DNA from: a bacterium
Lineage (GTDB): Bacteria > Planctomycetota > Planctomycetia > Planctomycetales > Planctomycetaceae
NCBI GenBank assembly: GCA_016124895.1
Contig: WGMU01000033.1
Coordinates: 1 to 64,000, forward strand
DNA: 64,000 bases
Direction of reading: 5' to 3'
The translations under genes were made by a program, and so were the position numbers. This document shows positions 1 to 64,000 of the stretch, in pieces (the stretch's first letter is position 1; each line of letters starts with the position of its first letter). The notes below the pieces were generated by a model. It was not told the origin of the DNA, searched no databases, and worked only from the letters and a program-made list of their open reading frames with translations.

Positions 1-419
1 GGGCGCATCAGGTCGATGAATGCTTCGATCTTCTTCTCCCGGCCGGAGATTTCAATCATCACGTGGCCGGCGCTGACGTCGACAATGCTGCCGCGGAAGA
101 TGTCGACAAGCTCGCGAATCTCACTTCGCTGCCCGCTTTCTGCTTTGACCTTGATCAGCATCAGATCGCGTTCAACGAATTCCTTGCCCGAAAAGTCAAT
201 GACCCGAGCGACTGTGACGATTTTTTCGAGTTGCTTGCGGACCTGATCGAGCACACGGTCGTCGCCGCTGACGACAAACGTGATTCGTGAGAACTCCGCG
301 TTTTCGGTCTCACCGACCGCGAGGCTCTCGATGTTGAACGCGCGCGAGGCGAGCATTCCGGAAATATGAGCCAGCACACCCGGCTGGTTGACAACAAGGG
401 CGGAAAGGATGTGTTTCAT
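1..419 (-). CDS. ilvN: acetolactate synthase small (regulatory) subunit, 3' end cut by window
   Basis: Regulatory subunit of acetohydroxyacid synthase, which binds valine and tunes the first common step of branched-chain amino-acid synthesis. The frame opens at an ATG at 417-419 and runs off the window after 139 residues. It starts MKHILSALVVNQPGVLAHIS, the characteristic N-terminal ACT domain of IlvN/IlvH, and continues with the NIESL and RITFVVSGDD-like segments. The second half (LMLIKVKAE, then RGSIVDVS) is the start of the C-terminal conserved domain. Full-length members are about 160-175 residues, so about 20-35 are missing. The large subunit is not directly upstream; the 450 bases before the start hold no gene. 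I found no branched-chain leader peptide there. Confidence 0.92.
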   Translation of the reverse strand, partial: MKHILSALVVNQPGVLAHISGMLASRAFNIESLAVGETENAEFSRITFVVSGDDRVLDQVRKQLEKIVTVARVIDFSGKEFVERDLMLIKVKAESGQRSEIRELVDIFRGSIVDVSAGHVMIEISGREKKIEAFIDLMR

Positions 420-872
420 AATCTGTCCAGACCAGCCGGAAACCGGCAGGCCAATCCCGATGGAACAAGCCTCTGAGTGCTACTGGATGGAACCGGATCC
501 CACCTGAAGCCCCGTGTCAGTGGCTGGAAGCGCCAGCGAATTCGAGCGGAGCCATCGAAACCGCGGAATTCTGAGGGGCGGAGAGTCTACCCCTGCCCGC
601 TCCCAGCTACAACGAACCCGGACAGCGACCGAACCGCTTTTGCTCGCCCGAATTCGACGAATCGGCAAATCATGGCGTCACACAGAACATCGCCGGCCGG
701 TATGGCAAGAACAGACCTCGGCCAGACAGAATCGGTCGTCGAATGCCAGTGTTTCCGCTTCTGGTTCCTGAGGTCAGTTGCCTGGTAAGGATCGGCGACG
801 GTCGAGATGATCCTGGCACTGCACCTGGCCACCAGACTCTGTGCAGAATTTCATGCAGAACGGAGTTGGCGA
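420..872. other. divergent intergenic region between ilvN and recO
   Basis: This 450-base stretch separates the minus-strand ilvN start from the plus-strand recO start, so promoters for both must lie here or in overlapping sequence. Several ORFs of 60-100 codons cross it on both strands, but they overlap each other and show no recognisable domain. I see no terminator-like hairpin with a T tract and no leader peptide rich in Leu, Ile or Val. Confidence 0.5.
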
Positions 873-1616
873 GTGAGTGCAGAGAAGACAGAGGCGGTCG
901 TTATCCGGCTGGCGGACTTCAGCAATACCAGCCGTGTCGTGACATTCTTTACTCGCGACTTCGGAAAGATTTCGGCCATCGCTAAGGGCGGGAAACGGCT
1001 CAAAGGACCGTTTGATACCGCTCTTGACCTGCTTTCGACGTCTCGCATAGTTTTCCTCCGCAAGTCCAGTTCCGCGCTGGACATCCTGACGGAAGCCAGT
1101 CTTCAGGAGCGGTTTCGGCCGGCTCCGGGCGACATGAATGGGTATTACGCCGGATGTTACGTCGCGGAACTGCTTGCGGGACTGACCGAGCCGTACGACC
1201 CTCATGTCGAGATGTTCGACGCGGCTGGAGAAGTTCTGGCCACCTTGTCACAGGGAGGTGATTTCCGACTGCCCGTGCTGACGTTTGAACTGCGGATGCT
1301 GCGGGAAATCGGACAGTTGCCTTCGCTGGATGAGTGCATCCACTGCGGTGCGGCCATCGAGTCGCATGGCAGCAGATCTTACTGGATGTCGCAGGGCGGA
1401 ATTCTCTGTCCGGACTGTCAGCAGGAGAATTACTCAGATCACCCGATTCAGGCCGGTACGGTCGCCATTCTGCGAGCCCTGTCTGCGGGTTCGGAGATTC
1501 CGTCGAGGATTTCGGCGTCGGACCGCCAGATTCGGGAACTGCGTCACACCATCACCTCAGCCGTCAGCACCATTCTTGGTCGCCGGCCGTCAACACTGCG
1601 ATTTCTTCGCTTTTGA
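873..1616 (+). CDS. recO: DNA repair protein RecO
   Basis: RecO is the recombination mediator that works with RecR (and RecF) to load RecA on SSB-coated DNA. The N-terminal OB fold is visible in the first 80 residues (AVVIRLADFSNTSRVVTFFT, then GKISAIAKGGKR). A four-cysteine zinc site follows (CIHCG near residue 156 and CPDC near residue 182). The C-terminus RPSTLRFL is also typical. The open frame extends upstream to 807, but the family starts directly before the OB fold, so I choose the GTG at 873, which has GGAG about 8 bases upstream. That gives 247 residues, the usual length. It is followed at short distance by two outer-membrane lipoprotein genes on the same strand. Confidence 0.93.
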   Translation: MSAEKTEAVVIRLADFSNTSRVVTFFTRDFGKISAIAKGGKRLKGPFDTALDLLSTSRIVFLRKSSSALDILTEASLQERFRPAPGDMNGYYAGCYVAELLAGLTEPYDPHVEMFDAAGEVLATLSQGGDFRLPVLTFELRMLREIGQLPSLDECIHCGAAIESHGSRSYWMSQGGILCPDCQQENYSDHPIQAGTVAILRALSAGSEIPSRISASDRQIRELRHTITSAVSTILGRRPSTLRFLRF

Positions 1617-1744
1617 TTTCCCGCCTCACCTCACTCCTTTCCTCAGCGAACAACCAGCCTCTCCTGTTACCGAACGGTCCAGAGCCTCGACTGCGACTGC
1701 CTCCTTTCGGTCCAGTTCGCTACTGCACAACGGCGGATTCACGG

Positions 1745-3265
1745 ATGACCGCTTACGTCTCTTTGCTTTATTCCCGACACGAACCGCCATCGCAGCGCGG
1801 CACAAAGTTGCCGTCACTCCCTGCGAGACTTACGTTCGCGTCGCTTGCAGTGCTGACGCTGAGCCTGCTGCCCGGCTGCATGTCCAGCCGCTGGCTGGCT
1901 GGCCGCGACAGCAGAATCGACGCATCCGCACTGAAGAAGGGCAGCGACGATAGCGATCTGCGAACCATCGAAGACGTCATCGGGCCTTTGCAGCGTCAGG
2001 CGCTGGCGAATACCGATCGCGGTGCGAAGTCAGAGGCGGACCGCAACGATAATGAAAAGCTGAAGGACGGTCTGCGGCTGTACGAAGCCAAACAGTACGT
2101 CGAAGCAGAGCGGGTTTTTGAAGGACTGATCAAGTCGCGAAATCCCAATAAGTTCTCGCTGTTCAAGAAGGACGAGAAGCGGCCGAAGTACGATCCGATC
2201 CGTGAAGAGGCGATGTATTTCCTCGCCGAGTCTCAGTACCAGCGCGAAGAACTCGCCAACGCGGCCGCGCGCTATCAGGGACTGATTAAGGATTACCCTT
2301 CAACACGCTATCTCGACGAATCGACGCGAAGGTTATTCGATATCTCCCGCCGCTGGCTGGGCGTCGAAGATTTTGCATCGACCAGCGAAGTTCAGCAGGT
2401 CAGCCTCGAAGACGGTGCCGAGAAGGGCCGGCTGTCGAATGTCGAGCCGAAGAAACGAGGCTTCTCGCTGTTCCCGAATCTGACTGACAAGTCACGCCCG
2501 GCGATGGACCTTGACGGTCATGCTCTGAAGAATCTCAAGACGATCTGGATGAACGACCCGTCCGGTCCGCTGGCCGACGACGCCATCATGCTCGCCGCGA
2601 CGCACTATTTGCGGAAGGGTTCCTATCGCGACGCCGACCGTCTGTTGACGATGCTCCGCGAACAGTTCCCGAAGAGTACTCACCTGCAGACTGCCTTCGT
2701 GCTGGGGTCACATGTCAAACTGATGTCCTATCAGGGTTCGCGATACGACGAGCAGCTTCTGACGGACGCGAAAGAGCTGAAGGAAAACACGCTGCGGCTG
2801 TTCCCCGACATTGCCGAAGCGGATCGCATTCGCAGCGAGTTGAAAGTAATTCATGACGCGGAAGCCCGTCGCGACTGGCAGACCGTTCTGTTTTACGAGA
2901 AGAAGAGAAACGACAAGGCAGTCGCCGTCTACTGCCAGGAAGTCATGAAGAACTTCCCGGATACGAAGTACGCCGACCTGGCACGGCAGAAACTCGCGGC
3001 ACTGCGTGGTACGGAAATCGCCGCTGCTGGAGCTTCCTCGAAGCCCGCTGACCGGGCGATCGTCCCGTTCCAGAGTCAGCCGGAAACGGGGACTGGCCGC
3101 GTCCGCATCGATGATTCAACCCCGGCACTGCAACCCGTGCCGCAGAACTCTGGTCCGAAACCCGGCGATGGGCCGGTGTTTGAGCCCGATGGGCCGATCT
3201 TTGACGACGATGCCGCACCATCTCAGTCAGCCGAGGTTCAACCGGCTGGACGCGTAAGGTTGTAA
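1745..3265 (+). CDS. tetratricopeptide-type lipoprotein, BamD-like
   Basis: A 506-residue predicted lipoprotein, probably anchored in the outer membrane and facing the periplasm. The start at ATG 1745 gives an N-terminal hydrophobic segment ending in a lipobox, SLLPGC, with the acylated cysteine at residue 45. The body has two stretches of TPR-like helices (REEAMYFLAESQYQREELAN; DAIMLAATHYLRKGSYRDA), as in outer-membrane assembly lipoproteins of the BamD/YfiO type. The C-terminal 80 residues are Pro/Asp-rich and probably disordered. It is about twice the length of proteobacterial BamD, which is why I do not give a gene name. The next gene, an LptE-like lipoprotein, starts 55 bases downstream, so the two may be cotranscribed and serve outer-membrane assembly. 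Confidence 0.75.
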   Translation: MTAYVSLLYSRHEPPSQRGTKLPSLPARLTFASLAVLTLSLLPGCMSSRWLAGRDSRIDASALKKGSDDSDLRTIEDVIGPLQRQALANTDRGAKSEADRNDNEKLKDGLRLYEAKQYVEAERVFEGLIKSRNPNKFSLFKKDEKRPKYDPIREEAMYFLAESQYQREELANAAARYQGLIKDYPSTRYLDESTRRLFDISRRWLGVEDFASTSEVQQVSLEDGAEKGRLSNVEPKKRGFSLFPNLTDKSRPAMDLDGHALKNLKTIWMNDPSGPLADDAIMLAATHYLRKGSYRDADRLLTMLREQFPKSTHLQTAFVLGSHVKLMSYQGSRYDEQLLTDAKELKENTLRLFPDIAEADRIRSELKVIHDAEARRDWQTVLFYEKKRNDKAVAVYCQEVMKNFPDTKYADLARQKLAALRGTEIAAAGASSKPADRAIVPFQSQPETGTGRVRIDDSTPALQPVPQNSGPKPGDGPVFEPDGPIFDDDAAPSQSAEVQPAGRVRL

Positions 3266-3320
3266 TCACCAACGCTACTTTCGACGGAACACTGACTTGC
3301 AGACCTCGACAGAGCACAGG

Positions 3321-3917
3321 ATGACGACAGTCGCAGCCGCTCGGGCGGCCCGCGCTGGACTCATGGTGCCGCTCCCGGTCGAGAGGCAGATTCGGCGAAC
3401 CAGCGTCTCGAATTGCCTCGCTGGATTGCTCATCGCAGTCGTGACGCTGTCCGGCTGCGGCTATATGGTCGGTCCCTCACACGACCTGCAGATTACGACC
3501 ATCGAAGTGCCCACGTTTCGGAACGACTCCTTTCGCCGAGGGCTCGAACAGATTCTGACCGAGGCCGTTCAGAAGGAAGTTCAGCAGCGCACCGCGATGC
3601 GGCTTGTCCGAGGTCCGGGTGCTCAAACGCGGCTGACAGGTCGGATCGTCGACGTCAGGAAAAATGTCCTGGGAGAAAATCGCTTTGACGATCCGCGGGA
3701 ACTGCAGCTTTCTCTGATTGTCGAAGTCACCTGGGAGGATCTGCGGAACGGGCAGGTCATCTCACAGCAGTCGATTCCGGTCGATGCCGACGCCGTTTCT
3801 CTGTATGCCCAGACTGACTTTGCACCGGAAGTCGGACAGTCAATGGCGACCGCCGTGCAGCAGGCTGTGCAACTGACGGCTCGCCGGATCGTCGACATGA
3901 TGGACGCTCCCTGGTAA
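3321..3917 (+). CDS. LptE-like LPS-assembly lipoprotein
   Basis: A 198-residue predicted lipoprotein of the LptE (RlpB) family, which plugs the LptD barrel during lipopolysaccharide transport. The signal segment ends in the lipobox VTLSGCGYM. The family signature follows: an N-terminal strand (LQITTIEVPTFRNDSFRRGL), then a helix ending in EAVQKEVQQRT, then the RLTGRIVDV strand and a C-terminal helix with AVQLTARRIVDMM. I chose the ATG at 3321; a TTG at 3297 would add eight residues. It lies right after the TPR lipoprotein on the same strand. Planctomycetes encode LPS-type envelope genes, so the role is plausible but inferred from family. Confidence 0.75.
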   Translation: MTTVAAARAARAGLMVPLPVERQIRRTSVSNCLAGLLIAVVTLSGCGYMVGPSHDLQITTIEVPTFRNDSFRRGLEQILTEAVQKEVQQRTAMRLVRGPGAQTRLTGRIVDVRKNVLGENRFDDPRELQLSLIVEVTWEDLRNGQVISQQSIPVDADAVSLYAQTDFAPEVGQSMATAVQQAVQLTARRIVDMMDAPW

Positions 3918-4011
3918 GACGAGCGCCGGTCCGGGATTCTCAACGGTCATGAGCATAGAACTGCTGGCGCGGCGGTTCAGCGTTTATGGCAAAATGACTG
4001 CGTGCTGATCG

Positions 4012-4950
4012 CTACCGATGCCGCAGCCGAGCATGAACGACGCGCCGGTCAAAGGGACGAAAGCCCAATTGCTCATACAGTTGCAGGGCCGGCGCATTCC
4101 TCGCATCAACGGCGAGTACTAGTTCGAGCGCTCCCGCCTGTTTCGCTCGACGCAACCCATCACTCAGAATGGTCTGTCCAAGTCCTCGTCCGCGAGCCTC
4201 GCTGGCGACACCAAAATACACCACTTCCCAGACCTGCTCAGCGGGATGTTCAGCCAGCAGCAGCACGCCGACGTCAGCTCCGCTATGCGAAAACAGCAGC
4301 CAGCGGTCGGCAGAAAACTCGCCCGCGAGTCTGTGACCATCGAGTGCCTCGCAGCCGGATCGGCAACCATTCAGTTCCGGGCAATCAAGCGTGCCTTGCC
4401 AGGTTCGTTCAAGGACGTCGGCGAAACGCTCCCGGTTGATCGCTTCGTCATACGGCTCGATAACCACAGCAGGACGACGGGTTTCCGCAGGAAGTGGTTG
4501 ATTGAGTGATCTCGCCAGAAACTTCAGTTCGGTGAGTCGTGGAAATCCGGCCGCGGCAAGTTCGCGGGACGCGACGACATCTTGCGGCGTCAGCAGGCAC
4601 TGAGCGATCCAGCAGCCGGACTGCTCCACGAGATCGACAGCCTGCCGGTAAAGCAAACGTCTCAATTCAGCCGCGTCACGAGCGTCGAGCCCGGAGACAG
4701 TGGCGGCGGGCCAGAAGTTGATGGTGCCGTCCGATTGCGTTGCGATGGTGAGCACTGCAACGGTTTGGCCCTCGTGGTCAATCGACAGCGACTCATCGAG
4801 CAATAGTCGTTGCTGTGCGTGAGACTCAAGCAGTTGTGAGATCTGCTCCGCCCGCTCTTCAACGCCGAGGGAGCCGAACTGAATCTGCAGGCGTCGCTGC
4901 CACTCAGCAGCGGAAAGAGAAGAACTCTGCTGTCCGGTCTTGCCACTCAT
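4012..4950 (-). CDS. GNAT-family N-acetyltransferase
   Basis: A 312-residue protein with a C-terminal Gcn5-related acetyltransferase domain. The acetyl-CoA-binding motif A is VYFGVASEARGRGLGQTILS, followed by LELVLAVDARNAPALQLYEQ and the final strand GFRPFDRRVVHARL. The first 150 residues may be a second, degenerate GNAT fold (GCWIAQCLL, ELAAAGFPRL), as in tandem enzymes such as mycothiol synthase; the substrate cannot be inferred. The start is fixed by a 4-base ATGA overlap with the stop of the FmdB-like gene upstream, suggesting translational coupling. The open frame extends 18 codons further upstream but would overlap that gene heavily. Confidence 0.8.
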   Translation of the reverse strand: MSGKTGQQSSSLSAAEWQRRLQIQFGSLGVEERAEQISQLLESHAQQRLLLDESLSIDHEGQTVAVLTIATQSDGTINFWPAATVSGLDARDAAELRRLLYRQAVDLVEQSGCWIAQCLLTPQDVVASRELAAAGFPRLTELKFLARSLNQPLPAETRRPAVVIEPYDEAINRERFADVLERTWQGTLDCPELNGCRSGCEALDGHRLAGEFSADRWLLFSHSGADVGVLLLAEHPAEQVWEVVYFGVASEARGRGLGQTILSDGLRRAKQAGALELVLAVDARNAPALQLYEQLGFRPFDRRVVHARLRHR

Positions 4951-5174
4951 CCCGGCAACCGGCAGCAGCCGGGACCGCAGGGGCCAGCGTTGGGTGGAGG
5001 ACACGAACCCGTCAGCGGCAACGAACTACTGCTCATCACGGGAGCCGCTGGAGCACTGAACAGTTTTGAGACGTCGGAGGCTCCACATTCCGGACATACC
5101 GGCTGTTCACCGCGACGGACCAGTGTCTCGAACTCCCGACTGCAGCTTGCACAGACGTATTCAAAAATCGGCAT
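4947..5174 (-). CDS. FmdB-family zinc-ribbon protein
   Basis: A 75-residue protein with the standard FmdB-type regulator start MPIFEYVCASCSREFE. The zinc ribbon uses CASC near residue 8 and CPEC near residue 29, and the SDVSKLFSAPA segment that follows is also family-typical. The C-terminus is rich in Cys, Gly and Pro (CPPPNAGPCGPGCC), common in this family and possibly a second metal site. The function of the family is not firmly known. It overlaps the downstream GNAT gene by ATGA. The frame is open 20 codons upstream of the chosen ATG, but MPIFEY is the conserved N-terminus. Confidence 0.88.
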   Translation of the reverse strand: MPIFEYVCASCSREFETLVRRGEQPVCPECGASDVSKLFSAPAAPVMSSSSLPLTGSCPPPNAGPCGPGCCRLPG

Positions 5175-5259
5175 CGTCGTCACCGGCGAAAGAACGGGGA
5201 TTATGGATTCTGAACGGCGGCTCGGGGCAACCATGCACTAAGCGTACATATGAATGAAA

Positions 5260-5805
5260 TCACAGCGAACCACGTCGCCCTGGATGCTGCCACGCCGCAG
5301 AATCGTCGGGCAGAACTTCGAGAATCTGCCACGAGGAATCGAAATAAACCGGTTCAAAACCGCGTGGAAGTCCCTGTCGCTGTTCCGCTGGTGTGGCCAC
5401 AGACTTCGTCGATACATCGCTGACTGCGATGGACGGCAGTACTTCGTCTCCAGTCGATTGCTGACGGAGATGATCAGGCAGCATCGCAACCAGGAACGTC
5501 AATGCGGCGACGGAAATCATCCCGATGGTTCGGAAGGCGCCCCCCAGTCGCTTCCCAGTGGAAGAGCCAGCTTCATCCGACTGTGCGATGCGAGCTTCCA
5601 GCTTCGGCCAGACACTGTCGCGTCTCGCCTGCAGCGTTGCCGCATTGAATGAAACAAGCACGTCGGAGCTGCTTAGAAGCGCTTCAACGTGCTGTTGGCA
5701 GTCGGAGCAGTTGTTGACGTGCTCTCTAACTGATTCTGCTTCCGCCTGGCTGAGATCATTGCCGACCCACAGGGCGATCATCTCACGGGCAAATCTGCAG
5801 TTCAT
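5260..5805 (-). CDS. anti-sigma factor with N-terminal zinc finger
   Basis: A 181-residue membrane protein of the zinc anti-sigma type. The N-terminal cytoplasmic domain has the HxxxCxxC motif (HVNNCSDCQQH, residues 28-38) preceded by a cysteine in MNCRF. One hydrophobic segment follows near residues 90-110 (TIGMISVAALTFLVAML). The C-terminal 70 residues would lie outside the membrane and show no known domain. Its start overlaps the stop of the ECF sigma gene by ATGA, the normal arrangement of a sigma factor followed by its anti-sigma. It is inferred to hold that sigma factor at the membrane until an envelope signal releases it. Confidence 0.85.
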   Translation of the reverse strand: MNCRFAREMIALWVGNDLSQAEAESVREHVNNCSDCQQHVEALLSSSDVLVSFNAATLQARRDSVWPKLEARIAQSDEAGSSTGKRLGGAFRTIGMISVAALTFLVAMLPDHLRQQSTGDEVLPSIAVSDVSTKSVATPAEQRQGLPRGFEPVYFDSSWQILEVLPDDSAAWQHPGRRGSL

Positions 5806-6470
5806 TTCTGACAGGCCTCTGATTCGGATACGACGCCTTCGCGGCTCAGCCGCGCTGTCCACAACTTCTGAAACTTAGATCGGGCTTCGGCAAGCCGCCA
5901 CCGAATCGTGGCTTCCTTCCGTTTCAGAATTGCAGCAATCTCCGACGTCGAGAAGTTTTCCAGGTCACGCAGGATTAGAACTGTCCTGTACTTTTCAGGA
6001 ATCTGCTCCAGGACCAGCCGTACTTCCTGGGACAGATCGATCTCATCGCGAGGGTCCGGCGTCCCCGGTTCCAGGCAGCGAGTGTCCTCACGCTGCGTCT
6101 GACTGAACAGCGACCAGCGAATCCGTCGCTGCGTCTTCCGCAGATAATCAAGCGTCATATTGACGCCAATCTGAAACAGCCACGGGCCGAATCTGCGGGA
6201 GGGATCGAAAAGTTCCAGCCGCCGAAACACTCTGAGGAATACGTCCTGAGCGATGTCTTCGATGGTTTCCTGGTCGTTGATAAATCGAGAAATCACGCGC
6301 ATCAGCCGGCCCTCGTACCGCTGCACCAGTTCTCCAAACGCAGAACTATTGCCGTCGCGTGCGAGTTCCACGAGGCATGAATCGCTGAATCCCTCAAATT
6401 CCCGACTGGCCGTATCCAGAATCGGGCCGCTGGAGCGGGATTCGATCTGAGCTGTCAATGTACTGGCCAT
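5802..6470 (-). CDS. RNA polymerase sigma factor, ECF (sigma-70) family
   Basis: A 222-residue extracytoplasmic-function sigma factor. Region 2 spans about residues 40-110 (FGELVQRYEGRLMRVISRFI, then DIAQDVFLRVFR and the promoter-melting segment RRFGPWLFQIGVNMTLDYLR). Region 4 is near residues 150-205 (LEQIPEKYRTVLILRDLENF, then SEIAAILKRKEATIRWRLAEAR). Regions 1.2 and 3 are absent, as expected. The gene is directly followed by, and overlaps, an anti-sigma gene with a zinc finger. Its own promoter must lie in the 530-base upstream gap; I could not assign an autoregulatory ECF-type -35/-10 pair with confidence. Confidence 0.93.
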   Translation of the reverse strand: MASTLTAQIESRSSGPILDTASREFEGFSDSCLVELARDGNSSAFGELVQRYEGRLMRVISRFINDQETIEDIAQDVFLRVFRRLELFDPSRRFGPWLFQIGVNMTLDYLRKTQRRIRWSLFSQTQREDTRCLEPGTPDPRDEIDLSQEVRLVLEQIPEKYRTVLILRDLENFSTSEIAAILKRKEATIRWRLAEARSKFQKLWTARLSREGVVSESEACQK

Positions 6471-6999
6471 AGCTGCGTCCCTGATTTGGACCCATCCGAA
6501 CTTCGTTACGCCTGAAGCCTTTAAAGCATTTGCAGGTCGTTCGAAGATCTGACGGTCCGGTGGTGTTAGACCTTACCTGGTTTCCCTCGACCGTCCTCAG
6601 GACAGCCGCCGCGTTGTCGAGCAACGGTAAAAGCAAACAACGGACCAATCCTCGAAACACCAGACCACAGCGACTTCACTTCCCCGTCCAAGTCCAACTG
6701 AATAGACGTTAAACCTCTCCCGGATTCTACGATCACGATCTCAAATGTCTGGACAGGACAGCAAGACAGACACGTAACTTCTTAAGATATCAGCGGTTAG
6801 AGAGAAAACAGAGAATCTGTTTTGAATTCCACTGGAATTCTTCGTCGAATTTCGACGGCAACTGTGCTGGCGTTTCGATCCCGATGCAATTCCTGCAAAA
6901 CGTTGCCCGCAGTCAGAATGAGACAGCAGCTTCCACATCTGAATGGACTCAGACTGACGTCAGACTGATTTATCGCCTCCCCCCCTGTGGCCTTTTGAA
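6471..6999. other. 529-base intergenic region upstream of the ECF sigma gene
   Basis: Separates the ECF sigma start from the 3' end of aroF, both on the minus strand. It is lower in GC than its surroundings, with AT-rich stretches near 6775-6850. The 60-90-codon ORFs crossing it are overlapping and lack domains. I see no clear intrinsic terminator for aroF and no RNA gene. The sigma promoter presumably lies near 6471-6600. Confidence 0.4.
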
Positions 7000-8016
7000 T
7001 CAGTGAAGCTGCCGATCGAGAGCTGCCGCGACTTTTCGGCATTGCGCCATGGCGTCTGCAAAAGCACCTGGCGTCAGCGATTGCGGACCGTCACTCATTG
7101 CCTTCGACGGATCGGGATGAACCTCAATAATCAGACCGTCGCAACCAGCGGCGACCGCGGCCGTACACATCGGAGCAACCAGTGGGGCGTGCCCCGTCCC
7201 ATGACTCGGATCGATGATCACAGGCAGATGCGTCTTCTGGTGCAGATACGGCACCGACGCCAGCGGCAGGGTGAATCGCGTGTGAGACTCGAACGTCCGG
7301 ACACCACGCTCACAGAGCATCACATTCTGGTTGCCCTGATCGAGGATGTACTCCGCCGCCAGCAGAAACTCATCTATCGTCGCCGCCATGCCGCGTTTGA
7401 GCAGCACGGCTTTGCGGGTTTCCCCGACTGCCTGCAGCAGGTTGTAGTTCTGCATGTTTCGAGCGCCGATCTGCAGCACGTCAGCGTAGGCCGCAACGAG
7501 ATCAACGTCCTGTGGTGACATGACTTCGGTAACGACGATCAATCCCGTTTCCTCGCGAGCCGCGGCGAGGAGTTGCAGTCCGACTTCTTTCAAACCCTGG
7601 AAGGCGTATGGACTGGTGCGTGGCTTGAAGGCTCCGCCCCGGAGTGCCGTCGCTCCGGCCTGTTTGACCAGCCGCGCCGTCTCCATGATCTGCTCTTCAC
7701 TTTCGACCGAGCATGGCCCGGCGATGATGCCAATATTCGGGCCGCCGGCGGCGAACAGGCCCAGTTCGATGATTGTCGGCTCGGGTTTCGTTTCGCGGCT
7801 CGCGACCTTGTAGGGAGCGAGAATCGGCAGGACCTGGTCGACTTCGGCGCAGGCTTCCAGCGTTTCTTTCTCACCGTTCCGTTTATCACCGATGGCAGCA
7901 ATCACGGTTCGTTCGGTGCCGACAATGACGTGCGCTTTCAGGCCAAGTTCTTCGACACGGCGCGCCATGCGCTCAATCATCTCCTGCGTCGCAAGAGGTT
8001 TCAGAACAACAATCAT
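7000..8016 (-). CDS. aroF: 3-deoxy-7-phosphoheptulonate (DAHP) synthase, AroF type
   Basis: First enzyme of the shikimate pathway: phosphoenolpyruvate plus erythrose 4-phosphate gives DAHP. The 338 residues have an N-terminal ACT/ferredoxin-like regulatory domain of about 70 residues ([20 protein letters not shown]), then the TIM barrel. Active-site segments visible are [53 protein letters not shown] and [10 protein letters not shown]. This is the AroAI-beta/KDO8PS-like subclass, in which the extra domain mediates feedback inhibition. The expression signal is striking: a leader peptide with a run of Trp, Phe and Tyr codons and an attenuator lie 77-251 bases upstream (see separate entries), so transcription is probably set by charged aromatic tRNA. 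Confidence 0.95.
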
Positions 8017-8080
8017 GAGAGTCTCCAGTCAGTGGTAGTTGTGCGTTTCCGGATAAGCAAACCGCAGTCACGGATGTGTC

Positions 8081-8120
8081 AAAATGAAAAAAGCCCTGAA
8101 GTCCGGCAGGACTTCAGGGC
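8081..8120 (-). terminator. intrinsic terminator of the aroF attenuator (regions 3 and 4)
   Basis: A perfect 12-bp inverted repeat, GCCCTGAAGTCC at 8093-8104 and its complement at 8109-8120, with a GGCA loop. Reading on the minus strand the hairpin is followed at once by TTTTTTCATTTT (8092-8081), the form of a Rho-independent terminator. It stands 30 bases after the stop of an aromatic leader peptide and about 77 bases before the aroF start, so it should stop transcription into aroF rather than end the ClC gene, whose stop is 264 bases upstream. Its 5' arm (8109-8120) is also complementary to the leader-peptide segment 8164-8175. Confidence 0.85.
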
Positions 8121-8247
8121 TGAGTGTCTGAATCGGTTTTCTGAGCAAAGTCAGACCAGACGCACCCCGAAGTCCCGCATGGGAAAGCCATAAAAATAAA
8201 ACCACCAGCCACCGAAACTCGGCGACTGCTGGCAGGCTTTCAGGGTG
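8093..8247 (-). promoter_or_regulatory. aromatic amino-acid transcription attenuator of aroF (regions 1-4)
   Basis: Four mutually pairing segments can be read on the minus strand. Region 1, 8247-8235 (CACCCUGAAAGCC), pairs with region 2, nine continuous pairs then two more after a 2x2 mismatch. Region 2, 8175-8164 (GGACUUCGGGGU), pairs over all 12 bases with region 3, 8120-8109 (GCCCUGAAGUCC), counting two G-U pairs. Region 3 pairs perfectly with region 4, 8104-8093, forming the terminator. Region 2 lies three to seven codons after the WWFYFYGF run of the leader peptide. A ribosome stalled on those codons would leave region 2 free to form the 2:3 antiterminator. A ribosome reaching the stop codon would cover region 2 and allow the terminator. 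This is classical trp/phe-type logic; the pairings are seen, the mechanism is inferred. Confidence 0.82.
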
Positions 8248-8267
8248 CTGGAGACCAAAGCGGACAT
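8151..8267 (-). CDS. aromatic-rich leader peptide of aroF (38 aa)
   Basis: A 38-codon ORF from ATG at 8265-8267 to TGA at 8151-8153. Residues 18-28 read FGGWWFYFYGF: eight of eleven are aromatic, with two tandem Trp codons, then Phe-Tyr-Phe-Tyr. This is the hallmark of a regulatory leader peptide, and the downstream gene makes the common precursor of exactly these three amino acids. A stop codon lies a few codons upstream in frame with no other ATG between, so the start is well defined. There is no strong Shine-Dalgarno sequence. The peptide itself is probably not functional after synthesis. It lies between the ClC gene and aroF and its 3' codons 31-35 form the antiterminator strand. Confidence 0.85.
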   Translation of the reverse strand: MSALVSSTLKACQQSPSFGGWWFYFYGFPMRDFGVRLV

Positions 8268-8294
8268 TCTGAACGTTGCTCGTCTGAATCAAAC

Positions 8295-8333
8295 TGTCAA
8301 AGCGGGACGGAGTGTACGGCTCGACGTCGTATG
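8295..8333 (-). promoter_or_regulatory. possible promoter for the aroF leader
   Basis: On the minus strand TTGCTT (ending near 8334) is followed after 17 bases by TACACT (8316-8311), which would start a transcript about 35-40 bases before the leader ATG. A perfect TTGACA also occurs at 8300-8295, but the hexamer 17 bases on, AACGTT, is a poor -10 and would place the start at the leader ATG itself. Neither is convincing; the placement upstream of the leader is what the attenuator needs. Confidence 0.25.
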
Positions 8334-8383
8334 AAGCAACGTTAAACCTCGCAGCTTATTAAGCAACACGATACTGAAGCTCC

Positions 8384-10276
8384 TCATTCCGCGTCGTTCT
8401 GCATCTGTCTTCGTTCGAGCAGTCGCCGGTTGTAGAAACCGATCGTTTCCTTGTGGCGCAGCATTCCCAGCAGATGTCGCGATTCCGCGTTGTCAAGAAC
8501 CGGCAGTTCGCTGACGTTGAGTTGCGTGAAACGCTCCATCGCCGTATTGAGGTCGTCCTGCGGCGTTACGAACAGGTAGTTATCGATCATCACATCTTCG
8601 GCGTTGACCAGCTTCCAGAGCGACTCGTCGTACAGATACTGGCGTACGTCGTCTGATGAAAAGATGCCGACCATCTGCCCGTCGGAATTCTCCACGGGAT
8701 AGAAGTGCTGATGATTTTCGGCGACGCGATGCACGATCTGCTCCAGCGGCATCCCTTCGCGGATGTGAATTAAGCTGAGGTCCCTGCGATACACCTCGTC
8801 GACTTTGATCCCCTCAAGCAGATCGACAATGAAGTCGCCGCGGTGTGCTGGTGACTCAAGTCGGCTCCGCACCTGTTTCTCATAAAGCTTCCAGCGGCGG
8901 CACAGCATGAAGCAAAGTGTCGAACAGAACGTCGTAGGCAGCAGCAGTGAGTAATCGCCGGTCATCTCAGAAACCATGATGATCGTCGAGATCGGCGCGT
9001 TCGCGGCACCAGCAAAGAAGCCCGCCATTCCAACCAGGGCAAACGGTTCAGGCCGGGTCACGACTTCTGGCCACACCTCATGAAACGCCACGCCGACCGC
9101 CGCGCCCAGGCTTCCTCCAATCACCATTGACGGACCGAACACACCACCTGATCCGCCGGAGCCGATGGTGAAAGATGTCGTCAGGATTTTGACTCCAGCG
9201 ATCGCCAGCGACAGCGGCACACCAATCCTGGACGCATCGAGCAGTGTCGCCTGCAGCGTGCCGTAGCCCGTGGCCAGAACGCCGAGTGCATAAGGGTTTC
9301 GGTTTGACGCCCACCACAGGCCGAGGCCGCACAGTGCCGTGATCAGACCGCCGACTGCCGGGCGAATGTGTGGCGGTCCGGGCAGTTTCCTGAACGTGTC
9401 GCGAATCCCGTAAAATGTGCGCACGTAGATCGCCGCGCCAATCACAAGGACAATCGCCATCGCTCCGTAAGGCACCATTTCCAGTGGCGACGTGAGGGCA
9501 TAGTGCAACTGATTTCCAAACAGCGGTTGAAAGCGGACGTCCGGCGGAAGCGACAGACAGTAGACCAGGTAGGCAACGATCGACGCCATCGTCGCAGGCA
9601 CGATGACGTCTGCTTCAAACTCGGCCTCGCTGTACAGAATTTCGGCCGCGAACAGGGCTCCTGCGAGCGGCGCCCGGAAGATTGCCCCGATCCCCGCGCC
9701 CATCCCGGCGGCGAGCAAAATGCGCCGGTCGCGAGTGCTCATTCTCAGCCGCGTGGCCAGAAACGAGCCAAAGCCAGATCCGATCTGCGCGATCGGCCCT
9801 TCGCGGCCGCCTGATCCGCCAGTGCCAATTGTGATGGCTGACGCGATCGTCTTGACAAACGGAATCCGAGTCCGGACAGCACCACCCTTATTATGAAAAG
9901 CGTCGATGGCGGCGTCGGTTCCGTGTCCTTCGGCTTCCGGAGCGAACGAATACACGATCACACCCGATGCAAGCCCTCCTGCCACGCACACGCCCGTGAG
10001 AATCCACGGCGAGAAAGAAGTCTCGGCATGTTCAAAGAGGGCACGCTCGCCACGCGGTTCCACTGCCTGAAAGCCCGCGAGGTTCGACAACGCAAAATGC
10101 GCGACCAGTTGCGTGAGTAGCTGAAACAGAATCGCACCCAGTCCGGCGACGATCCCGATCACCATCGCCAGAACGAACCACTTGACATGGCTCCTCAGTT
10201 CAAGCTGCTGCATCCAGCGGTCGAGCGTTCGAACGGTCCGCGACTGGTTCCTGTTAATGCCTCGTCGTCCCGCCAT
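8384..10276 (-). CDS. ClC-family chloride channel/transporter with CBS domains
   Basis: A 630-residue integral membrane protein. Residues about 30-460 form the ClC core with the selectivity-filter motifs GTGGSGGREGPIAQIG (the gating glutamate is in GREGP) and GSGGSGGVFGPS, and many hydrophobic helices. Residues about 485-600 form a cytoplasmic CBS-domain pair (IHIREGMPLEQIVHRVAEN; ERFTQLNVSELPVLDN) that usually senses adenine nucleotides or ionic strength. Whether it is a channel or a chloride/proton antiporter cannot be decided here. The gene is on the same strand as aroF, but the aroF leader and attenuator lie between them. An upstream ORF extension is not needed; the ATG at 10276 gives a normal N-terminus. 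Confidence 0.92.
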   Translation of the reverse strand: MAGRRGINRNQSRTVRTLDRWMQQLELRSHVKWFVLAMVIGIVAGLGAILFQLLTQLVAHFALSNLAGFQAVEPRGERALFEHAETSFSPWILTGVCVAGGLASGVIVYSFAPEAEGHGTDAAIDAFHNKGGAVRTRIPFVKTIASAITIGTGGSGGREGPIAQIGSGFGSFLATRLRMSTRDRRILLAAGMGAGIGAIFRAPLAGALFAAEILYSEAEFEADVIVPATMASIVAYLVYCLSLPPDVRFQPLFGNQLHYALTSPLEMVPYGAMAIVLVIGAAIYVRTFYGIRDTFRKLPGPPHIRPAVGGLITALCGLGLWWASNRNPYALGVLATGYGTLQATLLDASRIGVPLSLAIAGVKILTTSFTIGSGGSGGVFGPSMVIGGSLGAAVGVAFHEVWPEVVTRPEPFALVGMAGFFAGAANAPISTIIMVSEMTGDYSLLLPTTFCSTLCFMLCRRWKLYEKQVRSRLESPAHRGDFIVDLLEGIKVDEVYRRDLSLIHIREGMPLEQIVHRVAENHQHFYPVENSDGQMVGIFSSDDVRQYLYDESLWKLVNAEDVMIDNYLFVTPQDDLNTAMERFTQLNVSELPVLDNAESRHLLGMLRHKETIGFYNRRLLERRQMQNDAE

Positions 10277-10422
10277 AAACCTTCAGGCTTCCGTTCTGAA
10301 GTGAGAAGTCACGTCCCGTTACTCTGTGCGCAGGCAGCCGGTCACGACCGCAGCGTACTCGCGACCGCAGTCCGAGTGCCTCTCTCCTCCAGCATTTTTT
10401 CACCATCGGGTGAGATCACCCG

Positions 10423-12081
10423 TCACCGCGGAACGTAATCATGCGGCCCGTAATAGTGAGGTCCTGACGGCAGGCCGTATCGGACTTCGATCATGTTGTG
10501 CGGCTCGCGGGCTCCTGCGGCTAGTGCCTGATCGATCGCTGTCTGCCACATCAGCCAGGTATCCACAGTGCCCGACAGCAGCGCCACACCGTTCTCGACT
10601 TTTGCTGTAACGCGGTTGTCGTCACCCACGAATGTGTAGGCCAGCCTGTCGTCGAGATCAGCCTGAATCGCAGCGTCACTCTTCGGAGTCCATTGCTTCC
10701 GCACGGCCAGGTAATCGTTGACGTGAACGACCCCCTGCTGCCGGCTCGCGATCCACTCCGCGTGGTACTTCTCGAACTGCGTATCAACGATTCCGTACAG
10801 ACTGACGTGAGCGTTTTCGCATTCGATGTTGAGGTTGTGCCGCTCGACGTAAGGATCGCGCTGCATCGCGGCCCGTGTAAAGTCGGCAATCTGCTCGTCG
10901 CTGGGCGGCGTGTCGGGCCAGCGTACGTTGAGCAGATTCTTCACTCGATGGACACCGATCGTGTGCATCGCATCCTGCTCGGCCGAACGTTTCGCAGTGA
11001 GGTGCCCGACGTCGCCAGTCAACGTCACAACACCATGTTCAACTTCCACCTGGGGAGAAAAGCTGAGCAGCCGCGGGTCGTACTGAAACGTACGCAGGAC
11101 CGCATCGCGAATCTCCTCATCGGTGGCTTTCTCATATCGCTGAGTGCGCAGCAGCGGGTTGGTATGACTCCAGTGGACATGTACGCCGCGGTTGTCGACG
11201 TCTCGCGCTCCCGCCTGCCACGCCACCAGATCGGCATGAGACTTCTGAAACGGGCTGGCCACGCGGCCGTTCAGAATGACGGTGCCGTCCTTCACGTCGA
11301 CCTGAATGTCGCAGTCGTCCAGCAGGGCCGAGTAGCGGATCAGTTCGGTCAGCTCGCTTTTCAGGTCAGCGTCTGACAGCTTCGTCTTCCGGTCGACGTT
11401 GAGCGAGTTTTCCAGCTCGACGACGCCTTTGACGCCCATCGCAACTTCACCAGCCAGTGTCTTTTCTCCCCAGGTTGGAACCTTGCCGCTCAACGTGACA
11501 GTGCCGTCTTCCGCTTTGACCTCGAACTTCAGATGCCGTGTCGCGGGGTCGTTTCGCAATGCCGCCTGAACGTCTTTCGCCAGAGCCCCGTCATCACGAC
11601 GATCCGTGTTGATTTCGATTTCGTCAATCACCGACACGGTGCCGCGCACGCGTTCGGCCAGTCCCACCGCAATCTGTTCGCTGAGTTTGTTATCGACCAG
11701 CCCGGACAGAGTAACAACGCCGTCACTGACGTCGACGTCGATCCGGTGTCCGTCGATGGCTTCTGATCGCAACAGTTCATCCTGCACGGCCAGCAGCACA
11801 AGGCGGTCCGACACCTCCTTGAGTTCCTCGACGCTGATGCTCGGCCGCGCCTCCGTTTCAGTTTTTGTCTCTGGCCCCCGCTCTGTCGCTATCGACTGAG
11901 TTTCCTTTGCCTTCGCCGCCTGATCCGGCGCTGCCGGCTTGTCCTGAGCGACTCCTGATTGCGGCAGAGCCAGACCGCAGCTCAGTATTGCCACCATGAA
12001 CCAGCGCAGCGCCCGACTGCGTTTCAGCGTGAGTACAACCAGACATCGTCTGGCCGGTGATCTGTCTGGGGAATCTGACAT
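10423..12081 (-). CDS. exported protein with six BON domains
   Basis: A 552-residue protein with an N-terminal signal or anchor (RWFMVAILSCGLALPQSGVA) ending near residue 45, then six BON domains of about 65 residues each. Each repeat has a helix, then the pattern VxxGxVTLSGxV and a final NxLxV-like strand (for example DGVVTLSGLVDN, DGTVTLSGKVPT, HGVVTLTGDVGH). BON domains are thought to bind phospholipid or surface layers and occur in OsmY-type periplasmic stress proteins. The start at ATG 12081 has AGGAG about 8 bases upstream; the open frame upstream of it is not part of the gene. The HtrA protease gene is 124 bases upstream on the same strand, suggesting a shared envelope-stress role. Confidence 0.85.
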   Translation of the reverse strand: MSDSPDRSPARRCLVVLTLKRSRALRWFMVAILSCGLALPQSGVAQDKPAAPDQAAKAKETQSIATERGPETKTETEARPSISVEELKEVSDRLVLLAVQDELLRSEAIDGHRIDVDVSDGVVTLSGLVDNKLSEQIAVGLAERVRGTVSVIDEIEINTDRRDDGALAKDVQAALRNDPATRHLKFEVKAEDGTVTLSGKVPTWGEKTLAGEVAMGVKGVVELENSLNVDRKTKLSDADLKSELTELIRYSALLDDCDIQVDVKDGTVILNGRVASPFQKSHADLVAWQAGARDVDNRGVHVHWSHTNPLLRTQRYEKATDEEIRDAVLRTFQYDPRLLSFSPQVEVEHGVVTLTGDVGHLTAKRSAEQDAMHTIGVHRVKNLLNVRWPDTPPSDEQIADFTRAAMQRDPYVERHNLNIECENAHVSLYGIVDTQFEKYHAEWIASRQQGVVHVNDYLAVRKQWTPKSDAAIQADLDDRLAYTFVGDDNRVTAKVENGVALLSGTVDTWLMWQTAIDQALAAGAREPHNMIEVRYGLPSGPHYYGPHDYVPR

Positions 12082-12205
12082 CGTTCTGCTCCTGTTCCTG
12101 AGATAAGCGAATCCCGCCCGGCCGACTCCACCAGCAGACCGGGCTGACTGCAGTTGCAGTCCCGGTCTCTGGCGGAAGTTCTCACACGGCAGGATTCGGT
12201 GCGTC

Positions 12206-13741
12206 CTACTTCTCCTTGCGGAGGACGACGAATCGTGATCCACGACCGTCCTGAACGAGCATCAGCAGCGAGTCTGCGTCTTTGTTCTTCTTGAGAGCGG
12301 CTTCAAACTCCTGCATGTTCTCGACGCGTTGCCGGTTGATCTGACGAATGACCATGCCTGGCTGCAGTCCGGCCCGAGCCGCCAGCGATCCGTCTTCCAC
12401 TTCAGTGATGACCACACCGGATTCCATCGACAGATTGAGTTGTTTCGCGATGTCCGGTGTCAGTGACTGGGCGGCAAAGCCCCAGCCCTCGATCACTCCG
12501 GATTCGGCGGATGCAAGCTGCTCTTCTGTGGGCATCTTCTCCAGCGTGGCGGTCAGCTTGAGCGTCTTCCCGTCACGCAGCACGGTCAGTTCGACCTTCG
12601 ATCCCGGAGCCATCAGAGCGATCGCGTTGCGGAAACGGCCAATGTCGTCATAGGCCTTGCCGTTAAGCTCCGTCACAATATCGCCGTTCTGCAGCCCGGC
12701 CTTCTCTCCCGGTGAGCCCTTCTGGACGTCGCCGATCAGTGCTCCGCGAGTGCCCTTGGCGCCAAACGATTCGGCCAGTTCATGCGTCAGCGGCTGAATC
12801 ACAACCCCCAGATAGGCTCGCGTAACCGAACCGTGATCCAGAATCTGGTGATAAACCTGCTGAACCATGTTGCTGGGAATCGCAAAGCCGACGCCCATAT
12901 AGCCGCCGCTTTTGCTGAAAATTGCCGTGTTCATCCCGACAACCTGACCGTTGAGATTCAACAGCGGTCCTCCCGAGTTGCCGGGATTGATGGCCGCGTC
13001 CGTCTGGATGAAATTTTCATAATCAGTGATTCCCACACTGCTGCGTCCCGTTGCGCTGACAATGCCGGCAGTCAGCGTGTGAGTCAGTCCGAACGGAGCA
13101 CCCGAAGCGAGCACCCACTCACCAACCTGCAGTGCGTCGGAGTTTCCAAACTGCAGTGTTGGCAGATCCGTCGCATCGATATGCAGCACGGCGACGTCGG
13201 TGTGCGAATCGCTGCCGACGACCTTCGCAGTAAATTCACGGTCGTCCGCCAGATGCACGACGACTTTGTCAGCGCCATCAATCACGTGATGGTTCGTAAT
13301 CACGTCGCCGCTGGACGTAACGATGTAGCCGGAGCCCTGTCCGGTCACGACCTGACGTTCCGACGACTGGCTCTTGCGTGGAACGTTGTGCGGCATCCGC
13401 TGCTGGAATTCCTCGCCGAAAAAGCGGCGGAGTAAGTCATCGTCCAGTGGGCTCGACTGATCGCCAAACTGAAACTGGCTCATCGCGCCGCTGGTATCAA
13501 TTTTCTTCTCGACACTGATCGACACCACGGCCGGCGACGTGACCTTTCCGATCGCTGCAAACGCGTGGCTGGTCTCTTTCAGACTCTGCACGACGTTGTC
13601 CGGGACAGTGTTGGGTTGAGAGTTGTGAGTGCTGGCAGCTCCAGCTGCGAAGGCCAGACCGCCCACAAGCAGTGCGACCACCGCAAACCGGCTGGTAATC
13701 CAGCGAGTGTTTTTCTGAGTAGCTGAGTGACTAAGAGACAT
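12206..13741 (-). CDS. DegP/HtrA-type periplasmic serine protease with two PDZ domains
   Basis: A 511-residue Do-family protease and chaperone for misfolded envelope proteins. It has an N-terminal membrane segment (FAVVALLVGGLAFAAG), then the trypsin-like domain. The catalytic triad is visible: His in VITNHHVIDGAD, Asp in HTDVAVLHID and Ser in INPGNSGGPLL. Two PDZ domains follow, the first around QPLTHELAESFGAKGTRGAL and the second around NLSMESGVVITEVEDGSLAA, with the carboxylate-binding loops preserved. Length and order match DegP/DegQ. It lies between a response-regulator gene and the six-BON-domain gene, all on the minus strand. Confidence 0.93.
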   Translation of the reverse strand: MSLSHSATQKNTRWITSRFAVVALLVGGLAFAAGAASTHNSQPNTVPDNVVQSLKETSHAFAAIGKVTSPAVVSISVEKKIDTSGAMSQFQFGDQSSPLDDDLLRRFFGEEFQQRMPHNVPRKSQSSERQVVTGQGSGYIVTSSGDVITNHHVIDGADKVVVHLADDREFTAKVVGSDSHTDVAVLHIDATDLPTLQFGNSDALQVGEWVLASGAPFGLTHTLTAGIVSATGRSSVGITDYENFIQTDAAINPGNSGGPLLNLNGQVVGMNTAIFSKSGGYMGVGFAIPSNMVQQVYHQILDHGSVTRAYLGVVIQPLTHELAESFGAKGTRGALIGDVQKGSPGEKAGLQNGDIVTELNGKAYDDIGRFRNAIALMAPGSKVELTVLRDGKTLKLTATLEKMPTEEQLASAESGVIEGWGFAAQSLTPDIAKQLNLSMESGVVITEVEDGSLAARAGLQPGMVIRQINRQRVENMQEFEAALKKNKDADSLLMLVQDGRGSRFVVLRKEK

Positions 13742-13842
13742 GACTGTTTCTCCTGAAGAGATTTGAGGTAGACAGTGAAAGACGGTTAACCCCTCGCGGC
13801 GCGTCAGTTGGCGAGGCCACAGATTCCCGGCACACCACGAAC

Positions 13843-14316
13843 CTACGAACTAAGGCGACCGGACGGCCCGGCACGCGGCACGACGGCGCGAACGTGTTCC
13901 AGCAGGACCTCCAGATCAAAGGGCTTATTGAGGCAGGCGGCTGCTCCCAGTCGTCGCGCTTCGGCATGAGTTTCCGAATCGCCAAAGGCCGTAATCAGAA
14001 TCACCGGCGGTGCCATGTCGGTTTTCGACAGTTCATTCAGAACCGCCAGACCCGACGTGCCGGGCATTCGGATATCAGAGATCACCAGATCGATTTTCGA
14101 AGCCGTACCGGCTGCCGGTCCGTGCAGTCGAGCCAGCAGTTCGATTCCGTCCCGGCACTCGACGATCTGATAACCGTCCTGCTGCAGCGTGAGCCCGATC
14201 AGCGAGCGCATCTCGTTGTCGTCTTCGGCAACGACGACGCACGGCTGGCCAGACCCTGCATGACTCAAGCCGGACTTGTGCGATTCTGTTTGTGGCGAGT
14301 TGGTTGTTGCTGACAT
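13843..14316 (-). CDS. single-domain response regulator
   Basis: A 157-residue CheY-like receiver with no output domain. Conserved residues are visible: the acidic pair in VVVAEDDNEMRS, the phosphoacceptor Asp in LVISDIRMPG, the Thr in VILITAFGD and the Lys in CLNKPFD. The first 25 residues are a low-complexity extension (NSPQTESHKSGL). I chose the ATG at 14316 because the receiver starts just after it; the open frame extends further to 14802 without conserved sequence. There is no histidine kinase next to it. The gene is followed at 101 bases by the HtrA gene, so it may help control envelope stress, but this rests on position only. Confidence 0.88.
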   Translation of the reverse strand: MSATTNSPQTESHKSGLSHAGSGQPCVVVAEDDNEMRSLIGLTLQQDGYQIVECRDGIELLARLHGPAAGTASKIDLVISDIRMPGTSGLAVLNELSKTDMAPPVILITAFGDSETHAEARRLGAAACLNKPFDLEVLLEHVRAVVPRAGPSGRLSS

Positions 14317-14836
14317 AGCAGGGGCTTCCGGAATCAGCCGGGGACGCCAACCGGGAAGAGTTGCCGGCAACCGGCAAAGGATTAAGACCTGCCATAAGCA
14401 AGCGGGGTGCCAGAAACTGCTGCGAGACCAGAACGGACAATTAGCCAGCCAGCTCCCCGCGAAAACGCCATTGCGGTCGAGGTCCGACCACAACTGCAGC
14501 CAGGAATGCACGACAGGCCGCGGGGCAACCTGCCCCGGCCGGGGTACAATGCCCCAGTCTGACCACCATCCAGAGTGCTCGATCTGCTCAGACCGAGAGT
14601 GACATCCGAAAACAGTTCCTGGTCTTGCTGTCACACGAACTGGACGGTGACGGATTGGTTCACAGTTCTCAGTGCTTGTCTGAACAGAATTGTGAGGAGT
14701 TCCTGGAAGCCTCCAGCCGATGTTTTCAGGCTGGCGACCGATGGCTGAGCAATGTATTTGTGTTCCAATGTGTCTAGTGTTGAGCGTGTGCGGCTTTTGC
14801 AATCGCTGATTGTGTCATCTCTTTGGATCCGGGCTC
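14317..14836. other. 520-base divergent intergenic region with a GC-rich double dyad
   Basis: Lies between the minus-strand response-regulator gene and the plus-strand secreted HExxH protein. No gene is supported. It holds two 15-base dyads, GGGGCAACCTGCCCC at 14522-14536 and GGGGTACAATGCCCC at 14541-14555, separated by GGCC. The whole 34-base block reads nearly the same on both strands. It lies about 205 bases upstream of the regulator start and may be an operator or a cruciform-forming site. Confidence 0.4.
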
Positions 14837-15832
14837 ATGATCAGTCTGAAATTCTCGATTGAATTTCCTGTCTTTCTCGTGCTGGCCGTCACGGTCAGCG
14901 GAGTTTCTGCGCAGGAGAAGTCGGTGCTGACCGAGCATTACGTTCGCGGTCCGTTTCGCATCTTCTACGCGATTGATGGCAAGTCAGCAGTTCCGCCTGC
15001 CGACCAGGACTCCAGCGGCGTGCCGGATCACGTTGAAGACGTCGCGAAACAGCTCTGGGGGACGAGGGAGTTGTTCTGCACCGTGCTGAAGTTTCCGGAT
15101 CCGCTGCAGAGCGAGCGGTACGACGGAGTCGACTGCGTCGAGATTTACATTCGCGAGCGCTCCGAGATCGGTGGCGGGAACGGTGTCGCGTTTGAGAATC
15201 CTCAGCGGGCTAAAAAGATCGACGAGGGCAAGCCCGACGACCGGACGCTGGTGATGGCTCTCGGCAAGCACGTCGACGCGACAAAGAACGGCACACCATC
15301 GCACGAGTTCTTCCACCTGATTCAGTACAGCACGACTTACTTCAAGAACAGTTGGTATCTCGAAGGGATGACTCGCTGGTCGGAGCACGCTCTGCACACG
15401 GACGGCATTGGCGAGATCAAGTACTCGCCGCGAGGCCCCTGGCCGCAGAAGACGCAGCATCTGCCCATCCTGTTCGATATGAGCTACGACGCCGAGCACG
15501 TCCTCTGGAATCCGATCGCCGTCCGCACCGACCCGAAGGGCGTGCTGCCAGAAAAAGACGCGCCGCTGGAACTGCAGCGTCTGCAGTATTCCGACGGAAC
15601 GCCGGTCATCCGGGACCCGCTGCTGAACGGCGCAGCGCTGATGCGCGACATCCTGACCGAACTGGCAAAGCAGGATGACATCGCGTTCGAGACGCTCGGA
15701 TACAAGGACTGGTCCGAGGACAACCAGCGATCGCCGCAGAACAACCCGTTCATCTACCAGGCCGTGATGGACGCCCTCCGCAAACACACCCGCCCGGTCG
15801 GCCGCTTCGACGCGAAAACTTTCAGCAGGTAG
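14837..15832 (+). CDS. secreted protein with HExxH zinc-protease motif
   Basis: A 331-residue protein with a clear signal peptide (FPVFLVLAVTVSGVSAQE, cleavage near residue 24). The motif HEFFHLIQ (near residue 162) fits the HExxH zinc-binding signature, and a downstream LEGMTRWSEHAL, about 20-25 residues later, offers the third ligand of gluzincin type. The early sequence FRIFYAIDGKSAVPPADQDS resembles Ca-binding or extracellular-domain starts found in secreted putative metalloproteases of planctomycetes and myxobacteria. No named family can be given with certainty. I chose ATG 14837 because the signal peptide starts there. It converges with the YhaN-like gene. Confidence 0.6.
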   Translation: MISLKFSIEFPVFLVLAVTVSGVSAQEKSVLTEHYVRGPFRIFYAIDGKSAVPPADQDSSGVPDHVEDVAKQLWGTRELFCTVLKFPDPLQSERYDGVDCVEIYIRERSEIGGGNGVAFENPQRAKKIDEGKPDDRTLVMALGKHVDATKNGTPSHEFFHLIQYSTTYFKNSWYLEGMTRWSEHALHTDGIGEIKYSPRGPWPQKTQHLPILFDMSYDAEHVLWNPIAVRTDPKGVLPEKDAPLELQRLQYSDGTPVIRDPLLNGAALMRDILTELAKQDDIAFETLGYKDWSEDNQRSPQNNPFIYQAVMDALRKHTRPVGRFDAKTFSR

Positions 15833-15858
15833 CAGAGTGCTCAACTTTCAGACTGACG

Positions 15859-15933
15859 GCAGCGCAAGGACGCAAAGATTCAAAGGAACGCAAAGCCTTC
15901 GCGAATCTCTGTGACTTCGCGTCTTTGCGCTGC
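15859..15933. terminator. inverted repeat between convergent genes
   Basis: A 15-base arm at 15859-15873 (GCAGCGCAAGGACGC) pairs with 15919-15933 (GCGTCTTTGCGCTGC), with one G-T pair and a 45-base loop that itself contains GCAAAG repeats. It sits between the 3' ends of the HExxH protein and the YhaN-like gene, where a bidirectional terminator would be expected. There is no long T tract, so termination activity is a guess. Confidence 0.35.
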
Positions 15934-15979
15934 AATGACACGCTGATCCAGCAACTCGTCGATACGCCAGATGAAGCAA

Positions 15980-18900
15980 TCACCCCGCCAGCTTTTCGTT
16001 GGCCAGGGCTCGGCGGTCGGGGAGGGTGATGGTGCTGACGCCTCGCTGGCGGAAGAGTTCGGCCAGGTGCTGGTGGCAGGTGAAGTAGAGGATCTGCTGG
16101 TCGCGACCGGCATGCTGCAGCAGTTCCTCGATCGCCGCTCGCGTGCGCTCCTCGTCGAAGTTGACCAGCACGTCATCCAGCACGACCGGCAGTTCGGCGC
16201 CCTCGGCAGTGAAGTGCTCGATCAGGGCGAAGCGGATGGCCAGGAAGAGCTGCTCGCGAGTACCACCGCTGAGGTGTTCAACCATCAGCGTGTTGCCGTC
16301 ACGATCGTCGACGCACAGCGTCCGGCGGCCCAGCGGCGTCCAGATATTTTCGTAGCGACCGTTGCTCAGCCGGCTCAGGAACTCTTTTGCGCGGTTCAGA
16401 ATCGGCGGTTGATGATTTCGCTCGAATTCGATCCGCAGCTCTTCGAGCGTGTTGACCGACCATTCCAGAGCGAACCAGCGTTCGGCCAGTTCCGTCGCCT
16501 GAGAGAGAAGCTGCTCGCGTTCAAACCGCAGTTCGGCATCCGAGCGATCGTTGATCAGCAGTTCGATCTCGCGTTTGAAGCGGCCCAGATTCTCGAACGC
16601 GTCTTCGAGGTCGACGGCCAGGTCGTCGAGCTCGCTGCGAATCGTCGTGATGCACTCTCGATTCTGCTCGTCGTCGTACGCTTCCAGATCCTGCTCGACG
16701 ATCGCCATCGCGTGCTCGCCGGCCGCGGCTGCCGCCAGCTCCTGCTTCGCGCGGTCGAGCAGGTCTTCGAGTTCAAACCGGTCTTCGAGCGTCCGTGCCC
16801 GCTCTTCGAACTCCTCGCGAGTCCCCGCGCCGCCGCGGACCAGAATCGCGTCGCGTCGCACTTCGAGCCGACGGATCTTCGAGCGGTATTTTGAGGCTTC
16901 GGCACGCCGCATCCGGGCTTCGGTTCGCAACTGCCGCCGCTGAGTCAGCCGGCCGGAAAGCGTTTCGAGTTCCTCTTCCCAGCCGTCGATAATTGCCAGC
17001 GGGTTGGAGTAGTCGATGCCGTACCGGTTGAGCCGGTGCCCCTGCTCTTCGACGCGTTTGCGGAAGCGGTCGACCATGCGGCGGGCGAGTTGCGTGTCGG
17101 CTTCCAGGGCGTCGATCCGCTGCAGCGTGACGGCGGCCTGAGCGACCTTGTCCCGCTGCGACAGCGCCGAGTCGACCTCGACGGTCTCATCGAGTCCGTG
17201 ATGCGTCAACTGGCTGCACCAGCTCTGCCGCGCGACGCCGAAGTCACGCTGCATCTCGGCAAGCTGCTTCCGCATCTCAATCAGCCGCTCGCGAGTGTCC
17301 TCGACCCAGACTTCCGCTTCGGCGAGTTCCTCCAGATCGCGAATCCGGATCAGACACTGCCGCAGCAGGTCGACGTCCGAGAACCAGTCCGCAGCAGACT
17401 CGCGTCCGGCGAACTTTGCCCGCAGCGCTGCCGCCTGGTCGTGGGAATCGGCGCCGCCGGCTGAGCCGCGTTTTGCTCCGATCTGCAGCGCCGCCATCGT
17501 TGGAGCCGTTCGTTCGATCGCCTGCTTCGTTTCGGCAAGTCGGAGTTCGATCTCCCGCTGCTCGCTCTGCAGACGGATGCGGGACATCTCGACCTGGCTC
17601 TCGAAGTGCCGCTTCAGGCCGTAGGTCATCAGGACCGAGCACGATCCAACGAGCGCGTAACACAGGCCCGAGAGCGCGTTCGTTGTCAGTCCGGTCCAGA
17701 TGCCGAACAGGCCGAGGCAGAAGCCGGCGATCGAGATCGCCCAGAAGACCGCGTACACCCACTCGGGCAGCGTCGGGTCGATCTGCAGGCGGTGAATCTG
17801 ATTCGCGATGCCGATCTTCCGCTGAGTCAGTTCCCGCTCGCGAACGCGCAGCCGGCTGAGGTCTTCCAGGCGACCGAGCTCGTTACGGGCCAGTTCGATC
17901 GCATCAGCAATCGGGCCGTCGCCGATCTGCCGCCGCAGCCGGGCCACGTCGTCCTGACGCCTGTGATACTCCCGCTTCATCCGCTTGTACTTTTTCTGCA
18001 GCGTCCGGTTGCGGCGTTCGAGTTCCTGAAACTCACGGCCGCGCGTTGGCAGACAATCGCTCGCAAGGTGTCCGACTTCGACGCCACGCAGACGTTCGAG
18101 ATCCCAGTCGTCGCCGAGTTCCGCCATCTGATGATTAAGACGGTCGCGAAGCACGGTTGCCTGCTCGTCGGCCGTTTCCACAAAGCCGGCCAGATCCGCG
18201 ATCCACTCCCGCTGGTCAATGAACGATTGCAACGCCGGGCGGTACCGCTTCAGGTCCGGGTCGATGTCGATCTGCTTTGCCTGAGCCGACAGGTTCTGAG
18301 CTTCACCCAGCAGCGTGCTGCGTCGGCCTTTGAGTGCTGACAGTTCCGCCTCGATCGCTTCCAGGTCGGCGAGTCCACTCTCGGGGAAGTCCGGCAGATC
18401 CGGCAGTTTCGCCAGTTTCCGTTCGATCTGTCGCACCTTAAGCCACGGTTCGTGAACCCGCTCCATGTACTCATGCCCGCGGAGCTGGTGTTCGAGTCCC
18501 TGCTGCCGCTGCTTCAGCTCGACGATCGTCTCTTCCCACTTGTCCTGCTCGATGAGCAGTTGCTCGTACTTGCGACGAGCCCCGGCCTTCTGTGCGAGCT
18601 GTTCGTCGATCTCGTCGATTTCCGCATGTGCGTCGGCGAGTGTTCCCGTTCCGGCTTCCGGATCGAGAAGCTCATTCCGTTCGTCCTGTACCTCTTCAAT
18701 CAGGTCGAGCAACTGCTGTCCGTCGAGGCCAAGCGACAGCGAGTAGATGTGCTCGGCGACTTCGTTGTCTTCCAGCGTCGCCAGTTCCTGCAGCTCGTAC
18801 AGGCCGATCGCGAAGACGTTTTCGAAGACTGCCTCGTTAACACCGCCAACGATGTCCGCCTGAAACGCCGAGCCGTCAGTCGTGCCAGCTTCGTGATCCG

Positions 18901-19213
18901 ATTCGGCCCGCCACGCGGACAGCAGCCCGCGCGAACCCGGTTGTGCCATCCGACGAACCATCCAGGGTTCTGCCTGATATTCGACCTGCAGCGTGCCGCC
19001 CCACGACGTCGCGGTGTTGGCCCCATCGTCTTCGAGCGGTCGCGAAACGTCGCCCTTCCGAAAGCCGTACAGCACGCCGCGAATGAAACGCATCAGCGTC
19101 GACTTGCCGGCCTCGTTCGGCCCGTAGTAGACGCTGATCCCTTCGGAGTCGACCGGCAGATCGAGGTTCTGCCATGCTCCGTATCGTTCAACAAGAATCC
19201 GTTCGAGTTTCAT
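15980..19213 (-). CDS. YhaN-like SMC-type ATPase
   Basis: A 1077-residue ATPase of the SbcC/Rad50/YhaN type, with ATPase halves separated by long coiled coils. The N-terminus has Walker A (YYGPNEAGKSTLMRF) and the Q-loop region. The middle has coiled coils rich in Arg, Glu and Leu, interrupted near residues 480-530 by two hydrophobic segments (YAVFWAISIAGFCLGLFGIW), a feature of the YhaN group. The C-terminal half has the ABC signature HLSGGTREQLFLAIRFAL and Walker B LPVVLDDVLVNFD. All ATPase motifs are intact. In Firmicutes YhaN works with the phosphodiesterase YhaO in DNA end processing; the YhaO-like gene is directly upstream here but is degenerate (see that entry). Confidence 0.85.
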   Translation of the reverse strand: MKLERILVERYGAWQNLDLPVDSEGISVYYGPNEAGKSTLMRFIRGVLYGFRKGDVSRPLEDDGANTATSWGGTLQVEYQAEPWMVRRMAQPGSRGLLSAWRAESDHEAGTTDGSAFQADIVGGVNEAVFENVFAIGLYELQELATLEDNEVAEHIYSLSLGLDGQQLLDLIEEVQDERNELLDPEAGTGTLADAHAEIDEIDEQLAQKAGARRKYEQLLIEQDKWEETIVELKQRQQGLEHQLRGHEYMERVHEPWLKVRQIERKLAKLPDLPDFPESGLADLEAIEAELSALKGRRSTLLGEAQNLSAQAKQIDIDPDLKRYRPALQSFIDQREWIADLAGFVETADEQATVLRDRLNHQMAELGDDWDLERLRGVEVGHLASDCLPTRGREFQELERRNRTLQKKYKRMKREYHRRQDDVARLRRQIGDGPIADAIELARNELGRLEDLSRLRVRERELTQRKIGIANQIHRLQIDPTLPEWVYAVFWAISIAGFCLGLFGIWTGLTTNALSGLCYALVGSCSVLMTYGLKRHFESQVEMSRIRLQSEQREIELRLAETKQAIERTAPTMAALQIGAKRGSAGGADSHDQAAALRAKFAGRESAADWFSDVDLLRQCLIRIRDLEELAEAEVWVEDTRERLIEMRKQLAEMQRDFGVARQSWCSQLTHHGLDETVEVDSALSQRDKVAQAAVTLQRIDALEADTQLARRMVDRFRKRVEEQGHRLNRYGIDYSNPLAIIDGWEEELETLSGRLTQRRQLRTEARMRRAEASKYRSKIRRLEVRRDAILVRGGAGTREEFEERARTLEDRFELEDLLDRAKQELAAAAAGEHAMAIVEQDLEAYDDEQNRECITTIRSELDDLAVDLEDAFENLGRFKREIELLINDRSDAELRFEREQLLSQATELAERWFALEWSVNTLEELRIEFERNHQPPILNRAKEFLSRLSNGRYENIWTPLGRRTLCVDDRDGNTLMVEHLSGGTREQLFLAIRFALIEHFTAEGAELPVVLDDVLVNFDEERTRAAIEELLQHAGRDQQILYFTCHQHLAELFRQRGVSTITLPDRRALANEKLAG

Positions 19214-19346
19214 CGGGCTTCCTCCTGAAGCCGGCCGTCAGGCTGCAAGTTGCATTGCAGAATCGGCCTCAGTGCGGGACAGAACGTGTTTTGAGGAGAT
19301 TGAAAAGCTGGCTGGCGGCAAGTGACACTTCAGGCACCTGGGACTG

Positions 19347-20951
19347 TCAGTATCCGGTCGAATCGAACTCTTCGGCTTCGTCATCAGAGCGAGATCCGGG
19401 CTCGCTGTCGTAGAAGGCGTCTGGCTCGGCATATTCGTCGGACGCGTCGGCACCGGAAACGTCGTCGTCGTGAGCGTCATTGCCGTTGTCAGCGCCGGTC
19501 ACTTCGTCGTTGGCTTCGTCGAGCGACTCCAGAGCATCGTTGATCGTATTCAGTGTTTCTTCGACAGCGTTCCGCTCACCGATTTCTGTCGTCGACTTCG
19601 TTTCAAGGGCGCCCGCGTCTTTGGATGGCAACGCCGTTTCCGTTGCTGACTCACCGGCGAACCACTGCTCAGCGAGATGTCGGACTGTCGCCGCAGTCAC
19701 TGCCGAATCAACCCGCAATCCGAGCGTTTCGACCCGCTGCGTCCACGGAGTTGGTGCATCGCCGTCCGTCTGCCGCTGTCGCCTCACGACCTCACCGACA
19801 ATCGACTCCGCCCGGTCCAGGCGTCGCCGGAATCCGCCGGAGACGGTCTCGTCGGTTTCGTCGTCGGCCGCTTCGTGAGTGTGATGCTGCACGTTGTTGC
19901 CCACCGTCGTGAGTTCTTCGCGATTCTGCAGACAGAGCCGATGTTCGATCAGCGTGTTCTGCCGCGACGAATGATCGGCCGCGAGCAGTTCGAACAATTC
20001 CGTCTGCGACTCCTCGTCGCGCAGCGCTGCGAGCACTTCGCCGGTGCCCTCGAAATGCCAGTTCGCCAGCAGCACTCGCGTCCGGCTCAGACCGTTGAGC
20101 TTCTCGATGGCCGAGCGCATCACTGCGATCAGTTGATCCCAGCTCGTCGATTCATCGAGCACCAGGTTGAACGTTTCCCGCCGCAGCGGCGACGTCGGGA
20201 ACAGCGACAGGTTGACCGCCGCTCGCCCTTCCGCCGAAATCAAAGCCGCGCCACGAATGCCGGTTTCCCGCCGCGTGACCGGAACCGCTCCTCCCGGACA
20301 GAACGCGACCTGCTCGGGACGCAGCACACGCAATCGATGAAACGGCCGCGGCAGTGCGAGGTAGTCGACGCGGTGCTGTTCGAGCCAGCGTTCGACGGTC
20401 GCTTCGTCCGGCAAAGTTCCGTAATCCTCTCGCGGAGGCACGATACCGATCCGCAGCGGTCCCAGCCGCGTCTGGCCCATTGTCTGACCGTCGGCCTGCC
20501 TCACGAGCACCGACGCATCCGACCAGACTGGGCAGCCCTGCAGAGTCGCGATCACCTGACCGTCGCGCATCACGGCGGTTGGTTCGTCGCGAACAGGATT
20601 GAAGATCGTGACGTTGTCCGGCAGGCGAGTAATCGCGTGCCAGGCGTCCGCAGGATCTTCGGGACCGGGGATCACAAAAACCTGAATGCCGGCTTCATCC
20701 AGACACTGCAGCCCGTGAACGATCGCGACTCTCGCCCGCAGACTGCGATCCTGCTCGCAGAACGTGTCTCCCGTCAGCAGCACGAAGTCGACACTCTGAT
20801 CGGTCGCGACTTCAACCAGCCGTTCCAGCGACTGCAGCGACGCGTCGACGACCAGCGGGCGAGCCTCGGCAGACACCGTCCCGACATCGCGCACCTGATG
20901 GTCAACGAGCAATCCGGTGGCGTGAATAAACTTCAAAGCCTCAAACGGCAT
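19347..20951 (-). CDS. YhaO/SbcD-like phosphoesterase homologue, metal sites degenerate
   Basis: A 534-residue homologue of the calcineurin-like nuclease subunit YhaO. The fold is recognisable: FIHATGLLVDH at the start, VDFVLLTGDTFCEQD near residue 55, VFVIPGPEDPAD near residue 94 and VDYLALPRPFHRL near residue 195. In active enzymes these are ADLHLD, GDLYD or GDxxD, GNHD and GHxH. Here DxH has become GLL, GNHD has become GPED and GHxH is lost, so phosphodiesterase activity is unlikely unless metals bind differently. The C-terminal 120 residues are strongly acidic (DDEAEEFDS). It is followed at 133 bases by an intact YhaN-like ATPase, so it may be a structural partner. Confidence 0.7.
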   Translation of the reverse strand: MPFEALKFIHATGLLVDHQVRDVGTVSAEARPLVVDASLQSLERLVEVATDQSVDFVLLTGDTFCEQDRSLRARVAIVHGLQCLDEAGIQVFVIPGPEDPADAWHAITRLPDNVTIFNPVRDEPTAVMRDGQVIATLQGCPVWSDASVLVRQADGQTMGQTRLGPLRIGIVPPREDYGTLPDEATVERWLEQHRVDYLALPRPFHRLRVLRPEQVAFCPGGAVPVTRRETGIRGAALISAEGRAAVNLSLFPTSPLRRETFNLVLDESTSWDQLIAVMRSAIEKLNGLSRTRVLLANWHFEGTGEVLAALRDEESQTELFELLAADHSSRQNTLIEHRLCLQNREELTTVGNNVQHHTHEAADDETDETVSGGFRRRLDRAESIVGEVVRRQRQTDGDAPTPWTQRVETLGLRVDSAVTAATVRHLAEQWFAGESATETALPSKDAGALETKSTTEIGERNAVEETLNTINDALESLDEANDEVTGADNGNDAHDDDVSGADASDEYAEPDAFYDSEPGSRSDDEAEEFDSTGY

Positions 20952-21464
20952 CAGGCGACTCCTTTCGCCTCAGGCGACGACAACCTTACCCACACAAAGC
21001 GAACAGTGACGCCCCCCTCACACGCAGGAAGGCGGAATCTACGTCAGCAACGCTGCACTCTCCGGCCCGCGACAAATCCACGGCAGTCTAGCCCCGCCCG
21101 GAAATCGCCAGAAGATCGGTTTGCCTCCGCAACAGCCGACCATCAAATAAGATAGCCCGCCTCAACTCTGGTCGATGACCAGTCAGGAATCGCACGTGGC
21201 CAACGCTTATCTCAGACCGGTTGACGCCGATAAGTCACTGGTGCTGCGTCATCGGTCGTTCGCTTTTCAGGCCAGAATTCTGTTTCAGCGCTCCCGGCAT
21301 TATTCCGTCTGAGCCCGGCCCTGCGGGACATCAACGCAATATCGTTCGGCACGAGGAGTACCTTGGGACGGAGAGTGAGGCGGATGTGTGCTCAGCGGCG
21401 CGGCGGGTCGGCGCGGCGGCAGGCTCGGGCGGTCGTGAACGCGCACGAGCCCTCTCAAAGATCC
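20952..21464. other. intergenic region upstream of yhaO-like gene
   Basis: About 500 bases between the yhaO-like start and a transposase remnant. It holds no supported gene; ORFs of 75-160 codons across it are mutually overlapping shadows with no domain. The minus-strand yhaO promoter should lie in 20952-21150. The sequence after about 21340 probably belongs to the decayed insertion sequence, but I cannot find its end. Confidence 0.35.
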
Positions 21465-21800
21465 TCAGCGTTTTTTCGCGGACGCTCTCTGTTGCCGGAG
21501 TCGCTGGCGTTCGAGGTGAGCCTCGATTTCGTCCAGGCTGGCTCAGCCCGGCAGGGAGAACTGCATCATCTCCCACATGCGCTTGTTCGGCTTCAGGCCC
21601 GTCCACAGGACCATCAGCAGGCTGGCGATCAGCGCCGCGTAGAGCTGCATGGTCGCGCCGCCCCAGTGGTCCGAGATCAGATGCCGCATCCCGGGAATGC
21701 TCTTGAGCCAGCGGAAATACAGCTCGACCGTCCAGCGGCAGCGATACCCCAGCGCCGCGTTTTCTGGCCGCCGTTTACAGCCGCCTGCCCGTGCAACCGC
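21465..21800 (-). pseudogene. remnant of an IS4-type transposase (C-terminal part)
   Basis: On the minus strand a frame without its own start reads NAALGYRCRWTVELYFRWLK, then a hydrophobic QLYAALIASLLMVLW stretch. This is the conserved C-terminal region of IS4-family DDE transposases, with the YRxRWxVExxFRWLK signature containing the last catalytic glutamate. A TGA at 21544-21546 interrupts it, and the same frame continues ASLDEIEAHLERQRLRQQRA to a second stop at 21465, exactly as intact relatives end. The TGA most simply replaces TGG. Upstream of about 21800 the frame is lost. Only about a quarter of a transposase remains and no terminal repeats were found, so it is immobile. Confidence 0.7.
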
Positions 21801-22025
21801 TCAAGCAGCTCCGGGATGAGCTTGAACTACCTGCATCCCTGAATCTGAGCCGGTCCAATTCTGTCTCGCCTGTTCTGTCCCATAGCCCCGCATCCGTGCC
21901 ACTGTGACTGTCCGAAAACCTGTCACAGGAACGGCGCAAATTCCGTGCCGAACGCTATTGGCATCAGCTACCGAAACTACCGAATTGACGCCCCTCAGGC
22001 TCCTGCCTAGACTCCGCCTCGCCTA

Positions 22026-22102
<77 letters not shown>

Positions 22103-22172
22103 CTTCGTAAAACCGGACGAACGCTAGGTTTGTGTACCTGACAGTGGTTGTCAGAGCGTCCTGAAACCGATC

Positions 22173-22200
22173 CCCCGCAGGGTAGTCCTACCCTGAGGGG
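22173..22200 (+). terminator. strong hairpin between tRNA-Pro and the integrase gene
   Basis: CCCC-G-CAGGGTAG, a TC loop, then CTACCCTG-A-GGGG: 12 pairs with one internal G/A mismatch. It ends 20 bases before the integrase ATG. No T tract follows, so it is not a classical intrinsic terminator. It could shield the integrase start from tRNA read-through transcription or occlude its ribosome-binding site (GGAAGG at 22207-22212). Confidence 0.45.
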
Positions 22201-22220
22201 CATTTCGGAAGGATGTTCTG

Positions 22221-23411
22221 ATGGCGAAAAAACGGCCCCACGTCCCTGCTTGCGTACATCACAAACCCACCGGTCAGGCCCGCGTCCGCATTGAGGGACG
22301 CGACTTCTATCTCGGGAAATTCGGCACTCCCGAGGCCGACGAGGCCTATCGGCGGATCATTGCTGAGTGGTTCGCGTCCGGCACGCTCCCCGAAGCCAGA
22401 ACGGCAGGAAAGACGGCAGAGAGTCTTTCGATCAACGAGCTGATTCTGGCCTATTTCCGCTTCGCTCAGACCTACTACGTCAAGAATGGCGAACAGACAG
22501 GCGAGGTCTCACTGATCCGAGACACAATGAGAGTGCTGCGAGTGCACTACGGGACGTCGACAGCCGACTCATTCGGTCCCCTGAAGCTCAAAGCGGTCAG
22601 AGAATCCATGATCGCGAAGGGCTGGTGCCGGACTGAAATCAACCGAAAGATCGGTCTGATTCGCCGGATGTTCAAATGGGGCGTCGAGAACGAAATCGTC
22701 CGAGCCGACACGCTGCACGCTTTACAGGCCGTTGCTGGCCTTCGCCGGGGACGCAGTGAGGCCCGCGAAAGCGAACCTGTCCGACCGGTCGCGGAGGCGG
22801 ACATCAATGCCGTGCTGCCGTTTGTCGCCGCCCAGGTGCGGGATATGGTTCGATTGCAGCTCCTGGCTGGTTGCCGTCCCGGAGAAATCTGCAGCCTGCG
22901 TCCCTGTGACGTTTGCCGGGACGGTGATGTTTGGGAGTATCGGCCCGAGTCGCACAAGACGGAGCATCACGGACGCGAGCGGATCATCTTTTTCGGTCCG
23001 CGGGCTCAGGAGATTCTCTGTCCGTGGCTCGACAACCGGCCTGCGGAGGCATTCTGCTTTTCCCCCGCAGAAGCTCAGGCCGCCAGGAACGCGGAGAAGC
23101 GACGACGACGCAAGTCTCCCGTGCAACCGAGTCAGCGAGACCGCACCAAACCGGATGCGGCCCGTACGCCAGGCGACTGCTACACGACTGCCAGTTACCG
23201 GCGCGCCATTCAGTACGGCTGCACGAAAGCCGGCATCGGAGATGCCTGGTCACCAAATCAGCTTCGGCACAGTCGAGCAACCTGGCTGCGACGTCAGTAC
23301 GGGATCGAAGCCGCGCAGGTGATTCTGGGGCACAGCACCGCCGACGTCACACAGATCTACGCAGAACGCGACTTTGAATCAGCGCGACGCGTCATGGCGG
23401 AAGTCGGATAG
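22221..23411 (+). CDS. tyrosine recombinase/integrase of the tRNA-Pro island
   Basis: A 396-residue site-specific recombinase, presumably catalysing insertion and excision at the 44-bp tRNA repeats. The first 45 residues contain an AP2-like arm-binding segment (GQARVRIEGRDFYLGKFGTP). The SAM-like core-binding domain is near residues 70-160. Catalytic residues are visible: Arg in LAGCRPGEICSL, Lys in SHKTEHHGRERII, Arg-His in NQLRHSRAT, His in VILGHSTADV and the nucleophile Tyr in TQIYAERD. The first His of the HxxR box is Asn here, common in related planctomycete integrases. It begins 121 bases after tRNA-Pro, the usual place for an island integrase. Confidence 0.93.
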   Translation: MAKKRPHVPACVHHKPTGQARVRIEGRDFYLGKFGTPEADEAYRRIIAEWFASGTLPEARTAGKTAESLSINELILAYFRFAQTYYVKNGEQTGEVSLIRDTMRVLRVHYGTSTADSFGPLKLKAVRESMIAKGWCRTEINRKIGLIRRMFKWGVENEIVRADTLHALQAVAGLRRGRSEARESEPVRPVAEADINAVLPFVAAQVRDMVRLQLLAGCRPGEICSLRPCDVCRDGDVWEYRPESHKTEHHGRERIIFFGPRAQEILCPWLDNRPAEAFCFSPAEAQAARNAEKRRRRKSPVQPSQRDRTKPDAARTPGDCYTTASYRRAIQYGCTKAGIGDAWSPNQLRHSRATWLRRQYGIEAAQVILGHSTADVTQIYAERDFESARRVMAEVG

Positions 23412-23769
23412 GTCGTTCTGGCTTTCCAGGGGCAGCTCTCTCGCCGCATCGCGAACAGGATGCACGCGTCCCCAAACGTCGTACGACCGGGATCACAAGG
23501 TCCAATATCGTGCGCAAAAAAATGCCACCATCAGCGTATATGTGCCGAAAACCGCTCCAAAGGGCAAGAACTTTGGTACGTTTAATATGTTAAACCAATT
23601 ATTAGTGGACAAATTGCCTTGATCGCCTGAATCTGCAGTGCTCTGCTACTGCCGATCATTTGCGAACCACTCAACGGCCAGGAGGACATTGCTGTGACAG
23701 GCAGACCTTCAGACGTCGATGTAGCCGCAAATAACTCGGTCCAGTGTCGGCAGTGAAGAGGCAGGAAGA
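23412..23769. other. AT-richer gap with an operator-like dyad
   Basis: The region from about 23500 to 23625 is clearly AT-richer than its surroundings. It contains a perfect dyad, GTTTAA-TATG-TTAAAC, at 23580-23595, embedded in a longer imperfect one (TTGGT...ACCAA). It lies about 175 bases upstream of a small HTH gene and could be an operator or recombination-directionality site. An ORF of 82 codons crosses the gap in the integrase's wake but has no recognisable product. Confidence 0.4.
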
Positions 23770-24039
23770 ATGATCACAGAACTCAAGGAAACCCGGTTCT
23801 CCGTAAACCAGGTGGCATCCGCGTGCGACGTTCATGCTGGAACAGTGTGGCGTTGGATTCAACGCGGAGCAAAAGGGCGAAAGCTGGCGGCATTCCGAAT
23901 TGGAGGGCGGACGTACATCGCAGCGAGAGCGCTTCGCGAATTCATGGACTCGCCTCAGCCAGCTTCTGAATCAAAAGAGCCTTCGGGCGGTGCTCTGGAG
24001 GCTGGCCGCCAACTTGACGATCTGGGTATCGGATCCTGA
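23770..24039 (+). CDS. small HTH protein, excisionase/DUF1580-like
   Basis: An 89-residue protein. Residues 9-60 form a winged-helix DNA-binding domain of excisionase/MerR type: FSVNQVASACDVHAGTVWRW for the helix-turn-helix, then KLAAFRIGGRTYIAARALRE for the wing. Planctomycete proteins of this shape are filed as DUF1580. The C-terminal 25 residues look disordered. Next to an integrase such a protein usually acts as recombination directionality factor or as the island's repressor. The next HTH gene starts about 50 bases downstream on the same strand. Confidence 0.75.
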   Translation: MITELKETRFSVNQVASACDVHAGTVWRWIQRGAKGRKLAAFRIGGRTYIAARALREFMDSPQPASESKEPSGGALEAGRQLDDLGIGS

Positions 24040-24091
24040 TTGGTTTTCGGCTTGAGAAATGGATGACTTCATTTTTTGGGGTTGCAGCACA

Positions 24092-24508
24092 ATGCCACGA
24101 AATCCCTCAGATAATCCGAATGACCTTAAGCCAGCACAGGAGGTCGCACTCGCTGCGCTACTGACGGGAGCTTCTGTGACTGCAGCGGCTGAAGCCGCAA
24201 ATGTCGACAGGACAACGGTGTCACGGTGGCTGGCGGAGCCGAAGTTCCAGGCTCGCTTCAACCTGGGGCGCCGGCATCAAAGAGAAATCGTTTTTGGACG
24301 CATCGTTTCGCTGACTGAAAAGGCCTCCCGTTGCGTGGAGAAAGCAATCGATTCGGGCGACGCCCGCGTTGCGCTGGCCCTGCTCAAAGAAGTAGTCCGT
24401 GTCAATTGCGACGCACGAATCGATCCGGACGAACTACGGATGAGGAATCTGTTTGATTCATTGCACTACCATCAGAGCGCGAAGGGACGTGGTGAATCAC
24501 AGAATTGA
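24092..24508 (+). CDS. helix-turn-helix protein, terminase-small-subunit-like
   Basis: A 138-residue protein with an N-terminal homeodomain-like HTH (ALLTGASVTAAAEAANVDRT, then TVSRWLAEPKFQARFNLGRR). This resembles the phBC6A51-type DNA-binding domain of phage terminase small subunits and related island proteins. The rest is helical (RIVSLTEKASRCVEKAIDSG, then ALALLKEVVRV). The role is unknown; no terminase large subunit or other phage gene is in the island, so a packaging role is unlikely. An in-frame ATG at 24059 would add eleven residues. It is likely cotranscribed with the preceding small HTH gene. Confidence 0.65.
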   Translation: MPRNPSDNPNDLKPAQEVALAALLTGASVTAAAEAANVDRTTVSRWLAEPKFQARFNLGRRHQREIVFGRIVSLTEKASRCVEKAIDSGDARVALALLKEVVRVNCDARIDPDELRMRNLFDSLHYHQSAKGRGESQN

Positions 24509-25100
24509 GGGTGCAATGATTGTTTGCGTTTGCACGTCTGCTGAACTCACTAGCCGTCGGCAGCACCCTGCCGAGGAAGTATTCCAATACGTTCGAGTGA
24601 GTGACTCCCATTTCTGACGAGTCACACCAGTGACATCTGTGAGATTTGTGAAGCGGGCATTGATGTAGTGTTCCAATGCCGGTCGGTTGTCATAGGGACT
24701 ATGGGAAGTCCAGCCGCGTCATCAGGCGGCGAGCCTGCGGGTACTGATGATGACGTCCGGACCGTCATCGAAGGTTCGGTCGCCCTGGCAGGCGGCGTGA
24801 AAGTCTGCCGAGAGGTGTCTGCGCATCCGTGAATTGCGGGGGAAACGCGGCCCTCATGGCTGACCCGTAGGCCGTCGGCGAGTGATCAAAGAAGGCCGCC
24901 AGTCGGGAACCGGATATGGAGGAGGCGTCCGGACGTAGGCCCGCGGCGAAGGCGTACCGTGTGGACCGCGTAACCAACAAAGTGTCGAACGGCACAACGC
25001 ACACGGCTGTAAGCGACGACCTGGCTCCGGGAAGCTCGCTAACTGAGTCCGTTTCGCACGGGCTCAGTGCGCTCCGAGCCTTCACCAGGAAGCTGCTTCT
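24509..25100. ncRNA. 592-base gene-free stretch, candidate structured RNA or retroelement remnant
   Basis: No credible protein is encoded; the ORFs present on the two strands overlap and lack domains. From about 24640 to 25100 the sequence has many local complementarities. CGTCATCA near 24717 can pair with TGATGACG near 24750, and the latter can instead pair with CGTCATC near 24765, giving mutually exclusive hairpins. The palindrome CGTCCGGACG occurs near 24928, and CGTCCGGA is shared with the 24750 region. Short purine/GNRA-like loops (GGGGGAAACGCGG) are present. The look is of a large folded RNA such as the 5' part of a group II intron or other retroelement leader without its reverse transcriptase. 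I could not identify the family. Confidence 0.3.
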
Positions 25101-25946
25101 TCAAGACGGGACGACGTGGCCGTGGCGACGGATTTCCTTCGTGAGCTCAGACAGCTTGCGACGTGGAAAAAGTCGGACTTGATGAGATTCAAGGATCCGT
25201 TCCGCGACGTTGACACTGTCCTCTGAGCCGGGGGAGAAGTCTCCGACGACCAGCATCTGCATTTCGCCGAGCTGAGAATCTGGGTTGTCGTACAGAAACT
25301 TCCCTTCGACCGCGTACTTGGCGGCGCGGTCCTCCAACGCTGCCTGTTTCTTCGGAAAGACAACGGGCGCGATCAGGTTCAGACGACCATTCTGGTAGCC
25401 GTACGGAATCTCCTCCTCTCGATCGAGAATCGGAATCCGAACTTTCAAGTCGCGTCTGAGCCGTCTGCTGACTTCGGGAGCTGAGAATCGATCGTCGAGC
25501 GTCTTCTTGAGTGCCTCGAACTTTGAGACCGGCTTCCTGTGCTTCGGCAGCTCAACAAGCTCCTCGAAGATGCGTTGCAGGTCCACCTGCGGCGTGCCTG
25601 AAACCCGGCACGGCATGAACCGCGTCATTCGGATCGTGTTGACGTGCAACGCAGCCAGGTTGTTGAGGCGGTCCAGCGACTTCAGATCCTCGCCAGCACT
25701 TGTCAGTCGTTCTTCCAGCCCCGCCTTCACGGCTCTCAAGCGTTTCAGATCGCGTTGTCCGCGTCCGAACATCTGGGAGATTCTCGTATGGTTCTGTGTG
25801 AGTTCGACGCCCAGATAGTTCAATTCAGCGCAGAACAGCACCACGCCGACGTTGGCAACTTCGAGCCGGGACAGGTCGGGGCAGTATTGCACGAGGCTGT
25901 AAAAGCCACGGTGCCGCATGGTCGTCTGGTTGGTTCTTTCAGTCAT
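25101..25946 (-). CDS. DUF3037 protein, partner of HipA-like kinase
   Basis: A 281-residue protein with the DUF3037 signature near the N-terminus (RGFYSLVQYCPDLSRLEVAN, then VGVVLFC). The rest is helical and charged with no catalytic motif I can name. DUF3037 proteins are known to be encoded next to HipA-like kinases, as here: its ATG overlaps the end of the kinase gene by eight bases (ATGACTGA). It is the last cistron of the restriction-modification operon. Possible roles are antitoxin, kinase substrate or regulator; none is shown. Confidence 0.8.
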   Translation of the reverse strand: MTERTNQTTMRHRGFYSLVQYCPDLSRLEVANVGVVLFCAELNYLGVELTQNHTRISQMFGRGQRDLKRLRAVKAGLEERLTSAGEDLKSLDRLNNLAALHVNTIRMTRFMPCRVSGTPQVDLQRIFEELVELPKHRKPVSKFEALKKTLDDRFSAPEVSRRLRRDLKVRIPILDREEEIPYGYQNGRLNLIAPVVFPKKQAALEDRAAKYAVEGKFLYDNPDSQLGEMQMLVVGDFSPGSEDSVNVAERILESHQVRLFPRRKLSELTKEIRRHGHVVPS

Positions 25947-26757
25947 GGAACAATTCCCCTTGCGGGAACAGCTTACGTTCGATTTGCCGACTTACGAAGT
26001 CAGATCGGCGTTCGATGAATTCGGCCAGCCGCTCGCGAATCGCAGGGTCGACAATCCATTCATCCGGTACAGACTGCACAATTTGTTCAATCGTCACTGA
26101 ATCCAACTCACCCAGCCGTTGAGCGGTCGCTCTCACGGCGTCCCGGTCGAGCAGTTTGGCGAATTCGGGGAAGAGCCCGAAGATTCTCTCGTCTTCGATC
26201 TTACCGTCCAAGTCACCCGATGGGGACGCGGCAATGAGCGCGAGGTGGCAATGCGTATGGTCGTACGCCATTGCCCTGAACTTTCCCGGACTGGCGTCAC
26301 CGCTCAGAAACAAATTCCGATCGTTCCTGTGCGGAACCTGTTCACCACGGCGCTCATTCACGACATACCGGTCGACGTTTCCGATCCAGGTATCGAGCAC
26401 GACCAACCGGCTCAAATCGTCGACGTTCTCAACCTTCACGAGTTCCTGAGGCGTGCCCTCCCATGGATCGCCGGGTTCTTCGCGAGTGATAAATGCCGGA
26501 TTTAGTGCGACGTCGTTTGAGTGTGGATCCACGTCAGCTTCGGCAACGTCCATGACCGCGTAGGAGAAAACTGGCAGGCCCAGCCATTCGGCGAGCTGAA
26601 TGCTAACCAGCTCGCTCACAAGCGCCGGCTTGCCCTGTGGATTCCCGACGAGCTTCAGATAGCCGTTTCCTGCGTCCGTCACGACGTGCAGAGGTTTCGT
26701 GCTGGAAGGAATCTCCGTCGGAAGCGTGCGGAGCACCTGAGTCGGCTGAAAGGGCAT
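25939..26757 (-). CDS. HipA-like kinase domain protein
   Basis: A 272-residue single-domain relative of HipA. Visible kinase features are YLKLVGN near residue 34 (candidate ATP-binding Lys), the catalytic-loop-like segment VLDTWIGNVDRYVVN near residue 121 (compare the D-x-x-x-x-N-x-D-R of HipA kinases) and AYDHTHC near residue 167 as the metal-binding Asp. It lacks the N-terminal HipA subdomain and has no HipB-type HTH partner. Instead it overlaps a DUF3037 gene by eight bases. Its ATG overlaps the stop of the preceding small ORF as TAATG. Target and effect are unknown; in a restriction operon, a role in defence or in guarding the host is an inference. Confidence 0.78.
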   Translation of the reverse strand: MPFQPTQVLRTLPTEIPSSTKPLHVVTDAGNGYLKLVGNPQGKPALVSELVSIQLAEWLGLPVFSYAVMDVAEADVDPHSNDVALNPAFITREEPGDPWEGTPQELVKVENVDDLSRLVVLDTWIGNVDRYVVNERRGEQVPHRNDRNLFLSGDASPGKFRAMAYDHTHCHLALIAASPSGDLDGKIEDERIFGLFPEFAKLLDRDAVRATAQRLGELDSVTIEQIVQSVPDEWIVDPAIRERLAEFIERRSDFVSRQIERKLFPQGELFHD

Positions 26758-26957
26758 TACTCGCTCGCTTTCGCTGACTTGGAACGACTGCGTACCGCTT
26801 TACGGGGCGACGCTGCTACTGAGGCTTCACGGTTGGTGCGGATGCGGGCGAAGAGTTCGGAGGTCGGTTCGTCGCGAGGGTCCTGCGGGACCAACGCGCC
26901 GCAGAACGCTTTCGCGAGGATCGATTGGTCCAGTTGCGTCCTGACCGATTCGCTCAT
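26757..26957 (-). CDS. 66-aa ORF duplicating the HsdS C-terminal tail
   Basis: Residues 7-45 (RTQLDQSILAKAFCGALVPQ, then DPRDEPTSELFARIRTNRE) are nearly the same as the last 50 residues of HsdS encoded 0.9 kb upstream. At DNA level 26835-26940 matches 27781-27886 in 101 of 106 positions. The ORF has retained an ATG that overlaps the end of the DUF3800 gene (ATGA), and its TAA overlaps the HipA-like start (TAATG), so it may be translated and serve mainly to couple the cistrons. In HsdS this segment is the end of the second conserved helix. A free fragment could compete for HsdM or HsdS contacts, or simply be a scar of recombination. Confidence 0.6.
   Translation of the reverse strand: MSESVRTQLDQSILAKAFCGALVPQDPRDEPTSELFARIRTNREASVAASPRKAVRSRSKSAKASE
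26835..26940. repeat. 106-bp direct repeat of the hsdS 3' end (copy 1; copy 2 at 27781-27886)
   Basis: Direct repeat with 5 mismatches in 106 bases. It flanks the DUF3800 gene almost exactly, so the gene could have been gained, or could be lost, by recombination between the copies. A shorter, more diverged relative at about 28540-28570 corresponds to the central conserved region of hsdS. Confidence 0.85.
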
Positions 26958-27724
26958 TTTTTATGATCATCCAGAACGTTACTGAAACGCGGCTGAAGTG
27001 CGTTCCATGCCTCGGTGATGATGGCATCAAAGCAGTTCTGTTTCTCACGCACGGCCGTGTGATGCCGCCGATTCAACAGGTATGCCGCGGCATCCGCGAG
27101 TTCCAGACCGTGAATCCGAGCCGTCTTTTGGGCATGGATGATCCCGTCCAGCACCAGTTGCCCGTTTCCCTCTTGCTGAAGGCGAACTTCATGTGTTCCT
27201 TTGCGGTCTTCGCAGACAATCGCAAGGCGCCCGTCGGCCCAATCGGCGAAGTGCCAAATGACGGCATTCAGCGACGCCTTCCACAGGGCTTCCTTCGCGC
27301 CCATTTCCTTTTCGTGCCTCTCCCTGATTCCCGCACGAATGTTGACGCCATCCCCCATCGTGCCTTCAAACTGTTCTCCATTGATGGGGCACCACAGGAA
27401 CTTACATCGCTTGTTCTTCAAGACTGAATACAGGAACCGCAACGCCTCAGATCGCTGTTCGATTGACAGGGCTTTCCACGGTGAGACCGTCTTCGGATTT
27501 ACGATTTCGGTTGCATGAAATCCGTCGATCTTCAGACACGCCAAATGATCGGCAAGGCTAACGTGGGCGCGGGCATATTCTGCTGATTGCATCGCGACTG
27601 CGCAGACGAACTGTGTATCGCGGGGTAGTGATTCAAGCGGCTTCTCGGGCGTTCCAGAGTCATCCAGGAACACCGTCATCCGCCCCGGCACTGTCAACTC
27701 AGCGATGACCTGACATGGTGTCAT
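26954..27724 (-). CDS. DUF3800 protein
   Basis: A 256-residue protein of the DUF3800 type. The N-terminal motif MTVFLDDSGTPE corresponds to the family's conserved DESG strand. WCPINGEQF, LAIVCEDRKGTHE and HGLELADAAAYLLNR follow; the last contains the C-terminal conserved Asp. The spacing of acidic residues suggests an RNase H-like fold, so a nuclease role is possible but unproven. Such genes are frequent in mobile and defence regions. It overlaps hsdS upstream (ATGA) and the HsdS-tail ORF downstream (ATGA), and it is flanked by a 106-bp direct repeat, so it looks like a cassette added to the restriction operon. Confidence 0.75.
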   Translation of the reverse strand: MTPCQVIAELTVPGRMTVFLDDSGTPEKPLESLPRDTQFVCAVAMQSAEYARAHVSLADHLACLKIDGFHATEIVNPKTVSPWKALSIEQRSEALRFLYSVLKNKRCKFLWCPINGEQFEGTMGDGVNIRAGIRERHEKEMGAKEALWKASLNAVIWHFADWADGRLAIVCEDRKGTHEVRLQQEGNGQLVLDGIIHAQKTARIHGLELADAAAYLLNRRHHTAVREKQNCFDAIITEAWNALQPRFSNVLDDHKK

Positions 27725-29238
27725 TTCGCGCCCCGCTTTCTCCGTCGTGGCGAGGCGTTTGCGGCAGTGGCTGCGCGGGTGGTGCGGATGCGGGCGAGGA
27801 GTTCGGAGGCCGGTTCGTCGCGCGGGTCCTGCGGGACCAACTCGCCGCGGAACGCTTTCGCGAGGATCGATTGGTCCAGTTGCGTCAGCGACGATTCCGA
27901 CTCGGCCACCGCGTCGACGATGTCCGCATAAGATTCCGCCGACAGGTTGATTCGCCGAGCAATCTCAGTTTGTTCAGACATCGGCGCGATTGGCACAGCG
28001 ACATCGTAGAGTTGATTTTGATTGACCTTGGGAAGGACGACACGATTTCCCGCTTCTTCTTGAACCGCATCAAGGAAGAAGTTTGAGAGCATGTAGCGAA
28101 ACAGATATTGAAGCTCTAACGGCGTTGAGATCGGGTACATGTCCGCGCTGCACAATCCCTCGAAGTCGGCGACGATCACTTTTGAGAGGTATGGTCGAAT
28201 CTTCGAGTAGACGATCTGACCAGGGAAAAAGTGGTTTTTGTTACTCGTGACGCCGTCCTCGGCGATCGTGCGGTATTCGAGCAGTCGTCCTGTTTCCTTC
28301 TCGATGTTGTCTGGCGCAATGTGCGGGTGATTCGGATAGTCAGCGGGCGAAACCAAGTTCGAGTCGATTGAGGCAACTTCCTCGAAGGATGCCCAACACC
28401 AAAGGTCGGGCAGGACCGGCAACTCAGACTCATCAACCGCTTCCGGTTCCTGGTACTTGTCCTGCCAGTTTTTGGGGGGCTGTTTGCCTTTGGCTTCGTA
28501 TCTGGCGAGTTCGGACTGTTCCCAACGGTGGCGGCGTTCGGTGCGGATGCGGGCGAGAAGCTCCGTGGCGGGTTCGACATCACGGTGCGCGGCGCGCCAG
28601 TCGGCGGTCAGGCGACCGCTGAAGGCGGCTCGCAGCACACTCTGACGGAACTGCTCCAACAGCGGACCCACTTCCGAAAGCGCACGCCTCGCACGAGAAC
28701 TCCGCTCCTGAAGCGACTCGATCTTCGACACGATCCGACGCTGCTCGGCAAGCGGCGGAAGCGGTATCTCAGTAGTCGTGGCTTGCTTGATCGTGAGAGT
28801 CTTTACTGTGCTCCCAGCGCTGTTGTCATGAATAGTCGAAATCCAATACGGCGATTGGAACACTTGGTACAGATAAGTTGGAACGAGGCCGAAGTCGTTC
28901 TTGAAGAATAGGACACTCGCGTCTTTGCAATAGAACCGGTCGCCCTCTTTTACTTCGTAAGGGACACCAATTGTGCCGACGCCCGTAATAAGGATGTCGC
29001 CAGCCTTTGGGACTTGCCCGCTGCTCGCCAAAGAGTCGAAGAGTTCTTCTGAGATAAATAGGTCGTTGTCAACGAATCCACTTTTTGACAACTTCACCAC
29101 TTCGCGTGCTCGGTAAAACGGAACTCCTGTCTTTCGCCAATCCTTTTTGTGGACCCTGCGACTCGAACCTACAGTTCCGATGTCTCCTAACGGAATCCAA
29201 GCCCACCCCTCCGGCAACGCGCCGTTTCCGTCGCTCAT
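27721..29238 (-). CDS. hsdS: type I restriction-modification specificity subunit HsdS
   Basis: A 505-residue specificity subunit with two target-recognition domains, each followed by a conserved coiled helix. TRD1 spans about residues 5-170 and is followed by QRRIVSKIESLQERSSRARR and FRQSVLRAAFSGRLTADWR. TRD2 spans about residues 265-430 (LWCWASFEEVASIDSNLVSP) and is followed by TQLDQSILAKAFRGELVPQD. The ATG at 29238 overlaps the hsdM stop (ATGA); the longer open frame upstream is antisense-like filler read inside hsdM. The recognition sequence cannot be read from the protein. The 3' end is duplicated downstream (see repeat). Confidence 0.93.
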   Translation of the reverse strand: MSDGNGALPEGWAWIPLGDIGTVGSSRRVHKKDWRKTGVPFYRAREVVKLSKSGFVDNDLFISEELFDSLASSGQVPKAGDILITGVGTIGVPYEVKEGDRFYCKDASVLFFKNDFGLVPTYLYQVFQSPYWISTIHDNSAGSTVKTLTIKQATTTEIPLPPLAEQRRIVSKIESLQERSSRARRALSEVGPLLEQFRQSVLRAAFSGRLTADWRAAHRDVEPATELLARIRTERRHRWEQSELARYEAKGKQPPKNWQDKYQEPEAVDESELPVLPDLWCWASFEEVASIDSNLVSPADYPNHPHIAPDNIEKETGRLLEYRTIAEDGVTSNKNHFFPGQIVYSKIRPYLSKVIVADFEGLCSADMYPISTPLELQYLFRYMLSNFFLDAVQEEAGNRVVLPKVNQNQLYDVAVPIAPMSEQTEIARRINLSAESYADIVDAVAESESSLTQLDQSILAKAFRGELVPQDPRDEPASELLARIRTTRAATAANASPRRRKRGAK

Positions 29239-30668
29239 ACCTCGACCTCCTCGCCTGCCAGCAAGGCGGACAGCGCGTCCATCTCTTCCAGCGCCGTCGT
29301 CAGCCGCTCGCGGATCAGCGCGGCGATCTCTTCCGGTTCGGGCAGGTCGTCGGCTCCGGTGGCTTCGTCGTCCTTCAGCCAACTGATGTCGAGGTTGTCG
29401 CCCCGCGCGGCGATCTGCTCGCGGGTGAAGCAGCGGAAGCGGCCCGCCTCGCCCTGATCGGTACGTTTGCTGGTTCCGTCCGGCTTCTTCCCGAAGCACT
29501 TCTCGAACTCGGTGAAATGCTCGTGCGTGAGCGGTGTCCGGACGCCGAACGACGGCATGTTCGTCCGCAGGTCGTACACCCAGACCTGTTGCGTGTGGCC
29601 GGTGTCGGTGGCTCCGCGCGTGAAGAACAGGACGTTCGTCTTGACGCCCTGCGCGTAAAAGATGCCGGTCGGCAGCCGCAGGATCGTGTGCAGGCGGCAC
29701 TTCTCCATCAGGTCGGCGCGGATGCGCGTGCCCGTGCCTTCCTCGAACAGAACGTTGTCCGGCAGCACGACCGCTGCCCGTCCGCCCGGCTTGAGGCCCC
29801 GGTAAATGTGCTGGAGGAAGGCGAGCTGCTTGTTGCCGGTGACGAACGTGAAATCGTCGCGAGTGGGGCGTCCGCCGCCGCGTTTGGTGCCGAACGGCGG
29901 GTTGGTCAGGATGACGTCGGCCTTCGGCAGGCGGGCTCCGGTGGGCGAGAGCGTGTCGCCGAGCAGCAGGTCGCTTTCGATGCCGTGCAGCATGGCGTTC
30001 ATCAACAGCAGCCGGTGCGTGTCGGGGACGAGTTCGACGGCCTGAAACGCCTGCTTCCGCTGGAAGTCCTGCTGCTTCTCGGGGAGGTCGAACAGGTCGT
30101 CGGTCTGCTGCTTGATGAAGCGGTCCGCCTGCACGAGGAAGCCGCCCGTGCCGGCTGCCGGGTCCTGCACGACCTCACCGGCCTGCGGCTGGATGCAGTT
30201 GACCATGCACTCGATCAGCGGACGCGGCGTGAAATACTGCCCGGCTCCGGACTTCTTCTCGCTGGCGTTCTTCTCCAGCAGCCCTTCGTAGAGATCGCCG
30301 AGCCCTTCCTCACGCGCCGAGTACCAGTCGAGGCTGTCGATGTCAGTGACCAGCTTGTTGAGGTTTCGAGGCTGCGTGAGAGCGGTGTTCGCGTTGGCAA
30401 AGATGGCCTGCACGCGTCCGGAGCCCTCGTTGCCCAGATGCACGAGGAGTCCGCGATAAAACGCGAGCTGATCGACACCCTGCTGCGTCTTGAGGTCATT
30501 CCAGCGGTAGCCCTCGGGCAACAGCTCTTCCTGCCCGGTCTCTTCCAGCATCTTGAGAAACAGCAGAAACGTCAGCTCGGTCACGTACTCGTGAAACGTG
30601 ATCCCGTCGTCACGCAGAACGTGACACAGATTCCAGAGCCGGGCGACGATGTCGGTGGTGTTTGTCAA
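29235..30668 (-). CDS. hsdM: type I restriction-modification DNA methyltransferase subunit HsdM
   Basis: A 477-residue N6-adenine methyltransferase. The N-terminal HsdM helical domain is residues 1-130 (LWNLCHVLRDDGITFHEYVT; LTFLLFLKMLEE). The SAM-binding motif is DPAAGTGGFLVQ near residue 166, after the typical GQYFTPRPLIECMV. The catalytic motif is ILTNPPFGTK near residue 255. Length and order match HsdM of type I systems. Its start overlaps the upstream PD-(D/E)XK-like gene (ATGA) and its end overlaps hsdS. With HsdS it should form the host methylase and with HsdR the restriction complex. Confidence 0.95.
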   Translation of the reverse strand: MTNTTDIVARLWNLCHVLRDDGITFHEYVTELTFLLFLKMLEETGQEELLPEGYRWNDLKTQQGVDQLAFYRGLLVHLGNEGSGRVQAIFANANTALTQPRNLNKLVTDIDSLDWYSAREEGLGDLYEGLLEKNASEKKSGAGQYFTPRPLIECMVNCIQPQAGEVVQDPAAGTGGFLVQADRFIKQQTDDLFDLPEKQQDFQRKQAFQAVELVPDTHRLLLMNAMLHGIESDLLLGDTLSPTGARLPKADVILTNPPFGTKRGGGRPTRDDFTFVTGNKQLAFLQHIYRGLKPGGRAAVVLPDNVLFEEGTGTRIRADLMEKCRLHTILRLPTGIFYAQGVKTNVLFFTRGATDTGHTQQVWVYDLRTNMPSFGVRTPLTHEHFTEFEKCFGKKPDGTSKRTDQGEAGRFRCFTREQIAARGDNLDISWLKDDEATGADDLPEPEEIAALIRERLTTALEEMDALSALLAGEEVEV

Positions 30669-31783
30669 AGTGTTGCTTCCTGCAGTTGCTCAGACGGAGA
30701 TTCCTCTGACGGCTGATCGTTCGTCGTTTCGGATTCGGCGGCTGCCCTTTCCTGCTCGATCTCTATCCGGATTTCTTCAAGGGTACGCTCACTGGGGACG
30801 TGGACGATCCAATCGTAAATGTTGACGCCGCTCCAGCCCGACGCCGACTTAGCGAACTGCAGAATCGATACGGCATCTCCGTTAAACCGGCAACTCTTGC
30901 CGTCAATCAGTGCAGCACGCTTTTCCGGCGTCTTTCTGAAGTAGATCTCATCGCCGGCACTGAGGCGTCCTGAGTCAAATATCTCGGGCAGACGAATTCG
31001 CGTTTTCCTCGATCCAGGCTTAGTGCGTCGCGAACTTGATGGTCCATTGGAACCACCATCCTGATTCATCACGTCAACATACAGGTCTTCATAGTTCGCT
31101 ACCGGGATAATCTGTTGGACGTTCAAGAGCCATGAGTTTCCAAGCTTGACCGGCTGGAGTTCGATCACGCGAATTGGCAGTTGATTCCTGGCCATCCAAG
31201 CTGCTGCCGACCGGGTATCGTCATCGAAGCCCGCTCCGATAAGCACGATTTGCTGCCGATGGTTGATCCAGGACCGGTCGATTTCATTCGCATCCATGAA
31301 TTCCAGCAGCTTCTTTCTCGCCCACTCCTCTGCAGTCCGCGTTCCTCCACTGCTTTCAAGCTCTTCTCTGCAGTATTTCGCGATGTACGGTCCGTAGAGA
31401 TTGGTGACGATCTCTTCAAGTGTCTTGAGCCGGGCAAGACTCGCGGCGTACCGAACGGCTTGGATCTCTGCATGATCTTTCCGTTGCTTGACATCATCCG
31501 CGTCACGTTTCACCTCAATTAGTATGAGGCCGCCAGAGCTGTCGATTGCGACGAGGTCCAAGCGTCGTCCAGATGTCGTGCGGATCTGCCGCCCAATCAC
31601 TAAGAGCGTGTCAGCGCCGTCTTCGTCCATAACAGACTCAATCAAACTGACATTGTCTGCGATCAGGTTTTCGAGATGCTCTTCGGTTGCTCGTTCACCA
31701 GTTCCGTACGGGATCGATGCGAACGCGACTTCTTCAAGTTCTTCGATCTCTGTCCCGTTCTGAGGGTCAATCTTTACCAACAT
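30665..31783 (-). CDS. PD-(D/E)XK nuclease-like protein inserted between hsdR and hsdM
   Basis: A 372-residue protein. Residues about 55-100 contain RRLDLVAIDSSGGLILIEVK, a good match to the D...(E)xK core of PD-(D/E)XK nucleases such as the NucS/DUF91 group. The C-terminal part, LPEIFDSGRLSAGDEIYFRK then GKSCRFNGDAVSILQFAKSA, resembles the small DUF4357/RAMA-type domain attached to restriction proteins. The last 30 residues are acidic and Ser-rich. Start ATG 31783 has GGAG upstream and leaves a 20-base gap after hsdR; the stop overlaps the hsdM start. It may add a second nuclease or a modified-DNA sensor to the system. Activity is not shown. Confidence 0.72.
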   Translation of the reverse strand: MLVKIDPQNGTEIEELEEVAFASIPYGTGERATEEHLENLIADNVSLIESVMDEDGADTLLVIGRQIRTTSGRRLDLVAIDSSGGLILIEVKRDADDVKQRKDHAEIQAVRYAASLARLKTLEEIVTNLYGPYIAKYCREELESSGGTRTAEEWARKKLLEFMDANEIDRSWINHRQQIVLIGAGFDDDTRSAAAWMARNQLPIRVIELQPVKLGNSWLLNVQQIIPVANYEDLYVDVMNQDGGSNGPSSSRRTKPGSRKTRIRLPEIFDSGRLSAGDEIYFRKTPEKRAALIDGKSCRFNGDAVSILQFAKSASGWSGVNIYDWIVHVPSERTLEEIRIEIEQERAAAESETTNDQPSEESPSEQLQEATL

Positions 31784-31803
31784 TGTCACACTCCAACTGT
31801 CTC

Positions 31804-34800
31804 TCAGACGGCCTGCCAAATACCGTCGGTGATGCTGTTGAGGATTGACTCAAGTTCGCCCTTGAAGACCTTGTTAAGTCGTTCAAAACCGCCCTGAGCC
31901 TTGAATTGGCCACTGTCGAGAGCTTCCCGATCGACGATGACTTCCTGCTCAAGCTGCTTGCCGATTCGCTCCAGCCACTGACGCTGCGGCGCGGTCCATG
32001 ATCGGCTGCCGATGATCTCCTGCATGGCAGCCTGCACGCGTTCGCTGTGCGAGATCAGCGGCTGGTCGAGGGCGACGTACCGAATGTAGCCGACGATGGA
32101 CGCAGCGATGTCCTGATTGGTGGTCTGCTGCCAGGCAGTTCGCAGGGCGGTTTCCGTGAAACCTTCCTGGTCGAGCAGCAGACGCAGTTCCCGCAACTGG
32201 GCTCGCGTCAGTTCGCGGGGACGCTGCGTCACGACGATCAGCGCCGGAATGGCATCGGCGTTCTCCGTGATGAACCGGCGGAAGGACTCAAGGTAGTCGT
32301 CCGGACGGACTCCGCTGCCGTAACCGCGTTCAACACGACGCAGAGAATCCTCGTGGTCCGACAGAATCAGTTGCCGGCCCTGCGATACGATCTTTTCGAG
32401 GAACGGCGCCAGATCCGGCCACTGCTGCAGTTGCTCGCGGACCTCCTGCGGCGACGACGTGCGGAGCTGCGTCATCATCTGCTGCCGTGTCAGCCCGGTC
32501 ATTGTCTCGAAATGCTGCGTCCGTTCCTCGTCGAGCCGCTGCAGACGCTTCGCCATGCGGACCGTCAGTTCGTCCTTGATCTGCTGCAATGGCTCGTCGT
32601 CGTCGACGGTGTTCAGTTCTTCGATGAGCCTGCCCAGAGGAATCGACGGACGCTGCACAACGGGCTTCATATCCGAATGCGATTCCAGAGCCGAGTACAG
32701 ATCGACGGCGTCGAAGATGCGGAATGCCTGCTTGTGCTGGCCCGGTCCGTGCAGGTCGTCACACAGTCGCGTCGCGCGGCCGAGCATCTGTTCGTACAGA
32801 ATGCGGCTCCTGACCCGGCGCAGAAAGACAATGTTCTCGATCGCCGGGACGTCGATCCCGGTCGTCAGCAGGTCGACGGTGACGGCGATGTTCGGCGTTC
32901 GCTCATTCTTGTAGTAGCGGATCAGTTCCAGTGGCCGGTCCGACTGGCCGGTGATTTTGCGGACCGTACTGGCAGGCAGTTCGCCATACCTGTCCTGCAT
33001 CGCGGCACTGAGCAGGTCGGTGACCAGAACGGCGTGTGCCTCGTCGACGCAGAAAACCATCGTTTTACCGTTACGCCGCGGATCGATCTGTTCGGCCAGT
33101 TCCCGGCAGACGACTCGGTTAAAGCTTTCGGTGCGGACCTTGCGGTTGAAGGCGTCGATTTCGAGGTCGACTTCGTCAGGCGTCTCAAAACGCTCGTGCT
33201 GACCGGTGCGGCGGTTGACGACGGCCATCTCCTGCCCGCGTTCCCAGTGCATTCCGTCTTCCGACAACTCGGTCACCAGGCGGAACGGTGGCTCGTGATC
33301 AACCAGATGGCCATCAATCACCGCCTGCCGGTAGCTGTATTCAAACACCGGCAGCCGATCGGATCCGGCAAACAGCTCGGTCGTGTGCAGGGCCGGCGTC
33401 GCGGTCAGCCCGATGCGGACGGCGTCGAACCAGTCGAGCACTCGCGTGTAGCGGGAAATGAATTCGGCCTCGCTGCGGAACGTGAGTTCCAGGTCGCTCA
33501 TTTCCGCGTCCAGCCCGTATCCGCGGTGGCACTCATCGACGACAACGCAGTCGTACTCGTCAACCGACGGAGGAGCCTCCTCGGAATCCAGAACGCGTTT
33601 AACCATTGCCTGAATCGTGGCGATGTGGAGCACGGCCTCACTGCCGGTGGTCGCGTCGCCCAGACCACGCACGTTGTAGATTTCCGTGAATGACTGGAAG
33701 CTTTCGAGCTTCAGCTCGCCGAAGGCGTCAGCGGTCTGCTCGCCAAGTGCCGTGCGGTCAACCAGAAACAGCACTCGCCGGAAACGTCCGGCCTTGATCA
33801 GCCGATACACGATGCCGATGCAGGTCCGTGTTTTACCGGTACCCGTGGCCATCGCGACCAGCATCCGCCGTTGCCCGCTGATCACGGCCTGCTCGACGGC
33901 ACGCACCGCAGCAAACTGGTACGGACGGAGCGGGAGGTAAGACGCCGATTCGGTCTGGAGCCGCTGCTCGGCAGCGGGAATATCCTGCTGCAGCAGTCCG
34001 GACAGGCCCTCGGGCGAATACCACCCCGGCAGCGAACGCGGACGGTTTCGAGCCAACCGGGCGTCGAGAAACCAGACGCCGCTCTTCTCTCGAATCTGTT
34101 TCAGAAACGGGCGTCCGTTCGTCGCGAAGACGAATGGGATCCGGTAGCCGTCCCACGGACCGCCGGGCGATGCCTGGCCAGTTTCCTCCTGAAACGTACG
34201 GCTGTAGCGTTTGGCCTGTTCGAGGGCGTCGGGGATGTCTGTGCTGTAACTCTTGGCTTCGACAACCGCCACGGGAGTCAGCCCGACGAAAAGCACGTAA
34301 TCTGCCGGCCCGGATTCCGTCGGCCATTCCGCGATGGCCAGATTCCGGCCTTTGACCGGTCGAGTCCCTCGGCTGTGCTTCAAGGCGGCGCTGTCGGCTT
34401 CCCAGCCGGCCTCGCGGAGCTGTTCGTCGATCAGATGCCGCGTCGCCTGTTCGTCAAGCTGCAGTTGCTCCGCTTCTCTCTGAGCGACGGCCACCACCTC
34501 GGCTGTGCGTGCTTCATCGCTCTGAGCGTTCGCGGTGAGTTCGTCGAGCATCGCCTCGAACTCCACCCGCTCTGCCTGTGCCCGCTCTTCAGTCTCGGCA
34601 GCCAGCGAAACTGCGGCTTCAACCTCCTCGTAGAGTCGCTGAGCATCGGATTCTGCCTGCTGTCTCGCTGCAGATTGCTGTTCCGCGTTCACTTCGGCGG
34701 CAGATGCCCGTTCGGTCGCTGTGAGAAGCTCATCCCGCAACCGGTCGAGTTCGTCGCGAAGCTCCTGTTCCGCCGCTTCCGGGTTCGGTGGCGGGATAAA

Positions 34801-35238
34801 CCGACCCGGAGTCGTTTTGTCGCCAGCTCCGAATGACCGGTTAAACCAGACAGCCAGTTCACGCGACAGCCGCAGGCTCTGAAGAGCATCCGACCGAGTG
34901 GATTGGCCTGGCTGATGTGCGGCGATGTTTCCGGCTTTCCGGATGCTGTGAAACAGTTGCGCGATCTGAGAATCGAACAGGCGGCTTTCGTAGAGTCGCT
35001 GAATCAGTCGAAGCTGTGAATCTTCGGCGGCGACCTGCATCCCGATTCGAGCGGCACACTGCTGCGCGAGCAACTCTGAAAGCTGGCGAACCTTCAGCAG
35101 GCAGACGTCGGGATCGGTGAAGACGTAGCGTTCAGCCTGCGCAGCTACCTGGACCAGCAGCGAGCCGTGCTGGCTGAGGAAGCCGAAATTGACCGATTGA
35201 ACGCTGCCCGACACAACCGCCTCGCCGTGCGAACTCAA
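31804..35238 (-). CDS. hsdR: type I restriction endonuclease subunit HsdR
   Basis: A 1144-residue restriction and translocation subunit. It has an N-terminal DUF4145-type domain (HGSLLVQVAAQAERYVFTDP), a coiled coil near residues 150-270, and the PD-(D/E)XK nuclease domain near residues 270-390 (PADYVLFVGLTPVAVVEAKS). The SF2 helicase motor follows: motif I MATGTGKTRTCIG, motif II VVVDECHRGY, motif III GLTATPALHT and motif VI region QMLGRATRL. The C-terminal domain resembles that of EcoEI-type R subunits. It is the first cistron of the operon, so the promoter must lie upstream of 35238 within the 275 bases before the attachment repeat. Confidence 0.95.
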   Translation of the reverse strand: MSSHGEAVVSGSVQSVNFGFLSQHGSLLVQVAAQAERYVFTDPDVCLLKVRQLSELLAQQCAARIGMQVAAEDSQLRLIQRLYESRLFDSQIAQLFHSIRKAGNIAAHQPGQSTRSDALQSLRLSRELAVWFNRSFGAGDKTTPGRFIPPPNPEAAEQELRDELDRLRDELLTATERASAAEVNAEQQSAARQQAESDAQRLYEEVEAAVSLAAETEERAQAERVEFEAMLDELTANAQSDEARTAEVVAVAQREAEQLQLDEQATRHLIDEQLREAGWEADSAALKHSRGTRPVKGRNLAIAEWPTESGPADYVLFVGLTPVAVVEAKSYSTDIPDALEQAKRYSRTFQEETGQASPGGPWDGYRIPFVFATNGRPFLKQIREKSGVWFLDARLARNRPRSLPGWYSPEGLSGLLQQDIPAAEQRLQTESASYLPLRPYQFAAVRAVEQAVISGQRRMLVAMATGTGKTRTCIGIVYRLIKAGRFRRVLFLVDRTALGEQTADAFGELKLESFQSFTEIYNVRGLGDATTGSEAVLHIATIQAMVKRVLDSEEAPPSVDEYDCVVVDECHRGYGLDAEMSDLELTFRSEAEFISRYTRVLDWFDAVRIGLTATPALHTTELFAGSDRLPVFEYSYRQAVIDGHLVDHEPPFRLVTELSEDGMHWERGQEMAVVNRRTGQHERFETPDEVDLEIDAFNRKVRTESFNRVVCRELAEQIDPRRNGKTMVFCVDEAHAVLVTDLLSAAMQDRYGELPASTVRKITGQSDRPLELIRYYKNERTPNIAVTVDLLTTGIDVPAIENIVFLRRVRSRILYEQMLGRATRLCDDLHGPGQHKQAFRIFDAVDLYSALESHSDMKPVVQRPSIPLGRLIEELNTVDDDEPLQQIKDELTVRMAKRLQRLDEERTQHFETMTGLTRQQMMTQLRTSSPQEVREQLQQWPDLAPFLEKIVSQGRQLILSDHEDSLRRVERGYGSGVRPDDYLESFRRFITENADAIPALIVVTQRPRELTRAQLRELRLLLDQEGFTETALRTAWQQTTNQDIAASIVGYIRYVALDQPLISHSERVQAAMQEIIGSRSWTAPQRQWLERIGKQLEQEVIVDREALDSGQFKAQGGFERLNKVFKGELESILNSITDGIWQAV

Positions 35239-35512
35239 ACGCTTCTGTTCGGTCCCTGCGGACCGCTTCCCGAACGTATACCGCTACTCACAGTACGAAT
35301 CCGCGAGCAAATCAGCAACTCGCGGGACCGGAGTCGGAGCCGCAACTGTTAAACAGATCGTCTACCCTCGGAGCAGATTCAGCGTGCGTCAGACCCTCAG
35401 AAACTGAGGCTGTCTGTGACGGATCAAGAGACCTTGCGACCGTGCCTTTGGAACGTAGAATGCCCGCGATTCATAGAGGTTTCAGGAAGAATCAAGGCAT
35501 CGTCAGACGAGT
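35239..35512. promoter_or_regulatory. presumed promoter region of the restriction operon
   Basis: The 274 bases between the hsdR start and the distal attachment repeat hold no gene. Because the following seven cistrons overlap or nearly abut, the main promoter of the whole minus-strand operon should be here. I cannot single out a -35/-10 pair. Confidence 0.35.
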
Positions 35513-35966
<454 letters not shown>

Positions 35967-37124
35967 ATGAGCGATCACTCACAGGCGCTGGGCGGCACGT
36001 GCAGCGACCGTTTCGACCCCGTGCGCGAGCTGTTCGGGACCAATCTCGAATCGGGTGAAGACCTCGGCGCCTCGCTCGCCGTCAGCATCGACGGCGAGAT
36101 GGTGGTCGATCTGTGGGGCGGCTGGGCCGACGAGGCCTGCACCGTCCCGTGGACCGAAAACACGATCACCTGCGTGTTTTCCACGACGAAGACGATGACC
36201 TCGCTCGCCGCACTTCTGCTGGTGGACCGTGGCGAACTCGACCTCGATGCAAACGTCGCCTCGTACTGGCCGGAGTTCGCAGCCCGCGGCAAACAGAAGA
36301 TCAAGGTCCGCCAGTTGCTGTCACATACTTCGGGCGTCTCGGGCTGGGACCAGCCGGTCACCATCGACGACTTGTACGACTGGGACAAATCGACGGCCAT
36401 GCTGGCAGCGCAGGCGCCTTGGTGGGAACCCGGGGCGGGTTCAGGCTACCACGCGCTGAGCTACGGCCACCTGATCGGGGAAGTGATTCGGCGCATCACC
36501 GGCCAGCGCCTCGGGGAATTCATTGCTTCGCACATTGCAGGACCGCTGGGCGCCGACTTCCACATCGGCCTGTCGCCCGTGGAGTTTCAGCGTGTCGCCA
36601 ACGTGGTGGTGCCGCCGGCGCTGCCGTTCGACCCAACTCAGCTCGACCCCAATAGCTTGACATTCAAGACCTTGACCGGCCCGACCAGTTCGGCGGAACT
36701 TAGCTGGACCGAGCGCTGGCGGCGAGCCGACATCGGCGCGGCCAATGGCCACGGCAACGCCCGTTCGGTCGCGCGCATCCAATCGGTAGTGGCGTGCGGC
36801 GGCGAAGTCGATGGCGTGCGGCTGCTCGCGCCGAGGACGATCAACCAAATCTTCGAAGTGCAAAGCGACACCATCGACCTCGTGCTGGGAATACCGCTTA
36901 AGATCGGCCTCGGTTATGGCTTGCCCTGGCCGCAGGTGATGCCCTTTGTCCCGGAGGGTAGGCAGTGTTTCGGGGCCGGAGCGGGCGGCTCGATAGTGAT
37001 CGCCGACGCAGATCGCCGCATGACCATCGCCTACGTGATGAACAAGTTTGGGCAGGACGTGACGATCGTCGGACCCATCGCGGCGGCGCTGGTGGAGCGG
37101 GTGTATGACGTCATGAGTCGCTAA
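35967..37124 (+). CDS. beta-lactamase-family serine hydrolase
   Basis: A 385-residue cytoplasmic-looking protein (no signal peptide) of the class C beta-lactamase/family VIII esterase fold. The nucleophile motif SxxK is in VFSTTKTMTSLAALLLVDRG (residues about 71-74). The second motif is near YHALSYGHLIGEVI (Tyr general base). A Gly-rich strand, CFGAGAGGSIVIAD, takes the place of KTG. LLSHTSGVSGWD is also typical. Substrate unknown; relatives are esterases. By eye the gene is richer in G+C than the neighbouring genes, with codon use unlike the restriction operon, consistent with transfer from a high-GC donor. It lies alone inside the eroded second element. Confidence 0.85.
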   Translation: MSDHSQALGGTCSDRFDPVRELFGTNLESGEDLGASLAVSIDGEMVVDLWGGWADEACTVPWTENTITCVFSTTKTMTSLAALLLVDRGELDLDANVASYWPEFAARGKQKIKVRQLLSHTSGVSGWDQPVTIDDLYDWDKSTAMLAAQAPWWEPGAGSGYHALSYGHLIGEVIRRITGQRLGEFIASHIAGPLGADFHIGLSPVEFQRVANVVVPPALPFDPTQLDPNSLTFKTLTGPTSSAELSWTERWRRADIGAANGHGNARSVARIQSVVACGGEVDGVRLLAPRTINQIFEVQSDTIDLVLGIPLKIGLGYGLPWPQVMPFVPEGRQCFGAGAGGSIVIADADRRMTIAYVMNKFGQDVTIVGPIAAALVERVYDVMSR

Positions 37125-37294
37125 GCCGCGCAACGCGCCGTTCGGCACGCGTCGGTCGTATCAACCATTTTTCGGGACTGCCCCAGGTCACCTTCTTTGA
37201 GTCCGTTTCGGGGCTCAATCCGCAAGTGTTATTACGACTGCGATTAACGACTTGGTCCAGTCGCCAAACGAGCCTGAAAAAAGTTCAATAGACG

Positions 37295-37310
37295 TCCTGT
37301 CATCCCGACT
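37295..37310 (+). repeat. 16-bp tRNA-Pro 3'-end remnant
   Basis: TCCTGTCATCCCGACT is identical to 22087-22102, the last 16 bases of the attachment repeat. GTTCAA, the preceding part of the T loop, occurs nearby but is displaced by a few bases. It is followed after five bases by an excellent intrinsic terminator, as expected for the original chromosomal end of the tRNA gene. Confidence 0.7.
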
Positions 37311-37315
37311 GACTG

Positions 37316-37351
37316 GCCGGTTTCCTCATCCGCGGGGAAACCGGCTTTTTT
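37316..37351 (+). terminator. intrinsic terminator, probably the original tRNA-Pro terminator
   Basis: GCCGGTTTCC at 37316-37325 and GGAAACCGGC at 37336-37345 form a perfect 10-bp stem with a 10-base loop, followed by TTTTTT (37346-37351). It points along the plus strand, as tRNA-Pro does. The only plus-strand gene end before it is the tRNA 3' remnant. I infer it terminated tRNA-Pro before the insertions moved it about 15 kb away. Confidence 0.75.
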
Positions 37352-37736
37352 CCTGGGTTTTTCAGGGGTTTTCGACCGATCACGCTTCCCGGTCGCGGCG
37401 TCCGATATCGTCGCCGATCGGACAGGAAGTGACTCTGATTTCCCCCCGTGGCCAGAATCTGGGGGGAACAGTGGCGGAAGTTTTCGCTCGCCTTCACCCG
37501 TCGTGCCGGTCGCTTTGAGCATTCCCCGGTCATCCTTCCGCGGGTTGTTCAGGTCCAGAGTCGGCAGTGACTCAACCGCACCGTGAACGTCCAGCAGACG
37601 CGGGTCGGTGTAGATGTTCGCGGTCAGCGTTGGCGTACTGTGCCGCATCGCGGCTTGAGCCGTTCGCAGGGGAACGCCGGCCCGGCTGAGATGCGTTCCG
37701 AAGGTGTGACGCATCCGAGTTGAATGAAAAGTTGTT

Positions 37737-39158
37737 TCACCTCAGCCGCTGGTTGAGCTTCGCTAACAGGATTTCGACGAGTTCGGGCTGGTCGCCGGCG
37801 ACGTTGCGGGTTTCGGCCTCGGGGGTGCGGTGGTCGTAGAGTTCGATGTGGCCGCCTTTGTGCTCGATCAGGCGATGGGTTGGGGTGCGGATGGTTCTGG
37901 CGTTCGTGTAGGAGATGGCATCGTGGCCGGGGGCGGTCGAGTTGTTGAGGATGGGACGCAGGGTGACGCCGTCGGAGAAATCCGGGTGCGGGAGACTGGC
38001 GAGGTCGGCGATGGTGGGGAAGATGTCGATGGTCTCGACGATCGACTCGGTGGGCTCGCCGGGGGATTTGATGCCCGGGTGCGCGATGATCAACGGCGAG
38101 TGCAGCGACTCTTCAAACAGAGCGTGCTTGCCCCAGATTGAGTGCTCGCCCAGATGCCAGCCGTGGTCGCCCCACAGGACGACGATCGTGTTGTCCACCG
38201 CGCCACGCAGCCGCAGGCGATCAAGAATCCGGCCGACCTGGGCATCGGCGTACGACACGCAGGCCGCGTAATGGCGGCGGACTTCGGTGGCGAACTCGGA
38301 ATCGGTGTTCGGATTCCAGCCCCAGCGCTGATATTTCAAGAACTCACTCGAGCCATGCCACGTCGTCCTGCCGCTCGGCTTTGACGGATGCGGAATCGGA
38401 GGCAGCTCGACGCCGTCGTACAGGTCGAGGTACTTCTGCGGCGCTCCAAACGGCAGATGCGGCCGGATGATGCCGACGGCCAGGAAGAACGGCTTGTCAG
38501 ACTCGATCGAAGTGAGCTGGTCGAGCTGCCGTAGCGCTTCGTCGGTGATCAGTCCGTCGGGATAAATCGAATCCGGCCCATCGACCGACTGGAACACGGC
38601 CATCGCTTTGACGTTGCCGCGAATCTCGCCGTTCGCCAGCCCGTGCATCGCCCCACGAGGATGCTGCCACGGTCCAGCGGGTAGCAGATGACGGTCCCAG
38701 GAATTCGGCATTTCGATGATCGCGTCGTCATCCCAATCCGCTCCGCCACGACCGCCCGGATGATGCGAGACCTTGCCGACGGACACCGTCGCGTAGCCGC
38801 GGTCGCGGAACCACGCGGGAAAGCTCGGCGGCACCGAATCCGGATTCTTCTTCAACCGCTCGCCCCGCGCGAACAACGCTCCGTTTCCGTACGGGCCGTA
38901 CATGCCTGTCAGCAGCGCGTACCGCGATGCGCCACACGTCGGAGCCTGCACGTAGTGCCGCTGAAATGCCCGCCCGCGCGCCGCCAGCGCATCGATGTTC
39001 GGCGAGTGGATGTAGTCCTTCCCGAAACAGTTCAGCTCCGGCCGCAAGTCGTCGATGCACAGCAGCAGAACATTCGGTCGCTCTGCTGCAATCGACGGGC
39101 TCACTGCGAGAAGCAGGAAAACGGCGAGCCAGAGTCGAACGGAGGTGAGGATGGTCAT
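37737..39158 (-). CDS. secreted sulfatase (formylglycine type)
   Basis: A 473-residue alkaline-phosphatase-superfamily sulfatase. It has a signal peptide ([22 protein letters not shown], cleaved near residue 24) and the metal-binding start [18 protein letters not shown]. The formylglycine motif is [12 protein letters not shown] near residue 85, of the C-x-A-S-R form, in which Cys should be oxidised by a maturase. [10 protein letters not shown] and [20 protein letters not shown] supply further metal and substrate ligands. It resembles iduronate-2-sulfatase-like enzymes of planctomycetes, which strip sulfate from algal polysaccharides; the exact substrate is unknown. I chose ATG 39158, where the signal peptide begins; the open frame runs 99 codons further upstream through a palindromic repeat. 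Confidence 0.92.
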
Positions 39159-39241
39159 TGTCACCCTGCGGGGCTGGAGGAGCGGCTTCTGTTTGCGTCG
39201 CAGATTAACAGAGTGTCGAGGAACATTGCGAAAACACAGTC

Positions 39242-39332
39242 GGGTGGCCGGGGCTGGACTGAGTTTGCGAGGGAAGCCCCGGAATTGATCAGCCGGGGTT
39301 TCGCTCGTTCCTCTCCCCAACCCCGGCCACCC
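39242..39332. repeat. palindromic interspersed element, copy A (91 bp)
   Basis: Ends are inverted repeats (GGGTGGCCGGGGCTGG at the left, CCAACCCCGGCCACCC at the right). Inside is a second stem, AAGCCCCGG with CCGGGGTTT. The reverse complement of 61913-62004 matches it over most of its length, including both ends and TGCCGGGGTTTCGCTCGT-like core positions. It lies in the divergent gap between a sulfatase and the Tct transporter genes. The structure resembles a REP/BIME or MITE type repeat; no transposase is linked. Confidence 0.75.
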
Positions 39333-39430
39333 GAATGCTGAGCCCCCTCGCGGCAACTTGTGACTCTTTCCGTCCGAGGGCCGGGCTTCTATCGTGGCGG
39401 TCCGATTGTTCTGCCCGAGAGCCACCCGCC

Positions 39431-40741
39431 ATGCCGCGTGCCGTCCTTCACTCAATTCTGTTTGCCGTGATCGCGCTGCTGATCGGCGCGGACGTACGGT
39501 CGCGGATGCGAGACGAAGGCGTCGAGTATCCCGGCCGGCCGATCAAGCTGGTCGTTCCGTTCAACCCTGGCGGTGGCAGCGACACGTTTGCGCGGATCAT
39601 CAAGGCGGGCATTGACAAGAACCATTTGCTGCCGCAACCGCTGGTGATTATCAACCGGCCAGGTGGCAGTTCGACAATCGGCAGCCGGTACGTGCGCGAT
39701 GCGAAGCCGGATGGTTACACACTGCTGATGCTGCACGACGCTTTGATCACGGCGAAGTATGCCGGAACAATTGCGTACGGTCCTGAAGTTTTTGAACCGG
39801 TTGCCGGGACCGGCAAGATCGACCTGGTCGTCGCCGTTCACGAAGACTCGCCGTACCAGACGCTCGACGATCTGCTCGACGCCGCGGAAGCGAGGCCGGG
39901 CGAAATCGTTTACGGCGTCAATCTGGGCGCGCCGGCTCACTTTCTCGCGCTGCGGCTCGAACGCGCGCGGCCGGGCGCGAAGTTCCGGTACACGCAGGCG
40001 GGAGACGGCACGGATCGGCTGCAGAAGCTGGTCGGGGGCCACATTGAAGCGGCGACGTTTTCGGCGACCGAGTATCTGAACTTCCGCGAGAAGGGGCTTC
40101 GCGGACTGGCGATTTTTGACAAGGTCCGCCGGGCCTCGCTGCCGGAACTGCCGACGGCGATCGAGCAGGGCGTCGACGTTGTCGAGGTCAACATGCAGTA
40201 CTGGTGGCTGCCGCAAGGGACGCCGCAGGACCGCATCGACTACCTGGCCGACGTGCTCCGCCGCGCGATGGAAACCGAGACTGTTCGCGCGAAGCTCGAA
40301 GAACTGCAGATGGAGCCGCTGTTTCTTTCGGGAGCAGAACTGCGGGCGAATCTCGTCGAGCGGGAAAAGGCGGCCGCTTCGGTCGGTTCTCAGCCCAGGC
40401 CGGACCTGCCGGACTTTCCGCTGCTGATCGGCGGGGTTCTCGTCGTTCTGCTGGGAGCGATGACGATCGACCGTGCGTCGCTGGAGCGATTACCGCGTGC
40501 GGCTCTGTCGCCTCAGGCGATCAAGCGGGTCGCTGGTCTGTTGAGCCTTTCGGCCGCAGCAGTTATCGCGTTGTCGTGCGGTGTTCCGTTTGCCTGGGCG
40601 GCGAGCGCGTTCATTTTTCTCGCGGGCCTGCTGCTGACGATCGATCGCCACCGCTGGCTGCCGCTCGCTGAGACGGCACTGCTGATCGCGTTCGGCATTC
40701 AGTTTTTACTGACACACGTTGTTGTGACCGATCTTCCGTGA
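39431..40741 (+). CDS. TctC-TctB fusion: tripartite tricarboxylate transporter binding protein joined to small membrane subunit
   Basis: A 436-residue protein. The N-terminal segment [15 protein letters not shown] is a signal or anchor. Residues about 35-325 are a TctC/Bug-type solute-binding domain ([20 protein letters not shown], then [10 protein letters not shown] and [10 protein letters not shown]). Residues about 340-436 hold four hydrophobic helices ([63 protein letters not shown]), the size of TctB. In most bacteria these are two proteins. The TctA gene follows after about 100 bases on the same strand, so the operon encodes a complete transporter in two polypeptides. The solute, probably a carboxylate, is unknown. 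ATG 39431 is preferred to the upstream open frame. Confidence 0.85.
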
Positions 40742-40845
40742 CCGGCTTTGGCAGAGAGACGGAATCCAGCGACGCGCGATCATGAATCCGAGACTGTGTA
40801 ACTGAAACCCCTTTCCTAACGTGACTCAACAGACGGACTTGCCTG

Positions 40846-42318
40846 GTGGATGCGTCGCAGGAACTTCTGCAATTTGCGTACTGGCTGTTTCTGATCAGCC
40901 TGGGAACGACGCTCGGTATTACTGTCGGCGCGATTCCCGGTCTGACTGGAGCGATGCTGATTGCTCTGACGTTGCCGCTGACGTATTCGATGGACGCGTC
41001 CGGTGCGATGATGCTGCTGGTCGCGATGTATGTCGGCTCGGTCAGCGGCGGGCTGGTCACAGCAACATTGCTGCGGATGCCCGGCACGCCGGCCTCGGTG
41101 ATGACAACGCTCGACGGCTACCCGCTGGCGAAGTCCGGTCGGCCGGGGCGGGCGCTCGGTCTCGGAATCATGGCGTCGTTTGCTGGAGGCATGATCTCGT
41201 GCGTTTTTCTGGTCACACTCGCCCGCCCGATGGCCGACCTGTCGACGAAGTTCGGGCCGTTCGAGTTTTTCTCGCTGGTGATGATGGCTCTGGTGCTGAT
41301 CGCGACCGTCGGCGGGCGGTCACTGAGCCGTGCTCTGTTCTCCGGTCTGTTCGGCATTTTCTGCGCGATGCCCGGCGTCGCGGAAGCAACCGGCGAAGTG
41401 CGGCTGACGTTCGGGTTCGAGGAACTCAACGGCGGCCTGAAACTGCTGCCAGTGCTGATTGGACTGTTCGCGGTCAGTCAGGCCATCACTGAGATCCTGC
41501 ATCTGGGCGAAACCGGCGAGCGGATCGAGGTGCGTGACGAGCGACTGTTTCCGCCGCTGACTGACTGGCTGCTGCACGGCGGAAATATGCTCCGTTCGGC
41601 GCTCATCGGCACCTGGATCGGAATTCTGCCGGGCATCGGTGCGAACATCGGTTCGGTGGCGGCATATTCGACGGCGCGATCGTTCTCGAAGACACCCGAG
41701 CTGTTCGGTCACGGCAGCGAAGAGGGCATCGTCGCGTCTGAATCGGCAAACAACGCGACGGTCGGCGGCGCGCTGATCCCGCTCGTGGCGATGGGCATTC
41801 CTGGCAGCGTGATCGACGCGATTCTGTTGGGAGCACTCGTGCTGCACGGCCTGCAGCCGGGACCGCTGCTGTTCAAGAACAGTCCTGCCCTCGTCTACAC
41901 GATCATGGGCACGTACGCCGTGGCGAACGTTGTCATGCTTCTGTTTCTGCTCGTTGCCGCGAAGCAGCTCGCGCGGCTGGTCGACGTGCCGCGCGCGTTG
42001 CTGATTCCCGTCGTGCTGACGTTCTGCATCGTCGGCTCGTACGCGCTCGGGAACCGGTTCTTCGATGTCTGGGTGATGCTGCTGTTCGGGCTGGTTGGTT
42101 TCGGCATGGAGCGTTGCCGGATTCCGCTGGCACCGTTTGTGATTGGCTTCGTACTCGGCCCGGTCGCCGAGTCAAATCTGAGTGCCGGACTGATGAGTTC
42201 CGGGGGGAGCTGGCTGCCGCTCGTCACGCGGCCGTTGTCACTGACATTTCTGATCCTGAGTGTTCTGATGGTGGCCGTCCCGTGGTTTGTCCAGCGACAG
42301 CAGACTCAATCGGCCTGA
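40846..42318 (+). CDS. tctA: tripartite tricarboxylate transporter large permease TctA
   Basis: A 490-residue membrane protein with about twelve hydrophobic segments. The family signature appears at the N-terminus (GITVGAIPGLTGAMLIALTL), followed by SGGLVTATLLRMPGTPASVM and, in the second half, ILPGIGANIGSVAAYSTAR and ALIPLVAMGIPGSVIDAILL. The start is a GTG at 40846. It follows the TctC-TctB fusion, with which it should form the sodium- or proton-driven uptake system. The gap to the next gene, a protease-like protein, is about 90 bases. Confidence 0.93.
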   Translation: MDASQELLQFAYWLFLISLGTTLGITVGAIPGLTGAMLIALTLPLTYSMDASGAMMLLVAMYVGSVSGGLVTATLLRMPGTPASVMTTLDGYPLAKSGRPGRALGLGIMASFAGGMISCVFLVTLARPMADLSTKFGPFEFFSLVMMALVLIATVGGRSLSRALFSGLFGIFCAMPGVAEATGEVRLTFGFEELNGGLKLLPVLIGLFAVSQAITEILHLGETGERIEVRDERLFPPLTDWLLHGGNMLRSALIGTWIGILPGIGANIGSVAAYSTARSFSKTPELFGHGSEEGIVASESANNATVGGALIPLVAMGIPGSVIDAILLGALVLHGLQPGPLLFKNSPALVYTIMGTYAVANVVMLLFLLVAAKQLARLVDVPRALLIPVVLTFCIVGSYALGNRFFDVWVMLLFGLVGFGMERCRIPLAPFVIGFVLGPVAESNLSAGLMSSGGSWLPLVTRPLSLTFLILSVLMVAVPWFVQRQQTQSA

Positions 42319-42407
42319 AACGGTCATTCGCAGTTGACCGGCCTGGCTGTTTGCGGGACGCTGAGCGTCTTCCGTTTTCCACTGATTCCATCCTTTGAGT
42401 TCGCCAG

Positions 42408-43454
42408 ATGTCTCGATTGCTTCGCCAGACCGGCCTGCTGCTGCTGAGCCTTGTGGTCGCCCAGAGTCAGTCGGCCGTGCTTCGCGCCGAAGCGCGATCA
42501 AGTTCCGAGACGATCGATTATGTGATGCCGCGTATGGTCAAGATCTTTGGAGCCGGAGGACTGCAGTCACTGGCGGCGTACGGCACCGGATTCCTTGTCA
42601 GCCAGGATGGACACATCGTTACAGTCTGGAGTCACGTGCTCGATCCCGACGAAGTCATCGTCGTGCTCAATGACGGTCGTCGGTTTACTGCCAAAGTGCT
42701 CGGAGCCGAACCGCATCTCGATCTCGCGGTGCTGAAGCTCAACATCGAGAACCGCGACGTCGACCTGCCGCACTTTTCGCTGACAAACGAAATCGCGTCC
42801 GCAAGCGAAGGCACGCGCGTCCTTGCCTTCAGCAATATGTTCAAGGTGGCAACCGGCGACGAGCCGGTGTCCGTCATGCACGGTGTCATCGCGGCAAAGA
42901 CGAAGCTGCAGGCACGGCGTGGCGCATTCGAGGTTCCCTACGACGGCAGCGTTTACGTGATCGATGCTGCAACGAACAACTCGGGAGCTGCCGGCGGGCT
43001 GCTGACCACGCGCGAAGGACGCCTGCTTGGCATGATTGGCCGCGAACTGCGGAACGCGGAAACGAACACCTGGGTGAATTACTCGATCCCCCTGACGAAT
43101 CTGTCCGACGCCGTGCAGCAGATCATTTCCGGAAACTTCCGCTCGTCCACGGACGAGCGGGAAGGTCCCGTCGCCGCCCGCAACTACGACCCGACCGACT
43201 TCGGCATCGTCATGGTTCCCGACGTCGTTTACCGAACCCCTGCCTACGTCGACCGCACGCTGCGGGATTCCGTCGCCCGGGTCAACGGACTGCAGCCAAA
43301 CGATCTGGTTCTGTTTGTCGACGACGAACTGGTCCAGTCAATCCGCGAAATGAAAGCGGCCATTGGCCGCCTGGAAGCCGGTGACACGCTGCGTTTGACG
43401 ATTCGCCGTGAGGACCAGCTCAAGACATTTGAGTTTCGCGTGCCAAAGAAGTGA
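42408..43454 (+). CDS. HtrA-like protein with PDZ domain, catalytic serine apparently lost
   Basis: A 348-residue exported protein (signal LLRQTGLLLLSLVVAQSQSA). Residues about 40-235 resemble an HtrA protease domain: His in TVWSHVLDPDEV, Asp in LDLAVLKL. Where the window's other HtrA has DAAINPGNSGGPLL, this protein has DAATNNSGAAGGLL at equal length, so the nucleophile Ser aligns with Ala. An alternative alignment with a two-residue insertion would keep a serine in NNSG. A C-terminal PDZ-like domain follows (SVARVNGLQPNDLVLFVDDE). It may be a non-proteolytic binding protein. It lies downstream of the Tct genes on the same strand, but a link is not evident. Confidence 0.7.
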   Translation: MSRLLRQTGLLLLSLVVAQSQSAVLRAEARSSSETIDYVMPRMVKIFGAGGLQSLAAYGTGFLVSQDGHIVTVWSHVLDPDEVIVVLNDGRRFTAKVLGAEPHLDLAVLKLNIENRDVDLPHFSLTNEIASASEGTRVLAFSNMFKVATGDEPVSVMHGVIAAKTKLQARRGAFEVPYDGSVYVIDAATNNSGAAGGLLTTREGRLLGMIGRELRNAETNTWVNYSIPLTNLSDAVQQIISGNFRSSTDEREGPVAARNYDPTDFGIVMVPDVVYRTPAYVDRTLRDSVARVNGLQPNDLVLFVDDELVQSIREMKAAIGRLEAGDTLRLTIRREDQLKTFEFRVPKK

Positions 43455-43521
43455 TCAGGTCATCCAGAGTGGCACGCCGCTCCGCCGCGTCAGATGGGGA
43501 AGCGGTGTGTCCCATTGACGG

Positions 43522-44283
43522 TTACCGCGCCAGCCAGCCGCCATCGATCGGGATGACGCTGCCGTGCATATAGCTCGATGCGTCGCTGGCCAGGTAGACG
43601 CACAGGCCGGCCAGTTCATCCGGTTGAGCCCAGCGTCCCAGCGGAATGCGTTCCAGAATCTGCGGTCCACGAACCGGATCGTCCTGCAACGGACCGGCGA
43701 GTTCCGTCTCGATGTAGCCCGGAGCGATGCAGTTGACGTTGATGCCCTCACCCGCCCAGCTCGTTGCCAGTGATTTTGTCAGCCCCGCGAGCGCATGCTT
43801 TGCTGATGCGTAGGCCGAGATGTTCAACCCGCCCTCGAACGACATCAGCGATCCGATATTGATGATCCGCCCACGACCGTGCTGCTTCATCAACGGCGCT
43901 GCCTGAACCGACAGGTCAAACGCTGCGTGCAGATGGACTTCCATCAGATAACGCCAGTCGTCGATCGGGTAGTCCTCGGGTTTGTGCCGTCCTGTGACGC
44001 CGGCATTGTTGACTAGAATGTCCAGCCGACCGAGTTCGTTGACAACGCGCTGCGCCAGTCCGGTTCTTGCATTGGGATCGCCAAGATCTGCCGCGATGTC
44101 GAGAAAGCGTCGGCCGCAGTCTTCGACCAGTTGACGTGTCGCGTCGGCATTTCCGCTTCGCGTGATGCAGGCGATGTCGGCGCCCGCCTGAGCGAGGCCG
44201 AGGGCCAGAGCCTGCCCGATGCCGCGGCTGGCTCCCGTGACGATGGCGACGCGGCCATCCAGTTTGAAGAGATCGAGAATCAT
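43522..44283 (-). CDS. short-chain dehydrogenase/reductase, KduD-like
   Basis: A 253-residue classical SDR. The dinucleotide-binding motif is VTGASRGIGQALA (residues 15-27), followed by DILVNNAGVTG near residue 86, the catalytic Ser in IINIGSLMS and the YxxxK pair in SAYASAKHALAG near residue 157. It ends IPIDGGWLAR. The start ILDLFKLDGRVAIV and the overall pattern are closest to 2-deoxy-D-gluconate 3-dehydrogenase (KduD) and gluconate 5-dehydrogenase, enzymes of uronate or sugar-acid breakdown. That would suit an organism with polysaccharide sulfatases, but substrate assignment within SDRs is unreliable. Confidence 0.85.
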   Translation of the reverse strand: MILDLFKLDGRVAIVTGASRGIGQALALGLAQAGADIACITRSGNADATRQLVEDCGRRFLDIAADLGDPNARTGLAQRVVNELGRLDILVNNAGVTGRHKPEDYPIDDWRYLMEVHLHAAFDLSVQAAPLMKQHGRGRIINIGSLMSFEGGLNISAYASAKHALAGLTKSLATSWAGEGINVNCIAPGYIETELAGPLQDDPVRGPQILERIPLGRWAQPDELAGLCVYLASDASSYMHGSVIPIDGGWLAR

Positions 44284-44539
44284 CGGAGGAACTCACTGTA
44301 TCGAGAGAAAACCAGAATCACTGAACGCTCCGCGATCGAAACCCAGGCCACGGAACCGGACAGCGGGCCTTCGTCACGGAAAGCTGCTGAAAAAATGCAG
44401 ACAACCGGCCACGCATCGATCTCGGAACGATCAGCGACTTTCCATGCGGCGGTGAAATCATGGCGGTTTCTGCCACAATGCTGAACTCACGGCAGAACGT
44501 GCCGCCGACTTCCCGTCAGGTCAACCCGCCAGGTCAGCC

Positions 44540-44893
44540 ATGAACCAGGAACCACCGTCCGCGTCTGAAGTTTCCGTTCCGGAAACTCCAACTGAAGAGC
44601 CACGCAGAAACGAGCCCGAGCATCCGCTGTTCAAGCTGGTCATCGTCAGCAGCGCGGCGTTTCTGGTGACGGTGCTCTCGATGGTCGTCGCGATGCTGTC
44701 GCCCAGCGAATCTCCACTCGCGAAGTTCATTAACCGCAACGGCGTGAGAATGATCGCGGTCGAAGTCGTTCTGATCATTACTGTCGGGATTCTGGCGATG
44801 GCAACCGACCGCCGACAGACTCTGCAGAACGGGAAACGCCGGGCGCGCGACATCTCTGACGAGGCTACTGACAGCGAAATCAGACAGCCCTGA
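44540..44893 (+). CDS. small two-helix membrane protein of unknown function
   Basis: A 117-residue protein I do not recognise. The first 28 residues are Pro/Glu-rich and probably cytoplasmic. Two hydrophobic helices follow (VIVSSAAFLVTVLSMVVAML and MIAVEVVLIITVGILAMA), separated by a short loop, and the tail is charged. It starts 27 bases upstream of a sulfatase gene's ATG relative to its own stop and is on the same strand, so the two may be cotranscribed. Length and hydrophobic pattern support a real gene; no motif suggests a function. Confidence 0.6.
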   Translation: MNQEPPSASEVSVPETPTEEPRRNEPEHPLFKLVIVSSAAFLVTVLSMVVAMLSPSESPLAKFINRNGVRMIAVEVVLIITVGILAMATDRRQTLQNGKRRARDISDEATDSEIRQP

Positions 44894-44919
44894 ATCCCAC
44901 AGACTTCGAGGAGTTCGCC

Positions 44920-46347
44920 ATGCGACTGTCGATGATCCTGCTTCTGGCGACCGTGATCTCCGGTATTGGCTGCCTGGACTCCATAGCAGCGGAGAACCGC
45001 CCGACGAAGCCGAACATCCTCTTTTTCTTTATCGATGATCTCGGCTGGGCAGACCTCGGCTGTATGGGCAGCGACTTTTACGAGACGCCGAACATTGATC
45101 GTCTTGCCGCCGAGTCGCTTGTCTTTACGGATGCCTACGCATGTGCTCCCAACTGTGCGCCGAGTCGAGCGTGTCTGATGTCGGGCCAGTACACGCCGCG
45201 GCACGGCATCTTTACGGTGGGCGATCCGCGGCGCGGCAACAATCGCTTTCGCAAGCTTGAGCCGATCGAGAATAAAACAGTGCTCGCGGACAAGTTCATC
45301 ACGATTGCCGAGGCGCTTAAATCGAACGGTTATACGTCGGCGTCGATGGGCAAGTGGCATCTCGGAGCGGACCCCACGACGCAGGGTTTTGACGTCAATA
45401 TCGCGGGTCGAGAATGGGGCAGCCCCAGCGGCGGTGGCTATCACAGTCCATTCAGGTATCCGAATCTTAACAACGACAAACCGGGAGACTACCTGACGGA
45501 CGCGCTGACGCGCGAGGCCTGCCGGTTCATCGGCGAGAACCGCGAACGGCCGTTTTTTCTGTACCTGACGCACTACGCCGTCCATACGCCAATTCAGGCG
45601 AAAGATGACCTCACCGCGAAGTACCAGAAGAAAACGCCGGGTAAGCATCAGAAGAATGCGAAGTACGCGGCGATGATTGAAAGCGTCGATGACAGCGTCG
45701 GCGCCGTTCTGCAGAAACTCGACGAGCTGAAACTCAGTGGCGACACACTGGTCATCTTCTACTCGGACAACGGCGGATTCGGCGGAGCGACGTCGAATCA
45801 TCCGCTGCGCGGCGCCAAAGGAATGCTCTACGAAGGTGGGATCCGGGAGCCGCTGATCGTGCGTCTGCCGGGCGTCACACAGCCGGGGACGCGCTGCTCC
45901 GAACCGGTCATTGGCGTCGACTTCTATCCGACGCTGCTCGATCTGACCGGAACAAAGCGGCCGGATGACTATCAGCTCGACGGAGAATCGTTTGCTCCAC
46001 TGCTCAGTAAACCGAATGCGAAGCTCAACCGCGAGGCGATCTTCTGGCACTTTCCCTGCTATCTGCAGGGCAGCGGCGATCCGCACGGTGGTCCGTTTCG
46101 GACAACGCCAGCCGGAGCGATCCGCAAAGGCGACTGGAAGCTGATCGAGTGGTTCGAGACGGGTCGACTGGAACTCTACAACCTGGCGGAGGACCTCAGC
46201 GAAACGCAGGACCGATCCGACAGTGATCCGCAGAAGCGACAGGAACTGGTTGCAGCCATGCAGGCCTGGCGGCAGCAGGTCGGCGCTCCGATTCCGGATC
46301 AGCCGAATCCGAAGTACGTCCCACAGCCTGCGAATGGAAAACGCTGA
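44920..46347 (+). CDS. secreted sulfatase (formylglycine type), second copy
   Basis: A 475-residue arylsulfatase-like enzyme. Signal peptide MRLSMILLLATVISGIGCLD, possibly a lipoprotein because ISGIGC forms a lipobox-like end. The metal-binding start is NILFFFIDDLGWADLGCMGS, the formylglycine motif is CAPSRACLMSG near residue 88, and SASMGKWHLG and VIFYSDNGGFGG give further ligands. The order and the C-terminal WKLIEWFETGRLELYNLAED are typical of planctomycete sulfatases. It differs from the sulfatase at 37.7-39.2 kb (C-x-P-S-R here, C-x-A-S-R there), so the two are not recent duplicates. Substrate unknown. Confidence 0.93.
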   Translation: MRLSMILLLATVISGIGCLDSIAAENRPTKPNILFFFIDDLGWADLGCMGSDFYETPNIDRLAAESLVFTDAYACAPNCAPSRACLMSGQYTPRHGIFTVGDPRRGNNRFRKLEPIENKTVLADKFITIAEALKSNGYTSASMGKWHLGADPTTQGFDVNIAGREWGSPSGGGYHSPFRYPNLNNDKPGDYLTDALTREACRFIGENRERPFFLYLTHYAVHTPIQAKDDLTAKYQKKTPGKHQKNAKYAAMIESVDDSVGAVLQKLDELKLSGDTLVIFYSDNGGFGGATSNHPLRGAKGMLYEGGIREPLIVRLPGVTQPGTRCSEPVIGVDFYPTLLDLTGTKRPDDYQLDGESFAPLLSKPNAKLNREAIFWHFPCYLQGSGDPHGGPFRTTPAGAIRKGDWKLIEWFETGRLELYNLAEDLSETQDRSDSDPQKRQELVAAMQAWRQQVGAPIPDQPNPKYVPQPANGKR

Positions 46348-46477
46348 GCGATCCGTAACGCCAGGCCGCGAGGTTGCCGTATCCGTGAGCGTTCAGGATC
46401 TCCGCAACCTCACTCGTTCAACCTCAGACGTTTCCGCTCTCGGTCGGAGAAGGATTCGCCGACGGTGCGCGGATCCC

Positions 46478-48493
46478 TCAAACCGGTGACGTGACCTGCG
46501 GTCGTTCGAGTCGACTCTTCTCGATGTGACGGCGGCACTCCTGGCGGAAGCAGTCAAGCAACAGATCGAGTTCGTGCTTCTGCCCGTATTGACATTCGGC
46601 AAGACTCTTGACCAGCACGTCAGCATCCTCAGCCTGATCGGCGAGGAGACAGGCGAGCTGGACATCGGTCAGAAGTCCCAGCCGGCAGGCAACAGTGCCG
46701 AATCGTTCGCGCGCCGACTTCTGCGCCTCCAGAACCTGCTGCACGGACGCCTGGTCGAGCCAGCCGCGTTTGAGAGCGAGTTCGCCGATGTGACTTGATT
46801 CAGGACGCGACTGCTGCACCAGTTCATGCGCGGCAATCAGGTTGATCATCTTGTTCTTCGCCAGCCAGTGACTGAAACGGTGCTCGACCGCGAGCTGCGA
46901 AACGCGACGTTCAAAATCGCTGGCCAGAGACTGCAGCGTGATGCAGTTTCGACCGCGCCGTTTCGACTCGTACATCGCTGCGTCGGCCGACTCGACAAGC
47001 CGATGTGCCAGGTCGACTTCGTCGGCACGCGGGATCGCGACCACGCCTCCCACGCTGGCGGTGACAGGGACCACCTGCACGCCGTTCTGGAAGTACTCGC
47101 CTTCAATTGCCTGCCGAATGCGTTCTGCCAGAGTCTTCAGACCGGCTTCCGACGTATCGATCGCCAGAATGACGAATTCCTCGCCGCCATAGCGGGCAGC
47201 GATATCGGACGTGCGAATGCAGTTCGGCAGGATTTCGCCGATCCTCATCAGCACGGTGTCACCAAACTGGTGCCCCTGGCTGTCGTTCAGCCGTTTGAAG
47301 TGGTCGACATCAAGAAACAGGATGCCAAGGACGCTACCGTTGCGCGCTGCTCGGTTCACTTCATGTTCGAGCGCTTCGTCAAAGAACCGACGGTTGTAAA
47401 GTCCTGTCAGTGGATCGCGAAACACCTGCTCCTGAAGCTTCTCATTCTGATCCAGCAACTTGCGTTTCTCTTCTTCCGCCTGCTGTGTCAGTGAGTCTGC
47501 CTGGCGTTTCTGGATATCCGCCTGGATGGAGATCTCGGCAAGCTGCTCCATTGCCTGCGCCATCAGATCGGCAGGCGAAAGAAGATCGTCGGTACTCGTA
47601 TTGAGCAGTTCGCCCGTCTGTTTGATTCGTTCGTCAACCTTTTCCAGATAGTCGTTCAACTCATCCGCAGTAAACCCGTAGAGCTGGTTTGAAATCTGTT
47701 GCAACCGTTTCAGTGCTTCAGCCGTTTGTGGCGAACAGAAATAGTCGCCAACCGCACTCGATACGATCAGTGACTCGGCAAGCGGATCCGATTCGCCCTG
47801 GTCCGTCAATGTGTCCAGATTCTCATGGTGCGACCCGGCCGCGCGGCACAGTGACTCCGGCAACTTCCAGCGGCGCATCAGTTCGGCACCAACGACGGCA
47901 TGGTCGAAGTTCAGACGCTCGCGTTCGATTTCGTAGTCAGAGCGTCCGGTTTCCAGTGCTTCGTTGAGCAGTGCGACGTACTCAGAACGCAGCACTTTGA
48001 GCATCGCCAACTGGCCGATATCAATAAGCAGACCAGCCAGAAACAGCTCGCTGCTCAGCCCTGACGGCCCATGCTGCGGCAGACGCTCAGCCGCGGATGC
48101 GATGACCAGCGACTTCAACCAGTAACGCCGGTAATGCTCCTTCAGCGGCCCTTCCTGGACGGCTTCCTGCGACAGCGAAAAACTCAGAGCCAGCGAGGTG
48201 ATCACCGTCCGGCCAATGACGGGAACGGCCTGCTCCAGCGTCTTGATTTCCGAGCGGAACCCGAAATAGGACGAATTGGCCGACTTCAGAATCTTGACGG
48301 CCAGCGCGGGATCCGACTTGATCGTCGTGACGATGTCCTTCGTGCTGCTGTCGAGATCGCGAGTGAGTTCGAGCAGCCGTAAGGCGACGGACGGAACAGA
48401 GGGCAGATTCGGTGACTGGAGCACGCGATCCAGAGAACAGGCAGCAGCCATGAGCTTGACCTTCGACTTCAATACGCTGGGGAAGAGCGCCAC
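46478..48493 (-). CDS. HDOD-GGDEF signalling protein (putative diguanylate cyclase)
   Basis: A 671-residue cytoplasmic protein in three parts. Residues about 20-215 form an HDOD domain (LPSVPSVALRLLELTRDLDS, then KILKSANSSYFGF). A coiled coil near 300-345 leads into a GGDEF domain at about 345-500 with DPLTGLYNRRFFDEAL, LFLDVDHFKRLND and the active-site variant RYGGEEFVI (GGEEF), consistent with cyclic di-GMP synthesis. The C-terminal 110 residues contain LALKRGWLDQASVQQVLEAQ, similar to the small helical domains at the start of type II/IV secretion ATPases. A second in-frame ATG at 48451 (MAAACSLDR) is an equally good start. The neighbours give no clue to its target. Confidence 0.88.
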   Translation of the reverse strand: MALFPSVLKSKVKLMAAACSLDRVLQSPNLPSVPSVALRLLELTRDLDSSTKDIVTTIKSDPALAVKILKSANSSYFGFRSEIKTLEQAVPVIGRTVITSLALSFSLSQEAVQEGPLKEHYRRYWLKSLVIASAAERLPQHGPSGLSSELFLAGLLIDIGQLAMLKVLRSEYVALLNEALETGRSDYEIERERLNFDHAVVGAELMRRWKLPESLCRAAGSHHENLDTLTDQGESDPLAESLIVSSAVGDYFCSPQTAEALKRLQQISNQLYGFTADELNDYLEKVDERIKQTGELLNTSTDDLLSPADLMAQAMEQLAEISIQADIQKRQADSLTQQAEEEKRKLLDQNEKLQEQVFRDPLTGLYNRRFFDEALEHEVNRAARNGSVLGILFLDVDHFKRLNDSQGHQFGDTVLMRIGEILPNCIRTSDIAARYGGEEFVILAIDTSEAGLKTLAERIRQAIEGEYFQNGVQVVPVTASVGGVVAIPRADEVDLAHRLVESADAAMYESKRRGRNCITLQSLASDFERRVSQLAVEHRFSHWLAKNKMINLIAAHELVQQSRPESSHIGELALKRGWLDQASVQQVLEAQKSARERFGTVACRLGLLTDVQLACLLADQAEDADVLVKSLAECQYGQKHELDLLLDCFRQECRRHIEKSRLERPQVTSPV

Positions 48494-48754
48494 GTTCGCA
48501 ACGGATCAGCAACTGCGAACGTCGCAGGGTTTCCTGCGCCCGAAATCTAGATCGATTTTCGACGTGCGCCGGACTGAAATGCGGCGTGCCGGCGGTTCGT
48601 TGCAATCGCCAGGCATTTTGAGGGGGCGCAGCCGTTCGAACGGGGAAACCAGACCGGTATATCCCTCAACTGCCGGGGTGACTCCATTTCCGCGTCGCTT
48701 CGTCGCCACCTGTGAGCACCGGACGGCCCCAGAATCTCTCGGACCAAGACACCC

Positions 48755-49444
48755 TCAGACCGTCAGACCGGGAATCAGAAATCGATAGATCACCACAAAG
48801 TGACACCCGCTCCCCAGCATGACAAGAACGTGCCAGGTCGGATGGTAATAGCGACCCTTGCTGTCATTCAGCAGGAAGTAAGTCCCGATCGTGTAACAGA
48901 CTCCGCCAGCCAGGATCCAGTACAACCCTTCTGTTGGAAACAGGTTCAGAATCGGCGGGAGGTTCAGCAAAGGCAGCCAGCCAATGGCCACATAAAACCA
49001 GACAGGGACGTTCTGAATGCCGCGCACAAAGAGTTTGGTCGCGATGCCTGCCAGAGCAAGCAGCCACATTACGGCGAGAACGACCCCGCCCCCCGAATCC
49101 GAGCAGATCGTCAGACCAAGCGGCGTATAACCGCCAGCGATCATCAGAAAAATGCTGATTTGATCCAGTGTCCGAAACAGGTGCTTGCGGTAGCCGCTCA
49201 GAAAACTGTGAGACAGCGTCGAGCACAGATAAACCAGAAACTGCGTCACTCCATAGGTACAGCAACCAGCGATCAGCACCAGACCGCCGTTCCGGAGGAT
49301 CGCACTTCTGACAACAACGACTGCTGCGACTAATGCGAGCAGTGTTGCCAGGCCATGCGTGATCTGATTAGCTCGCTCGGTTGCGACAAGATCGCCTTTA
49401 CGCGTCGACGTTTTCGGGATCTCCGCCCAAAGCAAACCACTCAT
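48755..49444 (-). CDS. hemolysin III family (PAQR-like) membrane protein
   Basis: A 229-residue protein with seven hydrophobic helices. The family signature is present: ERANQITHGLATLLALVAAV near the start (Glu and His conserved), CSTLSHSF, FRTLDQISIFLMIAGGYTPL and the final HPTWHVLVMLGSGCHFVVIY. The conserved His and Asp residues are the likely zinc site of the PAQR fold. Despite the name, members are mostly membrane-homeostasis proteins of unclear activity. It stands alone, with the HDOD-GGDEF gene downstream on the same strand after a 260-base gap. Confidence 0.88.
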   Translation of the reverse strand: MSGLLWAEIPKTSTRKGDLVATERANQITHGLATLLALVAAVVVVRSAILRNGGLVLIAGCCTYGVTQFLVYLCSTLSHSFLSGYRKHLFRTLDQISIFLMIAGGYTPLGLTICSDSGGGVVLAVMWLLALAGIATKLFVRGIQNVPVWFYVAIGWLPLLNLPPILNLFPTEGLYWILAGGVCYTIGTYFLLNDSKGRYYHPTWHVLVMLGSGCHFVVIYRFLIPGLTV

Positions 49445-49515
49445 CCCTGCTGCCTTTGTGTCAATTTCGCCGGCTGAAGCTCATCACCCGTCGCTATCGA
49501 CGGCCATCAAAACAA

Positions 49516-49540
49516 AGAGCCGTGTTCCGGGAACGCGGCT
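49516..49540 (-). terminator. intrinsic terminator downstream of a 48-aa gene
   Basis: GAGCCGTGTTCC and GGAACGCGGCTC form a 12-base stem (one G-T pair) around a very short loop. On the minus strand the stem is followed by TTTGTTTTGATGG. It lies 76 bases after the stop of the small minus-strand ORF at 49616-49762 and should end transcription of that gene and perhaps of the TPR gene above it. Confidence 0.7.
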
Positions 49541-49615
49541 CCTGTTCGCACAAGATGGAAGCTCCTTACCCGCCACCTTCGCAACGGGTCAAGGTCAGCT
49601 CGCGAAAGCGCGTCG

Positions 49616-49762
49616 TCAGGCGGCTTTACGCAGATCACTGAGGGCTTCAATTGCCGCCTGCGCCGCTTCAAAACTGCCCAGTTCCTCGACGAAATCAAGA
49701 ATCGTCGCAAGCTCCTCATCCGAAAACTGATCGAGCTGTTGAGCCAGTTCCTGTTCTGTCAT
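49616..49762 (-). CDS. 48-aa acidic helical protein of unknown function
   Basis: An ORF of 48 codons, ATG at 49760-49762 to TGA at 49616-49618. It begins MTEQELAQQLDQFSDEELAT, continues ILDFVEELGSFEAAQAAIEA and ends LSDLRKAA. It looks like one or two amphipathic helices, strongly acidic. A good intrinsic terminator on the same strand 76 bases downstream, and the coding-like composition, support it as real. It follows the large TPR gene after 150 bases. No family is recognised. Confidence 0.6.
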   Translation of the reverse strand: MTEQELAQQLDQFSDEELATILDFVEELGSFEAAQAAIEALSDLRKAA

Positions 49763-49912
49763 CAGTCATCCTCACGTTATCCAGCGGGGGGAAAAACGCA
49801 GCCACAGACGAGCTGCGATCGAAATCCGTGCCTCTCTAATCGGCGTGATCGGACTAACTGATACAACAATCCTTTCTGGCTGGCGGAGGAAGTCGAAAAA
49901 TTGCGCAAGCCG

Positions 49913-52711
49913 TTATTCAGCCGCGAGTTGCTCTGCGAACCGATACTCTCGCTGAGCCTTCTGGCCGTCACCTGTCGACTGGTAACACTTTGCCAGCAAC
50001 TCGTGAATTTCCGCGTCAGTGACATCAATCCAGACAACTTCGCTGGCCCATCTTTCTGCTGCAGCCAGATCACCTCTCGCGTCAGCAAGCTGTGCCAGCT
50101 TCTTGCGTGCGGAAGCGTTGTCGACGTCAAGCCGCGCGACAATCGTCAGCACTTCTTCAAGTCGCTGCTCATTGCCGAGTTGCAGATATGCGGCAGCGAG
50201 TCCCTTCAGCCACTCGTCACTTTGCAGCGTTGCGAACTTCCCGATAGCCAGCTTGTCGCGACCGAGTTCGTACAGATCGGCGGCGTCCTGCGGGCGACTC
50301 TGCAGCAGCCGGACGCGTGCCAGCAGTCCGAGGACACTGGCATTGGGCTGCTCACGGTCGAGCGCGGCTTCGAGATACCCCACGGCATCGTCGAAGTCGC
50401 GGCCGAGCAGTTCGAGTTGGGCAAGTACCACGGCCGCCTGAGGTTCGCGCGGATTCTTTTCGATGGCCTGGGTGGCGAGTTCGCGTGCCTGATTTCTCCG
50501 CCGAGCGTGCAGCAACGCGTTCGCGTAGGCCGCCATCGCTGTCGGGTTCTCAGGAGCGGCTTCGTACTCCGTTTCGAGATCCGCGATCGACTTCGGCGCC
50601 TCGACCGAACCGCCGCCCATCTCGGCGACCAGTCGTTTCAGAAACGTCTGATACCCGGCATCGAAGTCGTCGACGGACATCTCGAAGACCTCCGGGATCG
50701 CCTGCTTCGTCGACAGGTTGCGACGGTAGCAGTCGAGCATCTTCGCAATGCTCACTTCACCAAACGTGTCAATCATGTACTGCGCATACAACCGGCTCTG
50801 GCAGTACGCGAACTGCCAGTCGAGTGGCGTCTTCGGGCGTTGAAAGATCGGCGTCAGTTCGTCGAGGCTCCAGATTTCTCCGGACGGAACCCGCTGCAGC
50901 AGTAACTGATTCCAGATCGCGGGCCGCTCGATGTCCTCGCTGGTCACGGCCAGTGCCTCGGTGAACCAGTGTGGAATGTTGAAGTGGGTCTGCTGCAGCG
51001 TGACGATGTGGACGAACTCGTGCTTGACGACGCGAGCCCAGTTGAACGGCTTCGGAGCAGCCGTGGGCGACGTCAGGGCGACCATCATTCCCGTCGACGC
51101 ACCGACCGTCTGAATCCAGGGCAGCCCGACCATGCGTGCGCTGAACCACTGATGCGCCGATTGCCCTTTTGCCTTGTTGTAAATCTCGAAAGTCGTCCGT
51201 TGAGGAGGCTCGAAGCCGTACTTCGCGACCAGTTCGGAATAGACCTCTTCGAGATACTCGGCCATGTATGTTCCGAGGATGGCGTCGGTGGTCGAGTCGA
51301 CCCGGATGACGAAATGATCCGTCGTGATGACGCGGTAGCCATTCAGGACATCGAGCACCTTCCGCATATTGCTGACCCGAACGTGATAGGGATCGGCTCG
51401 GAAGGCGTCGTCGAGAATCCGTCTCGCTTCGTCAGTCCGCCCGGTCTGCATGTAAAGCATTCCAAGCTGAGTCTTCGGCTGCGACAGTTGCGGCATGACC
51501 CGCATCGCGTGCTGATACAGCATTTCGACAAGTGCGTACTTGCGGCGTGTTTCGAGCTGTTCGCCAAAGACTGACAGAAACAGACCTGGCCGCGGATTGC
51601 GCCGCGCGACGTCGATCACGATCTGCTCGACCGCTGTCGGAGCCTGGGGAACCGCCTCGTCAATCGCGTCAAGATTTTCCAGCAACTTCTTCAGCCGTTC
51701 ATCTTCGATCGTCGAATCCGTCTTCACATCGAGCAGGTACCGGCACGCTGCTATTCGTCCCAGCGTGCCCTGATCGAGCGGATTGACTGCGCGGGCCTGT
51801 TCGAGCGTCTGCAGTGCTGTCTGTGGATCACCTTGTGCCAGATCAATGTCGGCACTCAGTTGCAGCGCCGGAACGAAGTGTGGCTGAATCTCCAGCGACT
51901 GCTTCACAAATATGGCTGCGCCATCGAGGTCGTGTTTTTCCAGTGCGGCAACGCCCACCGCGACCAGCGCCTCGACGGCCCGCGGGTTAATTGCCAGCGC
52001 CAGTTTGACGTCGGGAATCGCCTGCGCTCGATTGTACTTTTCGAGCAGCAACTCGCCGGACAGCAGATGTGCCTGCCACAGCAGCGGGTCGGCCTGCACC
52101 GCATCAGGGCACAGCGTGTTGACGATAAAGTTGAAGATGCTCGACACACTGTTCCACCGCGCGTATTCCGCTGCCCCTTCCGCCACCAGCAGCAGAGTTT
52201 CCCCGTCAGTTGGCTGCTTACGGTTATAGAAGCGGACGAACCAGCGAAATTCACTGTTCGCATCGTCGATCTCGCCGCGTTCGACGAGTCCGCGCGCGCG
52301 GACCAGTCGGGCCAGCAGATTGTCCTCGTCCTGCTTGAGTGACTCGTCGGCGAGGTTCAGTGCCCTGGTCACTTCGCCCTGTGACAGCAGGATTCGCGCT
52401 CGTTCGGCCAGCAGCGGAGCCTGAGCCGCCAGCACTTCGTTGTCGGGTTTCAGTATCTGCAGCGCGTCGTCCAGACGCCCAAGCGCAACGCGCGAACGAG
52501 CGAGTCCGATACGGCCGGCGACGGATGCTGCATCTGCGTTGACGAGCTTCTCATACGCCTCGGCGGCTTCGTCATACCGTCCCTGCTGCAGATGCTGCCG
52601 TGCTGTGTTGAAGTCCTGAGCGATCAACTGCTGAACGAACAGAGTCGTCAGGAAAAACGGCGTCAGGAAAGTCCGCCGCAGATCAATCGTCATCGAGCAG
52701 AAACGTGTCAT
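49913..52711 (-). CDS. secreted TPR protein with HExxH peptidase domain
   Basis: A 932-residue exported protein (signal FLTPFFLTTLFVQQLIAQ, cleaved near residue 32). Residues about 35-450 are TPR-like helical repeats (ARQHLQQGRYDEAAEAYEKL; ALLARLVRARGL region; QTALQTLEQARAVNPLDQGT). Residues about 455-690 form a zinc-peptidase domain of the MA-like type: RVVKHEFVHIVTLQQ contains HExxH and PHWFTEALAV the downstream Glu. More TPR units follow to the end (AYANALLHARRRNQARELAT; EVVWIDVTDAEIHELLAKCY). Planctomycete genomes contain many such proteins; substrates are unknown. The ATG at 52711 is slightly ahead of the signal peptide; the ATG of MTIDLRR is an alternative. Confidence 0.82.
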   Translation of the reverse strand: MTRFCSMTIDLRRTFLTPFFLTTLFVQQLIAQDFNTARQHLQQGRYDEAAEAYEKLVNADAASVAGRIGLARSRVALGRLDDALQILKPDNEVLAAQAPLLAERARILLSQGEVTRALNLADESLKQDEDNLLARLVRARGLVERGEIDDANSEFRWFVRFYNRKQPTDGETLLLVAEGAAEYARWNSVSSIFNFIVNTLCPDAVQADPLLWQAHLLSGELLLEKYNRAQAIPDVKLALAINPRAVEALVAVGVAALEKHDLDGAAIFVKQSLEIQPHFVPALQLSADIDLAQGDPQTALQTLEQARAVNPLDQGTLGRIAACRYLLDVKTDSTIEDERLKKLLENLDAIDEAVPQAPTAVEQIVIDVARRNPRPGLFLSVFGEQLETRRKYALVEMLYQHAMRVMPQLSQPKTQLGMLYMQTGRTDEARRILDDAFRADPYHVRVSNMRKVLDVLNGYRVITTDHFVIRVDSTTDAILGTYMAEYLEEVYSELVAKYGFEPPQRTTFEIYNKAKGQSAHQWFSARMVGLPWIQTVGASTGMMVALTSPTAAPKPFNWARVVKHEFVHIVTLQQTHFNIPHWFTEALAVTSEDIERPAIWNQLLLQRVPSGEIWSLDELTPIFQRPKTPLDWQFAYCQSRLYAQYMIDTFGEVSIAKMLDCYRRNLSTKQAIPEVFEMSVDDFDAGYQTFLKRLVAEMGGGSVEAPKSIADLETEYEAAPENPTAMAAYANALLHARRRNQARELATQAIEKNPREPQAAVVLAQLELLGRDFDDAVGYLEAALDREQPNASVLGLLARVRLLQSRPQDAADLYELGRDKLAIGKFATLQSDEWLKGLAAAYLQLGNEQRLEEVLTIVARLDVDNASARKKLAQLADARGDLAAAERWASEVVWIDVTDAEIHELLAKCYQSTGDGQKAQREYRFAEQLAAE

Positions 52712-52872
52712 GGCACCGCACTCTGAAAGCAGGCCGGTCGAGAATCCGGAGACGTCGATGCGGTGTCTCCGGGCTCGTCATTTGTAGTGAGCCCGCCGCA
52801 ACGAGACCACCACTCATTGCTGGTCAGCCTTGCTCAGTCAACCACACCGCTTCAAGCGACCGGACGAAGCTT

Positions 52873-54444
52873 CTACCGGGCATTGGCGATCTGATCCAGT
52901 GAAGCGTCCGGCCGCTGCCGGACGATCTCCCAGACGCCATTGAAGATCGCTCGCAGGTTGAGCAGAACGACAACACCGGCAGCAACGCTCAGCGCAATCA
53001 CGATCTTCGTTTCGAGTGACGAATCAGCCCTGGCGAGAAAGCTGTCGGAAGTCAGCCGCGGCAGGGTCATGAACGGGTTCATCAAATCCAGCCACTGAAA
53101 CCGCGACGTCGCCGCATGATCGCTGAAGGCGCGAGCGATTAACGGAGCCACCAGGAATCCCAGTCCCAGCAGTACGGTCAGGACGCGACCGTGTGCCGGG
53201 CGGAAAGTGGGCACAATTGCCCGCAGCCACCGCGTCATGGCCGCGCCCAGCCCGACCCAGATGATGGCGTAACTGAACAGGCCCAGCAGATACGGCGCCA
53301 CCCACTGATCGTCCCAGTCGACCAGCAGGGCAAGCGTCAGAACGACTGCGACGTGCAACAGCATCCACAGCAGACCGCGCGCTCCACCGGGCAGCCACGG
53401 CGCCACGATCAACCGCAGCAGACCATTCCGCGGCAACTTGCGGCGAAGTCGCCGAGACAGCCAGTCGGTCTCCGTCGACGCGAACAGGCCGCAGATTCCC
53501 CAGTGAACAGCGGCAATCCATGCGGACGTGCGGATGTCGTCACTCGAGATTCCGGCTCGACCGCTCCACAGCCAGTAAGCCAGCAAAGCTCCGCAGTACA
53601 GCCAGAACTGAGCCGCGCAGATCAGCCGAATTCCGCTGCTGCGGTTTCCGGATTCAAACGTCAGCCGCGAAACGGCAATCTGTTGAGCCAGCAGCGTGTA
53701 ACTTCCGGCGCCGGCAATCGTAATTCCGACCGACCACCAGAATTCAGGATCATCGAACGGAACTCCGGTCATTGACGACTGAATCAGCAGTCCAGCGGTC
53801 AGATAAAGCTGAAACATCAGCAGGAAAAACATGCCCAGCGAATTTGCCGCCTGGACCTGTTTCTTCTGAGCCAGCGTGCTCAACATCAGAGTGAACATCG
53901 AAACGCAGATCGACCACAGAAACGCCACGACAAGCAGAAACAGGCTGAGCGGCAGATCGAAGCCCTGCAGCAGCGATGCGAACGCAATAAACGGCGTCAC
54001 GGCCGAGTAGTACACAAAGCTCTGCACCATCGCGCTGAGCAGCTTGCCATTGACGATCTGCCGCGGTGTCAGCGTCGAGATGCTCAGCAGCTCATACGTG
54101 TTCTGATCACGCTCGGCCAGCATACTGCGATGTGCTCCGAACGGGACGATGACGAAGACCGCAAACGCCAGAATGGCAAAGTACGTCAGAAACAGACCGT
54201 GCCCGGCCGAGCCAAACTCCATCGCGTGGGACGCGAAGATCGCCGTGCCCGCCGACACAAGCCAGCCGACCATCAGCAGCAGCATGAACGTCACCACAAA
54301 CTGCCGACTCTTCAGTGCCTGCCGCATCTCTTTGACAAGTATCGGATTCAGCCGGTCCGTCAGCCGGTCAGCGAGCTGCAGTACGCGGTCGCCCGCGCTG
54401 GTCGCGGCAGTTGGCTGCACAAGAATGGCCGGCTCGCTGCTCAC
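52873..54444 (-). CDS. ABC-2 type transporter permease
   Basis: A 523-residue permease with about twelve hydrophobic segments (for example FVVTFMLLLMVGWLVSAGTA; LFLTYFAILAFAVFVIVPFG). The segment RNTYELLSISTLTPRQIVNG-like (as DQNTYELLSISTLTPRQIVN) just before a helix is characteristic of ABC-2 permeases of the Nat/Nos type. The start codon is GTG at 54442-54444, overlapping the stop of the ATPase gene as GTGA, so the two are translationally coupled and form one transporter. The cargo is unknown. Confidence 0.88.
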   Translation of the reverse strand: MSSEPAILVQPTAATSAGDRVLQLADRLTDRLNPILVKEMRQALKSRQFVVTFMLLLMVGWLVSAGTAIFASHAMEFGSAGHGLFLTYFAILAFAVFVIVPFGAHRSMLAERDQNTYELLSISTLTPRQIVNGKLLSAMVQSFVYYSAVTPFIAFASLLQGFDLPLSLFLLVVAFLWSICVSMFTLMLSTLAQKKQVQAANSLGMFFLLMFQLYLTAGLLIQSSMTGVPFDDPEFWWSVGITIAGAGSYTLLAQQIAVSRLTFESGNRSSGIRLICAAQFWLYCGALLAYWLWSGRAGISSDDIRTSAWIAAVHWGICGLFASTETDWLSRRLRRKLPRNGLLRLIVAPWLPGGARGLLWMLLHVAVVLTLALLVDWDDQWVAPYLLGLFSYAIIWVGLGAAMTRWLRAIVPTFRPAHGRVLTVLLGLGFLVAPLIARAFSDHAATSRFQWLDLMNPFMTLPRLTSDSFLARADSSLETKIVIALSVAAGVVVLLNLRAIFNGVWEIVRQRPDASLDQIANAR

Positions 54445-55487
54445 TGAGTAATCCCTCGAGTGATGTTCATGAACGCGTCTTCGAGACTGTGCGTCTTGCT
54501 GTGGAACTCGACAACTCCGAAGCCGGACGCCAGTAGTCTCTGCAGCAGGTCGAGTTGTGCTTTATCGTCGCCTTCGAGTTCAAACGTCGCCCGGCCGACG
54601 GCCATCTGCACGTGACCCACGAACGGTTGTTCGAGCAACCACTTTTCCAGGCGGTCGGTTGCTGAGGCATCGTCGCTGCCGCGTGCCAGTCTCAACAGCA
54701 GCGATCGCGAGGATTGACGACCGACTGCCCGGCGCTGCTGATGCTGAATCTCTTCGATGGTTCCGTGTGCCAGGATTCGGCCCGCTTCGATAATCGCCGC
54801 CGAGTCGCAGATCTCGCTCAGTTCGGTGAGGATGTGCGAGCTGATCAGGACTGTCTTGTTCATCTCGGTCGCCAGCAGCCGGATGAGTTCGCGCAGTTCG
54901 ACGCGGGCGCGTGGATCGAGCCCAGCCGCAGGCTCGTCGAGCACCATGACCTGCGGATCGTGAATCAGACAGCGGCCCAGCCCCAGCCGCTGAGACATGC
55001 CTTTTGACAAGGTTTTGATGGGCTTCTCTGCAAGCTTCCGCAGTTCGGTGAAAACGAGGACGTGCTCGATGGCATCACGCCGCCGCGCACCACGCAACCC
55101 ATAGGCTCGTGCGTAAAAGTCGAGGAACTCGACGACGTTCATATCGCCATAGCGGCCAAAGCTGTCAGGCATGAAGCCGAGGTACTTCCGCACGCGATCG
55201 GGATAGTCGACGACGGAATCTCCGCAGATAAACGCGTCGCCGGCCGTCGGGACGTCCAGCGTCGCGAGGATCCGCATTGACGTCGTTTTGCCGGCACCGT
55301 TCGGGCCGATAAAGCCCATCACCTGGCCGGCGTACGCTTTGAATGAGACGTCGTCGACAGCCTTCAACCGGCCGAAGAAGCGGTGCAGATGCCGCAGTTC
55401 CAGCGCGGGTGTCCCGCGAGCCGGAACGGGATCCGGGTTGACTGTTTCCTGGACATCTGCCTCAGAAGGCTGCTCCAGATCATTCAT
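54441..55487 (-). CDS. ABC transporter ATP-binding protein
   Basis: A 348-residue ATPase. Walker A is FIGPNGAGKTTSMRI near residue 55, the signature is LSKGMSQRLGLGRCLIHDPQ and Walker B is VMVLDEPAAGLDP; the switch His is in LISSHILTELSEI. The first 25 residues are a variable extension. After residue 240 there is the C-terminal extension found in drug/lipid exporters (RAVGRQSSRSLLLRLARG). It overlaps the downstream permease gene by four bases. Thirteen bases separate its start from the stop-side of the response-regulator gene upstream (55500), so all three could be cotranscribed. Confidence 0.92.
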   Translation of the reverse strand: MNDLEQPSEADVQETVNPDPVPARGTPALELRHLHRFFGRLKAVDDVSFKAYAGQVMGFIGPNGAGKTTSMRILATLDVPTAGDAFICGDSVVDYPDRVRKYLGFMPDSFGRYGDMNVVEFLDFYARAYGLRGARRRDAIEHVLVFTELRKLAEKPIKTLSKGMSQRLGLGRCLIHDPQVMVLDEPAAGLDPRARVELRELIRLLATEMNKTVLISSHILTELSEICDSAAIIEAGRILAHGTIEEIQHQQRRAVGRQSSRSLLLRLARGSDDASATDRLEKWLLEQPFVGHVQMAVGRATFELEGDDKAQLDLLQRLLASGFGVVEFHSKTHSLEDAFMNITRGITQ

Positions 55488-55499
55488 GACAGCAGCCCT

Positions 55500-56501
55500 T
55501 TAACCGGTCGGGTCCTCAAGCAGCCCATCGTCAGCGATAATCTCGCCTTCGACCGCTTCGTCCCCGGCCGAACAGAACGTTGTTTCGGGCAGCCCGCCGA
55601 TTGCCGTCTCATCGAGAGACTCGGCCTTCTTGAGCAGCGTCACGCAGTTGCCCTTGTCGTTGTACATGGTCTCGTCCATAAACGAGCGCATCAGCAGCAT
55701 GCCGCGTCCACTGGGACGTTCGAGATAATCGGGATCGGTTGGATCCGGAATGTCCGAGGGGTCGAAACCAGGGCCTTCGTCGCGCACTACGAACTTCGCT
55801 TCTTCCGGAGTCAGCCGCATTTCGACGTGCAGCCGACGACTGGCGTACGGCTCGGCCCCCATGCGAGCCTTCGCCAGATTCTCGTATTCCGAGTTGCCCT
55901 GTTCGCGAAGTTCCGAACTGACTTCCAGATTGCCGTGATAGAGCGCGTTGAGCAGCGCTTCCTCGATCGCGATGCCGATTCGCAGCCGGTCGTTTTCCCC
56001 GAACGTTCGCATGTTCCGCATCAGCTCGCGAATCTGCTGCACGAGCGCGTGAACGAGCGTCGTATCGTTCGGCAGGATGTATTCAGTTTCGGTGCGGACG
56101 ACACGGTTCATCAGCCGCGTCTGACCGCGTTCGGCTGATGCGGCATCCAGAATCTGCTGGACGGTTGAAATCAGATCTTCGCCAAGCCGCCGTTTTGTGA
56201 CGTAACTCGCTGCCCCGCGGCGCAGCGCTTCGACCGCCAGTTCCTCGCTGCCCTGAGCCGTCATCAGGAGGACGGGAATCAGCGGATAGTCGGCCTTAAT
56301 CGCTTCGACGAGTTCCAGACCGTTCATCTCCGGCATGTGCAGGTCAGTGAGCACCGCGTCCGGAATGTGCAGCTCGATCTTTTCGAGGGCGTCCTGGCCG
56401 TTTTCCGCATAAACGAGATCGTACTCGCCGGTCTTCTGCAGCAGGCCGCCGACCAGTCGCCGGTCAACCTGAGAATCGTCAACAACGAGGACGGTTTGCA
56501 T
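55500..56501 (-). CDS. response regulator fused to a serine/threonine-kinase-like ATPase domain
   Basis: A 333-residue two-domain protein. Residues 1-120 are a receiver (VLVVDDSQVDRRLVGGLL; phosphoacceptor Asp in AVLTDLHMPEMNG; Lys in SYVTKRRLG). Residues about 145-280 are a HATPase of the RsbW/anti-sigma kinase type, with the N box IAIEEALLNALYHGNLE and the G-type motifs VRDEGPGFDPSDIPD and GRGMLLMRSFMD. The tail of 45 residues is acidic. Such proteins usually regulate an anti-anti-sigma partner by phosphorylation, so the domain pair suggests partner switching controlled by phosphorelay. It lies 73 bases downstream of a hybrid histidine kinase with an HPt domain, its likely phosphodonor. Confidence 0.88.
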   Translation of the reverse strand: MQTVLVVDDSQVDRRLVGGLLQKTGEYDLVYAENGQDALEKIELHIPDAVLTDLHMPEMNGLELVEAIKADYPLIPVLLMTAQGSEELAVEALRRGAASYVTKRRLGEDLISTVQQILDAASAERGQTRLMNRVVRTETEYILPNDTTLVHALVQQIRELMRNMRTFGENDRLRIGIAIEEALLNALYHGNLEVSSELREQGNSEYENLAKARMGAEPYASRRLHVEMRLTPEEAKFVVRDEGPGFDPSDIPDPTDPDYLERPSGRGMLLMRSFMDETMYNDKGNCVTLLKKAESLDETAIGGLPETTFCSAGDEAVEGEIIADDGLLEDPTG

Positions 56502-56574
56502 GAGAATGCCCTGACCTTTCAGACGCAGTCAGCCGGTTCACGATGATGGCAGATTACAGGAAACGCGTGGGAAC

Positions 56575-59772
<3,198 letters not shown>

Positions 59773-59874
59773 CGGAGGGTCTCCCGTCGTCGCAGTCAGT
59801 CAGCAGAGTTGTGACTCAATTCGTGTTGAATGGAGTATCCGCTGCCGGACGAGGGATTGAAACTGTCAATGCTC

Positions 59875-61740
59875 TTACGTCACTGCCCAGAAGTCTTCGA
59901 TGTTCAGCTTCGGCCGATGGTGCCGCGCAAGGCGACTTTGCCAGGCAAGCAGTTCCGGCGGAGCGTCGCCAGTCGCCGCCATCTCGACCTGCAGCGTTCC
60001 GGCAAACCCTCCCCAGCCGGAAGCTTCTGGTTGATCAGCAAACTGAGCGAGGCGCCGCCGCAGATTCAGCGTTTCGCCGACGTACAGCGGGCTCGTCTGG
60101 TTCTCGCGCACAAGATACATGCCTGACGACTCAGGGACTTCGTCGAGCTTCAGCCGACCGACTTCAACAGGGGCGGAAACCGGCAGCTTCTCCGGCGCCA
60201 GTGACGCTCCGCGAGAACGTGCAAACCGGGCTTCCTTCCGCAGCTTGAGCGCCGCCCAGCGATACTCAAGCGACGACCGACCTGGTGCAAACGATGCCGC
60301 GACCTGATCGAACTCGGCGGCGAGTATCGGGTCACAGAGAATCGCGTCGAATCCGCCGACACCACGATCCATCATCTGCCGGTAAGCGATCTCGCTGGCA
60401 AAGAGGTACTCGTCACAGTCCTCCCAGGTCATCGTGGTCACTCGCGACGCGGGAAACTGCGTGAGCTTCCCGGCCTTGCGGATCCGAAACAGCAGGCTGT
60501 TCCAGATGCGGGCATCGCCGACGAGCCCCAGTCGCGAGCACGCGTCGGTAAACCTCGCGTTGAGTTCCGGGTCAGCAACCAGCCGATCGGCTGAATAGCC
60601 GTCGTAAGTCAGCCGAAACGCCTCGACGATCCCGTGCAGCGTGAGGTTTCGCTGAGCGTCCTCAAACAGCGCTTCACGAATGACCGGATCGCCGCTGATC
60701 GACGAGGCCGGCTTCTTCGCGTGCGGATTCACTGACTTCTTCAACGCAACCGCCGGCGCCCGCTTTCCGTCAACGAGCCGCTTGCCCTGCGATGTCTTCG
60801 GCGCACTGACCAGCGGCTCGGCAGCACCGTCGAGCCGGTCGCCGGCGCGAATCGAATCGAGCCGCGCGCGGCCGTGTTTGATGTACTCTTCCGACAGATC
60901 AAAGCCGATGAATTTCCTCCCGAGCTTCTTGGCAACGGCGAGCGTCGTCGCGCTGCCGGAGAACGGGTCGAGTACAACCTCGTTTTCTTCCGAGCAGAAT
61001 CGAATGATCCGGCCGAGCAGTTGTTCGGGCATCTGGCAGCCGTGAAACCCGGCTCTCTCTTTGAAGGTGCCGGCGACGCGCGGGAAATACCAAGTATCTT
61101 CTCCTTCGCTGAAGCAGTGTTCGATATCCTGCGGACGCAGCGTCCAAGTCGCGTCGTCGTCGCTCGGTCCGTGATCAACCGCCGCGATCAGATCTTCGGC
61201 TTCGATCGAAAACTGCCCGCTCGCTTCGACTGGTCGCAGGATCCAGGTGTCGTCCGGCAGCCGGCCTTTCGGGTTCGCCCGCTTGTCGCCGTAAACGAGT
61301 TGCCGCGCCGACGGAATCCGGTTCTCCATCGCCTCGTGACGAAACGTGAACAGCTCGGGATTCTTCACGAAGTGGAACAGGTGCGCGTGGGAGCGGCTGA
61401 ACTTGTACGCGCAGTTGACTCCGAACGTGTAGTACCAGATGACCCAGCTCCGGCAGGTGAAACCCACCTGCCGGCTGATCAGCTTCAGTTCCGCCGCGTA
61501 CTCATCACCAATCGCCAGCCAGAACGTACCGTCGTCCTTGAGAACGCGATGCACGGCTGTGATCCAGTCCCGCGACCAGTCGAGATACTGCTGCGCTTCC
61601 TTGCGGTCGTCGTACACGTCGTACTCGTACCCGATATTGAACGGCGGATCGGCAAATGCCAGATCGACGCAGCCTGCCGGCAGCGCGTTCATTCGATTGA
61701 CACAGTCACCATGCTGAATCGTGTTGAGCAGATCGTCCAC
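59875..61740 (-). CDS. DNA methyltransferase fused to a C-terminal GIY-YIG domain
   Basis: A 621-residue fusion. Residues about 1-270 are an amino-DNA methyltransferase: the catalytic motif is LAFADPPFNIGYEYD near residue 30 and the SAM-binding part VLDPFSGSATTLAVAKKLG, then FIGFDLSEEYIKHG near residue 265. The order (DPPF first) is that of the beta class. The middle (about 290-500) contains a helical region with no clear family. Residues about 540-615 form a GIY-YIG domain (SGMYLVRENQTSPLYVGETL, NLRRRLAQF). A methylase with its own nuclease-like domain could be a single-chain restriction-modification or nicking protein, or use the domain only for binding. No separate restriction gene is adjacent. 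Confidence 0.8.
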   Translation of the reverse strand: MDDLLNTIQHGDCVNRMNALPAGCVDLAFADPPFNIGYEYDVYDDRKEAQQYLDWSRDWITAVHRVLKDDGTFWLAIGDEYAAELKLISRQVGFTCRSWVIWYYTFGVNCAYKFSRSHAHLFHFVKNPELFTFRHEAMENRIPSARQLVYGDKRANPKGRLPDDTWILRPVEASGQFSIEAEDLIAAVDHGPSDDDATWTLRPQDIEHCFSEGEDTWYFPRVAGTFKERAGFHGCQMPEQLLGRIIRFCSEENEVVLDPFSGSATTLAVAKKLGRKFIGFDLSEEYIKHGRARLDSIRAGDRLDGAAEPLVSAPKTSQGKRLVDGKRAPAVALKKSVNPHAKKPASSISGDPVIREALFEDAQRNLTLHGIVEAFRLTYDGYSADRLVADPELNARFTDACSRLGLVGDARIWNSLLFRIRKAGKLTQFPASRVTTMTWEDCDEYLFASEIAYRQMMDRGVGGFDAILCDPILAAEFDQVAASFAPGRSSLEYRWAALKLRKEARFARSRGASLAPEKLPVSAPVEVGRLKLDEVPESSGMYLVRENQTSPLYVGETLNLRRRLAQFADQPEASGWGGFAGTLQVEMAATGDAPPELLAWQSRLARHHRPKLNIEDFWAVT

Positions 61741-61912
61741 GACAGGGGACTCCGTTCACGGGGCAAAAGCTGCTCCATCAGCCGCGGCAATATCCAGCAG
61801 GCTTCGAGCAGGAGCATCGTACCGGTCGGACCGAAAGTGCGCAAGGATTCGCCGGATCCCTGTGCGTGGGTGGCTGTGGTCAAGCCAGAAAGCATGGCTG
61901 GAGGTACTCACA

Positions 61913-62004
61913 GGTGCCGGGGTTGGAGCGAGGCACGAGCGAAACCCCGGCAGGTACAATCCGGGGCTTCCTTCGCAGGCTGCTCTGTCCAGCCCCGGCC
62001 ACCC
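61913..62004. repeat. palindromic interspersed element, copy B (92 bp, inverted relative to A)
   Basis: The reverse complement aligns with 39242-39332: shared left end GGGTGGCCGGGGCTGGAC, shared core GGAAGCCCCGG then TGCCGGGGTTTCGCTCG with small differences, and a slightly degraded right end (CCAACCCCGGCACC). It lies between the methyltransferase start and a short membrane ORF, again in intergenic DNA. Confidence 0.75.
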
Positions 62005-62026
62005 AACCGCTCCTCTTCGGCAGTGG

Positions 62027-62155
62027 CTAGCGATTCTGTTGCTCGTAGAACTGCCGGGCATCCGCTTCAAGCAGCTCTATGTTGCTGAGCATCCGCCAGG
62101 CCATGAATGTCATTGCGAGAGCGACAAGTAAGACTCGCCAGAACCGAATCCTCAT
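62027..62155 (-). CDS. 42-aa single-pass membrane peptide
   Basis: An ORF of 42 codons from ATG 62153-62155 to TAG 62027-62029. It begins MRIRFWRVLLVALAMTFMAW, a positively charged start plus one hydrophobic helix, and ends with a charged tail (ELLEADARQFYEQQNR). It lies 79 bases after the DUF1501 gene on the same strand. The topology looks plausible for a real small membrane protein, but there is no homology I can cite and the start lacks a clear ribosome-binding site beyond a G-rich run. Confidence 0.45.
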   Translation of the reverse strand: MRIRFWRVLLVALAMTFMAWRMLSNIELLEADARQFYEQQNR

Positions 62156-62234
62156 TTGGCCCCCCCATCAGTAGTTCGTCGACGCTCCCGGAATATCATC
62201 CTGAAAAAGACTATGTTCGGCTCACTGCGTGACC

Positions 62235-63550
62235 TCAGCCAACCAGCTCACCAATCGGTCGCGCGTCTTCAGGCAGGAGCATTACCGGGAGTTCGACCTG
62301 GTTGCGGATCATCAGATGCGGGTCGATGCCCAGGTTGTGGTAGATCGTCGCCAGGATGTCGCGGAAGTGGACCGGGCGGTCTTCGGCGTAGGCTCCTGTC
62401 TTATCGGTCGAGCCGATGACCTGGCCGACCTTCATGCCACCGCCTGCCAGCCAGACGCAGTTGACCGGAGCCCAGTGGTCGCGGCCGGCGTCCTTGTTGA
62501 TCTTTGGCGTCCGGCCGAATTCGTCGCAGACGACGACGGTGACGTCATCGCCGAGCCCGCGCTCATAGATGTCAGCAATCAGCGCTGAGATGCCCTGATC
62601 GAACGTCGGCAGGTGCTTCTTCAGATGGGCGAAGTTGTTGCCATGCGTGTCCCAGAAACCGTACGCGACGGTGACGACACGGACGCCGGCTTCGACCAGG
62701 CGGCGAGCCATCAGCAGTTGCTCGTTCCACAGCGGAGCCCCGTCGCCCAGGTGCGTCGACGAACCTTTGCCGTAACGTTCGCGCGTGGCGTCGCTTTCCT
62801 TCGAGACGTCGAGAGCGTCGACCAGTTCGGACGAGGTCAGCACGCTGAAAGCGCGATCGTAAATCTCGTCCATGCCCAGCAGGTTCGCATCGTCGGCGTG
62901 ACGGCGGAGCGAGTCGAAACGCCGCAGCAGGTCGCGACGGCTCTGAAAATGATCCCGCTCGACAAACCGCAGCTTCATACTGGCCAGGTCTTCGCCATCG
63001 GCCTTCACCTGGTTGTATTTCGGCCCGAGATATCCGGCGTCGGCGCTGTTGTACGGCCGGTGCTTCATCGTTGGAAACAGATCGACGAACGGCGGCGTTA
63101 CGGGATTGGTCGGACCGAGCACCTGCGAGACAACCGAGCCGAAGTTTGGAATCCCGTCACGCTGAACCGTGCTCATCGGCTGGCCGGTCAGGCAGTGAAA
63201 GCTCGAATGCTCGTCCCGCAGACCGACGATCGATCGCACGACAGCGCAGCGGTCGGCGACTTCTGCGAACTTCGGCATCAGTTCGCCGACCAGCAGGCCG
63301 GGAACGTTCGTCGGGATCGGAACGAATTCGCCGCGGATCTCTTTCGGCGCGTCCGGCTTCAAATCCACCGTGTCCTGATGCGAAATGCCTCCGGACAGGT
63401 AGACCATGATCACGGACTTGTTCGAGCGACTGCCTGCTGCCTGTTCGGCTCGCAGGACGTCCGTCAGCGAGAGGCCGCCGACTGCCAGGCTGCCGGGCTG
63501 CCGGCCTGCAGGAACGATCGTCGCGAAATGCCGTCGCAGAAACGTTTCAT
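62235..63550 (-). pseudogene. DUF1501 protein gene, frameshifted in its Tat signal by an 8-bp tandem duplication
   Basis: DUF1501 proteins are exported, sulfatase-like proteins abundant in planctomycetes. The ATG at 63550 starts MKRFCDGISRRSFLQAGS, a twin-arginine signal, but this frame stops at 63464 after 28 residues. The main frame, without the signal, runs from about 63470 to 62235 and contains VIMVYLSGGISHQDTVDLKP, LRDEHSSFHCLTGQP, VVCDEFGRTPKINKDAGRDH and WAPVNCVWLAGGGMKVG. GGCTGCCG occurs twice in tandem at 63488-63503 (plus strand). Deleting one unit joins the frames as FLQAGSLAVGGLSLTDVLRA, the normal family sequence. As written, only a leaderless 392-residue protein could start at ATG 63413. 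It may be a real mutation, a reversible switch or an assembly error. Confidence 0.82.
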
Positions 63551-63865
63551 CGTCGAATCCGGATACCGGTGAGCGGAAAGCTGGCGATTAGAACGATCCG
63601 CCGGGGGCAGGAGGGCCGAGCAGAGACGGATCGAAGGCGGGTCATCGTACGCGTGATGGGGGCACGGATTCCAGATTCAACCCGATCGGTGGGCATTGTC
63701 GGCGGCAGTCGACACGGTCAAACCGTCATTCGCTGAACTGGACAGTGTCACTTTCGGTTGCCGTACAAGCACGAAGCGCAAGCGAGTGAGTCAGTTACGT
63801 CAAACACACTCGCTTGCGCTTCGTGCTTGTTTCCTCGCACATTTCGCCAAAGCGGCGCTGTCAGA
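63551..63865. other. intergenic region upstream of the DUF1501 gene
   Basis: A 315-base stretch between the DUF1501 start and the end of the MoaD/ThiS-like gene, both on the minus strand. Besides the long perfect inverted repeat listed separately it holds no supported gene. The DUF1501 promoter should lie at about 63551-63760. Confidence 0.45.
63765..63830. repeat. 24-bp perfect inverted repeat, possible terminator or repeat family
   Basis: The arm at 63765-63788 (starting ACAAGCACGAAGCGCAAG) is perfectly complementary to 63807-63830 (ending TGCGCTTCGTGCTTGT), with an 18-base loop. On the plus strand a short T-rich stretch (TTTCCT) follows. It stands 36 bases beyond the stop of the MoaD/ThiS-like gene. 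A 24-bp perfect stem is far longer than a normal terminator, so it may belong to a dispersed palindrome family. Confidence 0.65.
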
Positions 63866-64000
63866 TTAACCACCGGAAATCGGCGAGAGCAGCGTAACGG
63901 TTGTGCCGTCTGCAAGCGGTTCCACTGAATCCACCCGGACCTGTTCATCCGCGACAAAGATCAGCAGCGTCGGCTGCGGCGCGTCACCCGTTGTCAGCAC
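63866..64000 (-). CDS. MoaD/ThiS-family sulfur carrier, C-terminal part only
   Basis: Only the last 44 residues lie in the window; the 5' end is beyond 64000. The frame reads PTLLIFVADEQVRVDSVEPL then ADGTTVTLLSPISGG and stops with TAA at 63866-63868. A beta-grasp ending of the form LxDGxxVxLLxPISGG with a terminal Gly-Gly is the hallmark of MoaD and ThiS, in which the last Gly is adenylated and thiolated. Without the N-terminal half I cannot separate MoaD (molybdopterin) from ThiS (thiazole) or other carriers; PISGG favours MoaD. Confidence 0.7.
   Translation of the reverse strand: MLTTGDAPQPTLLIFVADEQVRVDSVEPLADGTTVTLLSPISGG

Follow-up and report, generated by a model that had tools for sequence, protein, structure and literature searches.

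The region upstream of the DAHP synthase gene aroF raises the question of whether a planctomycete controls this gene by classical transcription attenuation, with one leader peptide reporting on tryptophan, phenylalanine and tyrosine at once. In the window, that is, the whole 64,000-nucleotide stretch of DNA that was analysed, the gene upstream of aroF on the same strand encodes a ClC-type chloride channel and ends at 8384, so that the stretch between it and the aroF start codon (8016-8014, minus strand) is intergenic. An earlier sequence-only reading had placed there a short aromatic-rich ORF followed by a terminator and had interpreted the two as such an attenuator. The features on which the argument turns are the following.

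8311-8339, minus strand: candidate sigma-70-like promoter, TTGCTT-N17-TACACT (score 19; absent from the list given by a stricter scan)
8151-8267, minus strand: putative leader peptide ORF of 38 codons (sequence; aromatic-rich leaders lie at the equivalent place in relatives)
8235-8247, minus strand: segment 1, predicted to pair with segment 2 if the ribosome is absent (free-leader fold)
8184-8207, minus strand: putative control codons TGG TGG TTT TAT TTT TAT GGC TTT, encoding WWFYFYGF (sequence)
8164-8175, minus strand: segment 2, predicted 5' strand of the antiterminator, within the last leader codons (12 pairs with 8120-8109)
8109-8120, minus strand: segment 3, predicted 3' strand of the antiterminator and 5' arm of the terminator (sequence, pairing, covariation)
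8093-8104, minus strand: segment 4, 3' arm of the terminator (sequence, fold, covariation)
8087-8092, minus strand: T6 tract of the terminator (sequence)
7000-8016, minus strand: aroF, the putatively controlled gene, encoding a DAHP synthase of the families NF006421 and TIGR01361 (both above cut-off), which we take to be type I-beta

The ORF at 8267-8151 (minus strand) encodes MSALVSSTLKACQQSPSFGGWWFYFYGFPMRDFGVRLV, with FGGWWFYFYGF at residues 18-28, exactly where it had been read, and WWFYFYGF is the sole site with at least 6 W/F/Y per 8 residues in the six frames of the 64-kb window. The peptide belongs to no NCBIfam family and, used as a query within its own genus, matched only itself. A further hairpin, CAGTCGCCGAG-TTT-CGGTGGCTG (8228-8206, minus strand), overlaps the first Trp codon and is possibly a polymerase pause site.

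The terminator, GCCCTGAAGTCC-TGCC-GGACTTCAGGGC (8120-8093), comprises 12 perfect pairs and one outer A-T pair (13 bp, 8121-8092), and four terminator-like sites occur in a 551-bp stretch compared with 0.8 in shuffled sequences. The perfect hairpin with its T6 tract before aroF is present as originally described, but its distance from the gene, previously given as 77 bases, is 76 bases from the stem and 70 from the last T to the aroF ATG; the leader stop codon lies 134 nt from aroF. Segment 2, GGACTTCGGGGT (8175-8164), pairs over 12 bases with 8120-8109 (p 0.005 versus shuffles), which bears out the claimed complementarity, 10 of the pairs being Watson-Crick and 2 G-U. The upstream segment proposed to sequester segment 2 (8247-8235) does pair with it in the folded free leader; taken per sequence, this 1:2 pairing has p 0.095 in the window and 0.015 in the related locus L009. 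The region shows three hallmarks of an attenuator: a short ORF with clustered end-product codons, an intrinsic terminator between that ORF and the structural gene (from sequence and comparison), and an antiterminator that competes with the terminator and has its 5' strand right after the control codons (from pairing and folds).

The expected operation is as follows. With ample charged tRNA for each of Trp, Phe and Tyr, the ribosome would reach the leader stop codon and cover much of segment 2 (8175-8164), leaving segment 3 free to form the 3:4 terminator, which would halt transcription before aroF. A shortage of any of the three charged tRNAs would stall the ribosome in the run at 8207-8184 and leave segment 2 free to pair with the emerging segment 3, so that the polymerase would read into aroF. 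If the leader is not translated, segment 1 could sequester segment 2, and the terminator would form. We modelled these situations as three RNA stretches: free, with the ribosome stalled at the Trp codons, and with the ribosome at the stop codon. The footprint assumed for the ribosome, about 12 nt in front of the decoding site and 15 nt to its rear, is a background value, so that we infer the three ribosome states. The free leader folds with the 1:2 helix and the terminator (-87.9 kcal/mol, z -6.65). The RNA from 8194 on, corresponding to a ribosome at the first Trp codons, has the 2:3 helix in its minimum-energy structure despite the presence of segment 4 (-44.1 kcal/mol), and the same fold is found when segment 4 is removed (-33.7 kcal/mol). 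In the RNA from 8139 on, corresponding to a ribosome that has reached the stop codon, the terminator forms (-25.5 kcal/mol, z -6.25). In these models, the folds of the three states yield the expected attenuator switch.

For comparison, aroF upstream regions were collected from 80 named contigs, 170 genomes of the family, 294 genomes of the phylum and further stretches, resulting in 229 distinct regions that include a paralogue lineage and roughly 30 regions from other phyla. A leader with at least 5 W/F/Y per 10 residues is found in 119 of the 229, whereas the reverse strand gives 9 and shuffled sequences give about 15, and a hairpin with a T run accompanies 112 of the 119. Keeping those in which a stable terminator closely follows the stop codon, and discarding near-copies, left 79 leaders, 3 of them from outside Planctomycetota. 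In the cultured relative Thalassoglobus neptunius (locus L011), an aromatic leader is present, although the automatic terminator call there was poor. Among these 79, segment 2 starts 1-20 nt past the last aromatic codon, the distance from stop codon to terminator is mostly 20-36 nt, and in 42, where about 4 are expected, the 2:3 pairing is better than that of shuffled sequences at p<0.05; taken over the whole set, pairing with a leader's own terminator arm is also better than pairing with the arms of other loci (KS 8e-16, median rank 0.127). The 1:2 pairing is significant in 4/79, which is the chance level. In an alignment of 16 sequences, 8 of the 12 pairs of the 3:4 helix have changed on both sides (reached in 0/500 shuffles), as have 6 of the 12 pairs of the 2:3 helix (25/500 shuffles; 9/500 for the covariation score). 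These 16 were selected by eye from 32 sequences whose terminators are alike, so the unselected tests on the 79 leaders weigh more. Of the features for which conservation was expected, related planctomycetes retain the aromatic run, the terminator and also the 2:3 helix while the sequence changes, but the 1:2 helix is not generally retained; its retention in L009 with an altered sequence suggests that segment 1 may be restricted to near relatives.

On a tree of AroF, a leader is present in 56 of the 68 Planctomycetota rows, and the leader label requires 19 changes over 154 rows. Locus L006 (on the same contig as L088; G048) encodes an 83%-identical AroF and has no recognisable leader, whereas its near relatives keep theirs. 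A second AroF lineage (L189-L207, about 50% identical) is present in many relatives, has no aromatic leader and is often found behind an ACT-domain reading frame resembling the end of pheA.

A transcription start downstream of 8151, with which the leader would never be transcribed, had been named as an observation that would speak against attenuation; the predictions place promoter-like sequences upstream of the leader ATG. The candidate promoter at 8339-8311 has its predicted start approximately 36 nt before this ATG, with a similar placement in L009, and when the 110 nt upstream of the 79 leader loci were scanned, pairs of TTGAC-like and TAnnnT-like elements reached a score of 20 in 61% of the loci compared with 4% of shuffles. 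In 24 of the 58 leaders scoring at least 18, just 6-10 nt separate the end of the -10 element from the leader ATG, so that the leader message would be nearly leaderless. This placement suggests leaderless leader messages in a cluster of relatives, many of them Phycisphaerae; leaderless leader peptides have been reported in Streptomyces lividans (PMC8079986).

The design had been presented as a planctomycete one. It does recur across Planctomycetota, but similar leaders are also found in the phylum of Geobacter and, less clearly, in Chloroflexota, so that, judged by sequence, it is more widespread than supposed. In the phylum of a Geobacteraceae genome, such leaders occur at 20 of 30 loci, for example, MDRPLITKNFGWWFYFYYCFGGVCPSAKTI. 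The 2:3 pairing is significant in 16 of 30 tested leaders with a terminator from outside Planctomycetota, all 16 on the Geobacter-phylum side, where segment 2 is GTCTGCCC-like and unrelated to the planctomycete GGAYTTCGGGG, whereas the layout is the same. The Chloroflexota leaders, for example, MLKSARWFAYFYFYGFRNSVAVGGA, lie mostly 500-700 nt upstream and have terminators, and among those tested the 2:3 pairing is not significant. One chloroflexotal locus (L276, G433:C34:11360-13398) has two tandem aroF genes downstream of a single aromatic leader, with a tmRNA gene immediately upstream on the other strand.

We think that this region very probably works as a classical transcription attenuator mediated by the ribosome, its leader being rich in each of the three end products of the pathway, because the design recurs before aroF in Planctomycetota, in relatives of Geobacter and, less clearly, in Chloroflexota. 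The attenuation reading proposed at the outset finds support in the conserved run, the terminator and the 2:3 pairing, with which the folds agree. We infer leader translation, termination and read-through in the cell, how much RNA the ribosome covers, and how the switch responds to each of the amino acids. The view that the leader controls the entry enzyme of the shikimate pathway needs one amendment: the gene does encode a DAHP synthase, but because the genome contains a second one, of type I-alpha (aroFGH-type) on another contig, aroF specifies just one of two isozymes. No type II enzyme was found in the genome, the third match being a KDO8P synthase, and no aromatic leader precedes the type I-alpha DAHP synthase, KDO8P synthase, trpE, pabB-like or pheA gene of the same genome. 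No relatives of aroF were found in viral contigs. Elsewhere in the window, downstream of aroF, an ORF at 5802-6470 (minus strand) resembles, by its translation, a sigma-70-family factor and is overlapped by an ORF at 5260-5862 (minus strand) resembling an anti-sigma factor; Rfam detects a tRNA gene at 22026-22100 (plus strand).

A search of the leader region against Rfam gave no match at the gathering score and weak, unrelated sub-gathering matches at E values up to 5, so that no curated covariance model of a T-box, a riboswitch or an Rfam amino-acid leader matched. The trp and pheA attenuators of Escherichia coli (trpL, pheL) share the logic of the 1:2, 2:3 and 3:4 helices and the presence of product codons with the planctomycete leader, but each addresses one amino acid, whereas the latter mixes W, F and Y. 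The control codons of E. coli trp lie within segment 1, whereas segment 1 of the planctomycete leader is upstream of the control codons and lacks general conservation. The ilvGMEDA leader likewise has several end-product amino acids in a single leader, although the pathway differs (branched-chain). This operon is among those controlled by attenuation (PMC1183508). Closest in setting is the aroR leader before aroF of Corynebacterium glutamicum (Neshat et al. 2014, via PMC11802643 and PMC4046766), where a leader with mixed aromatic codons likewise attenuates a DAHP synthase gene through the ribosome; this leader is reported to have Phe-Tyr-Phe, without a Trp run, and it belongs to a different phylum. 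uORFC-13-1, found upstream of aroF in just Acholeplasma and environmental sequences, similarly combines a short ORF containing at least one Phe codon with a terminator, its function having been proposed from sequence, and is described without a mixed W/F/Y run (PMC8632094). In the open-access literature, we found no published W/F/Y leader before a DAHP synthase gene and no such leader in Planctomycetota, which is weak evidence; as far as we have searched, a mixed W/F/Y leader before DAHP synthase is undescribed so far.

Which amino acids the attenuator senses is a separate issue. From the codon content, sensing of all three is probable, but such content is no proof that each is sensed: the AroR-controlled operon of C. 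glutamicum is reported to respond to Phe, and Tyr availability has no effect despite the Tyr codon (PMC11802643). This precedent, together with the 12 of 79 leaders that lack W or Y, speaks for an attenuator that senses just one or two of the three, such as Trp or Phe, with the other aromatic codons as passengers or filler. Against it, W, F and Y occur together in 67 of the 79 leaders compared with 53.5 (sd 3.7) under random allotment of the residues (p 2e-4, somewhat optimistic given the relatedness of the sequences), and we regard such restricted sensing as possible but rather unlikely.

The codons themselves are biased. The leaders have TTT:TTC at 202:61 and TAT:TAC at 104:44, the opposite of the aroF genes (55:221 and 80:223), the preference for TTT and TAT in the leaders corresponding to odds of 13 and 6.6 relative to aroF. 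It may raise the sensitivity of the leader or else keep the region unstructured; in a model of attenuation, the choice of regulatory codon matters (PMC1183508). We deem improbable an arrest like that of TnaC by Trp, in which the nascent peptide, aromatic-rich as it is, would itself stop the ribosome in response to a free aromatic metabolite instead of to tRNA charging. Arrest peptides keep specific residues, whereas here the residue order is not fixed and relatives retain nothing more specific than the aromatic class and its position; the bias toward TTT and TAT also points to decoding, although it could have another reason.

Still less probable is an ORF that acts on aroF through translational coupling or reinitiation, with the hairpin not working as a terminator: leader genes near start codons are common in Planctomycetes (PMC4833913), but here 134 nt and a T6 terminator intervene, and terminators are found with nearly all leaders. 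That an aromatic ORF arose by chance next to a constitutive terminator belonging to the chloride-channel gene, downstream of which the hairpin lies on the same strand, is highly improbable, given that the leader, the spacing and the 2:3 complementarity are conserved, that the aromatic density is unique in the window, and that the statistics on the 229 regions and the 79 leaders already tell against it.

Returning to attenuation by tRNA charging, the broader proposal, which we find plausible while holding it tentatively, is that a pan-aromatic attenuator integrating Trp, Phe and Tyr tRNA charging is the usual way in which several bacterial phyla control type I-beta DAHP synthase, that selection retains all three residues, and that in some of the planctomycetes the message starts at the leader ATG or close to it, making it leaderless. 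These leaders are short and easily overlooked by annotation, so that many more could come to light by simply scanning upstream regions. If the proposal is true, classical attenuation would extend to Planctomycetota, with the supply of three amino acids read by a single leader where a branched pathway begins, and the natural set of leaders, which vary in the order and number of W, F and Y, would allow tests of how several signals are weighed through the order and number of codons.
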